In this document: piece after piece, positions 1 through 64,000 of the stretch
Position numbering within the stretch: position 1 is the first letter of the stretch
Layout: each line of letters begins with the position of its first letter
Assembly: GCA_017471925.1 (NCBI GenBank)
Contig: JAFURM010000005.1
Location: 61,659-125,658, forward strand
Origin: Bacteroides sp.
Lineage (GTDB): Bacteria; Bacteroidota; Bacteroidia; Bacteroidales; Bacteroidaceae
Reading direction: 5' to 3'
DNA: 64,000 nucleotides
Notes under the pieces: generated by a model
What the model saw: the letters and a program-made list of their open reading frames with translations, nothing else
Told to the model about the DNA's origin: nothing
Database searches by the model: none
Made by a program: the position numbers and the translations under genes

Positions 1-18
1 TGCAAGTTTTCCAAAACT

Positions 19-57
19 TAAGGCGTTGATATTATGTATCAACGCCTTAGCTATTTT
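19..57 (+). terminator. Intrinsic terminator of the upstream gene
   Basis: Perfect 13-bp arms at 19-31 and 37-49 with a 5-nt loop, followed by TATTTTT. It ends the transcript entering from the left edge and separates it from the nrdD promoter. Confidence 0.8.
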
Positions 58-68
58 TAACACGACAA

Positions 69-113
69 AAGTTATCCAAAACGGATAACTTGTTGATAGT
101 AGTCGTATCTTTG
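69..113 (+). promoter_or_regulatory. nrdD promoter with a dyad operator
   Basis: The -7 box TATCTTTG lies at 106-113 and matches the Bacteroides consensus TAnnTTTG. A perfect 9-bp dyad, AAGTTATCC (69-77) and GGATAACTT (83-91) with a 5-bp spacer, covers the -33 region, where no TTTG box is seen. This placement suits an operator or activator site for anaerobic ribonucleotide reductase. The binding protein is unknown. Confidence 0.6.
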
Positions 114-148
114 TTTCCGTAATTCATCACTCCAAATAAGCTAACATC

Positions 149-2356
149 ATGATACAGACAGTCATCAAGCGCGACGGGCGCATCGTTGGGTTCAACGAAG
201 AGAAAATAGTCACCGCCATCCGTAAAGCCATGCTTCATACGGACAAGGGCGAAGACCTGCAGTTGATTCACCAGATTACCGACCACATCTCCTTCAAGGG
301 AGAGGCGCAGATGACCGTGGAAGCCATTCAGGACATGGTGGAAATGGAACTGATGAAGAGCAGCCGTAAGGATGTGGCCCAGAAGTATATCGCCTACCGC
401 AACCAGCGTAGCATCGCCCGCAAGGCCAAGACACGCGACATGTTTCTGGAGATTATCGACATCAAGTCCAACGACATCACCCGCGAAAACGCCAACATGA
501 ACACCGACACGCCTGCCGGTATGATGATGAAGTTTGCCAGTGAGAGCACCAAACCTTTCGTGGACGACTACCTGCTCAGTGCGGAGGTGCTGGATGCCGT
601 CTCCCACAACTACCTGCATATCCACGACAAGGACTACTACCCCACCAAGAGCTTGACCTGCGTACAGCATCCGCTGGATCGCATCCTGGAGTATGGCTTC
701 TCGGCCGGACACGGCGAGTCACGCCCGGCCAAGCGCATAGAGACAGCCAGCATCATGGGTTGTATCTCCTTGGAGACGGCCCAGAACGAAATGCACGGCG
801 GACAGGCCATCCCGGCCTTTGACTTCTATCTGGCTCCCTATGTGCGCAACAGTTTCATCGAAGAACTGAAGAATCTGGAAGAGCTGGAGGGCAAGGACTA
901 CAGCCACCTCTATCAGAAAGAGCTGAGTGATTATCTGCAGCAACCGTTAGACGGTCTGTCGGACGAGCGACGCATCGTGCAACATGCCGTGAACCGCACC
1001 GTGGCCCGGGTGCACCAGGCTATGGAGGCTTTCATCCACAACATGAACACCATTCACTCACGTGGAGGTAACCAGGTGGTGTTCAGTTCCATCAACTATG
1101 GCACGGACACCTCGGCCGAAGGACGCTGCATCATCCGCGAACTCCTGAAGAGCACCTACCGTGGTGTGGGTAACGGTGAGACGGCCATCTTCCCCATACA
1201 GATATGGAAAAAGAAACGTGGCGTCAGCTATCTTCCCGAAGACCGCAACTATGACCTCTACCAGCTGGCCTGCAAGGTGACGGCACGCCGTTTCTTCCCC
1301 AATTTCCTGAACCTGGACGCCACCTTCAACCAGGACGATGAATGGCGGGCCGACGACCCCAAGCGCTACATTCATGAAGTAGCCACCATGGGATGTCGTA
1401 CCCGTGTGTTCGAAAACCGTTTCGGTCCCAAGACCTCCATCGGACGCGGTAACCTCTCCTTCTCCACTATCAACATTGTACGTATGGCCATCGAGTGCAT
1501 GAAGCTGGAAGACAAAGAGCAGCGCATCGCCCTTTTCTTTGCCAAGCTGGACCAGATGCTGGAGGTGACGGCACGCCAGCTTCATGAACGCATGGAGTTC
1601 CAGAAGACCGCTTTTGCCAAGCAGTTCCCCTTGCTGATGTCTGTCCTGTGGGTAGGCAGCGAAAAACTGAAACCTAATGACACCATTGCATCTGTCATCA
1701 ACCAGGGCACATTGGGCATAGGCTTCATTGGTCTGGCCGAATGTCTCGTGGCTCTGATTGGCAAGCACCACGGTGAGTCGGAAGAGGCGCAGGAGTTGGG
1801 ATTGCGCATCGTGACCTATATGCGTGACCGTGCCAACCAGTTCTCTGACCGCTATCAGCATAACTACAGCATACTGGCCACACCGGCCGAAGGTCTGTCG
1901 GGCAAGTTTACCCGCAAGGACCGTGCCGAGTTCGGCCTCCTGCCCGGCATCACCGACCGCGACTACTACACCAACTCCAACCATGTGCCCGTCTACTACA
2001 AGTGCAGCGCACGCCACAAGGCCGAGGTGGAGGCTCCCTATCACGACCTGACACGTGGCGGACACATCTTCTACGTGGAGATGGATGGCGATGCTACCCA
2101 CAATCCCGAGGTCATCATGCGTGTGGTAGACATGATGGACAAGTATAATATCGGCTATGGCTCGGTGAACCACAACCGCAACCGTTGTTTAGACTGTGGC
2201 TACGAGAATGCCACGCCCCATTTGGAGAAGTGCCCGAAGTGTGGCAGCACCCGCATTGACAAACTGCAGCGCATCACCGGTTACCTCGTGGGTACCACCG
2301 ACCGTTGGAACAGTGCCAAGCTTGCCGAACTGAACGACAGACAGGTACACGAATAA
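149..2356 (+). CDS. nrdD: Anaerobic ribonucleoside-triphosphate reductase
   Basis: Class III ribonucleotide reductase (735 aa), which reduces NTPs to dNTPs without oxygen using a glycyl radical. An N-terminal ATP-cone begins at the start (residues about 1-95, IQTVIKRDGRIVGF). The catalytic barrel follows. The C-terminus has the four-cysteine zinc site C680, C683, C695, C698 and the glycyl-radical segment RITGYLVG, where G711 is the likely radical residue. Length is normal for the family. The activase gene nrdG follows 12 bp downstream, so the two form one operon. The long open frames antisense to it are codon-bias shadows. Confidence 0.97.
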   Translation: MIQTVIKRDGRIVGFNEEKIVTAIRKAMLHTDKGEDLQLIHQITDHISFKGEAQMTVEAIQDMVEMELMKSSRKDVAQKYIAYRNQRSIARKAKTRDMFLEIIDIKSNDITRENANMNTDTPAGMMMKFASESTKPFVDDYLLSAEVLDAVSHNYLHIHDKDYYPTKSLTCVQHPLDRILEYGFSAGHGESRPAKRIETASIMGCISLETAQNEMHGGQAIPAFDFYLAPYVRNSFIEELKNLEELEGKDYSHLYQKELSDYLQQPLDGLSDERRIVQHAVNRTVARVHQAMEAFIHNMNTIHSRGGNQVVFSSINYGTDTSAEGRCIIRELLKSTYRGVGNGETAIFPIQIWKKKRGVSYLPEDRNYDLYQLACKVTARRFFPNFLNLDATFNQDDEWRADDPKRYIHEVATMGCRTRVFENRFGPKTSIGRGNLSFSTINIVRMAIECMKLEDKEQRIALFFAKLDQMLEVTARQLHERMEFQKTAFAKQFPLLMSVLWVGSEKLKPNDTIASVINQGTLGIGFIGLAECLVALIGKHHGESEEAQELGLRIVTYMRDRANQFSDRYQHNYSILATPAEGLSGKFTRKDRAEFGLLPGITDRDYYTNSNHVPVYYKCSARHKAEVEAPYHDLTRGGHIFYVEMDGDATHNPEVIMRVVDMMDKYNIGYGSVNHNRNRCLDCGYENATPHLEKCPKCGSTRIDKLQRITGYLVGTTDRWNSAKLAELNDRQVHE

Positions 2357-2368
2357 ACCGGACCGGAG

Positions 2369-2875
2369 ATGATAGCCATACTGGATATATTGGAAGACAC
2401 CACCGTAGACGGACCGGGCTTCCGTACCGCCATCTATGCAGCCGGATGCCCGAACGGGTGTCCGGGCTGCCACAATCCCGAATCCTGGGACATCAATCGG
2501 GGGGAATGGATGCAGACCGACGACATCCTGAAACGGGTATTGGCCGACCCCTTTGCCGACGTTACCTTCAGCGGCGGCGACCCCATGTACCAGCCCGAAG
2601 GATTTGCCGAGCTGGCCCATGCCATCAAGGAGAAGAGCGGAAAGAACATTTGGTGCTACACGGGCTATACCTTTGAGAAACTGCTCAAGAATCCCCGCCA
2701 GGCTCGGTTGCTGAACTACATTGACGTGTTGGTGGATGGAAAGTTCAAGCAGGAACTGCGCGACGAAGCCCTCTACTTCCGTGGAAGCAGCAACCAGCGG
2801 CTCATCGACGTGCAGGCTTCCCTGAAGAGCAACGAGGTCGTGGCTTACGTCTACAATCCTATGCTTGCAGACTAA
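2369..2875 (+). CDS. nrdG: Anaerobic ribonucleotide reductase-activating protein
   Basis: Radical SAM activase (168 aa) that installs the glycyl radical on NrdD. The cluster motif is C27-x3-C31-x2-C34 (AAGCPNGCPGC), followed by the SAM-binding FSGGDPM segment. It lies 12 bp after nrdD on the same strand, the usual nrdDG order. Size and motif spacing are standard, and the cysteines are all present. No terminator is obvious before the next gene, whose own promoter overlaps the nrdG 3' flank. Confidence 0.96.
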   Translation: MIAILDILEDTTVDGPGFRTAIYAAGCPNGCPGCHNPESWDINRGEWMQTDDILKRVLADPFADVTFSGGDPMYQPEGFAELAHAIKEKSGKNIWCYTGYTFEKLLKNPRQARLLNYIDVLVDGKFKQELRDEALYFRGSSNQRLIDVQASLKSNEVVAYVYNPMLAD

Positions 2876-2943
2876 CCGGTTGCCTGTTGTGCCCATGAGG
2901 CAAAAATATCCCTTAAAAGAGCGGCTCTTTCTGATTTTATTCG

Positions 2944-2951
2944 TATCTTCG
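2944..2951 (+). promoter_or_regulatory. Probable promoter of the DUF4861 gene
   Basis: TATCTTCG matches TAnnTTTG at 7 of 8 positions and sits 27 bp before the ATG at 2979. It favours that start over the upstream in-frame ATG at 2865, which overlaps nrdG. No clear -33 box is seen. Confidence 0.45.
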
Positions 2952-2978
2952 CCATGTATAAGAATAATCTCAAACATC

Positions 2979-4205
2979 ATGAAACACACTCTACTCATTG
3001 CCTTGTCGCTGCTTGCAGCATCGTGTGCCCATCGGGGCGAACCTCTTCCCGTAACCGTGTCCAACCCTTTGGAAGCGGACCGTACCAACGAAATCGTGGA
3101 GCTCTCCATAAAAGATGTGAGAAAAAGAATGAAGGTGTCCGATACAGCTTCGGTGGTAGTCACTGACGGCCTGCGACAACTGCCCCAGCAGCTCACCCAC
3201 GACGGCAAGCTCATCTTCCCCGTCAGCATCAAGGCCAAAGAGAGCAATACCTACCTTATCATTCCGGGTACTCCGGACAGCATCCCGACCAAGGCTTGTG
3301 GCAGGATGTACCCTGAACGTCTGGAAGACATCGCCTGGGAGAACGACCTGGTGGGCTTCCGTGCCTATGGTCCGGCCCTGCAGGCACGTGGTGAACGCGG
3401 TTACGGTTACGACCTCTTCACCAAGCGTGGCACCGACCGCCCCGTCGTGGAGCAGATGTATGCCCTGGAGACCGACAAGGCTGCCTGGAAACGCATCAAT
3501 GCCGTTCGCAAGAGCAATCCGGAACTTGCCGCCCGAATGATAGATACCATCAGTTATCATAAAGATCATGGCTTCGGTATGGACTGCTACGCCGTGGGTC
3601 CTACGCTGGGTGCCGGTGTAGCTGCCTTGATGTACGAAGGCGAAATAGTCTATCCCTGGTGTTATCAGAGTTACGAGATTCTGGACAACGGTCCGCTGCG
3701 TTTCACGGTGAAGTTGGTGTTCGGCCCCACTCAAGTGGGCGATGACAGCGAGGTTATAGAGACCCGCATCATTACGCTTGATGCCGGCTCTCACTTCAAC
3801 AAGACCAGCGTCAACTATGCCAACCTGAGCAAGCCCTGCCCCATCGTGACAGGCATCGTGCTGCACGACAGGAGCGGTGCCACCGTGACCAATGCCACCG
3901 AGGGCTACATGGCCTATGAAGACCCCACCACCGGTCCCGGCCAAGGCATCATCTACCTGGGTCATGCCTTTGCACAAGAAATCAACCGTGCCGAAGTGTG
4001 CCACTTCTCACCCGAGGAGAAGCAGCGGCGCAACAATGCCGAAGGACACGTGTTGGCCTTTGCCGAATATACCCCCGAGAGCACCTTCACCTACCACTGG
4101 GGCTTCGCCTGGAATCAGGCAGACATCCACTCCATGGAAGAGTGGAACGAGCACCTCAGCCACTATGCACAAACACTGAAGCAACCGTTGGAGGTCACGT
4201 ACTAA
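2979..4205 (+). CDS. DUF4861 family lipoprotein
   Basis: Predicted 408-aa exported protein of the DUF4861 family, known in Bacteroidetes and often near glycan-utilisation genes; its biochemical role is not established. I chose the ATG at 2979 because it begins a lipoprotein signal (MKHTLLIALSLLAASC, lipidated Cys at 16) and follows a promoter-like box. The upstream in-frame start at 2865 would overlap nrdG and bury the signal peptide. The body is rich in aromatic and glycine motifs typical of a beta-sandwich carbohydrate-active fold; that fold is my inference. It appears to be a single-gene unit: 385 bp of non-coding sequence follows. Confidence 0.75.
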   Translation: MKHTLLIALSLLAASCAHRGEPLPVTVSNPLEADRTNEIVELSIKDVRKRMKVSDTASVVVTDGLRQLPQQLTHDGKLIFPVSIKAKESNTYLIIPGTPDSIPTKACGRMYPERLEDIAWENDLVGFRAYGPALQARGERGYGYDLFTKRGTDRPVVEQMYALETDKAAWKRINAVRKSNPELAARMIDTISYHKDHGFGMDCYAVGPTLGAGVAALMYEGEIVYPWCYQSYEILDNGPLRFTVKLVFGPTQVGDDSEVIETRIITLDAGSHFNKTSVNYANLSKPCPIVTGIVLHDRSGATVTNATEGYMAYEDPTTGPGQGIIYLGHAFAQEINRAEVCHFSPEEKQRRNNAEGHVLAFAEYTPESTFTYHWGFAWNQADIHSMEEWNEHLSHYAQTLKQPLEVTY

Positions 4206-4443
4206 GTGACGTTTAAGAAATAACTTGCTTCATTTTCAACTGAGGCAACTTATTCATAAAGGGCAGAATAAGTTCAAGACAGCTTCTGAAAGTCCGGTCA
4301 TAGTAGCCATAGGATACAGAGTGTTAATAAATATGGAATACGCTCTTGTTTCTTTACATGCATACAGGCTGCGATAATTGACCGCGCTCTATTCCGCCCC
4401 TTTGGGCAGGCTAAATGGCCCTTATTAACTGTAGAAAATTCTA

Positions 4444-4479
4444 AGCCCAGTTGGGGAAAAATTTCTTCCCAACTGGGCT
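4444..4479. terminator. Bidirectional hairpin in the 4206-4590 spacer
   Basis: Perfect 12-bp arms at 4444-4455 and 4468-4479 with an A/T-rich loop; a T-rich tract follows on the plus side. It can end both the DUF4861 transcript (plus) and the R-M operon (minus). The remainder of 4206-4590 holds only a small GCCC/GGGC hairpin near 4396-4408 and no credible gene. Confidence 0.65.
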
Positions 4480-4590
4480 ACTTTTCTAGGTCGCTATTTC
4501 ACGTTCATTAAGACATTATCGAAATCCTTACATCGCGCATCCTCCTCTATGCCTTGACGCTTGGCATTCAATGATTCTTTTCCCACCCGT

Positions 4591-7104
4591 TCAGTCCTCA
4601 TTCACAAAGGTCTGTTCATAGTCGGAACGACTCAGGACGGTATCAAAGAGACCCACGTTCTCGTCCTGATGACGGTTGATGCCAACATACTCCAGGCTGG
4701 CGTCTTCATAACGCTTGAACTTGTAGATGGCATCGTTCATCAACGCACCGTTGAACACACCGAGCGAGACGAGCAGTTCGAAGTCTTTCAGCGAGAGTCC
4801 TGTCACCTTCCTAAACAGGCCCGGCTCCAATTGGGTGATAACATCCTTCAAACTCCTTTCACGATAGTCGGTCAGGTACATGAAGACGGGCACACGGGTG
4901 GCAAACTTGATGAGTTTCTCCTGAATCTGCTTGCGCATACTCTTGTATTCCTTCTCTTCCTCGGTCAGCTCCTTCTTCTCCTGCTTGGAGAGTTCTCGGT
5001 CGTTGGACTCTTTCTTGGCTTTCTTCACAGCCTCGCTCTTGTTGATGATGGTTTCGATATCCTGGTTCAGGTTGCGGAATCCTTCAATGCTCATCAGGGC
5101 TTGCATCGCTTCGGGGTTGTCCATCAGGCGTTGCAGGGTGGCGTTGTCCACATTAACCAGCAGGGCACTTTCCCAGCGTCGGGCCAGCAGGGTGGCACTG
5201 GTGCCGCTCATGGCGATGTCCAGAATGCCTGCGGCATCTATCTGCTTCATGCTGCTGCCATCGTAGGCCAGTACGGGGAGGAAGTGGATAAACTCCTCCA
5301 CCTTCTTCTCGGGGTTTGTCTCGCTTACGTTCAGACGGCAACTGTAGTCGGCAATCTGGCGCAAGGCACGGTTGGGGGCAAAGTCGAACACATAGCACTC
5401 CTGCTTCATTATCTCCACTTTGTCGGGCGAAAGGCCATCGGGATTCTTCACCGTCCACGGCGTCTGCACTCGGAAAGCGGCCTGGAAGTAGGTCTCCGGA
5501 CTGGACGAATTGCGCAGCATGAAGATGCCCGACCATGGCTTGACGGAGACACCGGTAGTGAGCTTGCCGCAGGAGAGGGTGATGCTCTTGCTCTGTAGCG
5601 GGTCGTCCATGGCATTCAGCACGGGAGGCAGTGCCTCCACACCTATACCGGCTCCGCTGCCTGCAGCCACTACCACCCGATAGTCGTGATAGAAGAGATT
5701 CTGTCGTTCGGCCAACAGATTGCGCATGGCAAAGCAAGCCGATACCGACGGCAGGAACCAGAACGTGTGACTCAGCGTGCGCAGCAGCGGGGCGTGACTG
5801 AAAGGCATGGGCGGACGCTCGTTCTTCAGCTTCAGGTCGCTCACGATGTTTTCGGTATAGGCACCGCGAATCAGGTCGAGCCACTTCTGCACCTCATTTT
5901 TATATACAAAGCAGGCATTCTCTCCCTCCCCGGTAGCCGAGAAGAACAGATTCAGGTCGAACTCGTCATATTCTCCGCCTTGGGCCACTGCACGCAGGGC
6001 ATCGGGCAGCTGGTAGGTCATCATCACCATGCGCGGCAGGGCGGCATAGGGGTTGTCTTCTCCCGTCCATTCGGCTTTGGCCTGCTGCTCGTCGCTGTAT
6101 GTCCAGTTGTATATTTCTTCTTCGATAAATTCGCCCGAGTTGATGGCACGGAAAGGCGTACCCGACAGGTAGAGATAGGCACCGGTGGTGATGGGCATAT
6201 TCTCCTCGTCGTAATACTCCAATGCTTCTCCCTGTGCCTGGGCGGCTTCCCGCTTGTCTTCATTCTCGAACAGATCTTTGGCGTTCTCGCGCCAGGCTCC
6301 ATAGTGATACTCGTCAAGCACCACGCAGTCCCAGTTTGTCAGATGCACCCATTCATTGCGGCTCTTGATTCCTCCCGTCTGCCTGTTGCGTCCCAGGAAA
6401 TCCTGGAAAGAGCCGAAGCACACTATCGGCCTGTTCCGGTCCATGTCGTCGGGGCGCAGGCCGTTCTTGTGCGAGATGAACTGCCAGCCCTCAAAGTCGA
6501 CGTGCGAAGCAAGGTCTTCCTCCCACGCATTCTCCACGGCAGGCTTGAACGTTAGTACCAATAACCGTTTCCATCCCATCCGCTTGGCCAGTTGATAGGT
6601 GGCGTATGTCTTTCCGAAGCGCATCTTGCAGTTCCAAAGGAAGTGGGGAGTCCGCCTGTTCTCGGCGTAGGGATAGTGTTCAAAGTAGGCTGCGGTCTTC
6701 TCTACGGCAGCCTTTTGTTCGGGGCGCATGGGGAAGGTTTCGGTGCGCTGTTCCTCGTTTTCCCGTCGATGCTTCACTGCCCACACGGCAGCCTCCACGT
6801 CCTTTGCCCTGCATCGGAACCATTCGCCTTCAGGGTTCAGGAAGCCATGCCGGCGTAGGTAGCGATGCACCTCGTGGTCGGTGAACGACGAGCCGTCGCT
6901 ACGCATGGCACTTGCCTGAAACACGATACGGTAAGGTAATGCTCCGGGGCGGAGTGTGGGATATTGCTGGGCGATGCGTCGTTGCACGTCGACAGAGGTG
7001 TAGCCCACTTTCAGCAGCCCCCGATATTGGGGATTGGTGTCTTCGTAGGCATAAATCATAGGATGAACTGCCGGACGAAGCGGGAAAAAATTCTTCTGTG
7101 CCAT
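4591..7104 (-). CDS. GIY-YIG nuclease/superfamily 2 helicase restriction protein
   Basis: About 837 aa. Residues 16-100 resemble the T5orf172-type GIY-YIG nuclease (MIYAYEDTN, then LLKVGYT). A superfamily 2 helicase follows: Walker A-like NCKMRFGKT (158-166), Walker B-like LDEYHYG (DEYH 264-267), SGTPFRA, and motifs V/VI in GKLTTGVSVKPW and AAFRVQTPW. The C-terminal 180 residues are charged and of unknown role. I infer the DNA-translocating restriction subunit partnered with the two methyltransferases upstream. Start chosen at MAQKNFF; an extension of 11 residues is possible. A transposase remnant (7147-7338) separates it from the methyltransferase gene, so it may need its own promoter. Confidence 0.8.
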   Translation of the reverse strand: MAQKNFFPLRPAVHPMIYAYEDTNPQYRGLLKVGYTSVDVQRRIAQQYPTLRPGALPYRIVFQASAMRSDGSSFTDHEVHRYLRRHGFLNPEGEWFRCRAKDVEAAVWAVKHRRENEEQRTETFPMRPEQKAAVEKTAAYFEHYPYAENRRTPHFLWNCKMRFGKTYATYQLAKRMGWKRLLVLTFKPAVENAWEEDLASHVDFEGWQFISHKNGLRPDDMDRNRPIVCFGSFQDFLGRNRQTGGIKSRNEWVHLTNWDCVVLDEYHYGAWRENAKDLFENEDKREAAQAQGEALEYYDEENMPITTGAYLYLSGTPFRAINSGEFIEEEIYNWTYSDEQQAKAEWTGEDNPYAALPRMVMMTYQLPDALRAVAQGGEYDEFDLNLFFSATGEGENACFVYKNEVQKWLDLIRGAYTENIVSDLKLKNERPPMPFSHAPLLRTLSHTFWFLPSVSACFAMRNLLAERQNLFYHDYRVVVAAGSGAGIGVEALPPVLNAMDDPLQSKSITLSCGKLTTGVSVKPWSGIFMLRNSSSPETYFQAAFRVQTPWTVKNPDGLSPDKVEIMKQECYVFDFAPNRALRQIADYSCRLNVSETNPEKKVEEFIHFLPVLAYDGSSMKQIDAAGILDIAMSGTSATLLARRWESALLVNVDNATLQRLMDNPEAMQALMSIEGFRNLNQDIETIINKSEAVKKAKKESNDRELSKQEKKELTEEEKEYKSMRKQIQEKLIKFATRVPVFMYLTDYRERSLKDVITQLEPGLFRKVTGLSLKDFELLVSLGVFNGALMNDAIYKFKRYEDASLEYVGINRHQDENVGLFDTVLSRSDYEQTFVNED

Positions 7105-7146
7105 ATTGTTTTGGTTTATGGCGCAGATTGGAATCATTGTAACAAA

Positions 7147-7338
7147 TCATTCGGATGAAAAACAGTCCTTATGCCAATTCTCCACATTGCAATCAATATA
7201 ATCGGAGATGCGGAGATATTCCCCATCGTTCCGTATGATATGATCATGAAAGCGGGATTGCCATCCGAATTCTATCTGTTCCTGTTTGGCATAATGCGTC
7301 ACGGCATATTTAAACCTCGAAATGATATGCGAAACCCT
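7147..7338 (-). pseudogene. C-terminal remnant of a REP-associated tyrosine transposase
   Basis: An open frame ending at 7147 reads RVSHIISRFKYAVTHYAK, then FGWQSRFHDHIIR, ISDYIDCNVENW. This is the characteristic C-terminus of IS200-like/REP-associated (RAYT) Y1 transposases. Only about 63 residues of a normal 180-200 remain; the HUH and N-terminal region is gone. Upstream in the same frame the sequence is unrelated. The remnant abuts a REP-like palindrome (7352-7380), which fits a decayed RAYT/REP unit. A 12-bp motif ACGACAAATACA is also repeated at about 7412 and 7429. Confidence 0.75.
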
Positions 7339-7351
7339 GCCGCACGAGCCC

Positions 7352-7380
7352 GTAGAGACGCCACATTGTGACGTCTCTAC
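7352..7380. repeat. REP-like palindrome beside the transposase remnant
   Basis: GTAGAGACG (7352-7360) and CGTCTCTAC (7372-7380) are perfect arms, and the centre CACATTGTG is itself nearly palindromic. The hairpin lies 13 bp from the RAYT remnant, as expected for a REP unit mobilised by such an enzyme. Confidence 0.65.
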
Positions 7381-7448
7381 ACAATAACGGCACACAATAC
7401 GGAAACACAACACGACAAATACACAATTACGACAAATACACCCGCAAA

Positions 7449-8948
7449 TTATTCCATCGGACGAATCATGCCTTCTATGAATGATATTTCGTCTTCGCTT
7501 AAACCGTATTTCTTGTAGAGCTTCTCGTCTCTCCAAGGTTGGGAGAAATCCTGGTGTGGGACGAACTGAAAACTACTTTTAGTAATGTGTATAGATGACA
7601 AGGCTTGTAACAAAAGGAATCTACAGAATTTTGTTTTCAGATAAGAGACAAGATTGTCAGCCTTTTGTTTTTCCTCATATGCACTAATTACCAAATAAGT
7701 TTCGGTACATACTTCATTGCAGGGAAGAACCATTAAAGATGAGAGAATTTGATATTTCCCGTCATTCCCTGGCTTATTTCCTCCTGACATGGCGTAGGTG
7801 ATAACAACTTTATTGCGAGATGCCATCTGTATATTGTCAACCATCTTTTTATTTATAAAGCCCTTACCCTTGCTTGACAATAAACCTAAATCGTTTTCTT
7901 CTTTTCTGTCATGTCCTCTCTCATTACTTGGCAAGCCAAACAGATTTCTGGAACATACATATTTAGACATATAATCCTGGGCTATTGCATCAACCTTGCG
8001 TACAATTTCAATAGCAATATTGCTTCTTACGAATGTAGGGTATTCATTTAGGAATCTTTCTTCTATGGTTTCTTTTCCTTGGTTCGTTGCGTTTACAACC
8101 CTACACTTGCCTTCATATTCTCTATCCCACAAGAAGTAGCACACTCCATCTGCAATGTTTACGCCAGGGAAACAGTCTGCACTATCATTATAATCCACCA
8201 AGTTTCTAATTTGGGAATTGTTCAACATCATATTACGGAACTCATCCAATCCTTTTCCCCCTGCATACCAACGGGCAGGAATAATCATCGTTAAATAACG
8301 GGGTCTAAGTTTCTGCGCTTGTTCTACAAAAAGATGATATAATGGTCTTGCACTCGCTCCATTTCCTCCATCACTCAACTGATAAGGAGGATTGCCGATA
8401 ATAACATCAAACTTCATATTGAAAATCTTTTCGGGGTGAATAGTGTGGATAAACTGGTAGGCATGGCTTTCGAGGGAATCGCCACGCTGGTAGACTTCCT
8501 GACTGGCTCCGCAGTAACGGCAACGGCCGTTCTCCCAGGTGTGACGGGTGGGGGTGTAGCGGATGTTGCCCTGCTCGTCGGTGAAGGAGGTGCAGACGGA
8601 ATACTTGCTGTTGGCGTGCTTGCTGCAATAGACGCTTCGGCGGCTCAAGAGCGAAGTCAGCTCGGTGATGGGCAGGGCATAGAGCTGGCGGGAGGAAATG
8701 TGGTCGATGCGCTGCTGCGTGTCGGGAATCTCCTCCTTCAAGCCCTCCATCAGCCGTTTGGCTATCTCGCGAAGGAAGACACCGGTCTTGCTTACGGGGT
8801 CGAGGAAGGTGGTACGGGGATTGCGGAACAGCTCGGGCGGAAGCATATCGAGCATTTGGTTGACCACTGCGGGCGGGGTGAAAACCTCGTCGTTGCTCAG
8901 GTTTGCCAGGCAGGTCAGTACGTCGGGATTATAGTTCACGGTCTTCAT
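7449..8948 (-). CDS. N6-adenine DNA methyltransferase with catalytic motif (Eco57I-like)
   Basis: 499 aa. Motif X-like [10 protein letters not shown] (21-30), an unusual motif I ([15 protein letters not shown], from 48, lacking the usual ACGxG), a Cys cluster (C108, C143, C146) and catalytic motif IV NPPY at 186-189. The C-terminal 300 residues would be the target-recognition domain. The start overlaps the upstream methyltransferase by 20 bp. Base composition breaks sharply near 8420: the N-terminal part is GC-rich like its neighbours, while the part encoding residues after about 180 is AT-rich. This suggests a recombined recognition domain. Substrate specificity cannot be read from sequence. 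Confidence 0.85.
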
Positions 8949-9633
8949 GGCTGTAAAGTTTAAGGTAGTGCGTCAGGGGAAATTGCCGGAAGGGCGTGGG
9001 GATAAAAGCCTCGTCGCCCAAGTCGCTGAAGAGGTTTGGCTCGGTCATGGGCTGGTTGCGCAGAAGCATGTCGAGGGTAAAGTCGCGCCGCTTCACCTGT
9101 TGGCCCACGGCACTCCATTCGCTGAAGACGATGGGATGGCGGGCTTCGTCGGGGGTGCAGAGGGTCAGTGCATCGCCCCACAGGATGTTGCGGTGCAGAA
9201 TGTAGCGGATGGTGAGCAGGTATTCGCTGTCCTTTTCCGTATCAGGGGCGGGCAGAGGGAAGAGGGAGGCATACTCGCGGAGGAAGATGCCGAAGAGGCG
9301 GTCGCGACACTCGGCAACGTTGTCCTGCTGGATGTCGATGCCATAGATGGAGCTTACGGCCGTGAGTGTCTGCAGCTCATAGTCGGTGCGGCACGAAGCG
9401 TGTCGGGCTTTCACCACCCGCAGCTTCCTTTCCAGAATTTCGGCCAGGAAATTGCCGTTGCCGCACGCCGGTTCCAGGAAGCGGGAGTCTATGCGTTCTG
9501 TCTCCTGCTTCACAAGATTGAGCATGGCATTGACCTCGCGCGGGGCGGTAAACACCTCGCCGTGGGCCGATACACGCTCTTTCGACTTTATCTGGCGATG
9601 CTTGCCGGACAAGCCTGCATGTGTTTCGTTCAT
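8929..9633 (-). CDS. SAM-binding methyltransferase-like subunit without a NPPY motif
   Basis: 234 aa. It shows motif X-like [11 protein letters not shown] (24-34), a canonical SAM-binding motif [12 protein letters not shown] (52-62), and GIDIQQDNV matching motif II. It ends before any [DN]PPY catalytic motif; the equivalent region reads [11 protein letters not shown]. It therefore has a good cofactor site but no visible catalytic motif, the reverse of the next gene. I infer that the two act as one enzyme or that this copy is structural. First gene of the R-M operon, with a 20-bp overlap to the next. The start ATG at 9633 follows a leader of about 300 nt. Confidence 0.75.
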
Positions 9634-9957
9634 TGCGCTAATACGTTTGGGCGCAAACTACATCATTCGGGAATACAGGCAAGAGGCACAAATACCTCGG
9701 AGCAGGACAAAAAGAAAGCGCAGGCTTTCACTTATCTATACTCCGAGGTATTTGGCGTAACCTGTATCTGAAGATAAGTTCGGCCTACGCTTTGAGCGCA
9801 GGCATTCACTGAACTTATTCTAATCAGATAACTTCTTCTAATCGCCAAATTTTCGGAGTATCTCGAATAAATAGTAAACGCTATGGTTTATAAATATGTT
9901 ATGTTTTTTTACGGTCTCTTTCTGTTTCTTACGTTTCGTCTTTAGGATTCGTGGGGA
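9634..9957 (-). other. Long repeat-rich leader of the R-M operon
   Basis: No gene is visible. Nested repeats occur: a perfect 14-bp inverted pair at 9689-9702 and 9741-9754, with a degenerate direct copy near 9844-9862; and a second motif at 9717-9737, repeated directly at 9795-9818 and inverted at 9772-9792. If the promoter at 9958-9989 is used, all of this lies in a 5' untranslated RNA of about 318 nt that could fold extensively. Confidence 0.5.
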
Positions 9958-9989
9958 CAAAGATAAGCGAAAGCAAGTTTATACGCAAG
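9958..9989 (-). promoter_or_regulatory. Promoter of the R-M operon
   Basis: On the minus strand TATCTTTG (9958-9965) is a full -7 match. CTTG (9986-9989) stands 20 bp upstream in the -33 position. Expected start of transcription is about 9951, far from the ATG at 9633. Confidence 0.55.
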
Positions 9990-10012
9990 TAAGAAGCGCC
10001 TTTAAATGCATA

Positions 10013-10080
10013 AGCCATCGTCTTAGTAAGGTATTGCACGATGCCCTACTAAGGCATCGCCCATCGTCTTACTAACGCGA
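10013..10080. repeat. Cluster of related palindromic repeats
   Basis: Three degenerate copies of a CATCGTCTTAGTAAGG-like unit occur in alternating orientation. The clearest dyad is CTTAGTA (10022-10028) and TACTAAG (10048-10054). It sits between two operons and could be a REP remnant or a weak terminator for the radical SAM operon. Confidence 0.4.
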
Positions 10081-10089
10081 AGGCCCCTC

Positions 10090-10773
10090 CTACCCTACGC
10101 CCAGGTCGGTGTTTCCCAGGAGGACTTCCACTCCGTCGGCATCCTTCAGTGAGGGGTAGACTTCGCGGACGAACCAGCGTGCCAGTTCTTCGTCGCGCTG
10201 CATCGGGGTGTGGTTGTTGCAGAAGAGGTTGACGCTGAAGTATTCGAAGTGGCGGCGGGCCTCGCCGATGTCATGAAGGATGCGCTCGCGACTGTCGCCA
10301 CGGGTACAGCACAACAGGCAGACGCCCTGAAAGTAACGGGCTACATCGGCCGCCGTCACCTCGTCGGGGATGCCCTTCTTCCAGGCATGGCGCAAGGCGG
10401 GCGAGAAACTCTCTATGCCGCAACGATACTTCACCCTTGCCGGAGCGAAACGGGAGGCGAAAGCCTGCAGGCGGTGGCGGTACATGTAGTGGGCTTCCAA
10501 CCAAAGGGTGTGGATGTGCTTGGTGTGTACCAGGTGTTCCAACAGGGAGAGGGTCTCCTCGTCCATCTCCATGGCCGAGCCAGAGTTGATGACATCCAGC
10601 ACGCCATAGCAGCCGGTGACCTGTTGCAGCACCTTCCGGTTGACTTCGAACGGATGTTCGCTCACGTCCTCGTGATAGTCGCAGAAGGTGCATTGCCGCC
10701 AGCGGCAGCCCGTGCCCTGCAGCAGGACGAACTCGCGCGGCATCTTGGTCGTAATCAGGGAATAACGTTCCAT
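10090..10773 (-). CDS. Radical SAM protein linked to queuosine-precursor transport
   Basis: 227 aa from MERYSLI. The cluster motif is C23-x4-C28-x2-C31 (GTGCRWRQCTFC), with one extra residue in the first gap compared with the usual x3. NSGSAME resembles the SAM-binding glycine motif. It lies directly downstream of the queuosine-precursor transporter gene; an upstream TTG start at 10809 would overlap that gene by 25 bp. Co-transcription suggests a role in deazaguanine or queuine metabolism, but this is inference from position. The reaction is unknown. Confidence 0.75.
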   Translation of the reverse strand: MERYSLITTKMPREFVLLQGTGCRWRQCTFCDYHEDVSEHPFEVNRKVLQQVTGCYGVLDVINSGSAMEMDEETLSLLEHLVHTKHIHTLWLEAHYMYRHRLQAFASRFAPARVKYRCGIESFSPALRHAWKKGIPDEVTAADVARYFQGVCLLCCTRGDSRERILHDIGEARRHFEYFSVNLFCNNHTPMQRDEELARWFVREVYPSLKDADGVEVLLGNTDLGVG

Positions 10774-10784
10774 GAGGAGGGAGA

Positions 10785-11453
10785 TTACTTCAACCGTTTC
10801 TTGATCCAATGCACAGCCACATAGGCCATCGGGGTGCCCAGAAAAGCTTCTATCAGCAGCTTGGAGGCATACTGGAAGGCTATCATCAGCAGCAGCTCAC
10901 GCGTGGAGACTACGCCGAGGAAGGCTATCAGGACAAAGGGCAGGGAGTCGAACAGGTAGCCCACGGCCGAACTGCCGATGGTGCGTAGCCAGAAGAAGCG
11001 TCCGCGCGTCTTGCCCTTGATCCACTCCATCAGCCAGGCATTGGACAGTTCGCCCAGGAGGAAGCCGGTGAGAGAGCCTAACACGATGCGGGGTACGTAG
11101 GTGAAGACGTGGTTGTAGGCCTCGGCCGTATCGGCCAGGTGGTCGGGCGAGGGCAGCCACACACCAATCTGCGTGCACAGCACCAGCAGGATGTTGCAGA
11201 GGAAGGTTATCCAGATGATTTTCCGTGTGGTGCGATAGCCCCAGATTTCGGTGAGCACGTCGCCCAGCATGTAGGCAAAGGGGAACGTGATGGTTCCCGA
11301 ATCGAAGTAGAAGAGTCCCCAGATACCGATGACCTTGACGGCCATGATGTTGGAGACGAGATAGAGCGTCACGAAGAGGGCCGTGACAACCATGAGCGAC
11401 GTGTTGTCGCTCTTTCGGTTTTTGAAAGGGTTTTCCGATACCTTGTGATTCAT
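10785..11453 (-). CDS. yhhQ: Queuosine precursor transporter (YhhQ/VUT family)
   Basis: 222-aa integral membrane protein with about six hydrophobic segments. Family hallmarks include the FPFAYMLGDVLTEIWGY region, SLTGFLLGELSNAWLM and SSAVGYLFDSLPFVLIAF. Members import queuosine precursors (preQ0/preQ1 or queuine) for tRNA modification. It is preceded by a hypothetical gene 13 bp upstream and followed by an overlapping radical SAM gene, forming a three-gene minus-strand operon. Function as transporter is well supported by family; which precursor is moved is not determinable here. Confidence 0.88.
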   Translation of the reverse strand: MNHKVSENPFKNRKSDNTSLMVVTALFVTLYLVSNIMAVKVIGIWGLFYFDSGTITFPFAYMLGDVLTEIWGYRTTRKIIWITFLCNILLVLCTQIGVWLPSPDHLADTAEAYNHVFTYVPRIVLGSLTGFLLGELSNAWLMEWIKGKTRGRFFWLRTIGSSAVGYLFDSLPFVLIAFLGVVSTRELLLMIAFQYASKLLIEAFLGTPMAYVAVHWIKKRLK

Positions 11454-11466
11454 ACTTATATCTTGT

Positions 11467-12018
11467 TTATCTGATTTGCATCTTCTCGAACTTATATCCT
11501 AACCGCTTCAGCTGCATGGCGGCTCCCAGGCGGAACATCACCTTGCAGGTGCGGGCAAAGACGTGGAAGGCCATGGGGCTTTGGGGAGCTATCTGTTCGC
11601 GCCGGATAAGGGTCACGGCCGTCTCGGCACAACGTCGGATGGCGGTCTCCAGGTTACGCGCCTCATAGCCGTCGGGCAGGAGCCCCAGCACTTGCTGCAC
11701 AATGTGTTCGTCCATGTCGTCGAATCCCTGGCTACCATAGTAAGAGGTGTAGAGGGCTTGTCGGGCCGTTTCCCAGTCTGCATCCCATCCTTGGGCCACG
11801 GCCATGCCTAAGTAGGCGGCCCAGGCCACGGACACCGTGGGATAGTGGGCAATCTCGGGCACGGCATCGGCCATGTACTCCGGTGCCAGTTCGTGCCACC
11901 TGTTGTCTATGTCTTCTGTGGCCAGCAGCTGGCCGTTCAGCATGTTGCACGAGGTGCAGAGACGGAGCAGTTCGTCCTGCACCCGGTTTTCAAAGCTATT
12001 CAGGAAGTCTGTATTCAT
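11467..12018 (-). CDS. Conserved hypothetical protein
   Basis: 183 aa from MNTDFLN; I chose this start because a consensus -7 box lies at 12053-12060, just upstream, so longer starts would leave no leader. The protein is largely helical and acidic, with a hydrophobic stretch VSVAWAAYLGMAVAQGW. It has no signal peptide and no catalytic motif I recognise. It heads the operon with yhhQ and the radical SAM gene. I do not recognise a function. It resembles small conserved Bacteroidales proteins, but the family is not named with confidence. Confidence 0.7.
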   Translation of the reverse strand: MNTDFLNSFENRVQDELLRLCTSCNMLNGQLLATEDIDNRWHELAPEYMADAVPEIAHYPTVSVAWAAYLGMAVAQGWDADWETARQALYTSYYGSQGFDDMDEHIVQQVLGLLPDGYEARNLETAIRRCAETAVTLIRREQIAPQSPMAFHVFARTCKVMFRLGAAMQLKRLGYKFEKMQIR

Positions 12019-12052
12019 ATCGTTTCCGTTTATTATTGCCCATCGGGGGGTA

Positions 12053-12060
12053 CAAAGATA
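12053..12060 (-). promoter_or_regulatory. Promoter of the hypothetical-yhhQ-radical SAM operon
   Basis: TATCTTTG on the minus strand, 35 bp upstream of the ATG at 12018. No TTTG is seen at -33. Confidence 0.55.
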
Positions 12061-12162
12061 ATGCAAAGCGTGCAATTATCCGACCTTCAGCCTCTCAAAA
12101 GCGTTAATAAGTTTGCATTAGGCTTAAGCCTTGTTATAAAAACATCTTTTCTCTGACGAAAG

Positions 12163-12193
12163 TTTGGAGATAACGCAAAAGGCCGTATATTTG
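12163..12193 (+). promoter_or_regulatory. Consensus promoter without a downstream gene
   Basis: TTTG (12163-12166), 19-bp spacer, TATATTTG (12186-12193): a full match to the Bacteroides sigma factor consensus. No plus-strand gene follows; transcription would meet the terminator at 12239-12268. Confidence 0.65.
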
Positions 12194-12199
12194 CATCGT

Positions 12200-12268
12200 G
12201 TTTTTCATAGTATTAGATTTAAGGTTAACAAAAAGATTGGCTGTCTGGGATAGATAGCCTTTTTTTTT
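12200..12268 (+). ncRNA. Candidate small RNA of about 65-70 nt
   Basis: Bounded by a consensus promoter (12163-12193) and an intrinsic terminator (12239-12268) in the same orientation. It has no credible reading frame. The 5' part is A/U-rich and unstructured, which is compatible with a base-pairing regulator. Both flanking genes are on the minus strand, so this is not a leader of a known gene. Confidence 0.4.
12239..12268. terminator. Bidirectional intrinsic terminator
   Basis: Stem GGCTGTCT/AGATAGCC (12239-12259) followed by nine T on the plus side and TCTTTTT on the minus side. It ends the minus-strand aminotransferase-permease-HAD operon and the candidate small RNA. Confidence 0.8.
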
Positions 12269-12272
12269 GCTC

Positions 12273-12938
12273 CTATTCCAAGAGGCGTCTCTCGCCAACC
12301 TGCACCATCTTCTCGCAGGTGAATCCCCGGAAATCATCAATCACCTCATGACACAGGGAGGCAATGGCCTCGCGGCTGTTGGTCGTGGCCAGTCCGATGA
12401 CCGTGGCTCCCGAAGCCATGCCGGCCCGCAAGCCATTGAAGGAATCCTCGAAGACATAAGTATGGGAGGGCGTTGTGGAGAAGCGCTCCATGCCCAACAG
12501 AAAACAGTCGGGAGCGGGTTTGGAAGCAGCGAACATCTCGGCCGTCAGGATGGCATCGAAGCGTTCCTTCAGTTCGGGATGCACCCGATATACGGCCGTC
12601 ATCTTCTGCTCATTGGAGCTGGTGACCACGGCCAGTTTCACGCCCTGCCGACGAAGTTCGTCCAGGAAGGGTTCTATGCCGGGGATGTACTCATAGGCCA
12701 TCTCTTGCTCATAGCGGTTCAGTCTGCGGGTAATCTCTTCCTGCACCTGCGTCATGCCGGTGAAGAAGGTGGCGTAGATGTAGTCCAGTGTCTGTCCCTT
12801 GATGCGTCCTTCCAGGTCGTCCATACCCAGGTATTCCACACCTTGCCGATGCCAGAAGCGGCTGTATTGGGTTTCGGTATCCATCACCACACCATCAAAG
12901 TCGAAGAGTGCGGCCAGTTGGGAAGTAGTCGTTTGCAT
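12273..12938 (-). CDS. HAD-family phosphatase (beta-phosphoglucomutase-like)
   Basis: 221 aa from MQTTTSQ. HAD motif I FDFDGVVMDTE has nucleophile D13 and D15. Motif II is VVTSSNE, and motifs III/IV fall in KPAPDCFLLG and VFEDSFNGLRA. The cap is the small helical type between motifs I and II, as in beta-phosphoglucomutases and sugar-phosphate phosphatases. Substrate cannot be assigned. Last gene of a minus-strand operon with a FtsX-like permease and an aminotransferase upstream (31-bp gap). A bidirectional terminator follows immediately. Confidence 0.85.
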   Translation of the reverse strand: MQTTTSQLAALFDFDGVVMDTETQYSRFWHRQGVEYLGMDDLEGRIKGQTLDYIYATFFTGMTQVQEEITRRLNRYEQEMAYEYIPGIEPFLDELRRQGVKLAVVTSSNEQKMTAVYRVHPELKERFDAILTAEMFAASKPAPDCFLLGMERFSTTPSHTYVFEDSFNGLRAGMASGATVIGLATTNSREAIASLCHEVIDDFRGFTCEKMVQVGERRLLE

Positions 12939-12969
12939 GATGAAATGTATGTTTGGGGTTGAAAGATTA

Positions 12970-14214
12970 TCATTCGTAACGCATGGAGGTGGCCGGATGA
13001 ATGCGTGCAATGAGATAGGATGGGCCGATGAGCATCAGGACCGATGCCACCAGCGTGCCTATGTTCAGCAGGATGAAGTAGAGGGGATTGAAGGCCACGG
13101 GCACCGTGTCCATGTAGTAGGTTTCGGGGTCCAGCTTGAAGAGTGCGCCATAGCGTTGCAGCAGGTAGAAGAGCAGGCCGATGGCATTGCCCCAGGCCAT
13201 GCCGCGTCCTATCACGAAGACGGCGAACCACAGGAACGTCCTGCGCACCATGCCGTTTCCGGCACCCATGGACTTCAGCACGCCAATCATGGCCGTGCGC
13301 TCAATAATGATGATGAGCAGTCCCGAAATCATGGTGAAGCCCGCCACTCCCGTCATGAGTGCCAGTATCACCCAGATGTTCACGTCCAGTATCTCTAACC
13401 ATGCAAAGAGTTGGGGATGCAGCTGCTCCACGTTGCGCACACAGAGTTCCTCGCCCAGGCGGTCCTGCCTTCCCATCACCTCCGAGGCCAGCAGCCAGGT
13501 GCATTCATCCAGCTTTTCCCCCTCGTGCAGACGTATCTCCACACCGCTCACCTGGTCGTCCTCCCATCTGTTCAGACGCCTCACCAAGGCCATGTCCGTC
13601 AGCAGGAAGAGGTTGTCGAATTCCGAGAAGTTGGTCTGGTAGATGCCGGCCACCGTGAGTCGGCGTGCCCGGACGTTCTCTTGTATATAATAGGTGTCTA
13701 TCTTGTCGCCCGTCTTCAGGTGGAGCTTCTCGGCCATGGTGCGCGACAGGAGTACACGGTTGGAGGTTATCGAATCACTGAACACCGGCACCTCGCCCTC
13801 ACAGAGGTGGTTGCGGAAGAAGTCCAGGTCATACTCCTCGCCCACTCCCTTCAGCACCATGCCCTGGAAGGAGTCTGCCGTCTTGATCATACCCGGCTTG
13901 GTACTGAAGCGTTGGGCATGGGCCACCTCCCGATGGCTCCCCCATCCGGACATCATACTGTCGCTGACGGCAATGGGACGGGTCTCATAGGAACGCACCA
14001 CGTTGAGATTGGAGACCTGAATGTGGCTGCCGAATCCCACCAGCTTGTTGCGCACCTCACCCTTGAAGCCCACGATGACCGACACGGCAATGAGCATCAC
14101 GGCCAGTCCTATGGCAATGCCCCACATGGCGATGAGCACCGCCGGCCTGGAGGCCGACTGTCGGGTGTCCTCGCCACGATAGAGTCTACGGGCAATGAAA
14201 AGGGGGAAATTCAT
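12970..14214 (-). CDS. FtsX/LolC-E type ABC transporter permease
   Basis: 414 aa. The N-terminal membrane segment is IAMWGIAIGLAVMLIAVSVIVGF (given here in parts: IAMWGIAIGLAV, then MLIAVSVIVGF), followed by a large periplasmic MacB-PCD-like domain to about residue 265. Three C-terminal membrane helices come next, including a VILALMTGVAGFTMISGLLI segment. This is the LolC/LolE topology, so lipoprotein release from the inner membrane is the likely role. No ATPase gene is adjacent, so LolD must be encoded elsewhere. Start at MNFPLFIARRLY chosen as the family start. Gap of 25 bp to the aminotransferase upstream. Confidence 0.82.
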   Translation of the reverse strand: MNFPLFIARRLYRGEDTRQSASRPAVLIAMWGIAIGLAVMLIAVSVIVGFKGEVRNKLVGFGSHIQVSNLNVVRSYETRPIAVSDSMMSGWGSHREVAHAQRFSTKPGMIKTADSFQGMVLKGVGEEYDLDFFRNHLCEGEVPVFSDSITSNRVLLSRTMAEKLHLKTGDKIDTYYIQENVRARRLTVAGIYQTNFSEFDNLFLLTDMALVRRLNRWEDDQVSGVEIRLHEGEKLDECTWLLASEVMGRQDRLGEELCVRNVEQLHPQLFAWLEILDVNIWVILALMTGVAGFTMISGLLIIIIERTAMIGVLKSMGAGNGMVRRTFLWFAVFVIGRGMAWGNAIGLLFYLLQRYGALFKLDPETYYMDTVPVAFNPLYFILLNIGTLVASVLMLIGPSYLIARIHPATSMRYE

Positions 14215-14239
14215 CTGTGCTCGCCTCTTCTTTCGTCCG

Positions 14240-15439
14240 CTATTCCGTGCGTCCCGGATAGGCTTCCAAAGCCTTCTGGAGCACAAAGAGGGCACGGGTC
14301 AAGTCTTCCTTCTTCAGTACATAGGCAATGCGCACTTCGTTGCAACCGGCTCCCGGAGTGGTGTAGAAGCCCGATGCAGGAGCCATGAAGACCGTCTGCT
14401 TCTCATATTCGAACTCGGACAGACACCATGCGCAGAACTTGTCGGAGTCGTCCACAGGCAGCTTGGCCACCGTGTAGAAGGCTCCCATAGGGATGGGCGA
14501 ATAGACTCCGGGAATGCGGTTCAGGCCGTCTATCAGACATTTGCGGCGTTCCACATATTCGTCATACGTGTCGCGCAGGTAGTCTTCATCGGCATCCAAC
14601 GAGGCTTCGGCGGCTATCTGTCCTATCAGCGGAGGGCTGAGACGTGCCTGACAGAACTTCATTACGGCTTCGCGAATCTCCTTGTTCTTCGTAATCAGTG
14701 CACCGATGCGAATGCCACACTCGGAATAGCGTTTGGAGACGGAGTCTATCAGCACTACATTGTTTTCGATGCCTTCCAGGTGGCAGGCCGAGATATAGGG
14801 CGAGCCGGTGTAGATGAATTCACGGTACACTTCGTCGGAGAAGAGGAAGAGGTCATACTTCTTCACCAAGTCGCGTATCTGGTTCATCTCGCGACGGCTG
14901 TAGAGGTAGCCTGTAGGGTTGTTGGGATTGCATATCAAGATGGCCCTGGTGCGTTCGTTGATAAGTTCCTCAAACTTCTCCACCTTGGGCAGGGAGAATC
15001 CCTCCTCAATAGTGGTGGCGATGGTACGAATCTTGGCACCGGCCGAGATGGCAAAGGCCATATAGTTGGCATAGGCCGGTTCGGGCACAATGATTTCATC
15101 TCCGGGATTCAGACAGGCCATGAAGGAGAAGAGCACGGCTTCCGAGCCGCCCGATGTGATGATGATGTCATCGGCTGTCAGCTTGATGTTGAACTTGTCA
15201 TAGTATCCCACCAGCTTCTCGCGGTAGCTCCGGTATCCGGCACTGGGGCTGTACTCCAGGACATGACGGTCAATGTTGCGTATGGCATCAATAGCCACTT
15301 GGGGGGTCGGCAGGTCGGGCTGGCCGATATTCAAGTGAAAGACGTGTACACCGCGCTGTTTCGCAGCTTCGGCCAAAGGAGCCAGCTTACGGATAGGAGA
15401 AGCAGGCATTTCGGTGCCTCGTATAGATATTTTCGGCAT
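14240..15439 (-). CDS. Class I/II pyridoxal-phosphate aminotransferase
   Basis: 399 aa from MPKISIRG. Fold type I aminotransferase: FHLNIGQPDLPTP at the N-terminus, ICNPNNPTGYLYS in the substrate/cofactor region, the PLP lysine in SVSKRYSECGIRIG, and GAFYTVAKLPV near the end. Closest in pattern to aspartate/alanine-type AspC-like enzymes; the exact amino acid pair is not determinable. A -7 box lies at 15469-15476. First gene of the operon with the LolC/E-type permease and the HAD phosphatase. Confidence 0.88.
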   Translation of the reverse strand: MPKISIRGTEMPASPIRKLAPLAEAAKQRGVHVFHLNIGQPDLPTPQVAIDAIRNIDRHVLEYSPSAGYRSYREKLVGYYDKFNIKLTADDIIITSGGSEAVLFSFMACLNPGDEIIVPEPAYANYMAFAISAGAKIRTIATTIEEGFSLPKVEKFEELINERTRAILICNPNNPTGYLYSRREMNQIRDLVKKYDLFLFSDEVYREFIYTGSPYISACHLEGIENNVVLIDSVSKRYSECGIRIGALITKNKEIREAVMKFCQARLSPPLIGQIAAEASLDADEDYLRDTYDEYVERRKCLIDGLNRIPGVYSPIPMGAFYTVAKLPVDDSDKFCAWCLSEFEYEKQTVFMAPASGFYTTPGAGCNEVRIAYVLKKEDLTRALFVLQKALEAYPGRTE

Positions 15440-15468
15440 GTTATGGTTACTTTTTGTGAAACAAGTTG

Positions 15469-15476
15469 CAAATGTA
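15469..15476 (-). promoter_or_regulatory. Promoter of the aminotransferase operon
   Basis: TACATTTG on the minus strand, 30 bp before the ATG at 15439. Confidence 0.55.
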
Positions 15477-15535
15477 GTGAAATATTTGAAAGTAACGAAA
15501 AAGAGCGGAAGAATTATTGTCGTCATGAACGCAAA

Positions 15536-15562
15536 GCAGCGTGTGGGGCCACCACACGCTGC
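15536..15562 (-). terminator. Hairpin after the FadD-like operon
   Basis: Perfect 11-bp GC-rich arms (15536-15546, 15552-15562) with a 5-nt loop, 22 bp beyond the stop at 15584. No U-tract follows on the minus strand, so termination may be weak. Confidence 0.5.
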
Positions 15563-15583
15563 CGATGAAGTATGTAGAACTGT

Positions 15584-16315
15584 TCAGTTCGGGAATGCCG
15601 TAAATATTTTCTCGATGACGGGTGCATACTCCTCCTGCTGATTGGCAGGATAGGTGAGCTGGGCCGTAAGGAAGGCGTCGTCTTCAGCGCGATAGACGGT
15701 CTTGGAATAGAGAATCTTTCCGCCCGACACTTTCCGGGAGACGACAAACCAGTTGCCCTTCATACGGCTATAGGCAGCCCCTTTACGCTCGGTCTCGAAG
15801 CGTTCTTTCAGGGTTTCGCCCATGACATTGTAGCTTCCCCAGGCCGTGAGGCGTGCCTTGTGCTTCAGTACGTAGGCCAGTCCGTCACCGTTCTCGGCTT
15901 CATCGGCCTGTTGCATAAAGGAGGGTACCAGCAGGTGGAAGTCGTAACGGGCATTGCCACGCCGCTGATAGGTGACGCTTGCTGCGGTCTGTTTCTTTGC
16001 TGAAGCGGACTTTTCGGCAGATGCGCTCTTGGAGGAGTCCTCTTGGGAAGCGGACTCCCCTGCCCAGCCCGCTTCGGACTCTTCGGATGCAGCAGCCTGC
16101 TTCTCGTCTTGCGTCTTGCTGTCCTGCCCCTTGGCGGCGTTGTCCGGACGGTGATGTTCTTTCCCGTCATGGACTACTGCTGATACACCGGAGGCATCAG
16201 GTGTTTGGTCGGTCGTTGTCTGGCGGTTGGACAGCACCAGCAACACAACCGCCAGGATAATCCCCAACACGACCACCAGGGTCGTAGAGGAACTTGAAGA
16301 GGAAGCTTTGGACAT
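15584..16315 (-). CDS. Single-pass membrane protein with low-complexity linker
   Basis: 243 aa. A short Ser-rich N-terminus is followed by one membrane helix (LVVVLGIILAVVLLVL, about residues 13-28). A Gln/Glu/Ala/Ser/Lys-rich linker covers about 35-110, including repeated SASAEKSASAKK. A C-terminal folded domain (about 115-243) contains YQRRGNARYDFHLLVPSFM and ends NQQEEYAPVIEKIFTAFPN. The C-terminal domain is probably extracytoplasmic. No catalytic motif is recognised. It follows the acyl-CoA synthetase gene by 29 bp and is probably co-transcribed with it. Function unknown. Confidence 0.75.
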   Translation of the reverse strand: MSKASSSSSSTTLVVVLGIILAVVLLVLSNRQTTTDQTPDASGVSAVVHDGKEHHRPDNAAKGQDSKTQDEKQAAASEESEAGWAGESASQEDSSKSASAEKSASAKKQTAASVTYQRRGNARYDFHLLVPSFMQQADEAENGDGLAYVLKHKARLTAWGSYNVMGETLKERFETERKGAAYSRMKGNWFVVSRKVSGGKILYSKTVYRAEDDAFLTAQLTYPANQQEEYAPVIEKIFTAFPN

Positions 16316-16344
16316 GGAATCGATGAATTGGTGAAAGAATGAAA

Positions 16345-18246
16345 CTACTTCAATGCCTTCAGGTTCTCGGCATTCATCAACTGCTTGCCCTCAGAAGTGT
16401 ACATGTAGTTGATGCGCTCGGCATAGGCTTTCTCTATCTTGCCACGCACCATTTTCATGGTGCTGTTTATCATCTGGTTCTGCTCGCTGAAGGGCTCGGC
16501 CAATACGGCGAAGCAACTGGGCAGCCAACGCTCGGGGAACATTCCTTCCAGGTCGCCTCCCTTCTTGAAGCGGGCCACGGAAGCATCCAGGATGGTGAGG
16601 GCCGCACGCTGTCCCTCCTCGGTGGCCAATGTCAGATTCTGCTGCTTCAGCTTGCGGGCCAGCTGGTCACGGTTGGGCACGATGAGTGCCGTGGTATAGG
16701 CCGACTGGTTGTTGTAGAGCATCACCTGGTCAATGTAGGGAGATTGCTCCACGAGAGACTCTTCGATGCCTTCGGGGCTATACTTCTCGCCATCGCTGCT
16801 GATGAGCAGGCTCTTGAAGCGTCCCTTGACATAGAGCAGGCCTTCGCGGGACATGTAGCCCAGGTCGCCGGTATAGAGATAGCCGTCTCTCACGGTCTCG
16901 GCCGTAGAGTCGGGATTCTTCCAATAGCCGGCCATCACATTCTCGCCCTTCACCACAATCTCGCCCATCTCGCCCACAGGAAGTTCCTTTCCTTCACTGT
17001 CGCAAATCTTCAGTTCGATGGGCTTCACCAGCTTGCCGCTGGAACCGAAGCGGTAGAGACCGGGACCGTTGGAAGAGATGACGGGGGTGGCTTCGCTCAG
17101 TCCGTAGCCCTGGAACATGGGGATGCCGATGCCGATATAGAAACGTTGCAGGTCTTTGTCGAGCAAGGCACCGCCACCGATGAAGAAGCGCAGCTCGCCA
17201 CCGAAGTTCTCACGCACCTTGGAGAAGAGTATCTTGTCGAACAACCATACGAGAGGTTTCAGCAGATAGCGCACGCCCTTGAAGTCCAGGTTGCTCTCGC
17301 CATAATAGGACTGGCGCACCTTGAGGCCGAAGTTAAAGAGTCTCACGGCGGTCTTGCCCTTGGCACGTATGCCTTGCTCAATGTTCTTCTTGAAGGTCTT
17401 GGCCAAGGCAGGTACGCTGAGGATGAAATGAGGCTTCACTTCCTTGATGTTGAGAGGAATGTTCTTCAGTGATTCTAACGGAGTGCGTCCCACCTGTACG
17501 GTGGCGGCCGTTGCACCCACGGACATCATGATGTAGAATCCCACGACATGAGCAAAGCAGTGGTCCAGGGGGAGGATGATGAGTGTTCTCCATGTCTGGT
17601 CAATGTCCACCAAGGTCAATGACTGCTCCACGTTGGCTGTATAGTTGCGATGGGTCAGTACGACACCTTTCGGGTCGGCGGTAGTACCGCTGGTATAGGT
17701 AATGGTGGCATAGTCGTCATTCTGAATGGAGTTGGCCACCGCCAGAAACTCTTCCTGCGTGTGGGTAGCCAGGAATTCATCTCCCATCTTCAGCACGTCG
17801 GCCAAACCAATCTCACGCTCTTCATAGGCAGACTGCTCATCAAAGACAATGACCCGTTGCACCTCGGTCAGCTGCTCCTTGATGGCACGGATTTTCTTCA
17901 ACTGGGTACCGGACACCATGATGTATTTCACATCGCCATGCAGCAGACGGAAGAGCAGGTCGTTGCTCTCTTCCAGCTTGATGCTGAGAGGGACATTGAC
18001 CGCACCGGCATAGAACATGGCCAGCTCACCGATAACCCACAGGTTGCGCCCTTCGCTCAGCAGGGCCATGTTGTCTCCCTTCTTTACGCCCAGTGCCTGC
18101 AGACCTGCTCCCAGGCGATACACTTGCTCATGCACCTGGCGATAGGTGGTAGGTTGGAACTCCTTGCCTGTCTTCTCCAACAGGAAAGTATTGTCGGCAT
18201 ATTGCTTCACCGACGCTTCGAATAAATCAACGAGTGTCTTCTTCAT
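16345..18246 (-). CDS. Long-chain fatty acid-CoA ligase (AMP-binding, FadD-like)
   Basis: 633 aa adenylate-forming enzyme. Core motif TITYTSGTTADPKGVVLTHRN occurs as TSGTTADPKG plus VVLTHRN, with a YGLSEATPVISS substrate motif, the YTGDLGYMS hinge and the GEKYSPEGIEE lysine region. It would activate fatty acids to acyl-CoA at the membrane. A FadL-type porin gene lies upstream with its own promoter, suggesting a fatty-acid uptake and activation pair, though most Bacteroides lack full beta-oxidation and may use the acyl chains for lipids. Operon partner: the membrane protein downstream. Confidence 0.9.
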   Translation of the reverse strand: MKKTLVDLFEASVKQYADNTFLLEKTGKEFQPTTYRQVHEQVYRLGAGLQALGVKKGDNMALLSEGRNLWVIGELAMFYAGAVNVPLSIKLEESNDLLFRLLHGDVKYIMVSGTQLKKIRAIKEQLTEVQRVIVFDEQSAYEEREIGLADVLKMGDEFLATHTQEEFLAVANSIQNDDYATITYTSGTTADPKGVVLTHRNYTANVEQSLTLVDIDQTWRTLIILPLDHCFAHVVGFYIMMSVGATAATVQVGRTPLESLKNIPLNIKEVKPHFILSVPALAKTFKKNIEQGIRAKGKTAVRLFNFGLKVRQSYYGESNLDFKGVRYLLKPLVWLFDKILFSKVRENFGGELRFFIGGGALLDKDLQRFYIGIGIPMFQGYGLSEATPVISSNGPGLYRFGSSGKLVKPIELKICDSEGKELPVGEMGEIVVKGENVMAGYWKNPDSTAETVRDGYLYTGDLGYMSREGLLYVKGRFKSLLISSDGEKYSPEGIEESLVEQSPYIDQVMLYNNQSAYTTALIVPNRDQLARKLKQQNLTLATEEGQRAALTILDASVARFKKGGDLEGMFPERWLPSCFAVLAEPFSEQNQMINSTMKMVRGKIEKAYAERINYMYTSEGKQLMNAENLKALK

Positions 18247-18285
18247 AAATTATAATGATATTGTCTGTTAGCTATTATCTGTTTG

Positions 18286-18293
18286 CAAATATA
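18286..18293 (-). promoter_or_regulatory. Promoter of the FadD-like gene
   Basis: TATATTTG on the minus strand, 40 bp before the start at 18246, with CTTG (18312-18315) 18 bp upstream. Confidence 0.5.
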
Positions 18294-18366
18294 CGACAAA
18301 GAAACGAGATGCAAGTCCCCGTCTTGAATTAATTCCGTCCGGAGATTCTTTTCAGAGATAAGTGTA

Positions 18367-18402
18367 GAAAAAGCCGCCTCGCGGGACAACCCGAAAGACG
18401 GC
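18367..18402 (-). terminator. Terminator of the FadL-like gene
   Basis: On the minus strand a 7-bp stem (one G-U) with an inner CGGG/CCCG helix is followed by TTTTT, 37 bp after the stop at 18439. Confidence 0.6.
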
Positions 18403-18438
18403 CAATCACATTATATAGCGTCGTAATTATGGAAAGTT

Positions 18439-19839
18439 TCAGAATCTGATGTCAAGGCTCATGCCCACTACGTCGTTCTTGCGGGTGTAGCTGTTCTTGG
18501 AACCGTTGGCATTGACAAAGTCATGATCCTCATAGAAAGAGTGCATATAGCCCACGTTCAGCTTGATTTTATCCGTGAACTTGTAGGCACCGCCCAAGCA
18601 GAGGGCTGTAGAGCTGATGTTGAAGTTGGTGTCACCCATTTCGCTATCCTCAAAGCCATACTTCGTGCGCTGCATACCGGCACTCACCAGGAACTTGTCG
18701 TTGATGTCCCACTCGGCACCCAGCAGGGCCTCCCAAGTGTTGGTGGACACTTCGGTCGATGAACCTACGGCATCGGTATCAAAGTATTGGTGATAACCGG
18801 CCATCACGCGTAAGGAGGGAAGAACTTCATACTGTGCACCGACCGTCAGCAATGCCGGAATATCAGAACGCACCTTGGCGCCGTCGGCATAGGCCGGCAT
18901 CAGCGTGGTCACATTGGCCGTAGTGTTCTTGGAATCATTCTCCAAATTGATCTTGGTGCGGAACTCATACTTGGCAGCCAGGTTCAGCTTGCCCAGGTTC
19001 ACGTCAACACCGATGATTGGCGTAATACCGAATCCGCTTTGTGAGCAGTCCAGGTTATAGTCCTGAATCATAGCTGCTGTCGTACCGGCCTTGGTAGCTA
19101 CAGCCTGATAGTAGGCTGCCTTCTCGGCATCACCGGCATTGGCATAAAGCTGTGCTGCAGCTGCAGCGTCCTTTGAAGCCTGGCTATAGTAGGCCGCATC
19201 CTGTCCTTCCACCTTGATGTTGCTCAGTCCGCCCACATAGGAACAGCTGGCCAACACACCGCGAGCTCCGGCAAATACAGAGACCTTCTCCCCTATCTTA
19301 TAGGTGGCACCCAACTGGAAGCCATAGAAATATTGTTCACCGGTCAGTTGCTGTTGCAGGGCGTATGAAGTGCCACCGTTCTTGTAGACCGTACCGCCAA
19401 TCAGTTCTTCGAACATGGGCAGACCGTCTTCGAACTCACATTTTCCGCCACCACCGCCTACGGCAAACTGGGCCGATACCGACCACTTGTCATTGATGAC
19501 ATAAGCAGCCTGTACAGAGGGGATTACAGGAGCCTTAGCAACACCTTCAAAATAGCGGTCGGCACTTGGATTACCGGTATTCATCATGAAAAGGTTATTG
19601 TTAGTGGTCATCTGACGCTTTTGGAAGGCAGCCTGCCAGCTCAGGGAGAGGTGCCAGCCTTGGGGCAGGAACGCAATACCTGCAGGGTTACTGTAGACAC
19701 CGTCTATGGCAATGACTGCATCACGTGCAGGATTACGCAAGAATGCGGCATTTTGATTCGTGTTGGTCAACAGGCCACCTGCAAAGGTTGAAATTGAAAC
19801 CATCGACAAAGCGAAGGCAAACAATGTTTTTTTTCTCAT
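18439..19839 (-). CDS. OmpP1/FadL family outer-membrane protein
   Basis: 466 aa with a signal peptide (MRKKTLFAFALSMVSISTFAGG). The mature N-terminus (TNQNAAFLRNPARDAV, then GVYSNPAGIAFLP) is the hallmark plug region of FadL-type beta-barrels, which pass hydrophobic compounds through the outer membrane. Aromatic and alternating residues run to the C-terminal MSLDIRF, which ends in Phe as outer-membrane proteins do. An Ala-rich insertion lies around residues 205-250. The FadD-like gene follows downstream on the same strand but has its own promoter. Confidence 0.9.
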   Translation of the reverse strand: MRKKTLFAFALSMVSISTFAGGLLTNTNQNAAFLRNPARDAVIAIDGVYSNPAGIAFLPQGWHLSLSWQAAFQKRQMTTNNNLFMMNTGNPSADRYFEGVAKAPVIPSVQAAYVINDKWSVSAQFAVGGGGGKCEFEDGLPMFEELIGGTVYKNGGTSYALQQQLTGEQYFYGFQLGATYKIGEKVSVFAGARGVLASCSYVGGLSNIKVEGQDAAYYSQASKDAAAAAQLYANAGDAEKAAYYQAVATKAGTTAAMIQDYNLDCSQSGFGITPIIGVDVNLGKLNLAAKYEFRTKINLENDSKNTTANVTTLMPAYADGAKVRSDIPALLTVGAQYEVLPSLRVMAGYHQYFDTDAVGSSTEVSTNTWEALLGAEWDINDKFLVSAGMQRTKYGFEDSEMGDTNFNISSTALCLGGAYKFTDKIKLNVGYMHSFYEDHDFVNANGSKNSYTRKNDVVGMSLDIRF

Positions 19840-19867
19840 TTGAATCTTTTTTAATCGTTACGGGGGA

Positions 19868-19875
19868 CAAAGGTA
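19868..19875 (-). promoter_or_regulatory. Promoter of the FadL-like gene
   Basis: TACCTTTG on the minus strand, 28 bp before the ATG at 19839. Confidence 0.55.
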
Positions 19876-20072
19876 CAACAAAATTGCACAATAGAAAGAA
19901 TTTTGTGCAAGAAATAGCGCAAGCGAGGCAAAATAATTGGATTTTCCAATAGTTTCTCGTGAAACGATGTGTATTTAAGAACATATCTGCCTGCAGGCAA
20001 GAGTAGAAACACACCATGAACATTCCCCGGATTCCCTTGTTTACACCTTATTAATATATATAGATTGAAATC

Positions 20073-21065
20073 ATGACACCCATCATTGCATTTTTTGGAA
20101 GCATGCCCTACGATGAAGCATCTTTCAACGAGAGAAACCGCTCCTACGGTTACGAACTGAGGTATTACAAAGGTCATCTGAACAGATACAATGTGGCCCT
20201 GACCCAAGGGGTGGATGCCGTCTGCATCTTTGTGAACGATACGGCCGATGCCGAGGTCCTGCATCTGCTGGCCCATAATGGTGTCCGACTGTTGGCTCTG
20301 CGCTGTGCCGGCTACAACAATGTGGACTTACAGGCAGCACGGGAGTGTGGCATCACGGTGGTACACGTGCCTGCCTACTCGCCTTATGCCGTGGCCGAAT
20401 ACACACTGGCCCTTATGCTGTCGCTGAACCGCAAGATTCCTCGTGCCACCTGGCGCACGCGCGACGGCAACTTCTCCCTGCAAGGATTGCTGGGGTTCGA
20501 CATGCATGGCAAAAGCGTGGGTATTATCGGGACAGGAAAGATTGCCAAAAAACTGATAACCATGCTACGCGGACTGGACATGCACATCCTGGCCTATGAC
20601 CTCTATCCCGACTACAACTTTGCCCGTGAACACCAAGTGGTCTACACCACGCTTGATGAACTATATCGCTCTTCCGACATCATTTCGCTGCACTGTCCGC
20701 TGACCGAGGAGACCAAGTATCTCATCAACGACTACTCCATCGGCAAGATGAAGCCCGGAGTGATGCTCATCAATACAGGACGTGGCCAGCTCATCCAGAC
20801 CAATGCCCTGATAGAGGGATTGAAGAACAAGAAAATCGGCTCGGCCGGCCTGGATGTTTACGAAGAAGAGGGTGACTATTTCTATGAAGACAAATCGGAC
20901 AAAATCATAGACGATGACACCTTAGCCCGCCTGCTCTCCTTCAACAACGTCATCGTCACCTCCCATCAGGCCTTCTTCACCCGCGAGGCTCTGGAGAATA
21001 TCGCCGCCACCACCCTGCAGAACATCAAGAACTATTTTGAAGGCATGGCATTGGATAAACTGTAG
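20073..21065 (+). CDS. ldhA: D-lactate dehydrogenase (2-hydroxyacid dehydrogenase)
   Basis: 330 aa cytoplasmic NADH-dependent enzyme reducing pyruvate to D-lactate. Closely follows the fermentative LdhA pattern: AVCIFVND, LALRCAGYNNVDL, NAD-binding GIIGTGKIAKKL, DIISLHCPLTEET, INTGRGQLI, a DVYEEEGDYFYEDKS region and the catalytic HQAFFT. Arg, Glu and His catalytic residues of the family are in those segments. It is a stand-alone gene; the RibD-C-type reductase downstream has its own promoter. No strong -7 box is evident in the 233-bp upstream spacer shared with the FadL-like gene. Confidence 0.93.
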   Translation: MTPIIAFFGSMPYDEASFNERNRSYGYELRYYKGHLNRYNVALTQGVDAVCIFVNDTADAEVLHLLAHNGVRLLALRCAGYNNVDLQAARECGITVVHVPAYSPYAVAEYTLALMLSLNRKIPRATWRTRDGNFSLQGLLGFDMHGKSVGIIGTGKIAKKLITMLRGLDMHILAYDLYPDYNFAREHQVVYTTLDELYRSSDIISLHCPLTEETKYLINDYSIGKMKPGVMLINTGRGQLIQTNALIEGLKNKKIGSAGLDVYEEEGDYFYEDKSDKIIDDDTLARLLSFNNVIVTSHQAFFTREALENIAATTLQNIKNYFEGMALDKL

Positions 21066-21127
21066 GTAAAGTTGCATTTATTTGCTTAAAATTTCATCCA
21101 TACAACCATTTATTTCCCGAAAACGTT

Positions 21128-21135
21128 TATCTTTG
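21128..21135 (+). promoter_or_regulatory. Promoter of the reductase pair
   Basis: TATCTTTG, 52 bp before the ATG at 21188. Confidence 0.5.
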
Positions 21136-21187
21136 TGGTTGAATTGCATAAGCAGACAGAATAGATAAATTCCCAATAACTTCAAAT

Positions 21188-21874
21188 ATGATGAGACCAT
21201 ATATTATATGCCACATGATGTCGCTTCTTGACGGACGTATTGATTGTGATTTGACCGAACAGATTGAAAGCGGAGACGAATATTACGATGCTCTCAACAA
21301 GTTGGACTGTCCCTCCATGCTGATGGGAAGAGTGACAATGGAGATGCACTACGCACTTCCGGAACCGTTCGTTGCGGAAAACAGTTCCCCTATCGGTGAA
21401 GAGCAGTTTCATAAAGCCATGAATGCCAAAGGCTATCTTGTAGCCATAGACACGACAGGGAAATTGCGTTGGCCTCAAAACCTGTTCGACGGAATGCCTC
21501 TCCTGGTTATTACATCAGCAGATTGCCCCAAAGAATATTTGGATATACTTTCCAGACAACAGATTTCATGGATTGCTACGGGCAGGAAGAGCATCAACCT
21601 GAAGAGGGCGATGGAAATTCTATATAAAGCGTTCAATGTAGAACGATTGAGTCTGACCGGTGGAGGTCACATTAACGGAGCATTCCTGAAGGAGGGATTG
21701 ATTGATGAAGTGAGCATGATGTGGTGTCCTGGAATAGATGGACGCAAAGGCATGGCATCGGTGTTCGATGGCTTGGACATGGACACCCCTCCCACCAAAC
21801 TGCAACTTGTCAGTGTGGAAAAGATGGGCGAAACCATTTGGGCGAAATATAAAACCAACAAGAATATACAATGA
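21188..21874 (+). CDS. RibD C-terminal/dihydrofolate reductase-like oxidoreductase
   Basis: 228 aa. The RibD-C fold is shown by the N-terminal RPYIICHMMSLLDGRID (substrate region), the LMGRVTME segment and the nucleotide-binding SLTGGGHINGAFLKEGLIDE motif typical of NADPH-dependent pyrimidine/pterin reductases. It is stand-alone rather than fused to a deaminase, so it is more likely a general reductase than part of riboflavin synthesis. Its stop overlaps the next start by 4 bp (ATGA), so it is translationally coupled to the flavin reductase. Confidence 0.85.
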   Translation: MMRPYIICHMMSLLDGRIDCDLTEQIESGDEYYDALNKLDCPSMLMGRVTMEMHYALPEPFVAENSSPIGEEQFHKAMNAKGYLVAIDTTGKLRWPQNLFDGMPLLVITSADCPKEYLDILSRQQISWIATGRKSINLKRAMEILYKAFNVERLSLTGGGHINGAFLKEGLIDEVSMMWCPGIDGRKGMASVFDGLDMDTPPTKLQLVSVEKMGETIWAKYKTNKNIQ

Positions 21875-22449
21875 AAAGCTTTGGACAGAAACCGTGGGTT
21901 CTCCCACAACCGGTACTGATTATCGGTACATATAACAGTGATGGCACCCCTAACGCTATGAATGCCGCATGGGGCGGACAATGGGACGCCAAAGAAATCA
22001 TGATTTGCATGGGAGCACACGCAACGACTGAGAACCTTGACCGATGCGGTGACTTTACTGTAGCCTTTGCTACAAGAAACACGATGGTCGCATCAGATTT
22101 CGTGGGCATCGTCAGTGCAAAGAAAGATTCCCATAAGATGGAAAAGACCGGATGGAAGGCTGTTAAGGCCGAGAATGCAAATGCTCCCGTGTTTACCGAT
22201 TTCCCCATGACTCTGGAGTGCCGTATTCTACGTAAGATAGACGAAACAGAAGATGGCTACAATATCATAGCCGAAATAGTCAATATCCTTGTTGATGAGA
22301 ACTATCTCACCGAGGAGGGAAAGCCTGATGTAGAGAAGATGCAGCTCATCACTTATGAGCCTATTCACCATGGCTATCATATCCTTGGAGAACGTATAGG
22401 TAATGCATTCACAGACGGGAAAAGTATCAAGTCTCAGAACCTGTTTTGA
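21871..22449 (+). CDS. Flavin reductase-like FMN-binding protein
   Basis: 192 aa flavoprotein of the flavin reductase-like domain family. Characteristic features are PQPVLIIGTYNSDGTPNAM, the GGQWDAKEIMICMG segment, TAVFATRN-type binding residues (here FTVAFATRN) and SDFVGIVSAKKDS. It probably reduces FMN or uses it to reduce small molecules. The last four codons and the stop lie within a 175-bp palindromic repeat starting at 22436: the insertion supplied the end QNLF-stop, so the native C-terminus may have been different. Coupled to the RibD-C-type reductase upstream. Confidence 0.85.
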   Translation: MKSFGQKPWVLPQPVLIIGTYNSDGTPNAMNAAWGGQWDAKEIMICMGAHATTENLDRCGDFTVAFATRNTMVASDFVGIVSAKKDSHKMEKTGWKAVKAENANAPVFTDFPMTLECRILRKIDETEDGYNIIAEIVNILVDENYLTEEGKPDVEKMQLITYEPIHHGYHILGERIGNAFTDGKSIKSQNLF

Positions 22450-22610
22450 ATTTATTCTGCTTTTTCATGAGGAGTCTTTTCGAGATATTTTGGTTGTTCT
22501 TTCAAGGAGCATAGTGGACTATGTGACGAGAAAGAACGGACAAAAGAGCCGAAAAGAGACTCAGGAAAAGCGGATAATAAAAAGAAAGGAATAAATTCAA
22601 AACAGGTTCT
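22436..22610. repeat. Palindromic 175-bp element, copy 1 (MITE-like)
   Basis: Terminal arms AGAACCTGTTTTGAATTTAT and its perfect complement enclose an imperfect palindrome. A second copy lies at 49851-50023, with the same inner segments (GAGGAGTCTTTTCGAGA, CTTTCAAGGAGCATAG, GTGACGAGAAAGAACGG, AAAGAGCCGAAAAGA). Small open frames inside it are by-products of the repeat. It overlaps the end of the flavin reductase gene. Confidence 0.8.
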
Positions 22611-22692
22611 CAGTTATACTGAATTTGAGTGCAGAGCCAAAACGTAAAGTGTCCCCTCGTAAAACCGTAGAGTACCACCTTGTGTATTTATA

Positions 22693-22734
22693 AGCAGAAC
22701 CACCTCAACAATCAACTGTTGAGGTGGTTCTGCT
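22693..22734 (-). terminator. Strong hairpin after tRNA-Trp
   Basis: Perfect 18-bp stem (22693-22710 and 22717-22734) with a 6-nt loop, 12 bp beyond the 3' end of the tRNA. No long U-tract, but it is very stable. Nothing else is seen in 22611-22745. Confidence 0.65.
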
Positions 22735-22745
22735 TGTTATCTTCG

Positions 22746-22818
22746 CACGGGAGGAGAGGCTCGAACTCCCGACACCCGGTTTTGGAGACCGGTGCTCTAC
22801 CAACTGAGCTACTCCCGT
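22746..22818 (-). tRNA. tRNA-Trp (CCA anticodon)
   Basis: Minus-strand cloverleaf of 73 nt: acceptor ACGGGAG/CTCCCGT, D arm starting GCTCAGTTGGTAGAGC, anticodon loop CTCCAAA giving CCA, T arm GGGAG-TTCGAGC-CTCTC, discriminator G. CCA is not encoded at the 3' end. Confidence 0.95.
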
Positions 22819-22829
22819 GTTTGCGGCTG

Positions 22830-22837
22830 CAAAGGTA
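22830..22837 (-). promoter_or_regulatory. Promoter of tRNA-Trp
   Basis: TACCTTTG on the minus strand, 12 bp before the tRNA 5' end. Confidence 0.6.
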
Positions 22838-22879
22838 GCAGAAAGTTTTGATTCCGCAAGTATCTACAGCCAGAAAGTT

Positions 22880-23470
22880 TCAAGAAAGAATACCTATCTC
22901 CTGATACATAAGCCTATAGAAACCAGATTTCTTTTCTATACTCAAGGGATAGGCACGTGATGAGGAAGGCATGCGATAGAGACGTAAGGCACGTCCTTCA
23001 AACAGAAACTCTGTAAAATCACCCACACGAGGAGTATGCTCTATGCCTAATTGCGTACAAAAGGTTTCCGTAGCCTTCTCGCCTGTAGTAACTACAGCTC
23101 TGCAAAAAGGAAGTCTACGCAAGAGTGCGGCTACATCTGTAGGCTCCAATACTTCCAGAAACTTGTCTGAAGCATTGTCTTTCAATCGGCATACAACGGT
23201 TGCCGTGTCATACAGAGCTATACCATGCTCTGTCAGGAAACTGACCAAACGCTCCTTGCAAAAAGCTTTCCGGCCGGATTGCACAAAGTGTTCCTTGTCA
23301 TTGAAGAAAAGCAGTCCCATAATACGCCACATATCGTTGTTCCAATTAGGATAATAGAAATCCATGGACCAACGTTTCTGTTGGGGAGGGAAACTGCCCA
23401 ACATCAACAAGGTGGCCCCATCGGGAAGGAAAGGAAGCAACGGATGCCGTTCTTCAGTGCAGAGAATCAT
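22880..23470 (-). CDS. Uracil-DNA glycosylase superfamily protein
   Basis: 196 aa. The N-terminal catalytic-loop region reads LMLGSFPPQQKRWSMDFYYPN and the C-terminal loop reads MPSSSRAYP, the positions of the two active-site motifs in MUG/TDG-like glycosylases. Also NNDMWRIMG and VVTTGEKATETF. It would remove mismatched or damaged bases in base-excision repair; exact substrate is uncertain because the usual Asn/Asp catalytic residue of the first motif is replaced. The start overlaps the stop of the upstream gene by 4 bp, so the two are coupled. Confidence 0.75.
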   Translation of the reverse strand: MILCTEERHPLLPFLPDGATLLMLGSFPPQQKRWSMDFYYPNWNNDMWRIMGLLFFNDKEHFVQSGRKAFCKERLVSFLTEHGIALYDTATVVCRLKDNASDKFLEVLEPTDVAALLRRLPFCRAVVTTGEKATETFCTQLGIEHTPRVGDFTEFLFEGRALRLYRMPSSSRAYPLSIEKKSGFYRLMYQEIGILS

Positions 23471-24090
23471 TTTTTCTCCTCTTCGGGTTTGTTCTTCTCT
23501 TTCTTGGCCAGCATCACTACATTGTAAACGTATTCAGTCATCCAGGCTTCTGAGTAACCCAAACGTTCCTTGTACTGACGAACAGCCATTGCTGTCTTAT
23601 GTACATCATCCTTTTTCCACACGGTCTTGGTACACACATCATGCACCGTTTTCTCCGTCATGGCACGCAATGCACCCTTGAAGATGGAAGGCATACGGAA
23701 TTTCCACTGCATCAGGTTGCCCATCAGCATCATTAGGTCAGAGGAAAATCCTTGATACATGAACAGATAGGCTTGTACGTCATTCTGCGTGCGGCAATGT
23801 TTCTTGATGGAAGCATCTATTTCCTTGAAGAAGTTCTCGCTCAGCCCATAGTCCTGCATCAACATCTTGCGACTGGCCACCTTTTCACCTTGTCCCAAAC
23901 GGCCTCCTTGAGTAGGAATCTTGAAGAGACGTTTGAAGTTTGCCACATCGGGCACATAGCGGATATTGGTGATGCCCAGGTTGGAGGCAATTACTGACTG
24001 AAAATACACACGGGTCAGCAACACGAAATCTTCCACATTCCTGGAAGATGCTTCCCCACCCTTCTTAAACAACTTGCTGAATATACTCAT
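23467..24090 (-). CDS. Conserved hypothetical protein
   Basis: 207 aa, basic and mostly helical, starting MSIFSKLFKKGGEAS and ending in a Lys/Glu-rich tail. There is no signal peptide or clear membrane segment, though SDLMMLMGNLMQW is hydrophobic. No domain is recognised. A -7 box (24130-24137) lies 39 bp upstream. It is translationally coupled to the glycosylase-like gene downstream (4-bp overlap), so a role tied to nucleic-acid maintenance is possible but unproven. Confidence 0.75.
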   Translation of the reverse strand: MSIFSKLFKKGGEASSRNVEDFVLLTRVYFQSVIASNLGITNIRYVPDVANFKRLFKIPTQGGRLGQGEKVASRKMLMQDYGLSENFFKEIDASIKKHCRTQNDVQAYLFMYQGFSSDLMMLMGNLMQWKFRMPSIFKGALRAMTEKTVHDVCTKTVWKKDDVHKTAMAVRQYKERLGYSEAWMTEYVYNVVMLAKKEKNKPEEEKK

Positions 24091-24129
24091 CTGTTTGAAC
24101 TATTTTGTTTTTTGAACTTTAAACGGTTG

Positions 24130-24137
24130 CAAAGGTA
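24130..24137 (-). promoter_or_regulatory. Promoter of the hypothetical/glycosylase pair
   Basis: TACCTTTG on the minus strand, 39 bp before the ATG at 24090. Confidence 0.55.
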
Positions 24138-24172
24138 GAAAAATTGTTTCTTCATGCCAACTATTTCTTCTC

Positions 24173-24817
24173 TCATTCTTTCAGTATGAAATGGAATTTA
24201 TGATTTGCAAAGAGTGGTTCTATCAAACCGTAGCGTACAAACTTGGCCAATATCTCTCCAGCCACACGACGTGGAATGTGAGCCATACGGCAGTAACGGT
24301 TCAGTGAAAGTTTCCCTTCTTGTTCCAACAGACGGAGCAGCATCCGCTCACGTTCGGTATAGGCTGTCAATTCTCCCACGGGATTCTCTTCTTGCTGCCA
24401 CACGTGCAAATGCACTGGTGTAGCCAGGATGTTTTCATCCTTGATACGCAAGTAAGCCAGCCATCGTCCTGCATCATCCTTGGCATAGACCGGTTTCCGA
24501 AGGCTCTCTTTTATGTTTACGACAAGTACACTTTTTCCTTCCACCAGGTAAGTTTGCATGACATAATTCACCTCGGGAGTACAGTAGAGATGGGCAGCGG
24601 CTTCTATCATATATTGCTCCTCTTCCGATCGTACTCCAGAAACTCGCCCATTGTCTTTCACGCCAATAAGCAAGCGTCCGCCATCGGTGTTGGCAAAGGC
24701 AGAGAAAGTCCTGGCAATTTTACGTGCATCAGAAATTTCAAACTTGAAGTCTTGCTGTTGATGTTCTCCCTCAGCAATCAAGGCGTGTATATAATCTGAA
24801 TCTGTAAGCATTTTCAT
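24173..24817 (-). CDS. AlbA_2 (Schlafen AAA-4) domain protein
   Basis: 214 aa from MKMLTDS. The N-terminal AlbA_2 domain (about 15-125) shows EGEHQQQDFKFEISDARK and FANTDGGRLLIGVKDNGRV, the core of putative transcriptional regulators with a divergent AAA-4 fold. The C-terminal 60 residues (RERMLLRLLEQEGKLSLNRY and following) look like a winged helix, giving a regulator-like architecture. A -7 box sits only 15 bp upstream of this ATG, so the longer frame starting at 24892 is unlikely. Regulatory target unknown. Confidence 0.8.
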   Translation of the reverse strand: MKMLTDSDYIHALIAEGEHQQQDFKFEISDARKIARTFSAFANTDGGRLLIGVKDNGRVSGVRSEEEQYMIEAAAHLYCTPEVNYVMQTYLVEGKSVLVVNIKESLRKPVYAKDDAGRWLAYLRIKDENILATPVHLHVWQQEENPVGELTAYTERERMLLRLLEQEGKLSLNRYCRMAHIPRRVAGEILAKFVRYGLIEPLFANHKFHFILKE

Positions 24818-24832
24818 GCTGCAAAAGTAGGT

Positions 24833-24840
24833 CAAAAATG
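24833..24840 (-). promoter_or_regulatory. Promoter of the AlbA_2 gene
   Basis: TACTTTTG on the minus strand just upstream of the chosen ATG at 24817; predicted leader about 10 nt. Confidence 0.5.
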
Positions 24841-24923
24841 CCTCATTTACCCTTTTTACGAAGAAAATCAATGAATATTTCAAAAAAAACATTGTTTTTC
24901 TGCATTTATTTCAAGAAAGAATG

Positions 24924-24931
24924 TATTTTTG
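24924..24931 (+). promoter_or_regulatory. Promoter of the histone H1-like gene
   Basis: TATTTTTG, 34 bp before the ATG at 24966; it excludes the in-frame start at 24921. Confidence 0.55.
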
Positions 24932-24965
24932 CCTGACATTTATTAACGAAGTAATAAAAAAGATT

Positions 24966-25139
24966 ATGAAAGAATTAGTTGAAAAGGTTGCAGAATTGTA
25001 TGCAGCATTCGAAAAAGATGCAAAAGCTCAGTTGGAAAACGGAAACAAGGCTGCCGGTACTCGTGCCCGTAAGGCTTCTTTGGGTATTGAAAAAGCCATG
25101 AAAGAATTCCGCAAGGCATCTTTGGAAGCTGCAAAATAA
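24966..25139 (+). CDS. Histone H1-like protein
   Basis: 57-aa basic protein beginning MKELVEKVAELYAAFEKD and ending EFRKASLEAAK, with AGTRARKASLGIEKAMK in the middle. This is the short Bacteroidetes histone H1/Hc1-like family, thought to be a nucleoid-associated protein. It is helical and rich in Lys and Ala. The start at 24966 is set by the -7 box at 24924-24931. It is monocistronic, closed by a terminator at 25175-25211, and probably highly expressed. Confidence 0.88.
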   Translation: MKELVEKVAELYAAFEKDAKAQLENGNKAAGTRARKASLGIEKAMKEFRKASLEAAK

Positions 25140-25174
25140 TTTTTTGCAGACAAGACAAAAGGCTTTTTAAAAAG

Positions 25175-25211
25175 CCGTCCCTCACCATACAGGTTGTCGG
25201 ACGGTTTTTTT
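25175..25211 (+). terminator. Terminator of the histone-like gene
   Basis: CCGTCC (25175-25180) pairs with GGACGG (25199-25204), followed by seven T. A perfect 16-bp A/T-rich palindrome lies just before it (25161-25176). Confidence 0.7.
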
Positions 25212-25257
25212 GTGGTCTATTCCTTGCCTTGACATTGCAGGTCTCATTTCCGCTTGC

Positions 25258-25265
25258 TATCTTTG
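25258..25265 (+). promoter_or_regulatory. Promoter of the radical SAM/DUF4130 operon
   Basis: TATCTTTG, 68 bp before the ATG at 25334. No TTTG at -33. Confidence 0.5.
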
Positions 25266-25333
25266 CGTCATTCTATCGGTTGGGGCATTATACCTCGAGG
25301 ATACATTATTATATATAAGAGATTGTTCCGCAC

Positions 25334-26602
25334 ATGAATGAAAATGTCTTGCATAAACTGAAGATACTGGCCGAGTCGGCCAAGTATGATGTCTCCTGTT
25401 CCAGCAGTGGAACAGTTCGCCGAGGAAAACCCGGTGAACTGGGTAACACAGTGGGCGGATGGGGCATTTGTCACAGTTTTGCTGAAGATGGCCGTTGCAT
25501 TTCGTTGCTGAAAATCATGCTGACCAACTACTGTATCTATGATTGTGCCTATTGTGTTAACCGACGAACCAATGACTTGCCTCGAGCCACGCTGTCGGTC
25601 AGCGAGCTCGTGGAATTGACCATGGAGTTCTATCGGCGTAACTACATTGAAGGGCTCTTCCTGAGCAGCGGAGTAGTGCGTAATCCCGATTATACGATGG
25701 AACGGCTGGTGCGTGTGGCCAAAGATTTGCGCACCATACACCGTTTCAACGGTTACATCCATCTGAAGAGTATTCCCGGTGCCAGCCGTGAACTGGTGCT
25801 GGAGGCCGGACGCTATGCTGACCGCCTCAGTGTGAACGTGGAAATACCTAAAGAGGAAAACCTGAAACTCCTGGCTCCTGAAAAAGACCACAAAAGTGTC
25901 TACGCTCCTATGCGCTACATCCAACAAGGGGTGTTGGAGAGTGCCGAAGAACGCAAGAAATTCCGTCGTGCCCCACGCTTCGCGCCTGCCGGACAAAGTA
26001 CACAGATGATTGTGGGAGCAACGTCGGAAACAGACAAAGACATCCTTATGCTCTCTTCCACGCTCTATCAGGGCTCTTCCATGAAACGAGTCTACTACTC
26101 AGGTTACATTTCTGTGAACACTTATGACAAGCGGCTTCCTGCTCTGAAACAGCCTCCATTAGTTCGTGAGAACCGCCTTTACCAAGCCGATTGGTTGATG
26201 CGTTTCTATCAATTCACTGCCGAAGAAATCGTGGATGATGTTCATCCCAATCTGGATTTGGAGATAGATCCTAAGCTGGCGTGGGCTTTGCGCCATCCCG
26301 AGCAATTTCCGGTAGATGTGAACCGTGCAGAGTATGAGACCTTGCTTCGTGTGCCAGGAGTGGGCATAAAGTCAGCACGTCTGATTGTTGCCTCACGTCG
26401 ATTCTCCCGTTTGGGATATTATGAGTTGAGAAAGATGGGAGTCGTGATGAAAAAGGCTCGTTACTTCATTACTTGTCACGAACTGCCCCAACAAACCATA
26501 CACGAATTGACCCCACAAGGCGTGAGAAGCCTACTGTTACCCAAGCCTTCCGGAAAAAGGATGGATGAGCGTCAATTAGTGATAGATTTTGGAGATGTAT
26601 GA
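25334..26602 (+). CDS. Putative DNA modification/repair radical SAM protein
   Basis: 422 aa of the SplB-related family annotated as putative DNA modification/repair radical SAM protein. Cluster cysteines are C67-x3-C71-x2-C74 (NYCIYDCAYC). A helix-hairpin-helix DNA-binding motif lies near the C-terminus (LLRVPGVGIKSARLI, about 338-352), followed by a short tail. It is followed by a DUF4130 gene with a 4-bp overlap, the conserved two-gene pairing of this family. Probable action on damaged or modified bases in duplex DNA; the lesion is unknown. Confidence 0.9.
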   Translation: MNENVLHKLKILAESAKYDVSCSSSGTVRRGKPGELGNTVGGWGICHSFAEDGRCISLLKIMLTNYCIYDCAYCVNRRTNDLPRATLSVSELVELTMEFYRRNYIEGLFLSSGVVRNPDYTMERLVRVAKDLRTIHRFNGYIHLKSIPGASRELVLEAGRYADRLSVNVEIPKEENLKLLAPEKDHKSVYAPMRYIQQGVLESAEERKKFRRAPRFAPAGQSTQMIVGATSETDKDILMLSSTLYQGSSMKRVYYSGYISVNTYDKRLPALKQPPLVRENRLYQADWLMRFYQFTAEEIVDDVHPNLDLEIDPKLAWALRHPEQFPVDVNRAEYETLLRVPGVGIKSARLIVASRRFSRLGYYELRKMGVVMKKARYFITCHELPQQTIHELTPQGVRSLLLPKPSGKRMDERQLVIDFGDV

Positions 26603-27381
26603 TTCTGTATCGGTTCGACAACACCTTTGAAGGGCTGCTGACTTGTGTGTTCGATGCTTATGCCCGTCGTCAGTTCCCCGACCAGTTGGTCATGGAGGGA
26701 GAACCTCTTCCCCTGTTTTATGACGAAATTCATCAGGTGGTGACCGATGAAGAGAAGGCACTTCGTGTGTGGCGCGGACTAAAGAAAAAACTTTCCTCTT
26801 CAGCCATGACCAGTCTGGCTGAGTGCTGGTTGGCTGAAGAAGCGGAAACGCCAATGCTTCTGTTTTACTATATTTGCAAGGCTGTAGATACCCCTTGTTC
26901 CATTGAAACCAATTTTGCCGACCCCATTGTTCTGGAATTATCGCGCATGTGGAAGCGGGTAGATTGGGAACGCATCCGGTTGATGCAGTTTATACGCTTT
27001 CAGAAGGCTGCCGACGGCACCTATTTTGCAGCCGTGAAGCCGGAGAAAAACGCTCTTCCACTCATCACAGGCCATTTCCGCGACCGCTTCCGTACCCAGC
27101 GTTGGATCATCTACGACATAGGGCGAGGTTACGGCTTCTACTATGATATGCAGGAAGTAAAACTCGTCACCTTCAGCGAGGAGAGTCATGAAAGCCATCT
27201 GGTCAGCGGTATGCTCAACGAGAGCCTGATGGACAAGGATGAACAACTCTTTCAACAATTGTGGCGAACCTATTTCAAGGCTATCTGCATCAAAGAGCGT
27301 CTGAATCCCCGTAAGCACCGACAAGATATGCCTGTGCGTTACTGGAAATACCTGACAGAAAAGCAGAAAGAGGCTTTTTAA
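26599..27381 (+). CDS. DUF4130 putative DNA repair/metabolism protein
   Basis: 260 aa. Starts MILYRFDNTFEGLLTCVFDAY, a pattern shared by DUF4130 proteins; the C-terminal half carries QFIRFQKAADGTYFA, the motif RFRTQRWIIYDIGRGYGFYYD and RKHRQDMPVRYWKYL. Members always accompany the radical SAM repair protein, here coupled by the ATGA overlap. The DUF4130 region is remotely related to uracil-DNA-glycosylase-like proteins in annotation practice, but I cannot confirm catalytic residues. Likely partner in the same repair reaction. Confidence 0.88.
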   Translation: MILYRFDNTFEGLLTCVFDAYARRQFPDQLVMEGEPLPLFYDEIHQVVTDEEKALRVWRGLKKKLSSSAMTSLAECWLAEEAETPMLLFYYICKAVDTPCSIETNFADPIVLELSRMWKRVDWERIRLMQFIRFQKAADGTYFAAVKPEKNALPLITGHFRDRFRTQRWIIYDIGRGYGFYYDMQEVKLVTFSEESHESHLVSGMLNESLMDKDEQLFQQLWRTYFKAICIKERLNPRKHRQDMPVRYWKYLTEKQKEAF

Positions 27382-27424
27382 GACATTTTCGCATAGCAAA
27401 AGGGTATGTATCGGAAAAAGGGAG

Positions 27425-27432
27425 TATCTTTG
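27425..27432 (+). promoter_or_regulatory. Promoter of the DUF1573 gene
   Basis: TATCTTTG. Transcription would begin at about 27439, after the ATG at 27437, so a later start codon must be used. Confidence 0.55.
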
Positions 27433-27463
27433 TCCCATGAAACTTATGAAATATATGCAAAAT

Positions 27464-27913
27464 ATGATGATTAAAAGAATGATGTGTTATCTGGTGATGG
27501 CCCTCATGGGATGTGGCATCGCTGGTGCACAAGGTAAGATGGAGGCCGACATCAAGTTCGACAAAACCACCCATAACTTTGGTGAATTCCCGGCCGACAG
27601 TGCTGTGGTAAGTCACACTTTTACCTTCACCAATGTGGGCAATGGTCCCTTGGTTATCCATCAGGCATACGCTTCCTGCGGCTGCACCGTACCCGAATAT
27701 ACCCAAGAGCCGGTGTTGCCTGGTAAAACCGGTACGCTGAAGGTTACCTATGACGGCAGTAATCGTCGTCCGGGTAGCTTCATGAAGAGCGTAACCCTGC
27801 GTACCAACGGCAAGACCGATATGATCCGTATTTTCATTGAAGGTGAAATGGTGGCTGCCAAGTCGGCTGATAACGAGAAAAAAGACAAGAATCCCCATCA
27901 AAAGAAGGAATAA
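27464..27913 (+). CDS. DUF1573 secreted/periplasmic protein
   Basis: 149 aa from MMIKRMMCYLV. The upstream ATGs at 27437 and 27446 lie at or before the expected transcription start, so I moved the start downstream. A signal peptide (MALMGCGIAGAQ) precedes a single DUF1573 beta-sandwich: KTTHNFGEFPADSAVVSHTF, TNVGNGPLVI, ASCGCTVPEY, PGKTGTLKVTYD. The ASCGC pair is the family hallmark. DUF1573 is an Ig-like domain common in Bacteroidetes, of unknown role. Charged C-terminal tail. Closed by a terminator. Confidence 0.88.
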   Translation: MMIKRMMCYLVMALMGCGIAGAQGKMEADIKFDKTTHNFGEFPADSAVVSHTFTFTNVGNGPLVIHQAYASCGCTVPEYTQEPVLPGKTGTLKVTYDGSNRRPGSFMKSVTLRTNGKTDMIRIFIEGEMVAAKSADNEKKDKNPHQKKE

Positions 27914-27948
27914 GGCTTAAACCTATCATTCGTATACATTTTCTATAA

Positions 27949-27977
27949 GGAGAATCTTTTGATTCTCCTTTTTTTTT
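27949..27977 (+). terminator. Terminator of the DUF1573 gene
   Basis: GGAGAATC (27949-27956), loop TTTT, GATTCTCC (27961-27968), then nine T. Confidence 0.9.
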
Positions 27978-28040
27978 GCTTCCTTTGGGGCGGAAAACGC
28001 CTTTCAGAGCGGACAACAAATTTAATACGAATATAAAAAG

Positions 28041-30026
28041 ATGAAAGAAAACGAACAAATCACCGGATTGCCGGACAACGCATTCCGAGAACTAAAGCCG
28101 GGGGAAATATACAATCCCCTGATGAGTGCAGACAAGAATTATCCCGAAGTAAACCTATGGTCAGTGTTATGGGGCATCGGTATGGCCATCTTGTTTTCGG
28201 CCGCAGCTGCTTACTTGGGGCTGAAAGTAGGTCAGGTGTTTGAAGCGGCCATCCCCATCGCCATTATTGCGGTAGGTGTGTCCGGAGCAGCCAAGCGCAA
28301 GCACGCTTTAGGTGAAAATGTCATCATCCAGTCTATTGGTGCCAGTTCGGGTGTCATTGTAGCCGGTGCCATCTTCACCCTGCCTGCTCTCTACATACTG
28401 CAGGAAAGCTATCCGGAAGAGATTACCGTCACTTTCACACAAGTGTTTGTCAGCTCATTGCTGGGAGGCGTATTGGGTATTCTGTTCCTGATTCCTTTCC
28501 GCAAGTATTTCGTGAGCGATATGCACGGCAAATATCCTTTCCCCGAAGCTACAGCCACTACACAAGTGCTTGTGTCGGGCGAAAAGGGAGGTAGCCAGGC
28601 CAAGCCTCTTTTGTTGGCAGGTATCATCGGTGGTCTCTATGACTTCATTGTGGCTACTTTCGGTTGGTGGAATGAAAACTTTACCACACGTGTCTGTGCT
28701 TTGGGTGAGATGGTGGCCGATAAGGCCAAACTGGTATTTAAGGTGAACACCGGTGCTGCCGTACTTGGTTTAGGTTATATCGTAGGCTTGAAGTATGCGG
28801 CCATCATCTGTGCCGGTTCATTGGCCGTATGGTGGCTCATCATTCCCGGTATGTCATTGATTTGGGGCGACAGCGTGTTGAATCAGTGGAATCCGGAAAT
28901 CACTTCTACCGTAGGTGCCATGTCTCCCGAAGAGATTTTCAAGTACTACGCCAAGAGTATCGGTATCGGTGGCATTGCCATGGCCGGTATTATCGGCATC
29001 ATCAAGTCATGGGGCATCATCAAGAGTGCCGTTGGTCTGGCGGCAAAGGAGATGGGCGGCAAAGGCGGAGAGTTCAAGGCTGTGAAGCGTACCCAGCGTG
29101 ACCTTTCCATGAAGATCATCGCCATCGGCTCCATCGTAACCCTGATTTTGGTGACACTATTCTTCTATTTTGATGTGATGCAGGGCAACCTGTTGCATAC
29201 GTTGGTGGCTATTCTTCTGGTAGCCGGTATCGCCTTCCTTTTCACTACAGTAGCCGCTAATGCCATTGCTATTGTTGGTACTAATCCGGTATCTGGCATG
29301 ACACTGATGACGCTGATTCTGGCCTCTGTTGTCATGGTAGCTGTCGGGCTGAAAGGTCCTGGCGGTATGGTGGCAGCTTTGGTCATGGGAGGTGTGGTTT
29401 GTACGGCCCTTTCCATGGCTGGCGGTTTCATTACCGACCTGAAGATTGGTTATTGGTTGGGCACAACTCCCGTCAAGCAGGAGAAGTGGAAATTCCTCGG
29501 TACCATTGTTTCAGCTGCCACAGTGGGTGGTGTCATGATTGTACTGAACGAGACTTATGGCTTTACGAGCGGTGATTTGGCTGCCCCGCAAGCTAACGCT
29601 ATGGCAGCTGTCATAGAGCCCTTGATGAGTGGTGTGGGAGCACCTTGGTTACTTTATGGCATCGGTGCAGTATTTGCCATCATCCTGAACTTCTTCAAGA
29701 TTCCCGCACTGGCATTCGCTTTGGGTATGTTCATTCCGTTGGAACTGAATGTTCCGTTGGTTGTGGGCGGTGCCATTAACTGGTTTGTAACGACACGTTC
29801 CAAGGACGCTTCTCTCAATGCCGAGCGTGGTGAGAAAGGTACCTTGCTGGCGTCAGGCTTCATCGCCGGTGGTGCATTGATGGGCGTTGTCAGTGCTGCT
29901 ATGCGTTTTGGTGGTATCAATCTGGTCAATGACGCCTGGCTGGCCAACACATGGTCGCAAGTGCTGGCTTTGGCGGCCTATGCCTGTCTGATAGTCTACT
30001 TCATCAAAGCTTCGATGAAAAAATAA
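28041..30026 (+). CDS. OPT family oligopeptide transporter
   Basis: 661 aa with about 14-16 hydrophobic segments. Signature regions are YNPLMSADKNYPEVNLWSVL at the N-terminus, YLGLKVGQVFEAAIPIAI, GLYDFIVATFGWW and TVAANAIAIVGTNPVSGMT. The OPT superfamily moves oligopeptides or metal-chelates; proton coupling is typical. The gene stands alone between the DUF1573 gene and a carbohydrate-related pair. Substrate is undefined. Upstream 127 bp contain a terminator but no strong -7 box. Confidence 0.92.
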   Translation: MKENEQITGLPDNAFRELKPGEIYNPLMSADKNYPEVNLWSVLWGIGMAILFSAAAAYLGLKVGQVFEAAIPIAIIAVGVSGAAKRKHALGENVIIQSIGASSGVIVAGAIFTLPALYILQESYPEEITVTFTQVFVSSLLGGVLGILFLIPFRKYFVSDMHGKYPFPEATATTQVLVSGEKGGSQAKPLLLAGIIGGLYDFIVATFGWWNENFTTRVCALGEMVADKAKLVFKVNTGAAVLGLGYIVGLKYAAIICAGSLAVWWLIIPGMSLIWGDSVLNQWNPEITSTVGAMSPEEIFKYYAKSIGIGGIAMAGIIGIIKSWGIIKSAVGLAAKEMGGKGGEFKAVKRTQRDLSMKIIAIGSIVTLILVTLFFYFDVMQGNLLHTLVAILLVAGIAFLFTTVAANAIAIVGTNPVSGMTLMTLILASVVMVAVGLKGPGGMVAALVMGGVVCTALSMAGGFITDLKIGYWLGTTPVKQEKWKFLGTIVSAATVGGVMIVLNETYGFTSGDLAAPQANAMAAVIEPLMSGVGAPWLLYGIGAVFAIILNFFKIPALAFALGMFIPLELNVPLVVGGAINWFVTTRSKDASLNAERGEKGTLLASGFIAGGALMGVVSAAMRFGGINLVNDAWLANTWSQVLALAAYACLIVYFIKASMKK

Positions 30027-30063
30027 AACGTGTATCATGTCAAGAGGAAAACAGGTCTAAAAA

Positions 30064-30120
30064 TGAACATATGTTCAAGCGGCAACGAACATATGTTCAT
30101 GGGGATTTGAACTTATGCTC
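30064..30120. repeat. Three phased GAACATATGTTC dyads
   Basis: Two perfect 12-bp palindromes (30065-30076, 30087-30098) and one degenerate copy (30109-30120) start exactly 22 bp apart, so they lie on the same face of the helix. They sit in the 143-bp spacer before the esterase/beta-galactosidase genes. A cooperative regulator site is plausible; a repeated element is the alternative. Confidence 0.6.
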
Positions 30121-30190
30121 CTCTAAATCCGACTGAATCGCGGAAAAAACAAATGAAACGAATGATAGAATGAATTTAAAACAATATACT

Positions 30191-31060
30191 ATGAAACGGA
30201 TGAAAAATATATGTACACTGCTTTTATTGTTTGCAAGCACTATGTTATACGCACAAAAGCCCGTTGAACTGCTCTTGTGGCCCAACGGTGCTCCCAACAG
30301 CAATGGATTGACCGGAACGGAAGAGGATCTTCAGGGAGGACGGGTGGCCAATGTGGTCAGTCCTTCCATTACGGTCTATCCGGCCAAGAACCCCAATGGT
30401 TTGGCTATTATCATGTGTCCCGGAGGAGGATATGCCCGTCTGGCTATGAACCATGAAGGCCACGACATGGCCGACTGGTTCAATGCACAAGGCATTACTT
30501 ATGTGGTACTGAAATACCGTATGCCCAACGGCAATTATGAAGTGCCTCTGTCGGATGCTGAGCAAGCCATTCGTCTGGTACGCCAACATGCAGCTGAGTG
30601 GAAAGTGGATGCCCATCGGGTTGGCATCATGGGCGCATCGGCTGGCGGACATTTGGCCGCTTCACTGGCCACTTTATACAGCAGTGAGGAGACACGTCCC
30701 GACTTTCAGATACTCTTCTACCCCGTCATTTCCATGAAAGAAGGAGTTACACACGCCGGTTCGCGCACCAATCTTATCGGCCAGCACCCTTCACAGGAAT
30801 TGGAGACCAGGTTTACGTTGGAGAAACAAGTCAATGAACAGACTCCTCAGGCTTTCATCATGCTTTCGGGTGATGACCGTGCCGTGCCCCCCATTAACGG
30901 CATCGGCTATTACCTGGCCATGAACGAAAAGAGCGTGTCGGCTTCCCTGCATGTCTATCCCACCGGTGGACATGGATGGGGTTACCGTGATAGTTTCATC
31001 TACAAGCGCCAATGGACCGGCGAACTGGAGAAATGGTTGCGTACCGGCCTGAAGTTCTGA
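30191..31060 (+). CDS. Secreted alpha/beta hydrolase (BD-FAE/acetylxylan esterase-like)
   Basis: 289 aa from MKRMKNICTL with a signal peptide (LLLLFASTMLYAQ). The alpha/beta-hydrolase core shows the oxyanion motif CPGGGYARLAMN, the nucleophile elbow GASAGGH and a catalytic His in GGHGWGY. This pattern matches esterases that remove acetyl or feruloyl groups from plant glycans. It precedes the LacZ-type gene by 37 bp, which suggests a two-gene unit acting on decorated galactosides. An extra 7-residue start at 30170 is possible. Confidence 0.87.
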   Translation: MKRMKNICTLLLLFASTMLYAQKPVELLLWPNGAPNSNGLTGTEEDLQGGRVANVVSPSITVYPAKNPNGLAIIMCPGGGYARLAMNHEGHDMADWFNAQGITYVVLKYRMPNGNYEVPLSDAEQAIRLVRQHAAEWKVDAHRVGIMGASAGGHLAASLATLYSSEETRPDFQILFYPVISMKEGVTHAGSRTNLIGQHPSQELETRFTLEKQVNEQTPQAFIMLSGDDRAVPPINGIGYYLAMNEKSVSASLHVYPTGGHGWGYRDSFIYKRQWTGELEKWLRTGLKF

Positions 31061-31073
31061 TATCTCTCCGTAA

Positions 31074-34328
<3,255 letters not shown>

Positions 34329-34356
34329 TTTTAGAGGCCTAAAATTCAATAAAATT

Positions 34357-34391
34357 AAAAAGGATGTCGTATTTTTGCGGCATCCTTTTTT
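34357..34391 (+). terminator. Terminator with a -7 box in its loop
   Basis: AAAAAGGATG (34357-34366) pairs with CATCCTTTTT (34381-34390). The loop contains TATTTTTG (34370-34377), a -7 box correctly placed for the DUF1460 gene starting at 34444 or 34459. Confidence 0.7.
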
Positions 34392-34443
34392 GTTTCCATC
34401 AACAAAGAGGAGGTAAAGACATAAATTAAGCATCATTATCCAA

Positions 34444-35247
34444 ATGAATAAAGAACCGATGAAAACAAGACTCAACACACTACTGGGCATCCTTTGCCTG
34501 ATAATGACTGCCCTCCCCTCTTGGGCCCAAACGACAGACAACTCCATGCTGAGTAATGGTATCAACTTTATAGACATCCCCTATGTGGCCCATACGCTGG
34601 ACTTGGAAGACGAGGAAGACCTTGTCATCAACTGTGACGAGATGGACTGCATGACTTTTGTAGAATATACCTTGGCCCTCTCCCTCTGCCCTACCGAGGA
34701 TGGTCAGGTGGCCGAAGGAGACTTTGCCGACTGGGTACAGAAGATTCGTTATCGTGACGGTAAGATTGACGGTTATACTTCCCGCCTGCACTATGCCACC
34801 GATTGGATAGACAATGGCCTTCGCAACGGTTTCCTGGAAGACGTGACCGCCAAGTACAGTCCCTACACCAAGAAGGTGGCCCTATCCTATATGAGTAACA
34901 ATCCCGAGCGGTATCGTCAGCTGGCCCATTCTCCCGAGAATATCGCCAAGATGGCAGCCATTGAGAAGCGTCTTTCCCAGCAAGAATTCAACTACTTCCC
35001 CGAAGAGTTGCTTCCAGTCAAGGGATTGCCTTGGATTAAGGATGGTGACATCATTGCTTTCGTCACCAACACCCCCGGTTTAGACATAGCCCACTTTGGC
35101 ATTGCCATCTATGTGGACGGCAAGTTAGGGCTTCTCCATGCCTCTTCTTCCGAAAAGAAGGTGGTCATCTCTCGTGTAGCCATGTCCCAGATGCTGAAGA
35201 GCAACTACAAGTGGACCGGCATCCGCGTGCTGCGAATGAAGAAATGA
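34444..35247 (+). CDS. DUF1460 family amidase-like protein
   Basis: 267 aa exported protein of the DUF1460 family (N-acetylmuramyl-L-alanine amidase-like, NlpC/P60 fold). The signal peptide is MKTRLNTLLGILCLIMTALP, and an alternative start at 34459 would begin exactly there. Catalytic cysteine lies in DEMDCMTFVEYTLAL and the conserved histidine in DIAHFGIAIYV. The family cleaves peptidoglycan fragments or small muropeptides in the periplasm. It stands alone with its own promoter and terminator. Confidence 0.87.
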   Translation: MNKEPMKTRLNTLLGILCLIMTALPSWAQTTDNSMLSNGINFIDIPYVAHTLDLEDEEDLVINCDEMDCMTFVEYTLALSLCPTEDGQVAEGDFADWVQKIRYRDGKIDGYTSRLHYATDWIDNGLRNGFLEDVTAKYSPYTKKVALSYMSNNPERYRQLAHSPENIAKMAAIEKRLSQQEFNYFPEELLPVKGLPWIKDGDIIAFVTNTPGLDIAHFGIAIYVDGKLGLLHASSSEKKVVISRVAMSQMLKSNYKWTGIRVLRMKK

Positions 35248-35284
35248 GACGAAGCCTCTCGGGCAAGTATCAATAACAGCTTTT

Positions 35285-35328
35285 CCTAAAATCTGTTTCG
35301 TTAGCGGGGAACAGGTTTTAGGAATTTT
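35285..35328 (+). terminator. Terminator of the DUF1460 gene
   Basis: CCTAAAATCTGTT (35285-35297) pairs with AACAGGTTTTAGG (35310-35322, one G-U), then AATTTTTT. Confidence 0.75.
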
Positions 35329-35391
35329 TTCATTTATCTGAGGATACTTTTCCGAAGGGTATTTCGGGATGTTGCGCATGTTCCGGGAAAG

Positions 35392-35464
35392 AGCGGCAAG
35401 CGGGACTCGAACCCGTGACCCTCGGCTTGGGAAGCCGATGCTCTACCAACTGAGCTACTGCCGC
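35392..35464 (-). tRNA. tRNA-Gly (CCC anticodon)
   Basis: 73-nt minus-strand cloverleaf: acceptor GCGGCAG/TTGCCGC, D arm AGCTCAGTTGGTAGAGC, anticodon loop TTCCCAA giving CCC, T arm with GGTTCGAGTCC, discriminator U. CCA is not encoded. Confidence 0.93.
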
Positions 35465-35488
35465 ATGTGCGTCTGTCTTTGACGGGCG

Positions 35489-35519
35489 CAAAGGTAAACA
35501 AAAAGTTGTGAAAGGCAAA
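35489..35519 (-). promoter_or_regulatory. Promoter of tRNA-Gly
   Basis: Minus-strand TTTG (35516-35519), 19-bp spacer, TACCTTTG (35489-35496): full consensus. Confidence 0.75.
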
Positions 35520-35572
35520 CAATGGGCGATGAAAAAATGTTTCGGTATCTGAAAATGAACCGTAACTGAAGC

Positions 35573-37021
35573 ATGAAACGAATCCTATTGCTGCTCATCG
35601 GAGGGGGAATCCTCCTGACGTGTCCCAAGGCACAGGAAAACATCTCCATTCCCCTCTCCTATTTCGAAGCCCTGAAGCGGCTGGAGAAGAGCAACCGCAG
35701 TCTGCAGATTGCCGACAAGGCCGTGGAAACGGCACGGGCCGAGCATGACAGACTGAATGCCCTGTGGCTGCCTTCGCTACAGGCGGCAGGAAGTTATGTG
35801 CACCTCTCCCAACAAGTGGAGGTGAGACAACCTCTCGCGACCTATACCGGACCGGCCAAGGAACTGGTGCAGGAACTACTGCCTGACGACCAACTGATTA
35901 CCGGCCTGCTGGACCAGGCGGGCGGCTACACGCTGACTGTTCCCCTGCTGCCGCGCAACCTGACGAGTGTAGGCGTAACAGCCGAATGGATGCTCTTCAC
36001 GGGAGGAAAGCGCATACAGGCCGACCGGATAGGCCAACGCCTGACAGAACTGGCCCGTGAGGAACGTCGGCAGACACTCTCCACACAGCAGGTGCTGCTG
36101 GCCGAGAGCTACTTCGGCTTGCGTCTGGCACAGGAGGTGGTCCGGGTGAAGCAGGAGACCTATCACAGTCTGGAGCATCACTATCATGATGCCCTGAAGA
36201 TGGAGGCCGCCGGCATTACGGACAAGGCCGGACGCCTCTTTGCCCAAGTCAATATGGACGAGGCACGACGCGAATGGGAGGCGGCACGGAAAGAGGTCGG
36301 AGTGCTACAGCACAGCCTGCTTAACCTGCTTAACCTGCCGGACAGCATCACCCTACAGCCCACCACTGCCCTCTTTATCCTTCCCGCCCTTCCCCCGAGG
36401 GAACTGCTGCTGCAGACCATGCAGACGAGCAACCCAGTGGTAAACAGTCTGCATCTGCAGCAAGAGGTGGCTCGCAGGGAACTGCGTATGGAACAGAGTG
36501 CCTACCTGCCCAATGTTGCCCTCTTCGGCCGTCAGACGCTCTATGCACACGGTCTGCCCGACCACCTGATGCCTCGTACCGTGGTGGGCGTGGGCTTCAC
36601 CTGGAACCTCTTCGACGGACTGGCCCGTGAGAAGCGCATCAGGCAGTCCCGACTGGCCATACAGACCCTGACGCTGACCCGCGAAAAGACAACGAATGAC
36701 CTGCAGGTAGCCATAGACAAGCTCTACGCCCAGTTGGAGAAGGCCCAAGAGAACGTACGCACCCTGGAAAGCTCCATCGCCCTGAGCGAAGAGCTGCTAC
36801 GTATCCGCAGGAAGTCCTTTGCCGAGGGGATGGCCACCTCCACCGATGTGGTGGATGCCGAGAACCTGCTGGCAGCCACACGCACCGCTAAGCTGGCAGC
36901 CTGCTATGAGTTTGTCGTGGCCCTGTGCAACCTGCAGGCCCTGTGTGGCGACTCCACCCTGCTGCCGCCCTTTCCCGTTCCTGCGGAGAGCGAATCCGTT
37001 ATCCTTACCGTCAACCCCTAA
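35573..37021 (+). CDS. TolC family outer-membrane efflux protein
   Basis: 482 aa with a signal peptide (MKRILLLLIGGGILLTCPKAQ split as MKRILLLLIGGGILL, TCPKAQ). Two OEP repeats follow: the first half has LEKSNRSLQIADKAVETARAE, and the second has FAEGMATSTDVVDAENLLAA, the usual helical-barrel hallmark. It would form the trimeric outer-membrane tunnel of a tripartite exporter. It leads an operon with the HlyD-type adaptor 12 bp downstream and the fused ABC-2 permease. Substrate is unknown. Confidence 0.92.
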   Translation: MKRILLLLIGGGILLTCPKAQENISIPLSYFEALKRLEKSNRSLQIADKAVETARAEHDRLNALWLPSLQAAGSYVHLSQQVEVRQPLATYTGPAKELVQELLPDDQLITGLLDQAGGYTLTVPLLPRNLTSVGVTAEWMLFTGGKRIQADRIGQRLTELAREERRQTLSTQQVLLAESYFGLRLAQEVVRVKQETYHSLEHHYHDALKMEAAGITDKAGRLFAQVNMDEARREWEAARKEVGVLQHSLLNLLNLPDSITLQPTTALFILPALPPRELLLQTMQTSNPVVNSLHLQQEVARRELRMEQSAYLPNVALFGRQTLYAHGLPDHLMPRTVVGVGFTWNLFDGLAREKRIRQSRLAIQTLTLTREKTTNDLQVAIDKLYAQLEKAQENVRTLESSIALSEELLRIRRKSFAEGMATSTDVVDAENLLAATRTAKLAACYEFVVALCNLQALCGDSTLLPPFPVPAESESVILTVNP

Positions 37022-37033
37022 TCCCTTACAGCC

Positions 37034-38017
37034 ATGTCCAATCGCATCCTTACCCTCGCCTTTATCGGCCTGCTGCTCGTCACGCTGATAGTCTCCGTCG
37101 CAGGCCTGCTGTTCATGAACCGCCGTCCCTTGCTGCTGCAGGGGCAGGTGGAAGCTACGGAGATACGCATCAGCGGCAAACTTCCCGGACGCATCGCCCG
37201 TTTCTATGCGGACGAGGGTGCATGGGTGAAGGCCGGAGACACTCTGGTGTGCATCAACAGTCCGTTGGTGGAGGCGCAGTTGCGCCAGGTCACAGCCTTA
37301 GAAGAGGCTGCACGTCAGGAAAACAAGAAGGTGGATGCCGGCACCCGACATCAGATAGTGGCCACGGCCAAGGAACTGTGGAACAAGTCGCGCAGTGACC
37401 TGACGCTGGCCGAAGCCACCTATCGTCGCATACAGGCTCTCTATCGCGACAGCATCGCCACTCCGCAACGCATGGACGAGGCGGAAGCACTCTACAAGGC
37501 TGCCCTGGCTGCAGAGCGTGCCGCCCATGAGCAGTATCTGCTGGCTGCAGAAGGAGCGGCGAGTGAGGACCGTGCTGCCGCGCGCAGCATGGTGGAAGCC
37601 GCTCAAGGGTCGGTGGACGAAGTGTCGGCTCTGCTGGCAGATGCCTATCTGACGGCCCCTGCCGACGGAGAGATTGGGGCTCTCTTCCCTAAGCTTGGCG
37701 AACTGGTTGCCCCCGGTGCGCCCATCATGAACCTGGTGGTGATGGAGGATGTCCATGCCGTGTTCAATGTGCGTGAAGACCTGCTGCCCCGCTTCCGCCA
37801 AGGTGGCACCTTCCGTGCCGACATACCGGCCACAGGAAGTCACGGCGTGGAGTTCCGCATCTACTACATCAGCCCGTTAGGCAGTTATGCCACGTGGAAG
37901 TCCACCCGCGAGGCCGGCAGCTATGACATGCGGACGTTTGAAGTCCATGCCCGCCCCATCCGCGAACAGCCGGGCCTAAGGCCGGGCATGTCCGTCCTGC
38001 TGAAGCTGGAGCGATAG
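37034..38017 (+). CDS. HlyD/RND-type membrane fusion protein
   Basis: 327 aa with an N-terminal membrane anchor (LAFIGLLLVTLIVSVAGLLF). The lipoyl half-motif GQVEATEIRISGKLPGRIA, a long helical hairpin (about 85-210) and the second lipoyl half APADGEIGALFPKLGELVAPG identify a periplasmic adaptor. It bridges the TolC protein and an inner-membrane pump. The following gene is the ABC-2 permease, 57 bp away. No ATPase gene is adjacent. Confidence 0.92.
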   Translation: MSNRILTLAFIGLLLVTLIVSVAGLLFMNRRPLLLQGQVEATEIRISGKLPGRIARFYADEGAWVKAGDTLVCINSPLVEAQLRQVTALEEAARQENKKVDAGTRHQIVATAKELWNKSRSDLTLAEATYRRIQALYRDSIATPQRMDEAEALYKAALAAERAAHEQYLLAAEGAASEDRAAARSMVEAAQGSVDEVSALLADAYLTAPADGEIGALFPKLGELVAPGAPIMNLVVMEDVHAVFNVREDLLPRFRQGGTFRADIPATGSHGVEFRIYYISPLGSYATWKSTREAGSYDMRTFEVHARPIREQPGLRPGMSVLLKLER

Positions 38018-38074
38018 CCCTATACACGCATTGCCCTTCACGTCTATAACCCGTCATCCCTCACGTCTATACGC

Positions 38075-40516
38075 ATGAACCGATTCGTCTATAACGCATC
38101 ACGCCGCGAGTGGCGACGCTTCACCTCGCGCCGCCTGTACTGGAGCGTCACGCTGGCCTTGCCTCTGTTCTGCCTCCTCTTCATGGCTACCATCTTCGGC
38201 AGCGGACAGATGGAGCAGCTTCCCATAGCGGTGGTGGACCTGGACCATACGCTCTCTTCGCGCAAGGTGGTACGCCTTGTGGAGAGCGTGCCGGCCTTGC
38301 GCATTGCCGCCCGTCCTGTCAATGAGGCCGAAGCCCGTCAGGCCATGCAGGAGATGTCGGTCTATGGCTACTTAGTCATCCCTCATGGCTTTGAGCGCAG
38401 CATGCAGAGGGGCGACGCGACACTGGCCTACTACCTGCACTATGCCCTGCTGTCGGTGGGCGGTGAGCTGACGGCCGCTTTCGAGGAGGCACTGGGTGGT
38501 GTATCCCTTTCGCCCATCATGCTGACGGGAGAACAACTGGGTGCTACGGCGGAGAGCATGGAACGCTTCCTGCTGCCTGTCGTGGGCGATGTCCATCCGT
38601 TGCACAATCCCGACCTGAACTACGCCACCTATCTGACCCAACCCTTCTACTTCATCCTGCTGCAGATACTTGTCCTGCTGCAGACGGTCTACTGCCTGGG
38701 CAGTGAGGTGAAGGAGGGTACGCTGAGGGCATGGCTGCAGGCGGCGGGACTTCCTGCCTCTCTGCCTGCCTCCCCTTTGGACAAAGGGACGCAGGGGCGT
38801 GATGTCCCGACGTCGGGCATGGTGGCCGCTGCCGTATGGGGCAAGCTGTTGCCCTACACGCTGCTCTTCTCGCTGACGGCCGTCACGGCCAACCTCTTCT
38901 TCTGTGGGGTGATGCAGATAGGTGTCAGTGGTTCCCTGTGGTTGCTGAACGGTGTGAGCATCCTCTTCGTGATGGCCACGCAGGCACTGGGTGTGACGCT
39001 CTTCGCCCTCCTGCCCCGCATGGCCTATACGCTCAGCTTCGCTTCCATGATTGGGTCGCTGGGGGCTACGCTGAGCGGGGTCACCTTTCCGCTCAGTGCC
39101 ATGTACCTCCCCGTGAGATGGGCTGCCGCTCTCTTCCCCGTCCGACACTTCACGGAGGCTCTGAAGGGAGTGGTCTATCGGGGCTGCGGAGCAGGTGAAC
39201 TGTGGAGTTCCATAACCTTCCTGTTGCTCTTCATGCTCATGGCTACGGCCCTGTTGCCACTGCTCCGATGGTGGTTGCGGCATCGGCTGTTGCCCGAGGA
39301 GGAAGAGCGTGAGCATCGGCCCGCCTCCGTCGCTGTCTGTCAGACGGATTCCCCCACCCTGCTACAGGTCATCCGCCAAGAGTGGCAGCGCATCAGCCGC
39401 ACGCCTGCCGTCCTGATGGTGCTCTGCGGCGGGATATTCCTCTATGGCCTGCTCTATAATTATATGTATGCGCCCGATGTGGTGCGCCATTCGCCCATTG
39501 TTGTGGTGGATGCCTCCCGCTCCGCCCTGAGCCGTGAGTATATCCGCCTGATGGAGAGCACGCCACAGGTGCGTGTCGTGGCCCACACTCCCGACATGGC
39601 CGAAGCCCGCGAATGGATGAAGCGGGGCGAGGCAGATGCTATTCTCTACCTGCCTGCCGACTTTGAAGGGCGTGTCTATCGGGGTGAGACGGGTCGCTTT
39701 CTGCTCTATGCCTCCACATCCTGCTTCCTTCCGCTGAAGGGCATACAGGAGGCTGCCACGCGCACCATGCTGGCCTTAGACGAACGTTGCCGCACGGTGG
39801 GACTTCCCTTCCTTTCGCCCGGCGGCATCGTGGCAGCAGGCACGACGGCTCCTGTCAGCATCGTGGGACAGGCACTCTACAATCCCTCTGCCGGCTATGG
39901 CAGTTACCTCATCCCGGCCGTACTGGTGGTCATCATCTTCCAGACCATACTCATGCTCACCTCCATGCTACGGGGCGGGGAGAACGAGTTGCGCCCGGAA
40001 GGAGGCATACGCCCTTATGCAACCGCGGCTCCCTGCCTGTGGGGATGGCGGGAAGCCGTCAGGTTAGTTGCCGGACGCACTTTGGTCTGCCTGATGCTCT
40101 ACACGCTCTTCGCCCTCTTCCTGATGGGGCTGCTTCCGTTGCTGTTCCACATTCCCCACCAGGGCAACCTGTCGTCCCTGGCCCTCTTCCTCCTACCCTT
40201 CCTGCTCTCCACCAGTCTCTTTGCCCAGACCTTCGCCCGTTGCTACAGCGATGCCGAGGCACCCCTGCTGCTGATAGCCTTCTTTTCCGTGGGCTACATC
40301 TTCCTGTCGGGAGTCTCCTATCCCTTGGAGCTGATGCCCCGCTTCTGGCAGGGTGTCCGTCTTCTCCTGCCCGCACCTCCGGCCATACAGGCTTTCGTGA
40401 AGTTAGACAGCATGGGTTCCTCCCTATCCGATGCCGCCCCCGAACTGACCATCCTCTGGGCACAGGTCCTGCTCTACGCCACATTGGCCGTGTGGCAGGC
40501 CCGACGGAGCGTGTGA
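38075..40516 (+). CDS. Tandem-fused ABC-2 type transporter permease
   Basis: 813 aa consisting of two homologous ABC-2 permease units. Unit 1 (about 1-412) and unit 2 (about 425-813) share the start pattern REWRRFTSRR / QEWQRISRTP, an extracytoplasmic loop (PIAVVDLDHTLSSRKVVRLVE / PIVVVDASRSALSREYIRLME, each quoted to 20 or fewer contiguous residues) and C-terminal six-helix bundles with SGVTFPLSAMYLP / SGVSYPLELMPR. Linker: EEEEREHRPASVAVCQ. The fusion would supply a whole membrane dimer in one chain. The energising ATPase is not in the operon. An unusual Leu/Pro/Ala-rich stretch lies near residues 226-245. Confidence 0.85.
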   Translation: MNRFVYNASRREWRRFTSRRLYWSVTLALPLFCLLFMATIFGSGQMEQLPIAVVDLDHTLSSRKVVRLVESVPALRIAARPVNEAEARQAMQEMSVYGYLVIPHGFERSMQRGDATLAYYLHYALLSVGGELTAAFEEALGGVSLSPIMLTGEQLGATAESMERFLLPVVGDVHPLHNPDLNYATYLTQPFYFILLQILVLLQTVYCLGSEVKEGTLRAWLQAAGLPASLPASPLDKGTQGRDVPTSGMVAAAVWGKLLPYTLLFSLTAVTANLFFCGVMQIGVSGSLWLLNGVSILFVMATQALGVTLFALLPRMAYTLSFASMIGSLGATLSGVTFPLSAMYLPVRWAAALFPVRHFTEALKGVVYRGCGAGELWSSITFLLLFMLMATALLPLLRWWLRHRLLPEEEEREHRPASVAVCQTDSPTLLQVIRQEWQRISRTPAVLMVLCGGIFLYGLLYNYMYAPDVVRHSPIVVVDASRSALSREYIRLMESTPQVRVVAHTPDMAEAREWMKRGEADAILYLPADFEGRVYRGETGRFLLYASTSCFLPLKGIQEAATRTMLALDERCRTVGLPFLSPGGIVAAGTTAPVSIVGQALYNPSAGYGSYLIPAVLVVIIFQTILMLTSMLRGGENELRPEGGIRPYATAAPCLWGWREAVRLVAGRTLVCLMLYTLFALFLMGLLPLLFHIPHQGNLSSLALFLLPFLLSTSLFAQTFARCYSDAEAPLLLIAFFSVGYIFLSGVSYPLELMPRFWQGVRLLLPAPPAIQAFVKLDSMGSSLSDAAPELTILWAQVLLYATLAVWQARRSV

Positions 40517-40580
40517 ATGAGGCGACACCTTATTTCTTCCCTCTTATCGGCATGTTTTCCTGCTTTCCCGTTCGTTTCTG

Positions 40581-40675
40581 AATATAAAACCGTACTTTTG
40601 CACAAACAACTGTAAGCATCATGATACCTGACGAACTGAAGAAACTATACGTGGCCTGTACGGGCCATGCCCCTA
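40581..40675 (+). repeat. 95-bp direct repeat, left copy
   Basis: Identical at 95 of 95 positions to 42095-42189. It carries the -7 box TACTTTTG (40593-40600), the leader and the first 18 codons of the sugar-kinase gene. Preceding and following bases differ, so these are exact repeat limits. Confidence 0.95.
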
Positions 40676-40704
40676 CTTTTCCAAGCGGGTACACATTCAA
40701 GTGA
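40621..40704 (+). pseudogene. Truncated 5' copy of the sugar-kinase gene
   Basis: Starts with the same 18 codons as the kinase at 42135, then diverges at 40676 and stops after 27 codons (TGA at 40702-40704). It may act as a short leader frame for the inserted ATPase gene. Confidence 0.8.
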
Positions 40705-42094
40705 CGTCAGCAATTCTGTTTTATGGAAATAGAAACCGGGTAATGACATCATTTATGGAAATAGGAAACAAGAAATTTGCAGTTTTATGGAAATAGGACT
40801 ATTTTTGCAGTGAAATAAACAGAATCATGAATATACAGACCTTACTGTCAATAGTAGCAGACCAGCGCGATGAGTTGCTTGCGAATGATTGTTCTGAGTT
40901 GTGCTCACGTCCTGAAGAATCACAGCTTGATTTGAAAAGCAATCGAGCTCAGGTGGTAATAGGTGTCAGACGATGTGGCAAATCTACTTTATGTGAAATG
41001 TTTCTTAAACAAAAAGGAATTGAATTCGCCTATGTGAACTTTGATGATAATCGAATGGAGGATATGAAAGCAAGTGATTTAGATCACTTGCTTGAAGCGT
41101 TATATATGACATATGGCGACTTCAAATACCTGTTCCTTGACGAAATACAGAATGTTGAAGGGTGGCCCTTGTTCGTCAATAGATTGCTTCGTCTGAAAAT
41201 GCATCTGTTTATTACAGGTTCTAACTCTAAGTTGCTCAGCACGGAGTTAAGTACGCACTTGACAGGAAGAAACAATAAAGTGGAACTCTATCCATTCTCA
41301 TTCTCGGAATATTGTACGATGAAGAAGATTGACTCCACTTCGCTATCAACCAAGGCAAAAGGTCTGCGTAAAAGCACTCTGCATGAATATCTTCAACAAG
41401 GTGGTTTCCCTGAATTATTCAATGAAAGTAATCGTAGAGGCTACATAAATGGATTGTTGGATGCTATCATCAAGAATGATATAGCGAAACGCTTCAAGGT
41501 TCGTAATGTGGAGGCTCTGCGAAGAATTGCTGCTTATATTTCCGATAATTATTGCCAGGAATTTGTAGCCAAGACGGTAGGTGAACTGTTCGGGGTATCA
41601 AACCATACGGCAGAGAACTATTATTCCTATCTCAAAGAGGCCTTCCTGATGGTAGGAGTCAATAGATTCTCATATAAAAGTAAAGATAGGGTAAGAAACG
41701 AGAAAGTATATATTGTGGATACTGCATTTGTTACTGAACGTGTGGACAATTTCTCATTGGAAAATCTCGGTTGGAAACTGGAAAATGTTGTATGCATAGA
41801 ACTTATGCGTCGTTATAAGCCTCTCTTTTGTGACGTTTTCTACTACAAGGAAACATCATCACAAGTGGATTTTGTTATAGCGAAAGATGGTAATGTACAA
41901 GAGTTGATACAAGTATCATATGACATCTCTGTTGAAAAGACACGTAATAGAGAGATTAGAGGATTGAAGAATGCCGCCAAGAAACTCAAATGTAATAATC
42001 TTACACTTGTAACCTTTGAAGAACACGGGACAATCGAAGAGGATGGCTATACTATAAATGTAATGCCTGCCACGGAGTGGTTACTTGACAAATA
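40676..42094 (+). mobile_element. Inserted DUF4143 ATPase unit between the 95-bp repeats
   Basis: A 1419-bp AT-rich segment holding one gene and its promoter, placed precisely between two identical 95-bp repeats of the kinase 5' end. The ATPase stop codon (42093-42095) shares its last base with the repeat. The insert is clearly more AT-rich than both neighbours. No transposase, integrase or terminal inverted repeats are visible. Confidence 0.75.
40719..40807 (+). promoter_or_regulatory. Promoter of the ATPase gene with phased repeats
   Basis: Three copies of TTTATGGAAATAG (40720-40732, 40752-40764, 40784-40796) recur at exactly 32-bp intervals. TTTG (40776-40779), 20-bp spacer and TATTTTTG (40800-40807) form a full consensus promoter. 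The third repeat fills the spacer, where a bound protein would block transcription. Confidence 0.75.
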
Positions 42095-42095
42095 A
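40827..42095 (+). CDS. AAA ATPase with DUF4143 domain
   Basis: 422 aa. P-loop GVRRCGKST (about 47-55), Walker B FLDEIQNVEGW, a sensor-like LFITGSNSKLLS, then AYISDNYCQEF and a helical-wing region, and the C-terminal DUF4143 domain with a nuclease-like fold (CIELMRRYKPLFCDVFYYKE, then EVDF-type SSQVDFVIAKDG). Such ATPases are abundant in Bacteroides, with unsettled roles. This copy forms an insertion flanked by an exact 95-bp duplication and has its own promoter with repeated operators. Stand-alone gene. The D/K residues in VDFVIA suggest possible nuclease activity. Confidence 0.9.
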   Translation: MNIQTLLSIVADQRDELLANDCSELCSRPEESQLDLKSNRAQVVIGVRRCGKSTLCEMFLKQKGIEFAYVNFDDNRMEDMKASDLDHLLEALYMTYGDFKYLFLDEIQNVEGWPLFVNRLLRLKMHLFITGSNSKLLSTELSTHLTGRNNKVELYPFSFSEYCTMKKIDSTSLSTKAKGLRKSTLHEYLQQGGFPELFNESNRRGYINGLLDAIIKNDIAKRFKVRNVEALRRIAAYISDNYCQEFVAKTVGELFGVSNHTAENYYSYLKEAFLMVGVNRFSYKSKDRVRNEKVYIVDTAFVTERVDNFSLENLGWKLENVVCIELMRRYKPLFCDVFYYKETSSQVDFVIAKDGNVQELIQVSYDISVEKTRNREIRGLKNAAKKLKCNNLTLVTFEEHGTIEEDGYTINVMPATEWLLDK

Positions 42096-42189
42096 ATATA
42101 AAACCGTACTTTTGCACAAACAACTGTAAGCATCATGATACCTGACGAACTGAAGAAACTATACGTGGCCTGTACGGGCCATGCCCCTA
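42095..42189 (+). repeat. 95-bp direct repeat, right copy
   Basis: Identical to 40581-40675. Contains TACTTTTG (42107-42114) and the start of the intact kinase gene. The -33-like CTTG (42084-42087, spacing 19) now comes from the end of the ATPase gene. Confidence 0.95.
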
Positions 42190-43568
42190 TAGCGATAGAA
42201 GAGATGCCGGCCAGCGGCTCCAACCGTCGCTACTTCCGACTGACGGGAGAACCTACCCTGATTGGCGTGAGCGGTGAATCGCTTGAGGAGAACCGGGCCT
42301 TCCTCTACATGGCCCGCCACTTTGCCGATAAGGAGATACCCGTGCCCCGCATACTGGCCTGCTCGGACGACGAAATGTTCTACCTGCAGGAAGACCTGGG
42401 CCATACGCTGCTCTTCGATGCCATTGAGAAGGGACGCCTTGGCGGAGAGTTCAGTGAAGAAGAGAAGCAACTGCTGCGCAAGACGATGCGCCTGCTGCCC
42501 AAGGTGCAGTTTGCCGGAGCCGAAGGTATGGACTTCTCCCACTGTTACCCTCAACCCGAGTTCAACCGCCGCAGCATCCTATGGGACCTGAACTACTTCA
42601 AGTATTGCTTCCTGAAGGCTACCGGAATGGACTTTCAGGAAGACCGGCTGGAGGATGACTTCCGGCAGATGGCCGACGTGCTGCTGCAAAACAGCTCGGA
42701 CACCTTTATGTATCGCGACTTTCAAAGCCGCAACGTCATGGTGAAGGAGGGAGAGCCGTGGCTGATAGACTTCCAGGGCGGACGGAAAGGCCCCTACTAC
42801 TATGACGTGGCCTCCTTCCTGTGGCAGGCCAAGGCCAACTATCCCGAAAGCCTGCGCCAAGAGTTGCTGCAGGAGTATCTCACTGCCTTGCGCGACTATC
42901 AGCCGATAGATGAGGAGACGTTCCATGCCCGCTTGCGCCACTTCGTGCTCTTCCGCACGTTGCAGGTGTTGGGCGCATACGGCTTCCGAGGCTACTTTGA
43001 GAAGAAGCCCCACTTCATACAGAGCGTCCCCTTTGCCATAGCGAACCTGCGCCAACTGCTGATGCAACCCTTCACCGAATATCCCTACCTGGACAGCCTG
43101 CTTCGTCGGCTCACCACGCTGAAGCAGTTTGCAGACAGCAAGAAGCAGCCCTTGGTGGTGCACGTGATGAGCTTTGCCTACAAGAAGGGGATTCCCGAAG
43201 ACCCCAGCGGCAACGGCGGCGGTTTCGTCTTCGACTGTCGGGCGGTGCACAACCCCGGCAAGTATGAACGCTACAAGCCTCTCACCGGTATGGATGAGCC
43301 GGTCATCCGCTTTTTAGAAGAGGATGGAGAAATCACGACCTTCCTGGAACATGCCCGTGCGTTGGTGGATGCCAGTGTGAAACGTTACATGGAGCGCGGA
43401 TTCACCAACCTCAGCGTCTGCTTCGGATGCACAGGCGGACAACACCGCAGTGTGTACAGTGCCCAGCACATGGCTCTGCACCTGAACCAGACATTCGGTG
43501 TGGAGGTGAGGCTGACGCATCGGGAACAGCATATAGAACGAATCTTACCTGCACGAAGCGACCTATGA
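42135..43568 (+). CDS. Sugar kinase (AmgK-like) fused to a RapZ C-terminal domain
   Basis: 477 aa. Residues 1-330 are an aminoglycoside-phosphotransferase-fold kinase: SGSNRRYFRL, HTLLFD, the catalytic loop MYRDFQSRNVMV and the metal loop LIDFQGGRKGPYYYD. This resembles AmgK, which phosphorylates MurNAc/GlcNAc at the anomeric position. Residues about 338-477 match the RapZ C-terminal domain (HVMSFAYKKGIP, FDCRAVHNPG, FGCTGGQHRSVY). The MurU-like gene follows with a 4-bp overlap, so a cell-wall sugar salvage role (MurNAc to UDP-MurNAc) is the best inference. The 5' end is duplicated upstream by the ATPase insertion. Confidence 0.85.
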   Translation: MIPDELKKLYVACTGHAPIAIEEMPASGSNRRYFRLTGEPTLIGVSGESLEENRAFLYMARHFADKEIPVPRILACSDDEMFYLQEDLGHTLLFDAIEKGRLGGEFSEEEKQLLRKTMRLLPKVQFAGAEGMDFSHCYPQPEFNRRSILWDLNYFKYCFLKATGMDFQEDRLEDDFRQMADVLLQNSSDTFMYRDFQSRNVMVKEGEPWLIDFQGGRKGPYYYDVASFLWQAKANYPESLRQELLQEYLTALRDYQPIDEETFHARLRHFVLFRTLQVLGAYGFRGYFEKKPHFIQSVPFAIANLRQLLMQPFTEYPYLDSLLRRLTTLKQFADSKKQPLVVHVMSFAYKKGIPEDPSGNGGGFVFDCRAVHNPGKYERYKPLTGMDEPVIRFLEEDGEITTFLEHARALVDASVKRYMERGFTNLSVCFGCTGGQHRSVYSAQHMALHLNQTFGVEVRLTHREQHIERILPARSDL

Positions 43569-44302
43569 AAGCCATGATATTTGCCGCCGGACTCGGCACA
43601 CGCCTGCGTCCTCTTACCGACCACATGCCCAAAGCCTTGGTGCCCGTGGCAGGCATACCCATGTTGCAACGGGTCATCCTGCGACTGAAGGCGGCAGGAT
43701 TTGACCACATCACCGTGAACATCCACCACTTCGGCCAACAGATAATAGACTTCCTGAAGGCCAACGATGACTTCGGAGTAACCATACACATCAGTGACGA
43801 ACGAGACGAACTGTTGGACACGGGCGGAGGTATCCGGAAAGCCCGCCCGTTCTTAGACGGCAACGAACCCTTCCTGGTGCACAATGCCGACATCCTGACC
43901 GACCTGGACCTCTCGGCCTTCTACCGTCATCATCAGGAGAGCAAGGCCGAGGCCACACTGCTTGTGGCCCGCAGGAAGACTTCGCGCTACCTGCTGATGG
44001 ATAGTGACATGCGACTGCGGGGATGGATAAACAAGGCAACGGGCGAAACCCGTCCCGAGGGTATCGCCCGTTGCATGGGCCACTGGCAGGAGTGGGCCTT
44101 TGGCGGCATCCATGTCATCTCGCCCACCCTTTTCCGACAGATGGAAGGGGCAGCCTGGGAAGGCAGGTTCTCCATCATCCCTTTCTATCTCTCCATCTGC
44201 CGGGACACCTGCCTGCAAGGCTATCAGGACGAACACGTCCAATGGTTCGACATCGGCAAGCCCGAGACTTTGGAACAGGCAAGCAGAGCAATGATGGAAT
44301 GA
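43565..44302 (+). CDS. Sugar-1-phosphate nucleotidyltransferase (MurU-like)
   Basis: 245 aa. N-terminal nucleotide-binding motif MIFAAGLGTRLRPLTDHMPK with the usual GLGTRLRPLT and PKAL, the metal-binding VHNADILTD and the substrate region FGGIHVISP. Together with the kinase upstream, translationally coupled, this fits the AmgK-MurU salvage pathway forming UDP-MurNAc from MurNAc-1-phosphate. Sugar specificity cannot be fixed from sequence. A palindromic repeat downstream (44340-44456) may end the transcript. Confidence 0.87.
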   Translation: MKAMIFAAGLGTRLRPLTDHMPKALVPVAGIPMLQRVILRLKAAGFDHITVNIHHFGQQIIDFLKANDDFGVTIHISDERDELLDTGGGIRKARPFLDGNEPFLVHNADILTDLDLSAFYRHHQESKAEATLLVARRKTSRYLLMDSDMRLRGWINKATGETRPEGIARCMGHWQEWAFGGIHVISPTLFRQMEGAAWEGRFSIIPFYLSICRDTCLQGYQDEHVQWFDIGKPETLEQASRAMME

Positions 44303-44339
44303 AGAAAAGAAAACTGTGTCATAATCAAATCATTAAGAT

Positions 44340-44456
44340 TTTAGGCACGGATTACACGGATTATTTTGTTTTTGCTCAATAAGAGTCTGTCGGATTATAA
44401 GCGTTCGGGAGCGAAATACCGAAAGACAGTGGTTATCCGTGTCATCCGTGCCTAAA
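44340..44456. repeat. Inverted-repeat element after the MurU-like gene
   Basis: Arms TTTAGGCACGGATTACACGG and onward (44340-44363) and its complement (44433-44456) match at 22 of 24 positions around a 69-bp loop with further small stems. The ATCCGTG-type arm is a widespread Bacteroides repeat type; here it separates two convergent genes. Confidence 0.65.
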
Positions 44457-44479
44457 TTTGATATTTGACATCCACTAAC

Positions 44480-45604
44480 CTATTCCCTAATAGGAATCTT
44501 GAAGTAGAATGTAGAACCTTCGCCCTTCTTGGAAGTGAACCACAGCTCTCCTCCGTTTTTCCGCACGAAGTCCTGACACAGGAGAAGGCCCAGGCCTGAG
44601 CCTTCCTCATTGTCGGTGCCGTAAGTGCTGAAGTGGGTATCCGTATGGAGCAGTTTCTTCTGTCCCTCCTCATCAATGCCACAGCCATAGTCCTGCACGC
44701 TGACAACGACCTCATCGCTCCCCTGCTCCACCCGAATGAATATCTCACCGTCTGTATTGCTGAACTTGATGGCGTTGCTGACGAGATTGCGGACAACAGT
44801 CTTCAGCATGTCGCTATCGGCCACGACCCACACCTCCTCGCTGCTTGTCTCTTCATGGATAGCGATACGTTTCATGCCGGCCACGGCTTCATAAATCTCG
44901 GCCACACCCGCCACAATCTCCACCAGGTTAATCTTCTGGGGCACCACGTTGAGCTTGCCTATCTGGCTCTTGGTCCATTTCAGCAGGTTGTCCAATAGGG
45001 TAAAGAGGTTTTCAGTCGTCTGATTGGCCGTGGTGAGCAGTTCAAACATTTCGGCCCCAATCTTCTCCTCGGGCAGATGGAGCAGCAGCATGTTAAGCAC
45101 CATCTTGATGGTTGCCATGGGCGAACGCAGGTCGTGGGCAATGACGGAGTAGAGCTTGTCACGTCCCGAGATGGTGCGTCTTAGCTCCTCGGTGCGTTTC
45201 GTCACCAGTCGCTTGGCGGCCACCAAAGAAATCTGATGGCTGACGCGGATAATGAGTTCCTCCTTATTGAACGGTTTGGAGATGAAGTCGTTGGCTCCCA
45301 GCTGGAAAGCCTTCACTATGTCGGCCGTACTGTTGGAAGCCGTGAGGAAGATGATGGGAATGTCGGCCGTCTCGGGATGCTTCTTCAAGCGTCCGGCCAC
45401 CTCAAAGCCACTGAGGTCGGGCATCATCACGTCTAACAGGATGAGGTCGGGACGTTCCTTCTCCGCTTGCTCCAAGGCGCGGATGCCGTTGTCTGCCGTG
45501 GCAATCCGGAAGCCCTCATTGGTGAGCAGCACCTTCAGCAACAGCACGTTGGAGACCACATCGTCCACAATCAGTATCTTATAGTCAGCGGGAGTTATTT
45601 CCAT
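44480..45604 (-). CDS. Response regulator-histidine kinase hybrid
   Basis: 374 aa. N-terminal receiver domain (about 8-125) with phosphoacceptor D58 in LILLDVMMPD, acidic pair D14/D15 and K110 in FISKPF. A HisKA dimerisation helix follows, with H157 in SVIAHDLRSPM, and a HATPase domain has NLVSNAIKFSN, DYGCGIDEEG and GSGLGLLLCQDF. No sensor domain or membrane segment is present, so it receives signals from other kinases or partner proteins. It has no adjacent regulator gene. It lies 23 bp downstream of the epimerase gene and may be co-transcribed. Confidence 0.92.
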   Translation of the reverse strand: MEITPADYKILIVDDVVSNVLLLKVLLTNEGFRIATADNGIRALEQAEKERPDLILLDVMMPDLSGFEVAGRLKKHPETADIPIIFLTASNSTADIVKAFQLGANDFISKPFNKEELIIRVSHQISLVAAKRLVTKRTEELRRTISGRDKLYSVIAHDLRSPMATIKMVLNMLLLHLPEEKIGAEMFELLTTANQTTENLFTLLDNLLKWTKSQIGKLNVVPQKINLVEIVAGVAEIYEAVAGMKRIAIHEETSSEEVWVVADSDMLKTVVRNLVSNAIKFSNTDGEIFIRVEQGSDEVVVSVQDYGCGIDEEGQKKLLHTDTHFSTYGTDNEEGSGLGLLLCQDFVRKNGGELWFTSKKGEGSTFYFKIPIRE

Positions 45605-45627
45605 ATCTACAGGCTGATGCCCCTTGC

Positions 45628-46560
45628 TTAATAGTTTCTGAAGTAATTGATGATGTGCTTCAAGCCCTCGTCCAACGGTATGCGAGGCTCCCAGCCCAGC
45701 ACCTCTTTGGCCAGGGTAATGTCGGGCTTGCGCTGCTTGGGGTCATCATGAGGCAAAGGCTTGAACTGCAGTTTGGCGGAAGAACCGGTAAGCTTAATGA
45801 CCTTCTCGGCCAGTTCCAGCATGGAGAATTCACTGGGATTGCCCAGGTTGACAGGACCGATGAAGTCATCTCCCGTATTCATCACGCGCACCATGCCCTC
45901 AATGAGGTCGTCCACATACTGGAAGCTGCGCGTCTGCTGTCCGCTGCCATAGATGGTAAGGTCACGGTTCTGCAGAGCCTGCACCACGAAGTTGGAGACC
46001 ACCCGCCCGTCATTGGGCAACATGCGGGGACCGTAAGTGTTGAAGATGCGGATAATCTTGATGCGTATGCCGTTCTGTCGGTGATAGTCCATGAAGAGAG
46101 TCTCGGCACAACGCTTCCCCTCGTCATAGCAGGAGCGTATGCCCACCGGATTCACATTGCCCCAATAGCTCTCCACCTGAGGATGTACCACGGGGTCGCC
46201 ATATATCTCACTGGTAGAAGCCTGCAGAATCTTGGCACCGGTCTTCTTGGCCACACCGAGCATGTTGATGGCTCCCATGACCGAGGTCTTGATGGTCTTG
46301 ATGGCATCATACTGGTAGTGGATGGGCGATGCCGGACAGGCCAGGTTGTAGATTTCATCAATGTTGTCGGTCTCATAGGGGAGCTCCACGTCGTGCAGCA
46401 CGAACTCAAAGTTGGGGTTGCTCTCCAAGTGGGCAATGTTACGTTTGGCTCCGGTAAACAGATTGTCTAAACAGATGACATGATGTCCGTCGTTGATCAG
46501 GCGGGTACAAAGATGGGAGCCTATGAAGCCGGCTCCTCCAGTGACTAATATATTCTTCAT
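45628..46560 (-). CDS. NAD-dependent epimerase, UDP-glucuronate decarboxylase-like
   Basis: 310 aa extended SDR. NAD motif [12 protein letters not shown]; catalytic STSEIYGDP and SCYDEGKR (YxxxK) as in UDP-xylose synthases, with [10 protein letters not shown] and a C-terminal [16 protein letters not shown]. It would convert UDP-glucuronate to UDP-xylose, or a related step, for surface glycans. It is upstream of and probably co-transcribed with the hybrid kinase; its own -7 box is at 46615-46622. Full length for the family. Confidence 0.9.
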
Positions 46561-46614
46561 AGTACCATTATGTTTATATAGAAAGCCTTTCGGCCTTGGT
46601 TCCTAACGTCGGGG

Positions 46615-46622
46615 CAAATGTA
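46615..46622 (-). promoter_or_regulatory. Promoter of the epimerase gene
   Basis: TACATTTG on the minus strand, 55 bp before the ATG at 46560. Confidence 0.5.
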
Positions 46623-46653
46623 ATGGATTTGTCCGTATTATGCAAGCATTCCC

Positions 46654-47205
46654 CTACTCTATTTCATCCTCGAACTTCTCGGGGATATAGCTTTCGCTGC
46701 TGGTGGGTATGCTGAAGTCCCTGTCGGCAAAGAGGGCGGCAAGTCCGGTCACCTGCTTGAGTCGCAGCAGTTCGTCACGGTCCATGCCGATGTTCTTCAT
46801 GATCCATGCGTCAGACATTCCGGCCTGGTCCAGCTCGGCCACGATGTTGGACATAAGCTCGATGTTGTGCGTGCCTCGTGCCCGGTTGTGACGTATGGTA
46901 GAGGCCATGCGGTTGGAGATTTCCTTGTCTATGACCACTACGGGCAGCAATCCTTGTTCGCGTTCATAGATGCGCTTGGAGGTCTTCAGCACACTGTAGC
47001 GGTGGAATCCGTCCACCAGGATATACTTGTCTGTCTCGGCATTGTAGTAGCACACGCAGGGCATGGTGAATCCGTCCTCCCAGATGGATATCTCTAATAA
47101 CTTCATCTCGGGAGGGGCCACGATATTGGGGTTATAGTCATTGGCCTGCACCTTCTCTACCGGTACAGGGGTTACGTTGTATACAGGACTTTTATAGGTA
47201 CTCAT
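46654..47205 (-). CDS. ParB N-terminal domain protein, IbrB-like
   Basis: 183 aa with a ParB/sulfiredoxin-fold N-terminal domain: VEKVQANDYNPNIVAPPEM, then ILVDGFHRYSVLK and RHNRARGTHNIE, corresponding to the ParB box motifs. The C-terminal part (MSNIVAELDQAGMSDAWIMK, then GMDRDELLRLKQVTGL) looks like a helix-turn-helix. It overlaps the PAPS-reductase-like gene by 4 bp, the IbrB-IbrA arrangement. IbrB with IbrA activates prophage genes in E. coli; the biochemical activity is unknown. Last gene of a three-gene minus-strand operon. Confidence 0.85.
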   Translation of the reverse strand: MSTYKSPVYNVTPVPVEKVQANDYNPNIVAPPEMKLLEISIWEDGFTMPCVCYYNAETDKYILVDGFHRYSVLKTSKRIYEREQGLLPVVVIDKEISNRMASTIRHNRARGTHNIELMSNIVAELDQAGMSDAWIMKNIGMDRDELLRLKQVTGLAALFADRDFSIPTSSESYIPEKFEDEIE

Positions 47206-48491
47206 AACATCATGTTTTTAAATTGTTGCATAATCTGTTCGCGGCGATAGGCCTCTTCCTTGGTCAGGGCAAAGCCCATGTACTTGCAGGCATGGTCGTT
47301 CTTCAGGATGCAGATGCACATGCGCTTATAGGTGGGGATTTCCTTGAACTCGGGAATGTCAATGTCGTCTAAGTAGTCCATCTTCACGGGTTTCTTCTTG
47401 GTCTTGTAGTTCGTATGGTTCACCACCTCTAAGGAGACGCCGGCATCCTTGAGGCGCTGTATGGTCACTTCGTCCAAGCACCCACCCTTGGTGCGCCAGA
47501 ACTCGATGCTTACGGTGAGCTTCCTCAGGTAATTGCGTCGTGTCTTTTCGGGCAGCGTGGAGAGCAGGAACTGCATGAACTCCTTCCAGGTATAACCTTC
47601 CGGCAGTCGGATGCTGTGCCATCCCATAGCCCTGGTACCTCCATAGATGCCTGTGAAGTTCACGCCATTGACGCGTCCCAGCATCTTTCCCCAAGTGTTG
47701 GGGTCTATCGCCTTATATAATTTTAGGCTCTCCTGGGCCTCACAAAGGAAAGGACTGGCCACACGCTGGCGCTCAATGCTTACGCCGGCCTTGTAGTAGA
47801 GATCATAGAGGTGATTATAGTCGAAGCCGAACTTGCCGTTGGCTGTCCAGATGTCTGTCGTTTTCCAGTCGAAGATGGGATAGGCATTGTAGAGGTCGTT
47901 GCCCAGTTTGGAGGTCCAGCGATAATTGTGATACATCTGATACTTGCGGGCCAGATGGATGCTCCGCCAGCGGTTGAAGCTCTCCTGCGTGCGAATACCG
48001 ATGAGGAAGCAGGTTCGGCAGGCGTCCTTGCACAGGTGCAGCCACTTGGCAAAGTGCATCTGGAACTCATAGTCCCACATGTTTTCGCGATAAAAAGGAA
48101 AGTCCTCGCGCGTCATGGCATCCTTGGGCATCTCGCGCACCCAGATGCCCTTCATCTCCTCGTCCCAGGGCCGCCAATAGTTCTGATACATGGAGGTACA
48201 GGTGGTCACCTTGAAGGGCACACAGACCCGATAGACCTCCAGTATATCCTTATGGGCTGCAAATACACGATCCACATACTCTATCGTCTGGTAGTACTGG
48301 ATTTCATAATCCATATGGAAGACGCAAAGTTTGCGATTCAGTTTGTGCTTGCGGATATAGTCGATGCACAGGTTCAGCAGCACACCGCTGTCCTTGCCCC
48401 CCGAGAAGGAGACGCAGATATTGTCGAACTCCTTGAAGATGATGTCTAAGCGTCTTTGCGCCAGTTCATATACGTTGGGCATTGCTTTCAT
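47202..48491 (-). CDS. PAPS reductase-like ATP pyrophosphatase, IbrA-like (DUF3440)
   Basis: 429 aa from MKAMPNVYEL. The N-terminal PP-loop is CVSFSGGKDSGVLLNL (SGGKDS), and the adenine-nucleotide alpha hydrolase fold continues to about residue 230 with CRTCFLIGIRTQESFNRW. The DUF3440 C-terminal region contains RTKGGCLDEVTIQRLK. It is the partner of the ParB-like protein, as IbrA is of IbrB. Related PP-loop proteins such as DndC activate sulfur for DNA phosphorothioation, but no dnd genes are nearby. Overlaps both neighbours by 4 bp. Confidence 0.85.
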   Translation of the reverse strand: MKAMPNVYELAQRRLDIIFKEFDNICVSFSGGKDSGVLLNLCIDYIRKHKLNRKLCVFHMDYEIQYYQTIEYVDRVFAAHKDILEVYRVCVPFKVTTCTSMYQNYWRPWDEEMKGIWVREMPKDAMTREDFPFYRENMWDYEFQMHFAKWLHLCKDACRTCFLIGIRTQESFNRWRSIHLARKYQMYHNYRWTSKLGNDLYNAYPIFDWKTTDIWTANGKFGFDYNHLYDLYYKAGVSIERQRVASPFLCEAQESLKLYKAIDPNTWGKMLGRVNGVNFTGIYGGTRAMGWHSIRLPEGYTWKEFMQFLLSTLPEKTRRNYLRKLTVSIEFWRTKGGCLDEVTIQRLKDAGVSLEVVNHTNYKTKKKPVKMDYLDDIDIPEFKEIPTYKRMCICILKNDHACKYMGFALTKEEAYRREQIMQQFKNMML

Positions 48492-48904
48492 CCGTTGTTC
48501 CTCACCATTTTTACGTAGCGGCTCCACACTTTCTCTTCGCCGAATCCCTTTTCCTTGAACACCTCCCTGTCTTCAATGAAGGCCACAGCTGAGAAGAGGC
48601 GTTTCCCTTCCTCTTCCTTCAGGGCTTCGTCTATCAGTAGCCGAAGCACATCGGCATCCTTCTTCTCCACGTAGTAGTTGTTGATAATCCATTGTGCACC
48701 ACGATGTTCCACGGGCAGGAATCCCACTACCTGCTTCCCCTTCATGGCCAGATACCATTGAAACTTGTCGGTCGTACGGAAAGGGAAGTTGTAGTTCTGT
48801 TTCAGCACCTTAGGATCCATCACTATGGGACCTACCAAGGCATAGAGTTTCTTCTCCGTCCCTTGCAGTTGCACCACCTGTATCGTCTTGTCGTCTTGTC
48901 GCAT
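48488..48904 (-). CDS. GNAT-like protein of the IbrAB operon
   Basis: 138 aa. An acetyltransferase-like fold is suggested by FQWYLAMKGKQVVGFLPVEH (beta strands 3-4), the middle WIINNYYVEKKDADVLRLLI and the C-terminal IEDREVFKEKGFGEEKVWSRY. The acetyl-CoA loop is divergent, so GNAT membership is likely but activity is uncertain. First gene of the operon, 4-bp overlap with ibrA-like. It is preceded by a consensus-like promoter, and further upstream by the invertible capsule promoter that at present points towards it. Confidence 0.65.
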   Translation of the reverse strand: MRQDDKTIQVVQLQGTEKKLYALVGPIVMDPKVLKQNYNFPFRTTDKFQWYLAMKGKQVVGFLPVEHRGAQWIINNYYVEKKDADVLRLLIDEALKEEEGKRLFSAVAFIEDREVFKEKGFGEEKVWSRYVKMVRNNG

Positions 48905-48933
48905 ACTTATTAATGTACTTTAGAATTTACCCG

Positions 48934-48965
48934 CAAATTAAACTTATTCTTTTGACATGACCAAA
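48934..48965 (-). promoter_or_regulatory. Promoter of the GNAT-ibrA-ibrB operon
   Basis: Minus strand TTTG (48962-48965), 20-bp spacer, TTAATTTG (48934-48941; 7 of 8 to TAnnTTTG). It allows expression independent of the invertible promoter. Confidence 0.55.
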
Positions 48966-49033
48966 GGTTTCCGAAGTGACGTTTGAAAAAAGACAAGTCG
49001 TCACGGTTTTATTCCCTATTGTTTGAAAAAAAA

Positions 49034-49247
49034 GTCCATCTCCTGCGAGGAGATAGACTTTTAACGGTGCAAAGATAGTATTTTCCTTTGATTTACTGTG
49101 TTTTCCTATAAATAAAAATTTGAGATACTACCCGTCCTTTTTGCCTTTTATCAAGCATTTGTTTAGCAAAACCTCTTTTTGCTAAACATCAAGCGTTTGT
49201 ATTATAACAACTTACGGCGGCAGTCTATCTCCTCGCAGGAGATGGAC
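49034..49247. promoter_or_regulatory. Invertible promoter segment of the capsule locus (OFF orientation)
   Basis: Two perfect 26-bp inverted repeats (49034-49059 and 49222-49247, core TCTCCTGCGAGGAGAT) flank 162 bp, matching Bacteroides phase-variable capsule promoters. Inside, TATCTTTG on the minus strand (49070-49077) points away from upxY. After inversion it would lie at 49204-49211, with transcription starting about 45 nt before the upxY ATG. A strong hairpin (49161-49187), flanked by 12-bp direct repeats ATCAAGCRTTTG, lies behind the promoter in either state. No invertase gene is in this window. Confidence 0.9.
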
Positions 49248-49263
49248 AATTTATAAAACATTT

Positions 49264-49851
49264 ATGGAAGCTAAAGTCGCTGTCCCACATACACTTTCCA
49301 TACCGTCAGTCGATGGGACTGATGACCGCGAAGCGTTACCCAAAAGTTGGGTTGCCGCTCTTGTACAGGTGCGTAGTGAGAAGGCAGTGGGCAAGCGTCT
49401 GTTCGACCTTCATATCGAGAGCTACGTCCCCACCCAGTGGGAATACCATCAGTGGAGTGACCGTAGGAAGCGAGTGGAGCGAGTCATCATCCCCATGGTG
49501 GTCTTCATCCATGCAGACAAAGCCACCATAAAACGGCTGATAACCTACACCTTTATTAATAAGGTACTCTCCTACCCCGGAGAGAGACAACCCGCCATCA
49601 TCCCTGACTATCAGATAGACCACCTGAAGTTCATGCTCAAGCAGTCGGAAGCTCCGATAGAGATGCACGACCATGTCTTCAAGACCGGTGAGACTGTCCG
49701 TATCGTCCGTGGTCCTTTAAAAGACCTCGAAGGTGAGCTTTGTCGTGTGCAGGCCGGCAAGCCCATGGTCGCTGTGCAGATAGAGTGCTTGGGCTATGCC
49801 TGTGTCTGCATCGAAAAGACAGACATTATGGTCGTTCCAAAAGAATCTTAA
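49264..49851 (+). CDS. upxY: UpxY family transcription antiterminator
   Basis: 195 aa NusG paralogue. An NGN domain (WVAALVQVRSEKAVGKRL, then ESYVPTQWEYHQWSDRRK) is followed by a KOW motif (FKTGETVRIVRGPLKDLEGE, quoted as GETVRIVRGPLKDLEG). UpxY proteins prevent premature termination in the leader of their own capsule locus. It is the first gene after the invertible promoter, as in B. fragilis. The usual upxZ partner is not obvious downstream. The 3' end abuts a palindromic repeat. Confidence 0.93.
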   Translation: MEAKVAVPHTLSIPSVDGTDDREALPKSWVAALVQVRSEKAVGKRLFDLHIESYVPTQWEYHQWSDRRKRVERVIIPMVVFIHADKATIKRLITYTFINKVLSYPGERQPAIIPDYQIDHLKFMLKQSEAPIEMHDHVFKTGETVRIVRGPLKDLEGELCRVQAGKPMVAVQIECLGYACVCIEKTDIMVVPKES

Positions 49852-50023
49852 GAGTCTGTTTTGAATTTATTCAGCCTTTTTATGAGGAGTCTTTTCGAGA
49901 ATTTTGTTCGCTCTTTCAAGGAGCATAGCGGGCTATGTGACGAGAAAGAACGGGCAAAAGAGCCGAAAAGAAACTCATGGAAAGCGAATAATAAAAGAAT
50001 GGAATAAATTCAAAACAGACTCT
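49851..50023. repeat. Palindromic 173-bp element, copy 2 (MITE-like)
   Basis: Terminal arms AGAGTCTGTTTTGAATTTAT and complement; the inside matches the element at 22436-22610. It begins on the last base of the upxY stop codon. Small open frames within it are not genes. Confidence 0.8.
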
Positions 50024-50141
50024 AAGATACCTGAAAACGGCCTATATAGTCAGTATAAAACCCTTGCCCGATGCATCGGGCAATGCTGTTGCTATGTCTG
50101 AGAAAAACTGCTAATCCGTTGATGGGTTGGAAGAAAAGGTT

Positions 50142-50149
50142 TATCTTTG
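50142..50149 (+). promoter_or_regulatory. Promoter of the small gene pair
   Basis: TATCTTTG, 31 bp before the ATG at 50173, with GTTG 20 bp upstream. A CTAATCCGTTG motif at 50111-50121 recurs before the gene at 51036 (about 50971-50981). Confidence 0.5.
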
Positions 50150-50172
50150 ACGAAGTAACTAAAAAATGCAAT

Positions 50173-50391
50173 ATGGAAGCAACTGTTTTCAATCCCGCTC
50201 AACAGCATCTTCTTCAGATGATGTCACATGTCAACACTCCTGAAGCGTTGGCAGAATTAGACAATGTCATATCTGCGTATTTTGCGGAAAAAGTAGATGA
50301 AGAGATGGATGCCTTGTGGAAAGAGGGAGAAATCACGTTAGACACCATAGAGCAGTGGGGTAAGGAACATATGCGCACCCCTTATAAATGA
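50173..50391 (+). CDS. Small antitoxin-like protein
   Basis: 72-aa acidic helical protein: NPAQQHLLQMMSHVNTPEAL, ISAYFAEKVDEEMDALWKEG and a C-terminus EHMRTPYK. This pattern is found in small Bacteroides proteins that precede toxin genes (often PIN-domain), so an antitoxin role is plausible. Here the following gene is not a PIN protein. It has its own consensus -7 box. A 4-bp overlap couples it to the next gene. Assignment rests on pattern memory only. Confidence 0.6.
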   Translation: MEATVFNPAQQHLLQMMSHVNTPEALAELDNVISAYFAEKVDEEMDALWKEGEITLDTIEQWGKEHMRTPYK

Positions 50392-50897
50392 TACAACCAA
50401 TCACAATGATAACCATCGACGACACCCATTTCAAATCCGATCTTACATTGGCAGACATACTTGCAGTGAAGACAAAAGCCGATATACTGAGAATCTGTAA
50501 TAAGCTGGACTTGTATGTCAGTCCGAACTTGAAGAAAGACGAGACAGCCCGTCGGGCTGCATTGGAGATACTGCATCATCCCATCCATGTGTTGAGCCAA
50601 TTATGCAAGTCCGAGCTTCAACTTCTCGACAAGTTCGTGAAAGCGGGAGCTAACCAATATATCGTTGTGAAACAACGTAAGACTCTCTATAAACTTCAAA
50701 AGTTTGCCATAGTGTTGACTTACGAAGACAATGAAAGAAACGAATGGCATCTCCTGATGCCTGATTGTGTCCGTGAATCATTAGCCACCAGCTATCATGC
50801 CTATTTACAGATGGCAGAGAAAGGGGTAAAAGCCCCTTCGCCCAAAGAATTGCGGATGATGTCATTCATGCAGCATCTGATGAATGACAATGAATAG
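50388..50897 (+). CDS. Hypothetical protein with SAP/HeH-like N-terminus
   Basis: 169 aa. Residues about 20-65 (LADILAVKTKADILRICNKL, DLYVSPNLKKDETARRAAL) resemble the helix-extension-helix (SAP/Rho-N) DNA-binding fold. The rest is helical with no recognised catalytic motif. It follows the small antitoxin-like gene with a 4-bp overlap, so the two may work as a pair. It is not recognisably UpxZ, though its place after upxY raises that thought. An alternative start at 50406 exists. Confidence 0.6.
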   Translation: MIQPITMITIDDTHFKSDLTLADILAVKTKADILRICNKLDLYVSPNLKKDETARRAALEILHHPIHVLSQLCKSELQLLDKFVKAGANQYIVVKQRKTLYKLQKFAIVLTYEDNERNEWHLLMPDCVRESLATSYHAYLQMAEKGVKAPSPKELRMMSFMQHLMNDNE

Positions 50898-51035
50898 ATT
50901 CAGAGTATCAGACGTGCGCCCTAATTTGAGTATTTACAGAGGTTCGGAGGAGGACAGTGATAAAAAAATCCCTAATCCGTTGGTTGATTGAGAGAAAAGA
51001 TTTCTCTTTGCAGTAGAAATAGTAAAGTGAACGTT

Positions 51036-51266
51036 ATGGCTGCATTAGATTTACAAATAGAAATTCCCAATATGGGAGTGTCTGAGATAGAGGAACTGAA
51101 GCATAGGCTGATGGCTTATGCCCAGAAACTTATATCTTTGTCTCCATCCCAATCTACAGCGGCCCAAAAACGGTACAGGCACGAGGCTTTGGCTGGGGTT
51201 TTTGCTCCTCAAGAGGACGAAAATTCCCTGCGGGACGCATACATCAACGAAAAGTATGGATTATAA
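51036..51266 (+). CDS. Small antitoxin-like protein
   Basis: 76 aa from MAALDLQIEIPN. A helical hydrophobic core (ELKHRLMAYAQKLISLSPSQ) is followed by a charged C-terminus with HEALAGVFAPQEDENSLRDA and YINEKYGL, typical of orphan antitoxin-like proteins in Bacteroides. There is no toxin gene next to it: a 154-bp spacer and then the flippase follow. Its promoter region shares the CTAATCCGTTG motif with the gene at 50173. Function inferred weakly. Confidence 0.55.
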   Translation: MAALDLQIEIPNMGVSEIEELKHRLMAYAQKLISLSPSQSTAAQKRYRHEALAGVFAPQEDENSLRDAYINEKYGL

Positions 51267-51321
51267 GACTGTTCATAAATAGCTTCAACACGTGTAGCAC
51301 CATCAATCGTGCGTAGCACCA

Positions 51322-51402
51322 CGAATATATACTTCATCCCCCATTTAATATGTCTTCATCGGCAAAGTAATATATACTTCAAGTGCCGATGAATATATAC
51401 TG
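51322..51402. repeat. Repeats upstream of the flippase
   Basis: AATATATACTTC or close variants occur three times (near 51324, 51369, 51391). TTCATCGGCA (51355-51364) and TGCCGATGAA (51384-51393) form a dyad enclosing an AAGTA/TACTT palindrome. GTAGCACCA also recurs near 51291 and 51313. Likely regulatory DNA between upxY-proximal genes and the flippase. Confidence 0.5.
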
Positions 51403-51420
51403 TATAATTCATTTTTATCC

Positions 51421-52908
51421 ATGTCCGAATCCTTAAAACAGAAGACCACCAAAGGGGTTGGTTGGAGTTTTATAGACAATATAGCCAATCAGGGTATCAC
51501 CTTCTTGGTGGGGCTTGTTTTGGCCCGTATTCTTACACCGGAAGAATACGGTTTGATTGGTATTATCACTATCTTCATTGCAGTGTTCAACTGCATTGTG
51601 GACAGTGGTTTCTCCAATGCCCTTATCCGCAAGAATGATGCCACGGACACAGATTACAACACGGTGTTCATCACCAATATGGTGGTGAGTGTGGTCCTGT
51701 TCCTGGCATTCTTCTGGTCAGCTCCATTCATCGCAGAGTTCTTCAACCAGCCACAGTTGGAACCGCTGACACAAGTGATGGGGAGCATCGTTGTTATCAA
51801 TGCCTTTGCCATCATCCAACGGACGATACTTATCAAGCAGATAGACTTCAAGACACAGACAAAAGTCTCGCTAATAGCTTCTGTTACCAGTGGTATCATT
51901 GGTGTAGGCATGGCTCTTTGTGGTTATGGAGTGTGGAGCTTGGTAGGACAACAGATTTCCCGCCAACTGCTCAATACCGTATTTCTTTGGATTTATGCCC
52001 ATTGGTATCCCAAACTACAATTCTCATGGAGCAGCTTCAAGGAACTTTTTGGCTTCGGATGGAAACTGTTGGTATCCTCATTGATTGATACGGTATGGCG
52101 TGAAATCTATCAGGTTGTTATCGGCAAGTGCTATACACCTGCCACTCTCGGACAATATACACGTGCCCATCAGTTCGGCTCCATCTTTTCCAGTAACCTG
52201 ACGACCATCATTCAGCGTGTCAGCTATCCCGTACTGAGCACCATGCAGGATGACAAAGAACGGATGAAGAACGGTTACAGACGGGTCATTAAAGTGACGA
52301 TGCTGGTCACGTTTGTCCTGATGCTTGGACTGGCCGCTGTTTCCAAACCGATGATACAGGTCTTGGTCGGTGACCAATGGCTGATAGCTGCGGCTTTTCT
52401 TCCCATCATTTGCTTGCAGATGATGTTGTATCCTCTACATTCATTAAATTTGAATATGCTGGCAGTACAAGGACGTTCCGACCTGTTTTTGAAGTTGGAG
52501 ATTATTAAAAAATGTATAGGTGTTATCCCGTTACTGTTAGGCATATTCATAAATATCTATTGGATGCTTTGGGGTAGTGTCGGCACCGGTATATTCGCCT
52601 ATTATCTCAACAGCTATTATTCAGGCAGATTTTTGGACTATCCGATAACTGCACAGGTAAAAGATATTCTACCCTCATTCGGTATCGCTGTTGTAATGGC
52701 AATAGCCACCTATGTCATCTCTCTGCTTCCCCTCTCTCCCTTTATATTGCTCCCTTTGCAAGTGCTGGCAGGAGCGATTGTCACCTTTGTATTGTGTGAA
52801 TGGGCACAGCTGGAAGAGTATCGGGAGATTAAACAGATGGCATTCTCTGCATTGAAGAAATTCAACCGTAAACAAAAATCTATCACACATATATGGATAA
52901 AAAACTAA
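51421..52908 (+). CDS. Polysaccharide flippase (Wzx-like)
   Basis: 495 aa membrane protein with about 12-14 helices. The N-terminus KTTKGVGWSFIDNIANQGIT, then FLVGLVLARILTPEEYGLIG is the classic start of the RfbX/MATE-like polysaccharide exporters. It would flip lipid-linked capsule repeat units to the periplasm. It leads the biosynthetic part of the capsule locus and overlaps the aminotransferase gene by 16 bp. Part of the upxY-controlled transcript. Confidence 0.92.
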   Translation: MSESLKQKTTKGVGWSFIDNIANQGITFLVGLVLARILTPEEYGLIGIITIFIAVFNCIVDSGFSNALIRKNDATDTDYNTVFITNMVVSVVLFLAFFWSAPFIAEFFNQPQLEPLTQVMGSIVVINAFAIIQRTILIKQIDFKTQTKVSLIASVTSGIIGVGMALCGYGVWSLVGQQISRQLLNTVFLWIYAHWYPKLQFSWSSFKELFGFGWKLLVSSLIDTVWREIYQVVIGKCYTPATLGQYTRAHQFGSIFSSNLTTIIQRVSYPVLSTMQDDKERMKNGYRRVIKVTMLVTFVLMLGLAAVSKPMIQVLVGDQWLIAAAFLPIICLQMMLYPLHSLNLNMLAVQGRSDLFLKLEIIKKCIGVIPLLLGIFINIYWMLWGSVGTGIFAYYLNSYYSGRFLDYPITAQVKDILPSFGIAVVMAIATYVISLLPLSPFILLPLQVLAGAIVTFVLCEWAQLEEYREIKQMAFSALKKFNRKQKSITHIWIKN

Positions 52909-54002
52909 TTACAGTAACATCTCCGTTACTGCCCGATCTTCATGACTTTCATAAAGTGCTCCAAGAAATCTGGGACAGCAAATGGATTACCAACAACGGC
53001 AGTTTCCACAAACAGCTGGAGAAGGAGTTGGCTGCCTATCTGAAGGTTCCTTACATCAGTCTTTTTACCAACGGTACACTTCCGCTAATAACAGCTTTGC
53101 AAGCATTACGCATCACAGGTGAAGTGATTACTACCCCATACAGTTTTGTTGCCACCACTCATTCGCTTTGGTGGAATGGCATCAAACCTGTCTTTGTGGA
53201 TATAGACCCAACTACAGGAAACATTGACCCTGACAAGATTGAGGCGGCCATCACTTCCAAGACTACCGCCATCATGCCTGTGCATGTCTATGGAAAGCCT
53301 TGTGATACCAAGCGTATTGAGGAGATAGCCGACAAATACGGATTGAAGGTCATCTACGATGCCGCCCATGCTTTCGGTGTGGAGGTGGATGGTGAGAGCA
53401 TCCTCAATGCAGGTGACATGAGTACACTCAGTTTCCATGCCACGAAAGTCTATAACTCCATTGAAGGCGGTGCCTTGGTGATGCACGATGAGCGCACCAA
53501 GAAGCGCATAGACTACCTGAAGAACTTCGGCTTTGCCGGAGAAACAGAAGTAGTAGCTCCCGGTATCAACAGCAAGATGGATGAGATGCGCAGTGCATAC
53601 GGATTGCTTAACCTCAAACAAGTGGATGCTGCCATCGAAGCCCGTCATCAAGTAGCCATTAAGTATCGCGAAGCGCTGCGTCCCATAGAAGGCATCACCT
53701 TCATGGAAGATATGCCCGGCGTAAGGCACAACTACAGTTACTTCCCTATTTTCATTGATGCAGAGAAATATGGTATGACCCGCGATGAGCTCTATTTCAA
53801 AATGAAAGCCGAGAATGTATTGAGTCGTCGTTACTTCTATCCGCTTATCAGTGAGTTTACCACTTACCGCGGATTGGAGAGTGCCAAGCCGGAGAACCTG
53901 CCCAATGCCCATAAGATGGCCGACTCGGTCATCTGCCTGCCCATGCACCATGAGTTGAGCGAGGAGGATGTGACACGGATTTTAGGGACGATTATTCGCT
54001 AA
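52893..54002 (+). CDS. DegT/DnrJ/EryC1/StrS aminotransferase
   Basis: 369 aa PLP-dependent sugar aminotransferase. Motifs: FTNGTLPLITAL, VDIDPTTGNIDPDKIEAAI, PVHVYGKPCD, VIYDAAHAFGVE, the PLP lysine in SFHATKVYNSIEGGAL and SKMDEMRSAYGLL. It transfers an amino group from glutamate to a keto-sugar nucleotide for a capsule amino sugar. The exact sugar is unknown. Start overlaps the flippase by 16 bp. A toxin-antitoxin-like cluster with its own promoter follows. Confidence 0.92.
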   Translation: MDKKLITVTSPLLPDLHDFHKVLQEIWDSKWITNNGSFHKQLEKELAAYLKVPYISLFTNGTLPLITALQALRITGEVITTPYSFVATTHSLWWNGIKPVFVDIDPTTGNIDPDKIEAAITSKTTAIMPVHVYGKPCDTKRIEEIADKYGLKVIYDAAHAFGVEVDGESILNAGDMSTLSFHATKVYNSIEGGALVMHDERTKKRIDYLKNFGFAGETEVVAPGINSKMDEMRSAYGLLNLKQVDAAIEARHQVAIKYREALRPIEGITFMEDMPGVRHNYSYFPIFIDAEKYGMTRDELYFKMKAENVLSRRYFYPLISEFTTYRGLESAKPENLPNAHKMADSVICLPMHHELSEEDVTRILGTIIR

Positions 54003-54061
54003 TAGTTGTTAAAGAGTCATTCTCTGAAATGATATTGTTTTGATTATTGCAGAATATAGTC

Positions 54062-54069
54062 TACTTTTG
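54062..54069 (+). promoter_or_regulatory. Promoter of the Panacea-type module
   Basis: TACTTTTG, 27 bp before the ATG at 54096, with TTTG (54040-54043) 18 bp upstream. It indicates expression independent of the capsule promoter. Confidence 0.6.
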
Positions 54070-54095
54070 CGGGAAGTAGTATTAAAACAACTATT

Positions 54096-54542
54096 ATGGC
54101 ATATAAGGCACTGGACATAGCGAACAAGTTGATATATAAAGCTCAAGAGGATGAGCCGAATGGAGGAGAGCGTTTGACAAACCTGAAACTCCAGAAGATG
54201 CTCTATTATCAACAAGGTTATCACTTGGCCGCATTCGGCACCCCTCTCTTTGAAGAAGATGTGGAGGCTTGGATGTATGGTCCTGTAGTTCCTTGTGTCT
54301 ATGACGTGTATTCCCGATATGGTTCTGCCACATTGCCCGAAACAGATAATCCGATAGAATTGCTTGAAGAGGAAGAAATCCTGTTCAATCAGGTTTATCA
54401 GGCATACCGAGACTTTTCTGCCATTGGTCTGATGAACCGGACGCACAATGAACAACCTTGGCTACAGGCTCTGCCTCATGACCGTGGCACTATCATTCCT
54501 TGTGAAAGTATGAAGTCATATTTCATGACCCAACTGCAATAA
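54096..54542 (+). CDS. Panacea/SocA-type antitoxin (DUF4065)
   Basis: 148 aa. DUF4065/SocA core: RLTNLKLQKMLYYQQGYHLA, LFEEDVEAWMYGPVVPCVYD and a C-terminal MNRTHNEQPWLQALPHDRGT. This Panacea domain is an antitoxin module found with many unrelated toxins. A gene of unknown family follows by 4 bp, the expected toxin position. It has its own promoter, and so stands as an independent unit inside the capsule locus. Confidence 0.87.
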   Translation: MAYKALDIANKLIYKAQEDEPNGGERLTNLKLQKMLYYQQGYHLAAFGTPLFEEDVEAWMYGPVVPCVYDVYSRYGSATLPETDNPIELLEEEEILFNQVYQAYRDFSAIGLMNRTHNEQPWLQALPHDRGTIIPCESMKSYFMTQLQ

Positions 54543-54546
54543 TCGT

Positions 54547-54954
54547 ATGGGTGGGAAGTTCAAAATCAAACCACAGATACCTTCTTCTACTCCTGTCGGA
54601 AAAGTGGCTGAGCAGGTGTCATTCGGTTTTTCAGAACTTCGTGCTTACAGTTATACAGAGGGGAGCAAAGACGGTCGTTTCTTTATAGATTTTCTCGCCC
54701 GATTGAAGAAATTGTGCAGTGTGGATTGGAATACCATCAATGTATCTAATCGCCATTCATTCGGCACAGAGAAGATGTCGGTCAAGAATTTAACGCCAGC
54801 TGCCCGTCAGGCTGTACCTGCAGGTATGGACAGTTTGACAGTTCTTCGTGCAACAGGTGACAATCATGCCTTTCTCGGTTATCGTGAAGGCAATATATTC
54901 CAGATAATCTTCATAGAATATCAGTTTGGAGATGTGTACAGACACTCGCATTAA
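54547..54954 (+). CDS. Candidate toxin partner of the Panacea antitoxin
   Basis: 135 aa, starting MGGKFKIKPQIPSSTPVG. Features: FGFSELRAYSYTEGSKDGRF, RLKKLCSVDWNTINVSNR and the C-terminal FLGYREGNIFQIIFIEYQFG. The family is not recognised, but the size, the 4-bp gap after the antitoxin and the isolated promoter fit a toxin of a PanAT-like pair. No catalytic residues can be assigned; the paired basic and aromatic residues near the C-terminus resemble RelE-type beta sheets only loosely. Confidence 0.55.
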   Translation: MGGKFKIKPQIPSSTPVGKVAEQVSFGFSELRAYSYTEGSKDGRFFIDFLARLKKLCSVDWNTINVSNRHSFGTEKMSVKNLTPAARQAVPAGMDSLTVLRATGDNHAFLGYREGNIFQIIFIEYQFGDVYRHSH

Positions 54955-55129
54955 AGAGCAATATAAAGAAAGTGCTATTTCTGACATCCAAAGCTACAAA
55001 AGAAATGGATTGGAAGAAGCGTTGGAAGATGTGAGAATGGGACGGATATATCAAGCCGAAAGTGTTGAAGACATGTTTGAACAGATATTTGGTAAAGATT
55101 GGCGTAGGGTCTGTGGCCTTTCAGAATAA
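54932..55129 (+). CDS. Small RelB/YefM-like protein
   Basis: 65 aa, overlapping the end of the previous gene. The C-terminal half (GLEEALEDVRMGRIYQAESV, then EDMFEQIFGKDW) matches the C-terminus of RelB/DinJ-type antitoxins. It could be a third member of the TA cluster or a degenerate antitoxin. No toxin-like gene is left after it: the 140 bp to the ATP-grasp gene hold no clear frame on this strand. Start could be at 54926. Confidence 0.5.
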   Translation: MCTDTRIKEQYKESAISDIQSYKRNGLEEALEDVRMGRIYQAESVEDMFEQIFGKDWRRVCGLSE

Positions 55130-55269
55130 AAACATCCTTTTTTCTAATCATATTTTTTAAATCACTTACCACCTCATCTCCGATGTCGGCAATGGGCTTG
55201 TTGTCCATTGCTGAAAGAGACATATTCCTAAACTGATAGGTGGCAAGTCATTCATCCCTTATTTTACAG

Positions 55270-56481
55270 ATGAAAAAAATCCTCCTGTTGGGTGGGTCTG
55301 CCCAACAATTGGTAGCCATCCGTTCCGCCAAGGAATTGGGTTACTACACCGTTGTATGTGACTATCTTCCAGACAATCCGGGACAATACATAGCGGACAA
55401 GTTCTATGGCATCAGTACTACCGATGTAGACGCCGTTTTCGAAGTGGCTAAAAAAGAGCAAGTGGACGGTATCCTGGCATACGCTTCCGACCCGGCCGCA
55501 CTGCCAGCAGCCATTGTGGCCGAACGGTTGGGACTGCCGACGAATCCGTCCAAAAACGTAGAGATACTCGGATTGAAACATCCGTGGCGGAAATTCCTGC
55601 AAGAAAACGGTTTTGCCTGTCCCAAAGTATATCAGTTCCATCCCTCCACACCGCCGGATGAAATCATCACCGCCACAAGGCATTTCATTTTCCCGCTGGT
55701 CGTAAAACCGACGGACTCGTCGGGCAGCAAGGGGGTGACCAAGCTCGATGATTGGACCGGGCTTGAAAAGGCCATAGCCTGGGCCGATTCCTATTCACGC
55801 AACAAGGTCCTGCTGATTGAAGAATACATCCAAAGAGGCTTTCCTTCGGTGATAGGCGGTGACATTTTCGTGTGGGACGGGAAGATAGTCCTGTATGGCG
55901 AGATGGAATGCCTCAGAGACGAGCTTAGAAGCCCGCTAATCCCCATAGGGGAAAAAAAGCCCTTAAAAATCAACGAATTGCAGAAGAATCGCATACACTG
56001 CGAATTACAGCGTGTAGTAACGGCTCTCGACATCCGCTTCGGAGAAATGAATATCGAAATACTACTTGACAAAGATGACCATGTACATTTCCTGGAGTTA
56101 GGGCCTCGGGCAGGCGGGAACATGATACCCATCCAACTCAGCGATGCTTTCGGTATCGATCTGGTGAAAGCCAATGTTCAGGCGGCCATGGGAGAGACTC
56201 CGGACTTCATCGGTACTCCGGTCACCCCTCTTCCTGGATGTTACATGCACTATGTCCTGCACAGCTATGAAGCGGGAACATTCCAAAGCGTGTCCATTGA
56301 CGAAAGCATCAGCCGTTTTGTGTATCGACAGGTCATCTACAAGAAGGAAGGTGACCCGGTAGAGGTCTTTGACGGAGCGGGTAAGGCATTGGGCATCCTG
56401 TTCCTCCATTTCGATACAGTGGACGAAATGGAACATTTCTGCCGGAACCACCATTCACTCATAAGAGTCAATTTGAAATGA
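55270..56481 (+). CDS. ATP-grasp domain ligase
   Basis: 403 aa from MKKILLLGGSAQQLVAI. A pre-ATP-grasp Rossmann-like domain (KILLLGGSAQQL to about 105) is followed by the ATP-grasp domain with PLVVKPTDSSGSKGVTKL and LLIEEYIQRGFPSVIGGD, and metal/phosphate motifs in VHFLELGPRAGGNMI. It forms an amide, thioester or peptide bond using ATP. In this cluster it could activate an amino acid or acid for sugar decoration or for carrier-protein loading. Overlaps the next gene by 4 bp. Confidence 0.87.
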   Translation: MKKILLLGGSAQQLVAIRSAKELGYYTVVCDYLPDNPGQYIADKFYGISTTDVDAVFEVAKKEQVDGILAYASDPAALPAAIVAERLGLPTNPSKNVEILGLKHPWRKFLQENGFACPKVYQFHPSTPPDEIITATRHFIFPLVVKPTDSSGSKGVTKLDDWTGLEKAIAWADSYSRNKVLLIEEYIQRGFPSVIGGDIFVWDGKIVLYGEMECLRDELRSPLIPIGEKKPLKINELQKNRIHCELQRVVTALDIRFGEMNIEILLDKDDHVHFLELGPRAGGNMIPIQLSDAFGIDLVKANVQAAMGETPDFIGTPVTPLPGCYMHYVLHSYEAGTFQSVSIDESISRFVYRQVIYKKEGDPVEVFDGAGKALGILFLHFDTVDEMEHFCRNHHSLIRVNLK

Positions 56482-57431
56482 TGAAGGAAACAGGCGGTTA
56501 CTTTTCGTTGGAACTGTCCCATATAGACAATATGCCCCATTCCGACGGTATATTGTTGAATACCGGCCGTAACGCCATTGAATATATCCTTCGTTCCATA
56601 CTTCCGGATATAAGCAAATTGCATATTCCTTATTTCACCTGCGACACGGTGCTTGAACCATTGGAAAAACTGCATGTTCCTTATGACTTCTACCCTATCA
56701 ATGAAAAATTGGAATTATCTGTCGATATAGAGTTGGAAAAAGGCGAATACCTCTTGTATACCAACTATTACGGAATCAAGGATGCGTATGTGCATGAACT
56801 TGACAGGCGATATTCCAATCAATTGATAGTGGATAACGCCCAAGCCCTTTATTGTCCGGCCACAGGAAAGAGTGCTTACAGTCCCCGCAAATATGTGGGA
56901 ATACCGGATGGAGGTATTGCCTTTACGGACAAAAATGTCACGGAAACATTCGACAGGGACTGCTCATATGACCGTTGCAGTCATCTGCTTAAAAGAGCAG
57001 ACTTGAATGCCGGTGAAGGATATGCAGACTTTCGCACCAACAGTGTAAAATTGAAGAATCAGCCCATCAGGCAAATGTCCAAGTTGACCAAGGCATTGAT
57101 AAACTCAATCGATTTTGAAGCCGTAAAAGAAAAACGGAGAAAGAACTTCCAAATCCTGCATGAGGCATTAGAAAAAAGTAATGGATTACCGATTCCTGAC
57201 ATGGTCAGTTTCGCTTGTCCGTTGATATATCCTTATCTCACAGACGATAGCACATTAAAGAAAAGACTGATTGATAACAAAATCTTCGTTGCCACCTATT
57301 GGCCCAATGTCTTGGAGTGGTGCAAGGAAGATACTTTAGAATTCCGATTGGCAGACAGAGTTATTGCAATCCCTGTTGACCAGAGGTATGGAGAAGAAGA
57401 AATGAAATATATAATAGAAAAGATAATATAA
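56478..57431 (+). CDS. DegT-like PLP-dependent enzyme
   Basis: 317 aa, shorter than typical DegT aminotransferases. PLP fold cues: LLNTGRNAIEYILRSI, YFTCDTVLEPLEKLHVPYDF (two parts), LIVDNAQALYCP and SPRKYVGIPDGGIAF, where the lysine aligns with the PLP lysine of the other aminotransferase in this locus. It is a divergent member, so aminotransfer to a sugar or to another substrate is open. Coupled by overlap to the ATP-grasp gene and 1 bp from the GNAT gene. Confidence 0.75.
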   Translation: MMKETGGYFSLELSHIDNMPHSDGILLNTGRNAIEYILRSILPDISKLHIPYFTCDTVLEPLEKLHVPYDFYPINEKLELSVDIELEKGEYLLYTNYYGIKDAYVHELDRRYSNQLIVDNAQALYCPATGKSAYSPRKYVGIPDGGIAFTDKNVTETFDRDCSYDRCSHLLKRADLNAGEGYADFRTNSVKLKNQPIRQMSKLTKALINSIDFEAVKEKRRKNFQILHEALEKSNGLPIPDMVSFACPLIYPYLTDDSTLKKRLIDNKIFVATYWPNVLEWCKEDTLEFRLADRVIAIPVDQRYGEEEMKYIIEKII

Positions 57432-57432
57432 C

Positions 57433-58044
57433 ATGGAGAATATTTTCTTGCGGGGATTCCAATTGGAAGACCATATTCTGATTAACAAATGGCGTAATGA
57501 CCCGGAGATTCAGAAGTTGGTATCGACATCTTTCAAATATGTCTCATTAGATATTGAGAAAGAATGGGTCAGACAAAAAATGATGGACAATCGGAAAGAT
57601 ATCTATTTGGCTATTTGTTTGAATGATGAAAGCCAACAAATGATTGGATATACATCATTGAACAATATAGACTATATAAACAGGACAGTGATTAGCGGAG
57701 GGATTGTCATCGCTGATAAAAAATATCAGGATGGAATCCTTCGTTTTGAAGTAGGACTAAAGATGCGTGAATTGGCATTCCTTCATTTGAATATGAACAG
57801 ACTGACTGCCGCGTGCATAAAAGAACATTTTATTTCACGAGTGACAATTGAAGCGTCGGGATATGCCTATGAAGGTTGCCGTCGTCAGGCTGTATTTAAG
57901 AATGGTACATATCATGACCAGCTATGCTATTCATTATTACGAGATGAATATTTCAACAAACTTAGTGAAGGATATTATACAATACGTGCATATGCAAAAC
58001 GAATCAAAAATATCAGTGAAAGAATCAAAAACGAAATCAATTAA
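57433..58044 (+). CDS. GNAT family N-acetyltransferase
   Basis: 203 aa. GNAT-type N-terminus FLRGFQLEDHILINKWRNDP, then LAICLNDESQQMIGYTSL, and GLKMRELAFLHLNMNRLTAA (helix 3 region), with a degenerate acetyl-CoA loop. Members of this type acylate amino sugars, sometimes with an ACP-bound donor. It sits directly before an acyl carrier protein gene, which makes an ACP-dependent sugar N-acyltransferase the attractive reading. AT-rich, tightly packed in the operon. Confidence 0.8.
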   Translation: MENIFLRGFQLEDHILINKWRNDPEIQKLVSTSFKYVSLDIEKEWVRQKMMDNRKDIYLAICLNDESQQMIGYTSLNNIDYINRTVISGGIVIADKKYQDGILRFEVGLKMRELAFLHLNMNRLTAACIKEHFISRVTIEASGYAYEGCRRQAVFKNGTYHDQLCYSLLRDEYFNKLSEGYYTIRAYAKRIKNISERIKNEIN

Positions 58045-58056
58045 TTATTCACATTT

Positions 58057-58281
58057 ATGAACTTACAAGAATTTATCGAGAAATTTGCAGAAGCAATTGA
58101 GATTGAAGAAGTGGATAACCTTTCTGGAGAAACGGTGTTCCGTGATTTGGACGAATGGAGTTCTTTGTCTGTGATGCTATTGATTGCATTCTACGACGAG
58201 GAATTTGAAAAAGAAATCGGTGATGCAGCCATTAAAGGATGCACAACCATCGAAGATTTGTATAATCTTGCTATTGCATAA
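58057..58281 (+). CDS. Acyl carrier protein
   Basis: 74-aa acidic helical protein. The phosphopantetheine site is in DEWSSLSVM; S36 is the likely attachment serine (WSSL replaces the usual DSL). Followed by LLIAFYDEEFEKEIGD and TTIEDLYNLAIA. It carries an acyl chain for the neighbouring KASIII and SDR, and is distinct from housekeeping AcpP. Thirteen bases after the GNAT gene. Confidence 0.87.
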   Translation: MNLQEFIEKFAEAIEIEEVDNLSGETVFRDLDEWSSLSVMLLIAFYDEEFEKEIGDAAIKGCTTIEDLYNLAIA

Positions 58282-58296
58282 ATTAGATTACAACCA

Positions 58297-59355
58297 ATGG
58301 CATTTCTGACCTATGAAGGAATCGGTGTGACGGCTATGGCTGCCGCCGTCCCTAAAAGAGTGATCAACAACTACGAATATACCGAACACTTTCCTGCCGA
58401 CCAAGTGAAGGAGGTTGTGGACAAAGTCGGTATTTTCGAACGTCGTTTTGCCGATGAAAATACCTGTTCGTCGGATTTGTGTTATGCGGCTGCTGAAAAA
58501 CTGATAGCAGACAATGAAATCGACCGTTCGGAGATTGACTTGTTAGTGTTCATATCTCAAACTCCGGATTATCGTATGCCGGCCACTTCTATCACGCTGC
58601 AACATCGTTTGGGACTCCCCAATTCATGCATTGCATTCGATATCAATTTGGGGTGTTCCGCATTTATGTACGGGCTATCTGTCGTGTATGGAATGATACA
58701 AAGCGGACATATCCGGAAGGCTTTGATACTAGATGGTGAAACTCGTTCAAAGGTCTATTCTCCGAAAGACCGTCGCAGTGCTTTCATTTTTGGTGATGGG
58801 GGTATTGCAGCATTGGTGGAGTGTGACAAGAAATTCGGGAAAAGTTATTTCTCTCTGAATTCGGATGGTTCTCGTGCAGACTTAATCATGATTAAAGGTG
58901 GAGGTTACCGCCATATGAGTTCAGTCGAAACTTTGCAGGAAAAGGTAGTGGATGAATATGGCAATATCCGCAGTGATGAACAGGGTTATATGAAAGGTGG
59001 CGATGTTTTTAACTTTGTCATCAGGGAAATACCTCGTGACATAAAGAAAACTTTGGAATATGCCGGAAAAACGACGGATGCTTTTGACTACATCGTTTTT
59101 CATCAAGCCAATAACTTCATCAATTCCTATATTGCCAAGAAGATGAAATTGGACATCACCCGTATTCCATCAACCATAGAAAAATACGGGAATACTTCTT
59201 CTGTATCTGTTCCTTTGACAATTGTCAGTGAATTGAAAGATAAACTGAATGGAAACAAGGAGCTTCTTCTCAGTGCATTCGGTGTCGGTATGACATGGGC
59301 AACGGGTATCGTTCCCTTTGTTGATTGTAAAATCAGTGACATAGTAGAAGTATGA
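58297..59355 (+). CDS. 3-oxoacyl-ACP synthase III family protein
   Basis: 352 aa thiolase fold. The catalytic triad is visible: Cys in FDINLGCSAFMYGLS, His in DYIVFHQANNF, Asn in EKYGNTSSVSVPL. It condenses an acyl-CoA with malonyl-ACP. With the preceding ACP and the following SDR it could make a short 3-hydroxyacyl chain. Coupled to the SDR gene by a 4-bp overlap. Length is slightly above FabH average. Confidence 0.92.
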   Translation: MAFLTYEGIGVTAMAAAVPKRVINNYEYTEHFPADQVKEVVDKVGIFERRFADENTCSSDLCYAAAEKLIADNEIDRSEIDLLVFISQTPDYRMPATSITLQHRLGLPNSCIAFDINLGCSAFMYGLSVVYGMIQSGHIRKALILDGETRSKVYSPKDRRSAFIFGDGGIAALVECDKKFGKSYFSLNSDGSRADLIMIKGGGYRHMSSVETLQEKVVDEYGNIRSDEQGYMKGGDVFNFVIREIPRDIKKTLEYAGKTTDAFDYIVFHQANNFINSYIAKKMKLDITRIPSTIEKYGNTSSVSVPLTIVSELKDKLNGNKELLLSAFGVGMTWATGIVPFVDCKISDIVEV

Positions 59356-60116
59356 CGAATAATCCTTTTTCATTGGAAGGAAAAAACATTCTGATAACCG
59401 GTGCCTCATCAGGCATCGGTCGTCAGTGTGCCATCAGTTGTAGTCAAATGGGAGCGAAAGTAATACTTGTTGCTCGAAATGAAGAACGGTTGAAAGAAAC
59501 ACTTGAACAGATGAAAGGTAAAGGACATACCTTTTTCTCACTTGATTTGACAGATTCTGAAAAGCTTTCTTCTTGCATCAATCAGATTGTTGCTGAATAT
59601 GGTCCTTTACATGGAGTACTACATTGTGCAGCGATTTCTACAACCTTGCCTCTAAAACTTATGGAAGAAAAAAAGTTAGAACTCTTTTTCAGAACCAATG
59701 TCTTTTCGGCCATACAGTTGACGAGGGAAGTATGCAAAATGAAGAACTTTTCTAAAGAAGGGGGGAGCATTGTATTCTTTTCTTCTGTTATGGGATGCGT
59801 AGGAGAAAGTGGCAAATCACTTTATTCAATGACCAAAGGAGCATTGATTTCAGGAATGCGTTCATTGGCAGTAGAGTATGCAAAGAAGAAAATACGTTTC
59901 AATTGTGTCTCCCCTGGAGTAATAGTCACTCCCATCAATATGAATCAGCCCTATATGCAAGACCCGATAACGCGTAAGGCAGAGGAAGGCAAGCACCTGC
60001 TCGGATTTGGCAAGACAGAAGATGTGGCCAATGCCTGTATCTACTTACTTAGTGATGCCTCACGTTGGGTTACAGGACAGAATCTGATAGTGAATGGGGG
60101 ATATACGGTAAGATAA
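59352..60116 (+). CDS. Short-chain dehydrogenase/reductase (FabG-like)
   Basis: 254 aa classical SDR. Cofactor motif TGASSGIGRQCA, LHGVLHCAAIS (NNAG-equivalent), catalytic Ser and YxxxK in SSVMGCVGESGKSLYSMTKG and C-terminal VTGQNLIVNGGYTVR. It probably reduces the 3-oxoacyl-ACP made by the preceding enzyme. Last gene of the acyl module. After it, 117 bp include only a 23-codon basic frame (about 60144-60215) of doubtful significance. Confidence 0.9.
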   Translation: MTNNPFSLEGKNILITGASSGIGRQCAISCSQMGAKVILVARNEERLKETLEQMKGKGHTFFSLDLTDSEKLSSCINQIVAEYGPLHGVLHCAAISTTLPLKLMEEKKLELFFRTNVFSAIQLTREVCKMKNFSKEGGSIVFFSSVMGCVGESGKSLYSMTKGALISGMRSLAVEYAKKKIRFNCVSPGVIVTPINMNQPYMQDPITRKAEEGKHLLGFGKTEDVANACIYLLSDASRWVTGQNLIVNGGYTVR

Positions 60117-60233
60117 TTGGAACAATAAATTTATCGGTCCTCCCATGGTGAAGATGGCGAAAAAAATATTGCGGAAGCAGGAATTGATTGAAAGCAAGAC
60201 GAAGCGCAACAAATAAAACTGTAAACAGATGAT

Positions 60234-60512
60234 ATGGCTATCAATATTGTAACATATGATCTCCAGCAAGACGATTCAGGCGAACGTTATGAAAAATTGT
60301 TGGAATTGATAAAAGACGGGAGTGCTTGGGCAAGACTGGGTGGTTCCTCCTATCTGATAGACTGTGAGGACGAGCCTTCCGTATTACGGGATAAATTCAA
60401 AGCAGTATTGAAGAATGGAGATAAGCTATATGTAGGGAGGGTAAGTGCACCAGCTGCATGGATTGGGATGCCGGAGGAGGTCGGGAATTGGATAATAAAG
60501 AAACTAAGTTAA
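60234..60512 (+). CDS. Cas2-like/SinR family small protein
   Basis: 92 aa with the ferredoxin-like pattern of Cas2/VapD-type proteins: strand 1 AINIVTYDL, helix YEKLLELIKD, strands SSYLIDCE, helix SVLRDKFKAVLK and strand DKLYVGRVSA. The conserved early Asp (TYDL) is present. No cas1, other cas gene or CRISPR array is visible, so it is not part of an adaptive system here. Probable orphan nuclease or nuclease-like protein. It is followed 9 bp later by a membrane coiled-coil protein, so the two form a candidate pair. Confidence 0.7.
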   Translation: MAINIVTYDLQQDDSGERYEKLLELIKDGSAWARLGGSSYLIDCEDEPSVLRDKFKAVLKNGDKLYVGRVSAPAAWIGMPEEVGNWIIKKLS

Positions 60513-60521
60513 TGGTTCTAT

Positions 60522-60935
60522 ATGGAAAACAGTAACGACAAGAATAAAGTCCACAAACTTCATTTGATTTATGTGGTTATCATTTCTTTTTTAATTTGTA
60601 CGTGTTGCATATTATTTGTAATTTTTGAATCTCCAAGGGTGAATGAACATGCTTTCAATAATTTTTCATTCGCATCCACCATTACTTCCATTGTATTGGC
60701 CGTCGTTTCAATTGTCTATTCAATCTTTTCCGGATTTACGACCAACCGCAATTTGAACAGTGTTGAAGACATTGAAAAGCGTATTCACGAACAACTGGAC
60801 AAATTCCAGGAGTTGGAAGAACACCTGAAGAAAAGAATGGATGAAGTGAAAAACGATATTCGTAATTTGAAAGACGGGCAGATAGGTACAGATACTGCAA
60901 CAAATAATAATACTCCGGAAACGGGACAAGAATAA
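60522..60935 (+). CDS. Membrane protein with coiled coil
   Basis: 137 aa. Two hydrophobic helices: LIYVVIISFLICTCCILFVI (about 15-34) and SFASTITSIVLAVVSIVYSI (about 48-67), a short loop, then a coiled coil (SVEDIEKRIHEQLDKFQELE to about 115) and a Thr/Asn tail. No enzymatic motif. Paired with the Cas2-like gene by spacing. It could be a membrane anchor or an effector that opens the membrane; the function is unknown. Confidence 0.72.
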   Translation: MENSNDKNKVHKLHLIYVVIISFLICTCCILFVIFESPRVNEHAFNNFSFASTITSIVLAVVSIVYSIFSGFTTNRNLNSVEDIEKRIHEQLDKFQELEEHLKKRMDEVKNDIRNLKDGQIGTDTATNNNTPETGQE

Positions 60936-60941
60936 GTGAAA

Positions 60942-61853
60942 ATGGACAATAGAGAAGTCATGGTAACGATTCGTTGCCTCGCATACAATCACGAGCCTTA
61001 TATTCGCCAATGTTTAGAGGGATTTGTGATGCAAAAGACAAACTTCCGCTTTGAAGCCATTGTGCACGATGATGCTTCGACAGACGGTACAGCAGCGATT
61101 ATCAGGGAATATGCCGAAAAATATCCCGATATTATCAAGCCGATATTTGAAACGGAAAACCAATATTCGAAACGGGATGGAAGTGTCACAAGAATCATGA
61201 ATGCACAGAAACATGGTAAATACGTAGCCATGTGCGAAGGCGATGACTATTGGATTGACCCATTGAAATTGCAGAAGCAGGTGGATTTTCTGGAAGAGAA
61301 TCTGGAATATAGTTTATGTTTTCATCGAGTAAAAACAACCTATGAAAAAGGATGTAATGGAAAAGATGTATTTGCGCACGTAAGACCTGGAGAATATACC
61401 TTAGATTACATATTACGTCGTTGGACAGTCCCTACTGGGAGTATGCTGTTTAGGAAGGAGATATTGGCACACACACCTAAAAATCCTGATTTCAAATATG
61501 GAGACAATGTCTTACTGTTGACTTGCTTCAGTCAAGGAAAAGTATATTGCATTGATGGCGTTCTTGGGGTTTATCGAAGACATTTTGGGGGATGGACTAT
61601 GAATAAACCCCGAGTTGCATTATCAAAGGAACAATATGTACATATCAATGCATTAATAGATAGTTTTTCCAATTTGTCATTGGACTATTTGAACGAAAAG
61701 AAAATTTCTTATGCAGCATATATACAGGTATATGATGAAGAATTATCCACGGAATGGAAACAAAAAATAAGGCACGACTTCAAATTATTTCCTATGAAGT
61801 ATATTATACAATACCTGAAATGCAGAATAAGGAAAATATTGGGACGCAAATGA
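60942..61853 (+). CDS. Family 2 glycosyltransferase
   Basis: 303 aa GT-A fold. N-terminal VTIRCLAYNHEPYIRQCLEG with HDDASTDGT and the DxD region CEGDDYWIDP; QKQVDFLEENL follows. It transfers a sugar from a nucleotide donor during capsule unit assembly. I use the ATG at 60942 rather than the GTG at 60936. The C-terminal 70 residues are basic and could contact the membrane. Confidence 0.88.
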   Translation: MDNREVMVTIRCLAYNHEPYIRQCLEGFVMQKTNFRFEAIVHDDASTDGTAAIIREYAEKYPDIIKPIFETENQYSKRDGSVTRIMNAQKHGKYVAMCEGDDYWIDPLKLQKQVDFLEENLEYSLCFHRVKTTYEKGCNGKDVFAHVRPGEYTLDYILRRWTVPTGSMLFRKEILAHTPKNPDFKYGDNVLLLTCFSQGKVYCIDGVLGVYRRHFGGWTMNKPRVALSKEQYVHINALIDSFSNLSLDYLNEKKISYAAYIQVYDEELSTEWKQKIRHDFKLFPMKYIIQYLKCRIRKILGRK

Positions 61854-61894
61854 TTCTATAATTAAAGAAAAACACTTAAAAAGAAACGACGCAA

Positions 61895-62602
61895 ATGAAT
61901 AATTTGACAATACTCTTAGTCGTATTGGTCGGCATACTATATCTAAAGTGGATTGCCGTCTTTTTCCTTTATATTATGGAGATCTTTTGGTGTCTTTATC
62001 AAAAGCACAAACCATCTCTATTCTACAAGGTATTAGCAATGCCAAGTTATGCATTAATACGTATTTTAAGAAATGGGGGGGGGAGATTTGTTTTGTTTAA
62101 CATTTCAGCAATCCCGTCAAACCACATAAGAAAGCAGCTTTATCGTGGTTTAGGCGTTTCAATAGAGAAGAATGTAACGTTTCACTTTCGTGCAGAAATA
62201 CGAGCACCTTACAAGTTAAAGATTGGACGCGGTACAATTATTGGAGACAATGCTTTACTTGATGCCCGCAGCAGCTTAACTATAGGACGGAATGTGAACT
62301 TATCAAGCAACGTTTCTATCTATACGTTACAACATGATCATCGTGATTCTCACTTCAGATGCCCCGACCCTTCAGTCCGTAAAATGTCGGTAGAGATTGA
62401 TGACCGTGCATGGATAGGCTCAAATGTAGTGGTGTTACCCGGTGTACATATTGGCGAAGGAGCTGTTTGTTGTGCAGGATGTGTTGTAACAAAAGATGTA
62501 CCACCTTATACGGTAGTAGCAGGTATTCCTGCTAAAAAAGTTGGTGAACGCCCACGGGTGTTGGAGTATGAATTTAGTGGAAAAACGTGTAGGTTGTATT
62601 AA
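61895..62602 (+). CDS. Left-handed beta-helix acyltransferase (WbbJ-like)
   Basis: 235 aa. An N-terminal membrane segment (LTILLVVLVGILYLKWIAVF) precedes hexapeptide repeats including IGRGTIIGDNALLDARSSLT, IGRNVNLSSNVSIYTL, IGSNVVVLPGVHIGEGAVCC and VTKDVPPYTVVAGIPAKKVG. The catalytic His region is TLQHDHRD. It O-acetylates a sugar of the capsule unit. Lies between glycosyltransferase and polymerase genes. Confidence 0.9.
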   Translation: MNNLTILLVVLVGILYLKWIAVFFLYIMEIFWCLYQKHKPSLFYKVLAMPSYALIRILRNGGGRFVLFNISAIPSNHIRKQLYRGLGVSIEKNVTFHFRAEIRAPYKLKIGRGTIIGDNALLDARSSLTIGRNVNLSSNVSIYTLQHDHRDSHFRCPDPSVRKMSVEIDDRAWIGSNVVVLPGVHIGEGAVCCAGCVVTKDVPPYTVVAGIPAKKVGERPRVLEYEFSGKTCRLY

Positions 62603-62619
62603 TAAACTAAAAACAAATA

Positions 62620-63891
62620 ATGCACAACATTTTTTTACATAAAAAGCGAGAGAGTCGCTTCCTGTTACTGTTCAGTATCACAACCTTAATATCATACCAG
62701 TTTTATGGAGCAGTGTTTCTCAATCAGTTCCTGATAAAACTGTCATGCACTCTACTTGTAGCAGGTATGGTCGTTTATGTATGGAAACAGATAATAACTA
62801 ACAAAAAGAGTATTCCATTCTATAACCTTTGTCGTTGGTTGACCTTTATAGTCTTCTTCTCAATGGTGATGACATGGGTATTTAAGGGACAAAGTATTCC
62901 ATTATCGTTTACGGCTATTGCACGCAATACCTTGCTGATAATATTGTTCTTCTATTTATGGAAAGTAAAGCCTTCACGAGATGTCTTAGAAAAATACATC
63001 ATAGGTTTTGGATTCCTCTATATCATTTTGTGGAGTTATGCTATGATGAAAATCCCGGAAGTAGTATTCGGAGATATGGGTGAGGACGGCAATTTTGATG
63101 AAAGCCGTGGAATGATTCGCATTAACTTCGTAGGAAGAGGGAATCTAATCTTTGCCTTTTTCTTGTGCTTGAATAAGTTCAAAGAGACACAACTGAAAAA
63201 ATGGTTTTTGCTCGTAATCTTATTTTTTGTATTCAATGTATTCCAAGTAACTAGGCAACTCATTCTTTGGCCTATGATAGTAGGATTACTCTATTTGCTT
63301 TGGAATAAAAAGAAGTGGTGTTTCTTAGCTGTCATGGCTGCTTTTGCCTTATATTTGTTTATTCCAACAGTCAAGTTCTCTGATGACTCTGTTATAGGAT
63401 CAATGATAAATTTAACTGAGCAGCAGGGAAAAGATCAAAAACGTGGCGAAGATGATGTACGCATAAGAGAATATAAATACTTTTTTACTGAATGGCATAA
63501 TAACCCTGTTACTTTCTTATTAGGTACAGGACAACCACATGGCGCTTCTGAATTTGGTTTATGGTATCAATACAAAGTGGAGAAAGGACAAAAGTTTTAT
63601 TTGTCAGATGTTGGGTATGCTTCTATGTTTGCTCTTTATGGCTTGATGGGTTTGTTGCTTTGGGGAGTGCTTTACTTGAAAGGAGCATTCTTTAGAGTTT
63701 CAGAATCATTGGCTTACACCCGAATGTGGATGTTTTTCATGATTTTGGCCAATATCGCTGCAAATTGGTATGAAAAACCAGATTTTCTTATACCTACTTT
63801 AATCTGTTTTTATTTGATGGGACAAAATAAGATTAACACCAAAACAAATAAATATTCTTATGAAATTCAGTATCACAATCCCCGCCTATAA
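62620..63891 (+). CDS. O-antigen/capsule polymerase (Wzy-like)
   Basis: 423 aa with 10 or more hydrophobic segments and a large periplasmic loop (about 260-330) that begins near [13 protein letters not shown] and contains [14 protein letters not shown]. Wzy proteins are poorly conserved in sequence; topology, length and position between sugar-transfer genes support the call. The stop overlaps the next start (63860). Confidence 0.8.
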
Positions 63892-64000
63892 ACGTACTTA
63901 TCTGCAAGAATGTATTGATAGTATTCTTGCCCAGACTTATACGGATTTTGAGCTAATCATTGTCAATGATGCGTCACCTGAAGATTTAGATTCCATCGTG
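63860..64000 (+). CDS. Family 2 glycosyltransferase, 5' part only
   Basis: Incomplete at the window edge: 47 residues are visible. N-terminus [20 protein letters not shown] and [13 protein letters not shown] match the GT-A nucleotide-binding start. The ATG lies within the end of the polymerase gene (32-bp overlap). It continues the capsule locus to the right. Confidence 0.85.

Follow-up and report, generated by a model that had tools for sequence, protein, structure and literature searches.

How did a single ATPase gene come to lie between two identical copies of the beginning of the gene that follows it? This arrangement is found at one locus of the window, by which we mean the whole 64,000-nucleotide stretch of Bacteroides sp. 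DNA that was analyzed, and our analysis indicates that the ATPase gene is probably a one-gene mobile unit that was inserted with a long target duplication of variable length.

All features of this locus are on the forward strand. The sequence at 40581 to 40675 recurs as a direct repeat at 42095 to 42189, identical at 95 of 95 positions, as an earlier note on this DNA had claimed, and offset by 1,514 bp. The bases adjacent to the two copies differ on either side, and the exact repeat length is therefore 95 bp. No other exact direct repeat of at least 30 bp occurs in the window, and a genome search found two copies of the 95-bp sequence in the 2.87-Mb draft genome, both at this locus. Each copy contains a -7-like box (TACTTTTG, at 40593 and 42107), a leader, and codons 1 to 18 of a kinase gene, with the ATG at 40621 or 42135, and this content also agrees with the earlier description. 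The right copy is the 5' end of an intact kinase gene (42135 to 43568; ORF of 477 aa with APH and RapZ C-terminal domains in Pfam), which is the source of the repeat and retains its own start as had been proposed. The left copy is a nonfunctional duplicate of this 5' end, and its left neighbor is an ABC-2 type permease gene (ORF at 38075 to 40516; Pfam PF12698 and PF01061).

Between the copies lies a unit of 1,419 bp (40676 to 42094) with a GC content of 38%, compared with 62% for the permease gene and 57% for the kinase gene. Its single gene encodes an AAA_14-DUF4143 ATPase of 422 aa (40827 to 42095), and the right copy begins with the final A of its TAA stop codon, as previously noted. Pfam at E ≤ 0.001 detected only AAA_14 and DUF4143 in this protein, which bears out the claims that the insert holds this gene and its promoter alone and that no transposase is present, except that the unit also contains three 13-bp repeats (TTTATGGAAATAG) within 40720 to 40796. 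These repeats start at 40720, 40752, and 40784, a step of exactly 32 bp, and are possibly binding sites for a protein. They stand directly 5' of TATTTTTG at 40800 to 40807, a putative -7-like box of the ATPase gene identified by a match to the motif pattern. At the other end of the unit, in the region of 42080 to 42114, the bases about 20 bp upstream of the right-copy -7-like box belong to the 3' end of the inserted ATPase gene. Any -33 element, and hence expression of the kinase, may therefore differ from that at an uninterrupted site. For an estimate of chance similarity, we scored up to 400 random pairings of upstream with downstream flanks of DUF4143 loci. The flank-alignment score at the window locus was 190 and the 99th percentile of the random pairings was 33; two null draws likewise scored 190, most likely because the window locus had been fetched twice (L009 and L044).

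We then considered the kinase site in relatives. The kinase is encoded in 36 of the 41 genomes searched, its own included (35 of the 40 others), and no DUF4143 ORF of at least 150 aa lay upstream of the kinase at any of 29 loci retrieved from other genomes, all of which extend 1,431 bp or more in that direction. This result, along with the neighbor duplications that flank other DUF4143 genes, supports the central claim of the earlier note that the ATPase gene and its promoter were inserted as a unit at the 5' end of the kinase gene with duplication of the target. The permease had no match by tblastn in the kinase loci of relatives, indicating that the left neighbor is not conserved there and that no unit-free site with both window flanks exists among these loci. 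Among 157 further genomes of the genus, none has a close copy of the window unit, and three matched parts of it at 65 to 67%. This lack of a near second copy counts against a mobile unit.

To learn whether the arrangement recurs, we surveyed DUF4143 loci, with protein similarity as the sole basis of choice. The sequences before and after each gene, up to 700 bp on either side, were aligned with one another, a spanning repeat being an alignment with a score of at least 60, and other ORFs of at least 200 aa within the same loci served as controls. In a first set, 18 of 125 DUF4143 genes had a spanning repeat, as did 9 of 398 control ORFs; in a second set, drawn from named genome contigs, the counts were 12 of 78 and 3 of 205, respectively. 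Under strict criteria, which limited identity, position, and complexity and excluded kinase loci from the controls, repeats were found at 8 of 125 DUF4143 genes and 2 of 314 controls in the first set and at 7 of 78 and 2 of 205, respectively, in the second. When solitary and non-solitary genes were taken together, 30 of 200 DUF4143 genes and 12 of 427 controls were positive. The earlier note had expected other DUF4143 genes to be flanked by duplications, and these do occur, more commonly than at controls. The excess is real but moderate. Most DUF4143 loci (170 of 200) have no spanning repeat, which counts against the mobile-unit reading, and we observed none at the 19 DUF4143 genes tested on viral contigs or at the 6 on plasmid records (L305 to L310). 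Two of these records (L305, NZ_OY725905.1; L306, NZ_OY725942.1) are named plasmids yet carry genes such as those for an ispG-type synthase and malate dehydrogenase, and they look like chromosomal contigs.

In the 15 strict cases (of 203 genes), the repeats are 37 to 111 bp long, the left copy ends 53 to 293 bp before the ATG, and the right copy begins at -9 to +153 relative to the stop codon, where the filter admitted -45 to +160. Such variation in repeat length and unit ends is unlike a classical transposon and counts against the mobile-unit reading. At several DUF4143 loci, the repeat contains the start or the end of an adjoining gene. In the clearest cases, by our reading of the sequences, the repeats contain the 3' ends of a hybrid two-component regulator gene at L100 (106/106 positions identical), a 381-aa ORF at L068 (60/63), an argB-like gene at L147 (81/94), a HIT-like gene of a Methanoperedenaceae archaeon at L260 (103/111), and a YidD-like gene at L199 (73/78). 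A further locus, L190, which was found by its similarity to the window unit, has a repeat (131/139) that includes the 3' part of a 254-aa ORF. In the window, L100, and L137, the target supplies part of the stop codon or the last codons of the ATPase gene.

The extent of the unit could be read from pairs of DUF4143 genes that are at least 80% identical over at least 900 bp and have unlike flanks. We obtained 14 such pairs after setting aside three comparisons among genomes G012, G021, and G068, which share one site. Similarity starts 38 to 162 bp before the ATG in all 14 pairs, and in 13 of them it ends near the stop codon, from 34 bp upstream to 3 bp downstream of it. Examples are L102/L103 (96% identity, limits -97 to +3), L148/L150 within one genome (93%, -162 to -2), and L211/L215 (89%, -117 to +1); the exception, L080/L082, also within one genome, remains similar to +52. 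In pairs of lower identity, the end of similarity could instead reflect fast divergence outside the gene. We also observed that direct repeats upstream (score of at least 12) are common in the family, being present at 118 of 204 DUF4143 genes as compared with 60 of 602 controls, and that 63 of the 118 but only 8 of the 60 have a period of 32 or 33. The repeat motif varies by DUF4143 subfamily.

Remnants of such units also exist. Three loci retain a 3' end without a 5' part (L155, 1 to 178, 53 bp; L336, 1501 to 1692, 192 bp; L095, 3513 to 3704, 192 bp), and a fourth DUF4143 fragment, L339, terminates at a contig end. L155 occupies the L100 site, and L336 shares its right flank with L150 (identity at 105 of 136 aligned positions), so that decay of old insertions accounts for both. 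Three remnants are too few to decide whether 5'-truncated insertion, as in LINE-type elements, also takes place. Searches of 295 genomes of the order with the L148 unit found, outside its own genome, one 192-bp fragment only, and those with the L102 unit found no match outside its own genome. An Acinetobacter DUF4143 gene, with which we sought strain-level empty sites, had no match in the E. coli collection.

The insertion at L100 allowed a comparison between species. It is common to the one-contig genomes G021 and G068, with identical boundaries of 106 bp, and each genome contains only two copies of the 106-bp repeat. The copies are identical (106/106) in G021 and differ at six positions in G068, where each change is private to one copy, indicating that the copies were identical when the lineages split. 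The earlier note had taken perfect identity as a sign of a recent event; this is not secure, since the L100 copies were already identical at the species split and remain so in one lineage, and homogenization or gene conversion between copies is possible. In G052, the regulator gene (~76% identical) has a single repeat region and no unit, although past the gene its sequence does not resemble that in G021. Joining the G021 flanks in silico gave a regulator of 1,343 aa with a C terminus unlike that of the present 1,336-aa form. The earlier note had also suggested excision by recombination between the repeats. We saw no such event, and the losses that we found are partial: G009 retains the last 53 bp of the unit, close to a contig end, and G012 has the unit but lacks the left copy within the 9.4 kb retrieved. 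At this G012 locus (L099, 3914 to 9294), identity to G021 is 94% for the unit and 83% for the adjoining regulator gene, a pattern suggestive of exchange of the unit between species.

Some loci appear to be head to tail, which bears on one alternative, namely that a circle that contained both the ATPase gene and the 5' end of the kinase gene entered by ordinary homologous recombination at the kinase start. A single crossover of this kind would produce repeat, unit, and repeat in that order, the circle having come from a strain with the unit already in place. It would yield exact repeats of any length, accounting for their variation, and it would suit L147, where the left repeats recur right after the stop codon, L222, where 41 bp of the 3' end of the gene recur exactly at the left end, and L095, with its 192-bp 3' end upstream. 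Upstream copies of the 3' tail (score of at least 36), some of which are the target repeat itself, were found at 7 of 232 DUF4143 genes; the corresponding count for controls was 4 of 571. However, a crossover spreads an existing insertion and leaves the first one unexplained, and it requires a circle with a matching piece of chromosome at many unrelated sites and in many unrelated hosts. We therefore regard this route as unlikely.

A second alternative invokes no special mobility. Transferred solitary accessory genes would be integrated through illegitimate repair, with an occasional target duplication, or would sit between dispersed repeats, with the DUF4143 gene as a passenger. Solitary control ORFs do have spanning repeats (10 of 188), indicating that part of the signal is background, and the variable unit ends are likewise as this alternative would have it. 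So are several of the hits, which we classed by eye as hairpin-like (L198 and L253), promoter-like (L231 and L240), or of low complexity (L264 and L122). The repeat at L065 is palindromic, and two relatives with a right flank 93% identical (G094 and G167) have no unit there but are alike over 57 of the 108 bp of the repeat. At L065 and these six loci, the repeats may be dispersed ones. On the Diapherotrites contig of L264 (1534 to 4311), we observed two tandem DUF4143 genes with similar repeats before, between, and after them. Dispersed repeats as the source were ruled out for the window and L100, with two copies of each repeat per genome. Against this alternative more generally, solitary DUF4143 genes have spanning repeats three times as often as solitary controls (25 of 153 against 10 of 188; p = 8e-4), the excess was found in two sets, and related units have the same narrow limits and a common upstream architecture. 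On balance, we find the absence of special mobility an improbable explanation. That the window duplication is an artefact of its draft assembly, which has 59 contigs and an estimated completeness of 89%, is very improbable, as G021 and G068, each a one-contig genome, have this architecture too, as do other assemblies.

Target sequence is duplicated around the unit of the window and around related units, and the limits of these units are evident from their alignments. Together with the genome-unique 95-bp pair, the excess of repeats at DUF4143 genes in two sets, the low GC content of the unit, the L100 insertion in two species with a unit-free target gene in G052, and the similarity of units with unlike flanks over the unit alone, these observations favor insertion of a mobile unit. 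Such a unit would comprise a left part with repeats spaced by ~32 bp, a promoter, and an ORF that extends to the right end. At the window locus, it would have entered the 5' end of the kinase gene, and duplication of ~95 bp of target would have left the kinase start intact. We infer that breaks or nicks on the two strands, lying tens to more than 100 nt apart, would be filled in after the unit had joined. A long duplication of this type would be a simple route into a gene boundary that leaves the neighbor intact.

The first candidate for the enzyme would be the unit's own protein, which may otherwise be a passenger. Residues G46, R48, R49, G51, and K52 of Walker A and D105 and E106 of Walker B are invariant in 70 sequences, and the best fold matches are SSO1545, PABY2304, a plant NLR, and CED-4. 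With both the Walker motifs and a STAND/AAA+ fold, the window protein is a STAND-type P-loop NTPase. Its C-terminal domain has the fold of the PD-(D/E)XK superfamily, in which E319, D348, and Q362 are invariant but all 70 relatives have S, C, A, or T in place of the catalytic lysine; a distant relative, L127, reads E-C-K there. Due to the absence of this lysine, we do not file the protein as an active canonical nuclease. It is an attractive idea that the ATPase itself performs the insertion, since an NTPase, a winged-helix-like region, and a nuclease fold would act from a single chain encoded beside the repeat array. The absent lysine counts against the ATPase acting as a standard nuclease.

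The protein matches the PADLOC profile PDLC04787 of PDC-S01 (E = 1.9e-105), a candidate single-gene defense family. In the part of the source cited here, PDC-S01 is an ATPase domain fused to a PD-(D/E)XK superfamily member that is abundant in Bacteria (29,494 systems) and Archaea (9,986 systems) and ranks as the fourth most common defense across prokaryotes, with validation pending for most such candidates (PMC12988326). That part presents the family as an unvalidated defense candidate and makes no mention of one-gene movement, target duplications, or a 32-bp array (PMC12988326). The protein family is thus already known as a defense candidate. Our searches of the open-access literature brought up no account of its genes moving singly, with a 32-bp array and long target duplications of variable length.

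Other known systems share some of these features. The archaeal STAND-type ATPases SSO1545 (2fna) and PABY2304 (2qen) are 15 to 19% identical to the window protein, which adds the DUF4143 C-terminal domain. Relative to Tn7-type TnsA/TnsC and McrBC, the window protein has both functions in one chain, lacks the lysine at the catalytic position, and is encoded in a unit without partner genes. Classical insertion sequences are similar in being small one-gene units flanked by duplicated target, but the window unit's protein has no transposase or recombinase domain, and none of the five inverted-repeat pairs (minimum length of 20) in 39000 to 44000 joins the ends of the unit. Insertion sequences make short target duplications of fixed length, in contrast to the 37 to 111 bp, with no fixed length, in the strict cases of DUF4143 units.

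These findings suggest that a common suspected virus-defense family of bacteria and archaea moves as one-gene units by an undescribed route. Such movement, with long target duplications, would help account for the scattered distribution of the family and would point to a DNA insertion reaction without a known recombinase, and defense candidates found through their embedding among other genes would merit a second look. If the ATPase moves itself, it would be in a class of its own. We propose only tentatively, and think it somewhat doubtful, that AAA_14-DUF4143 (PDC-S01) genes form a distinct class of minimal self-moving element, in which a STAND-type NTPase with a nuclease-fold domain, a 32-bp repeat array as the left end, and a stop codon near the right end would combine with widely staggered cutting and duplications of ~40 to more than 100 bp that spare the neighbor gene. 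The defense label of the family ("guilt-by-embedding") would then be due in part to insertion at gene boundaries.

One of the control ORFs in our survey (L274, 1267 to 2331) has a GLRRVGKTSL motif, recognized by eye, that makes it resemble a STAND-type ATPase, and it is flanked by a repeat with 32 of 37 positions identical. The flanking-repeat trait may thus reach beyond DUF4143 genes.
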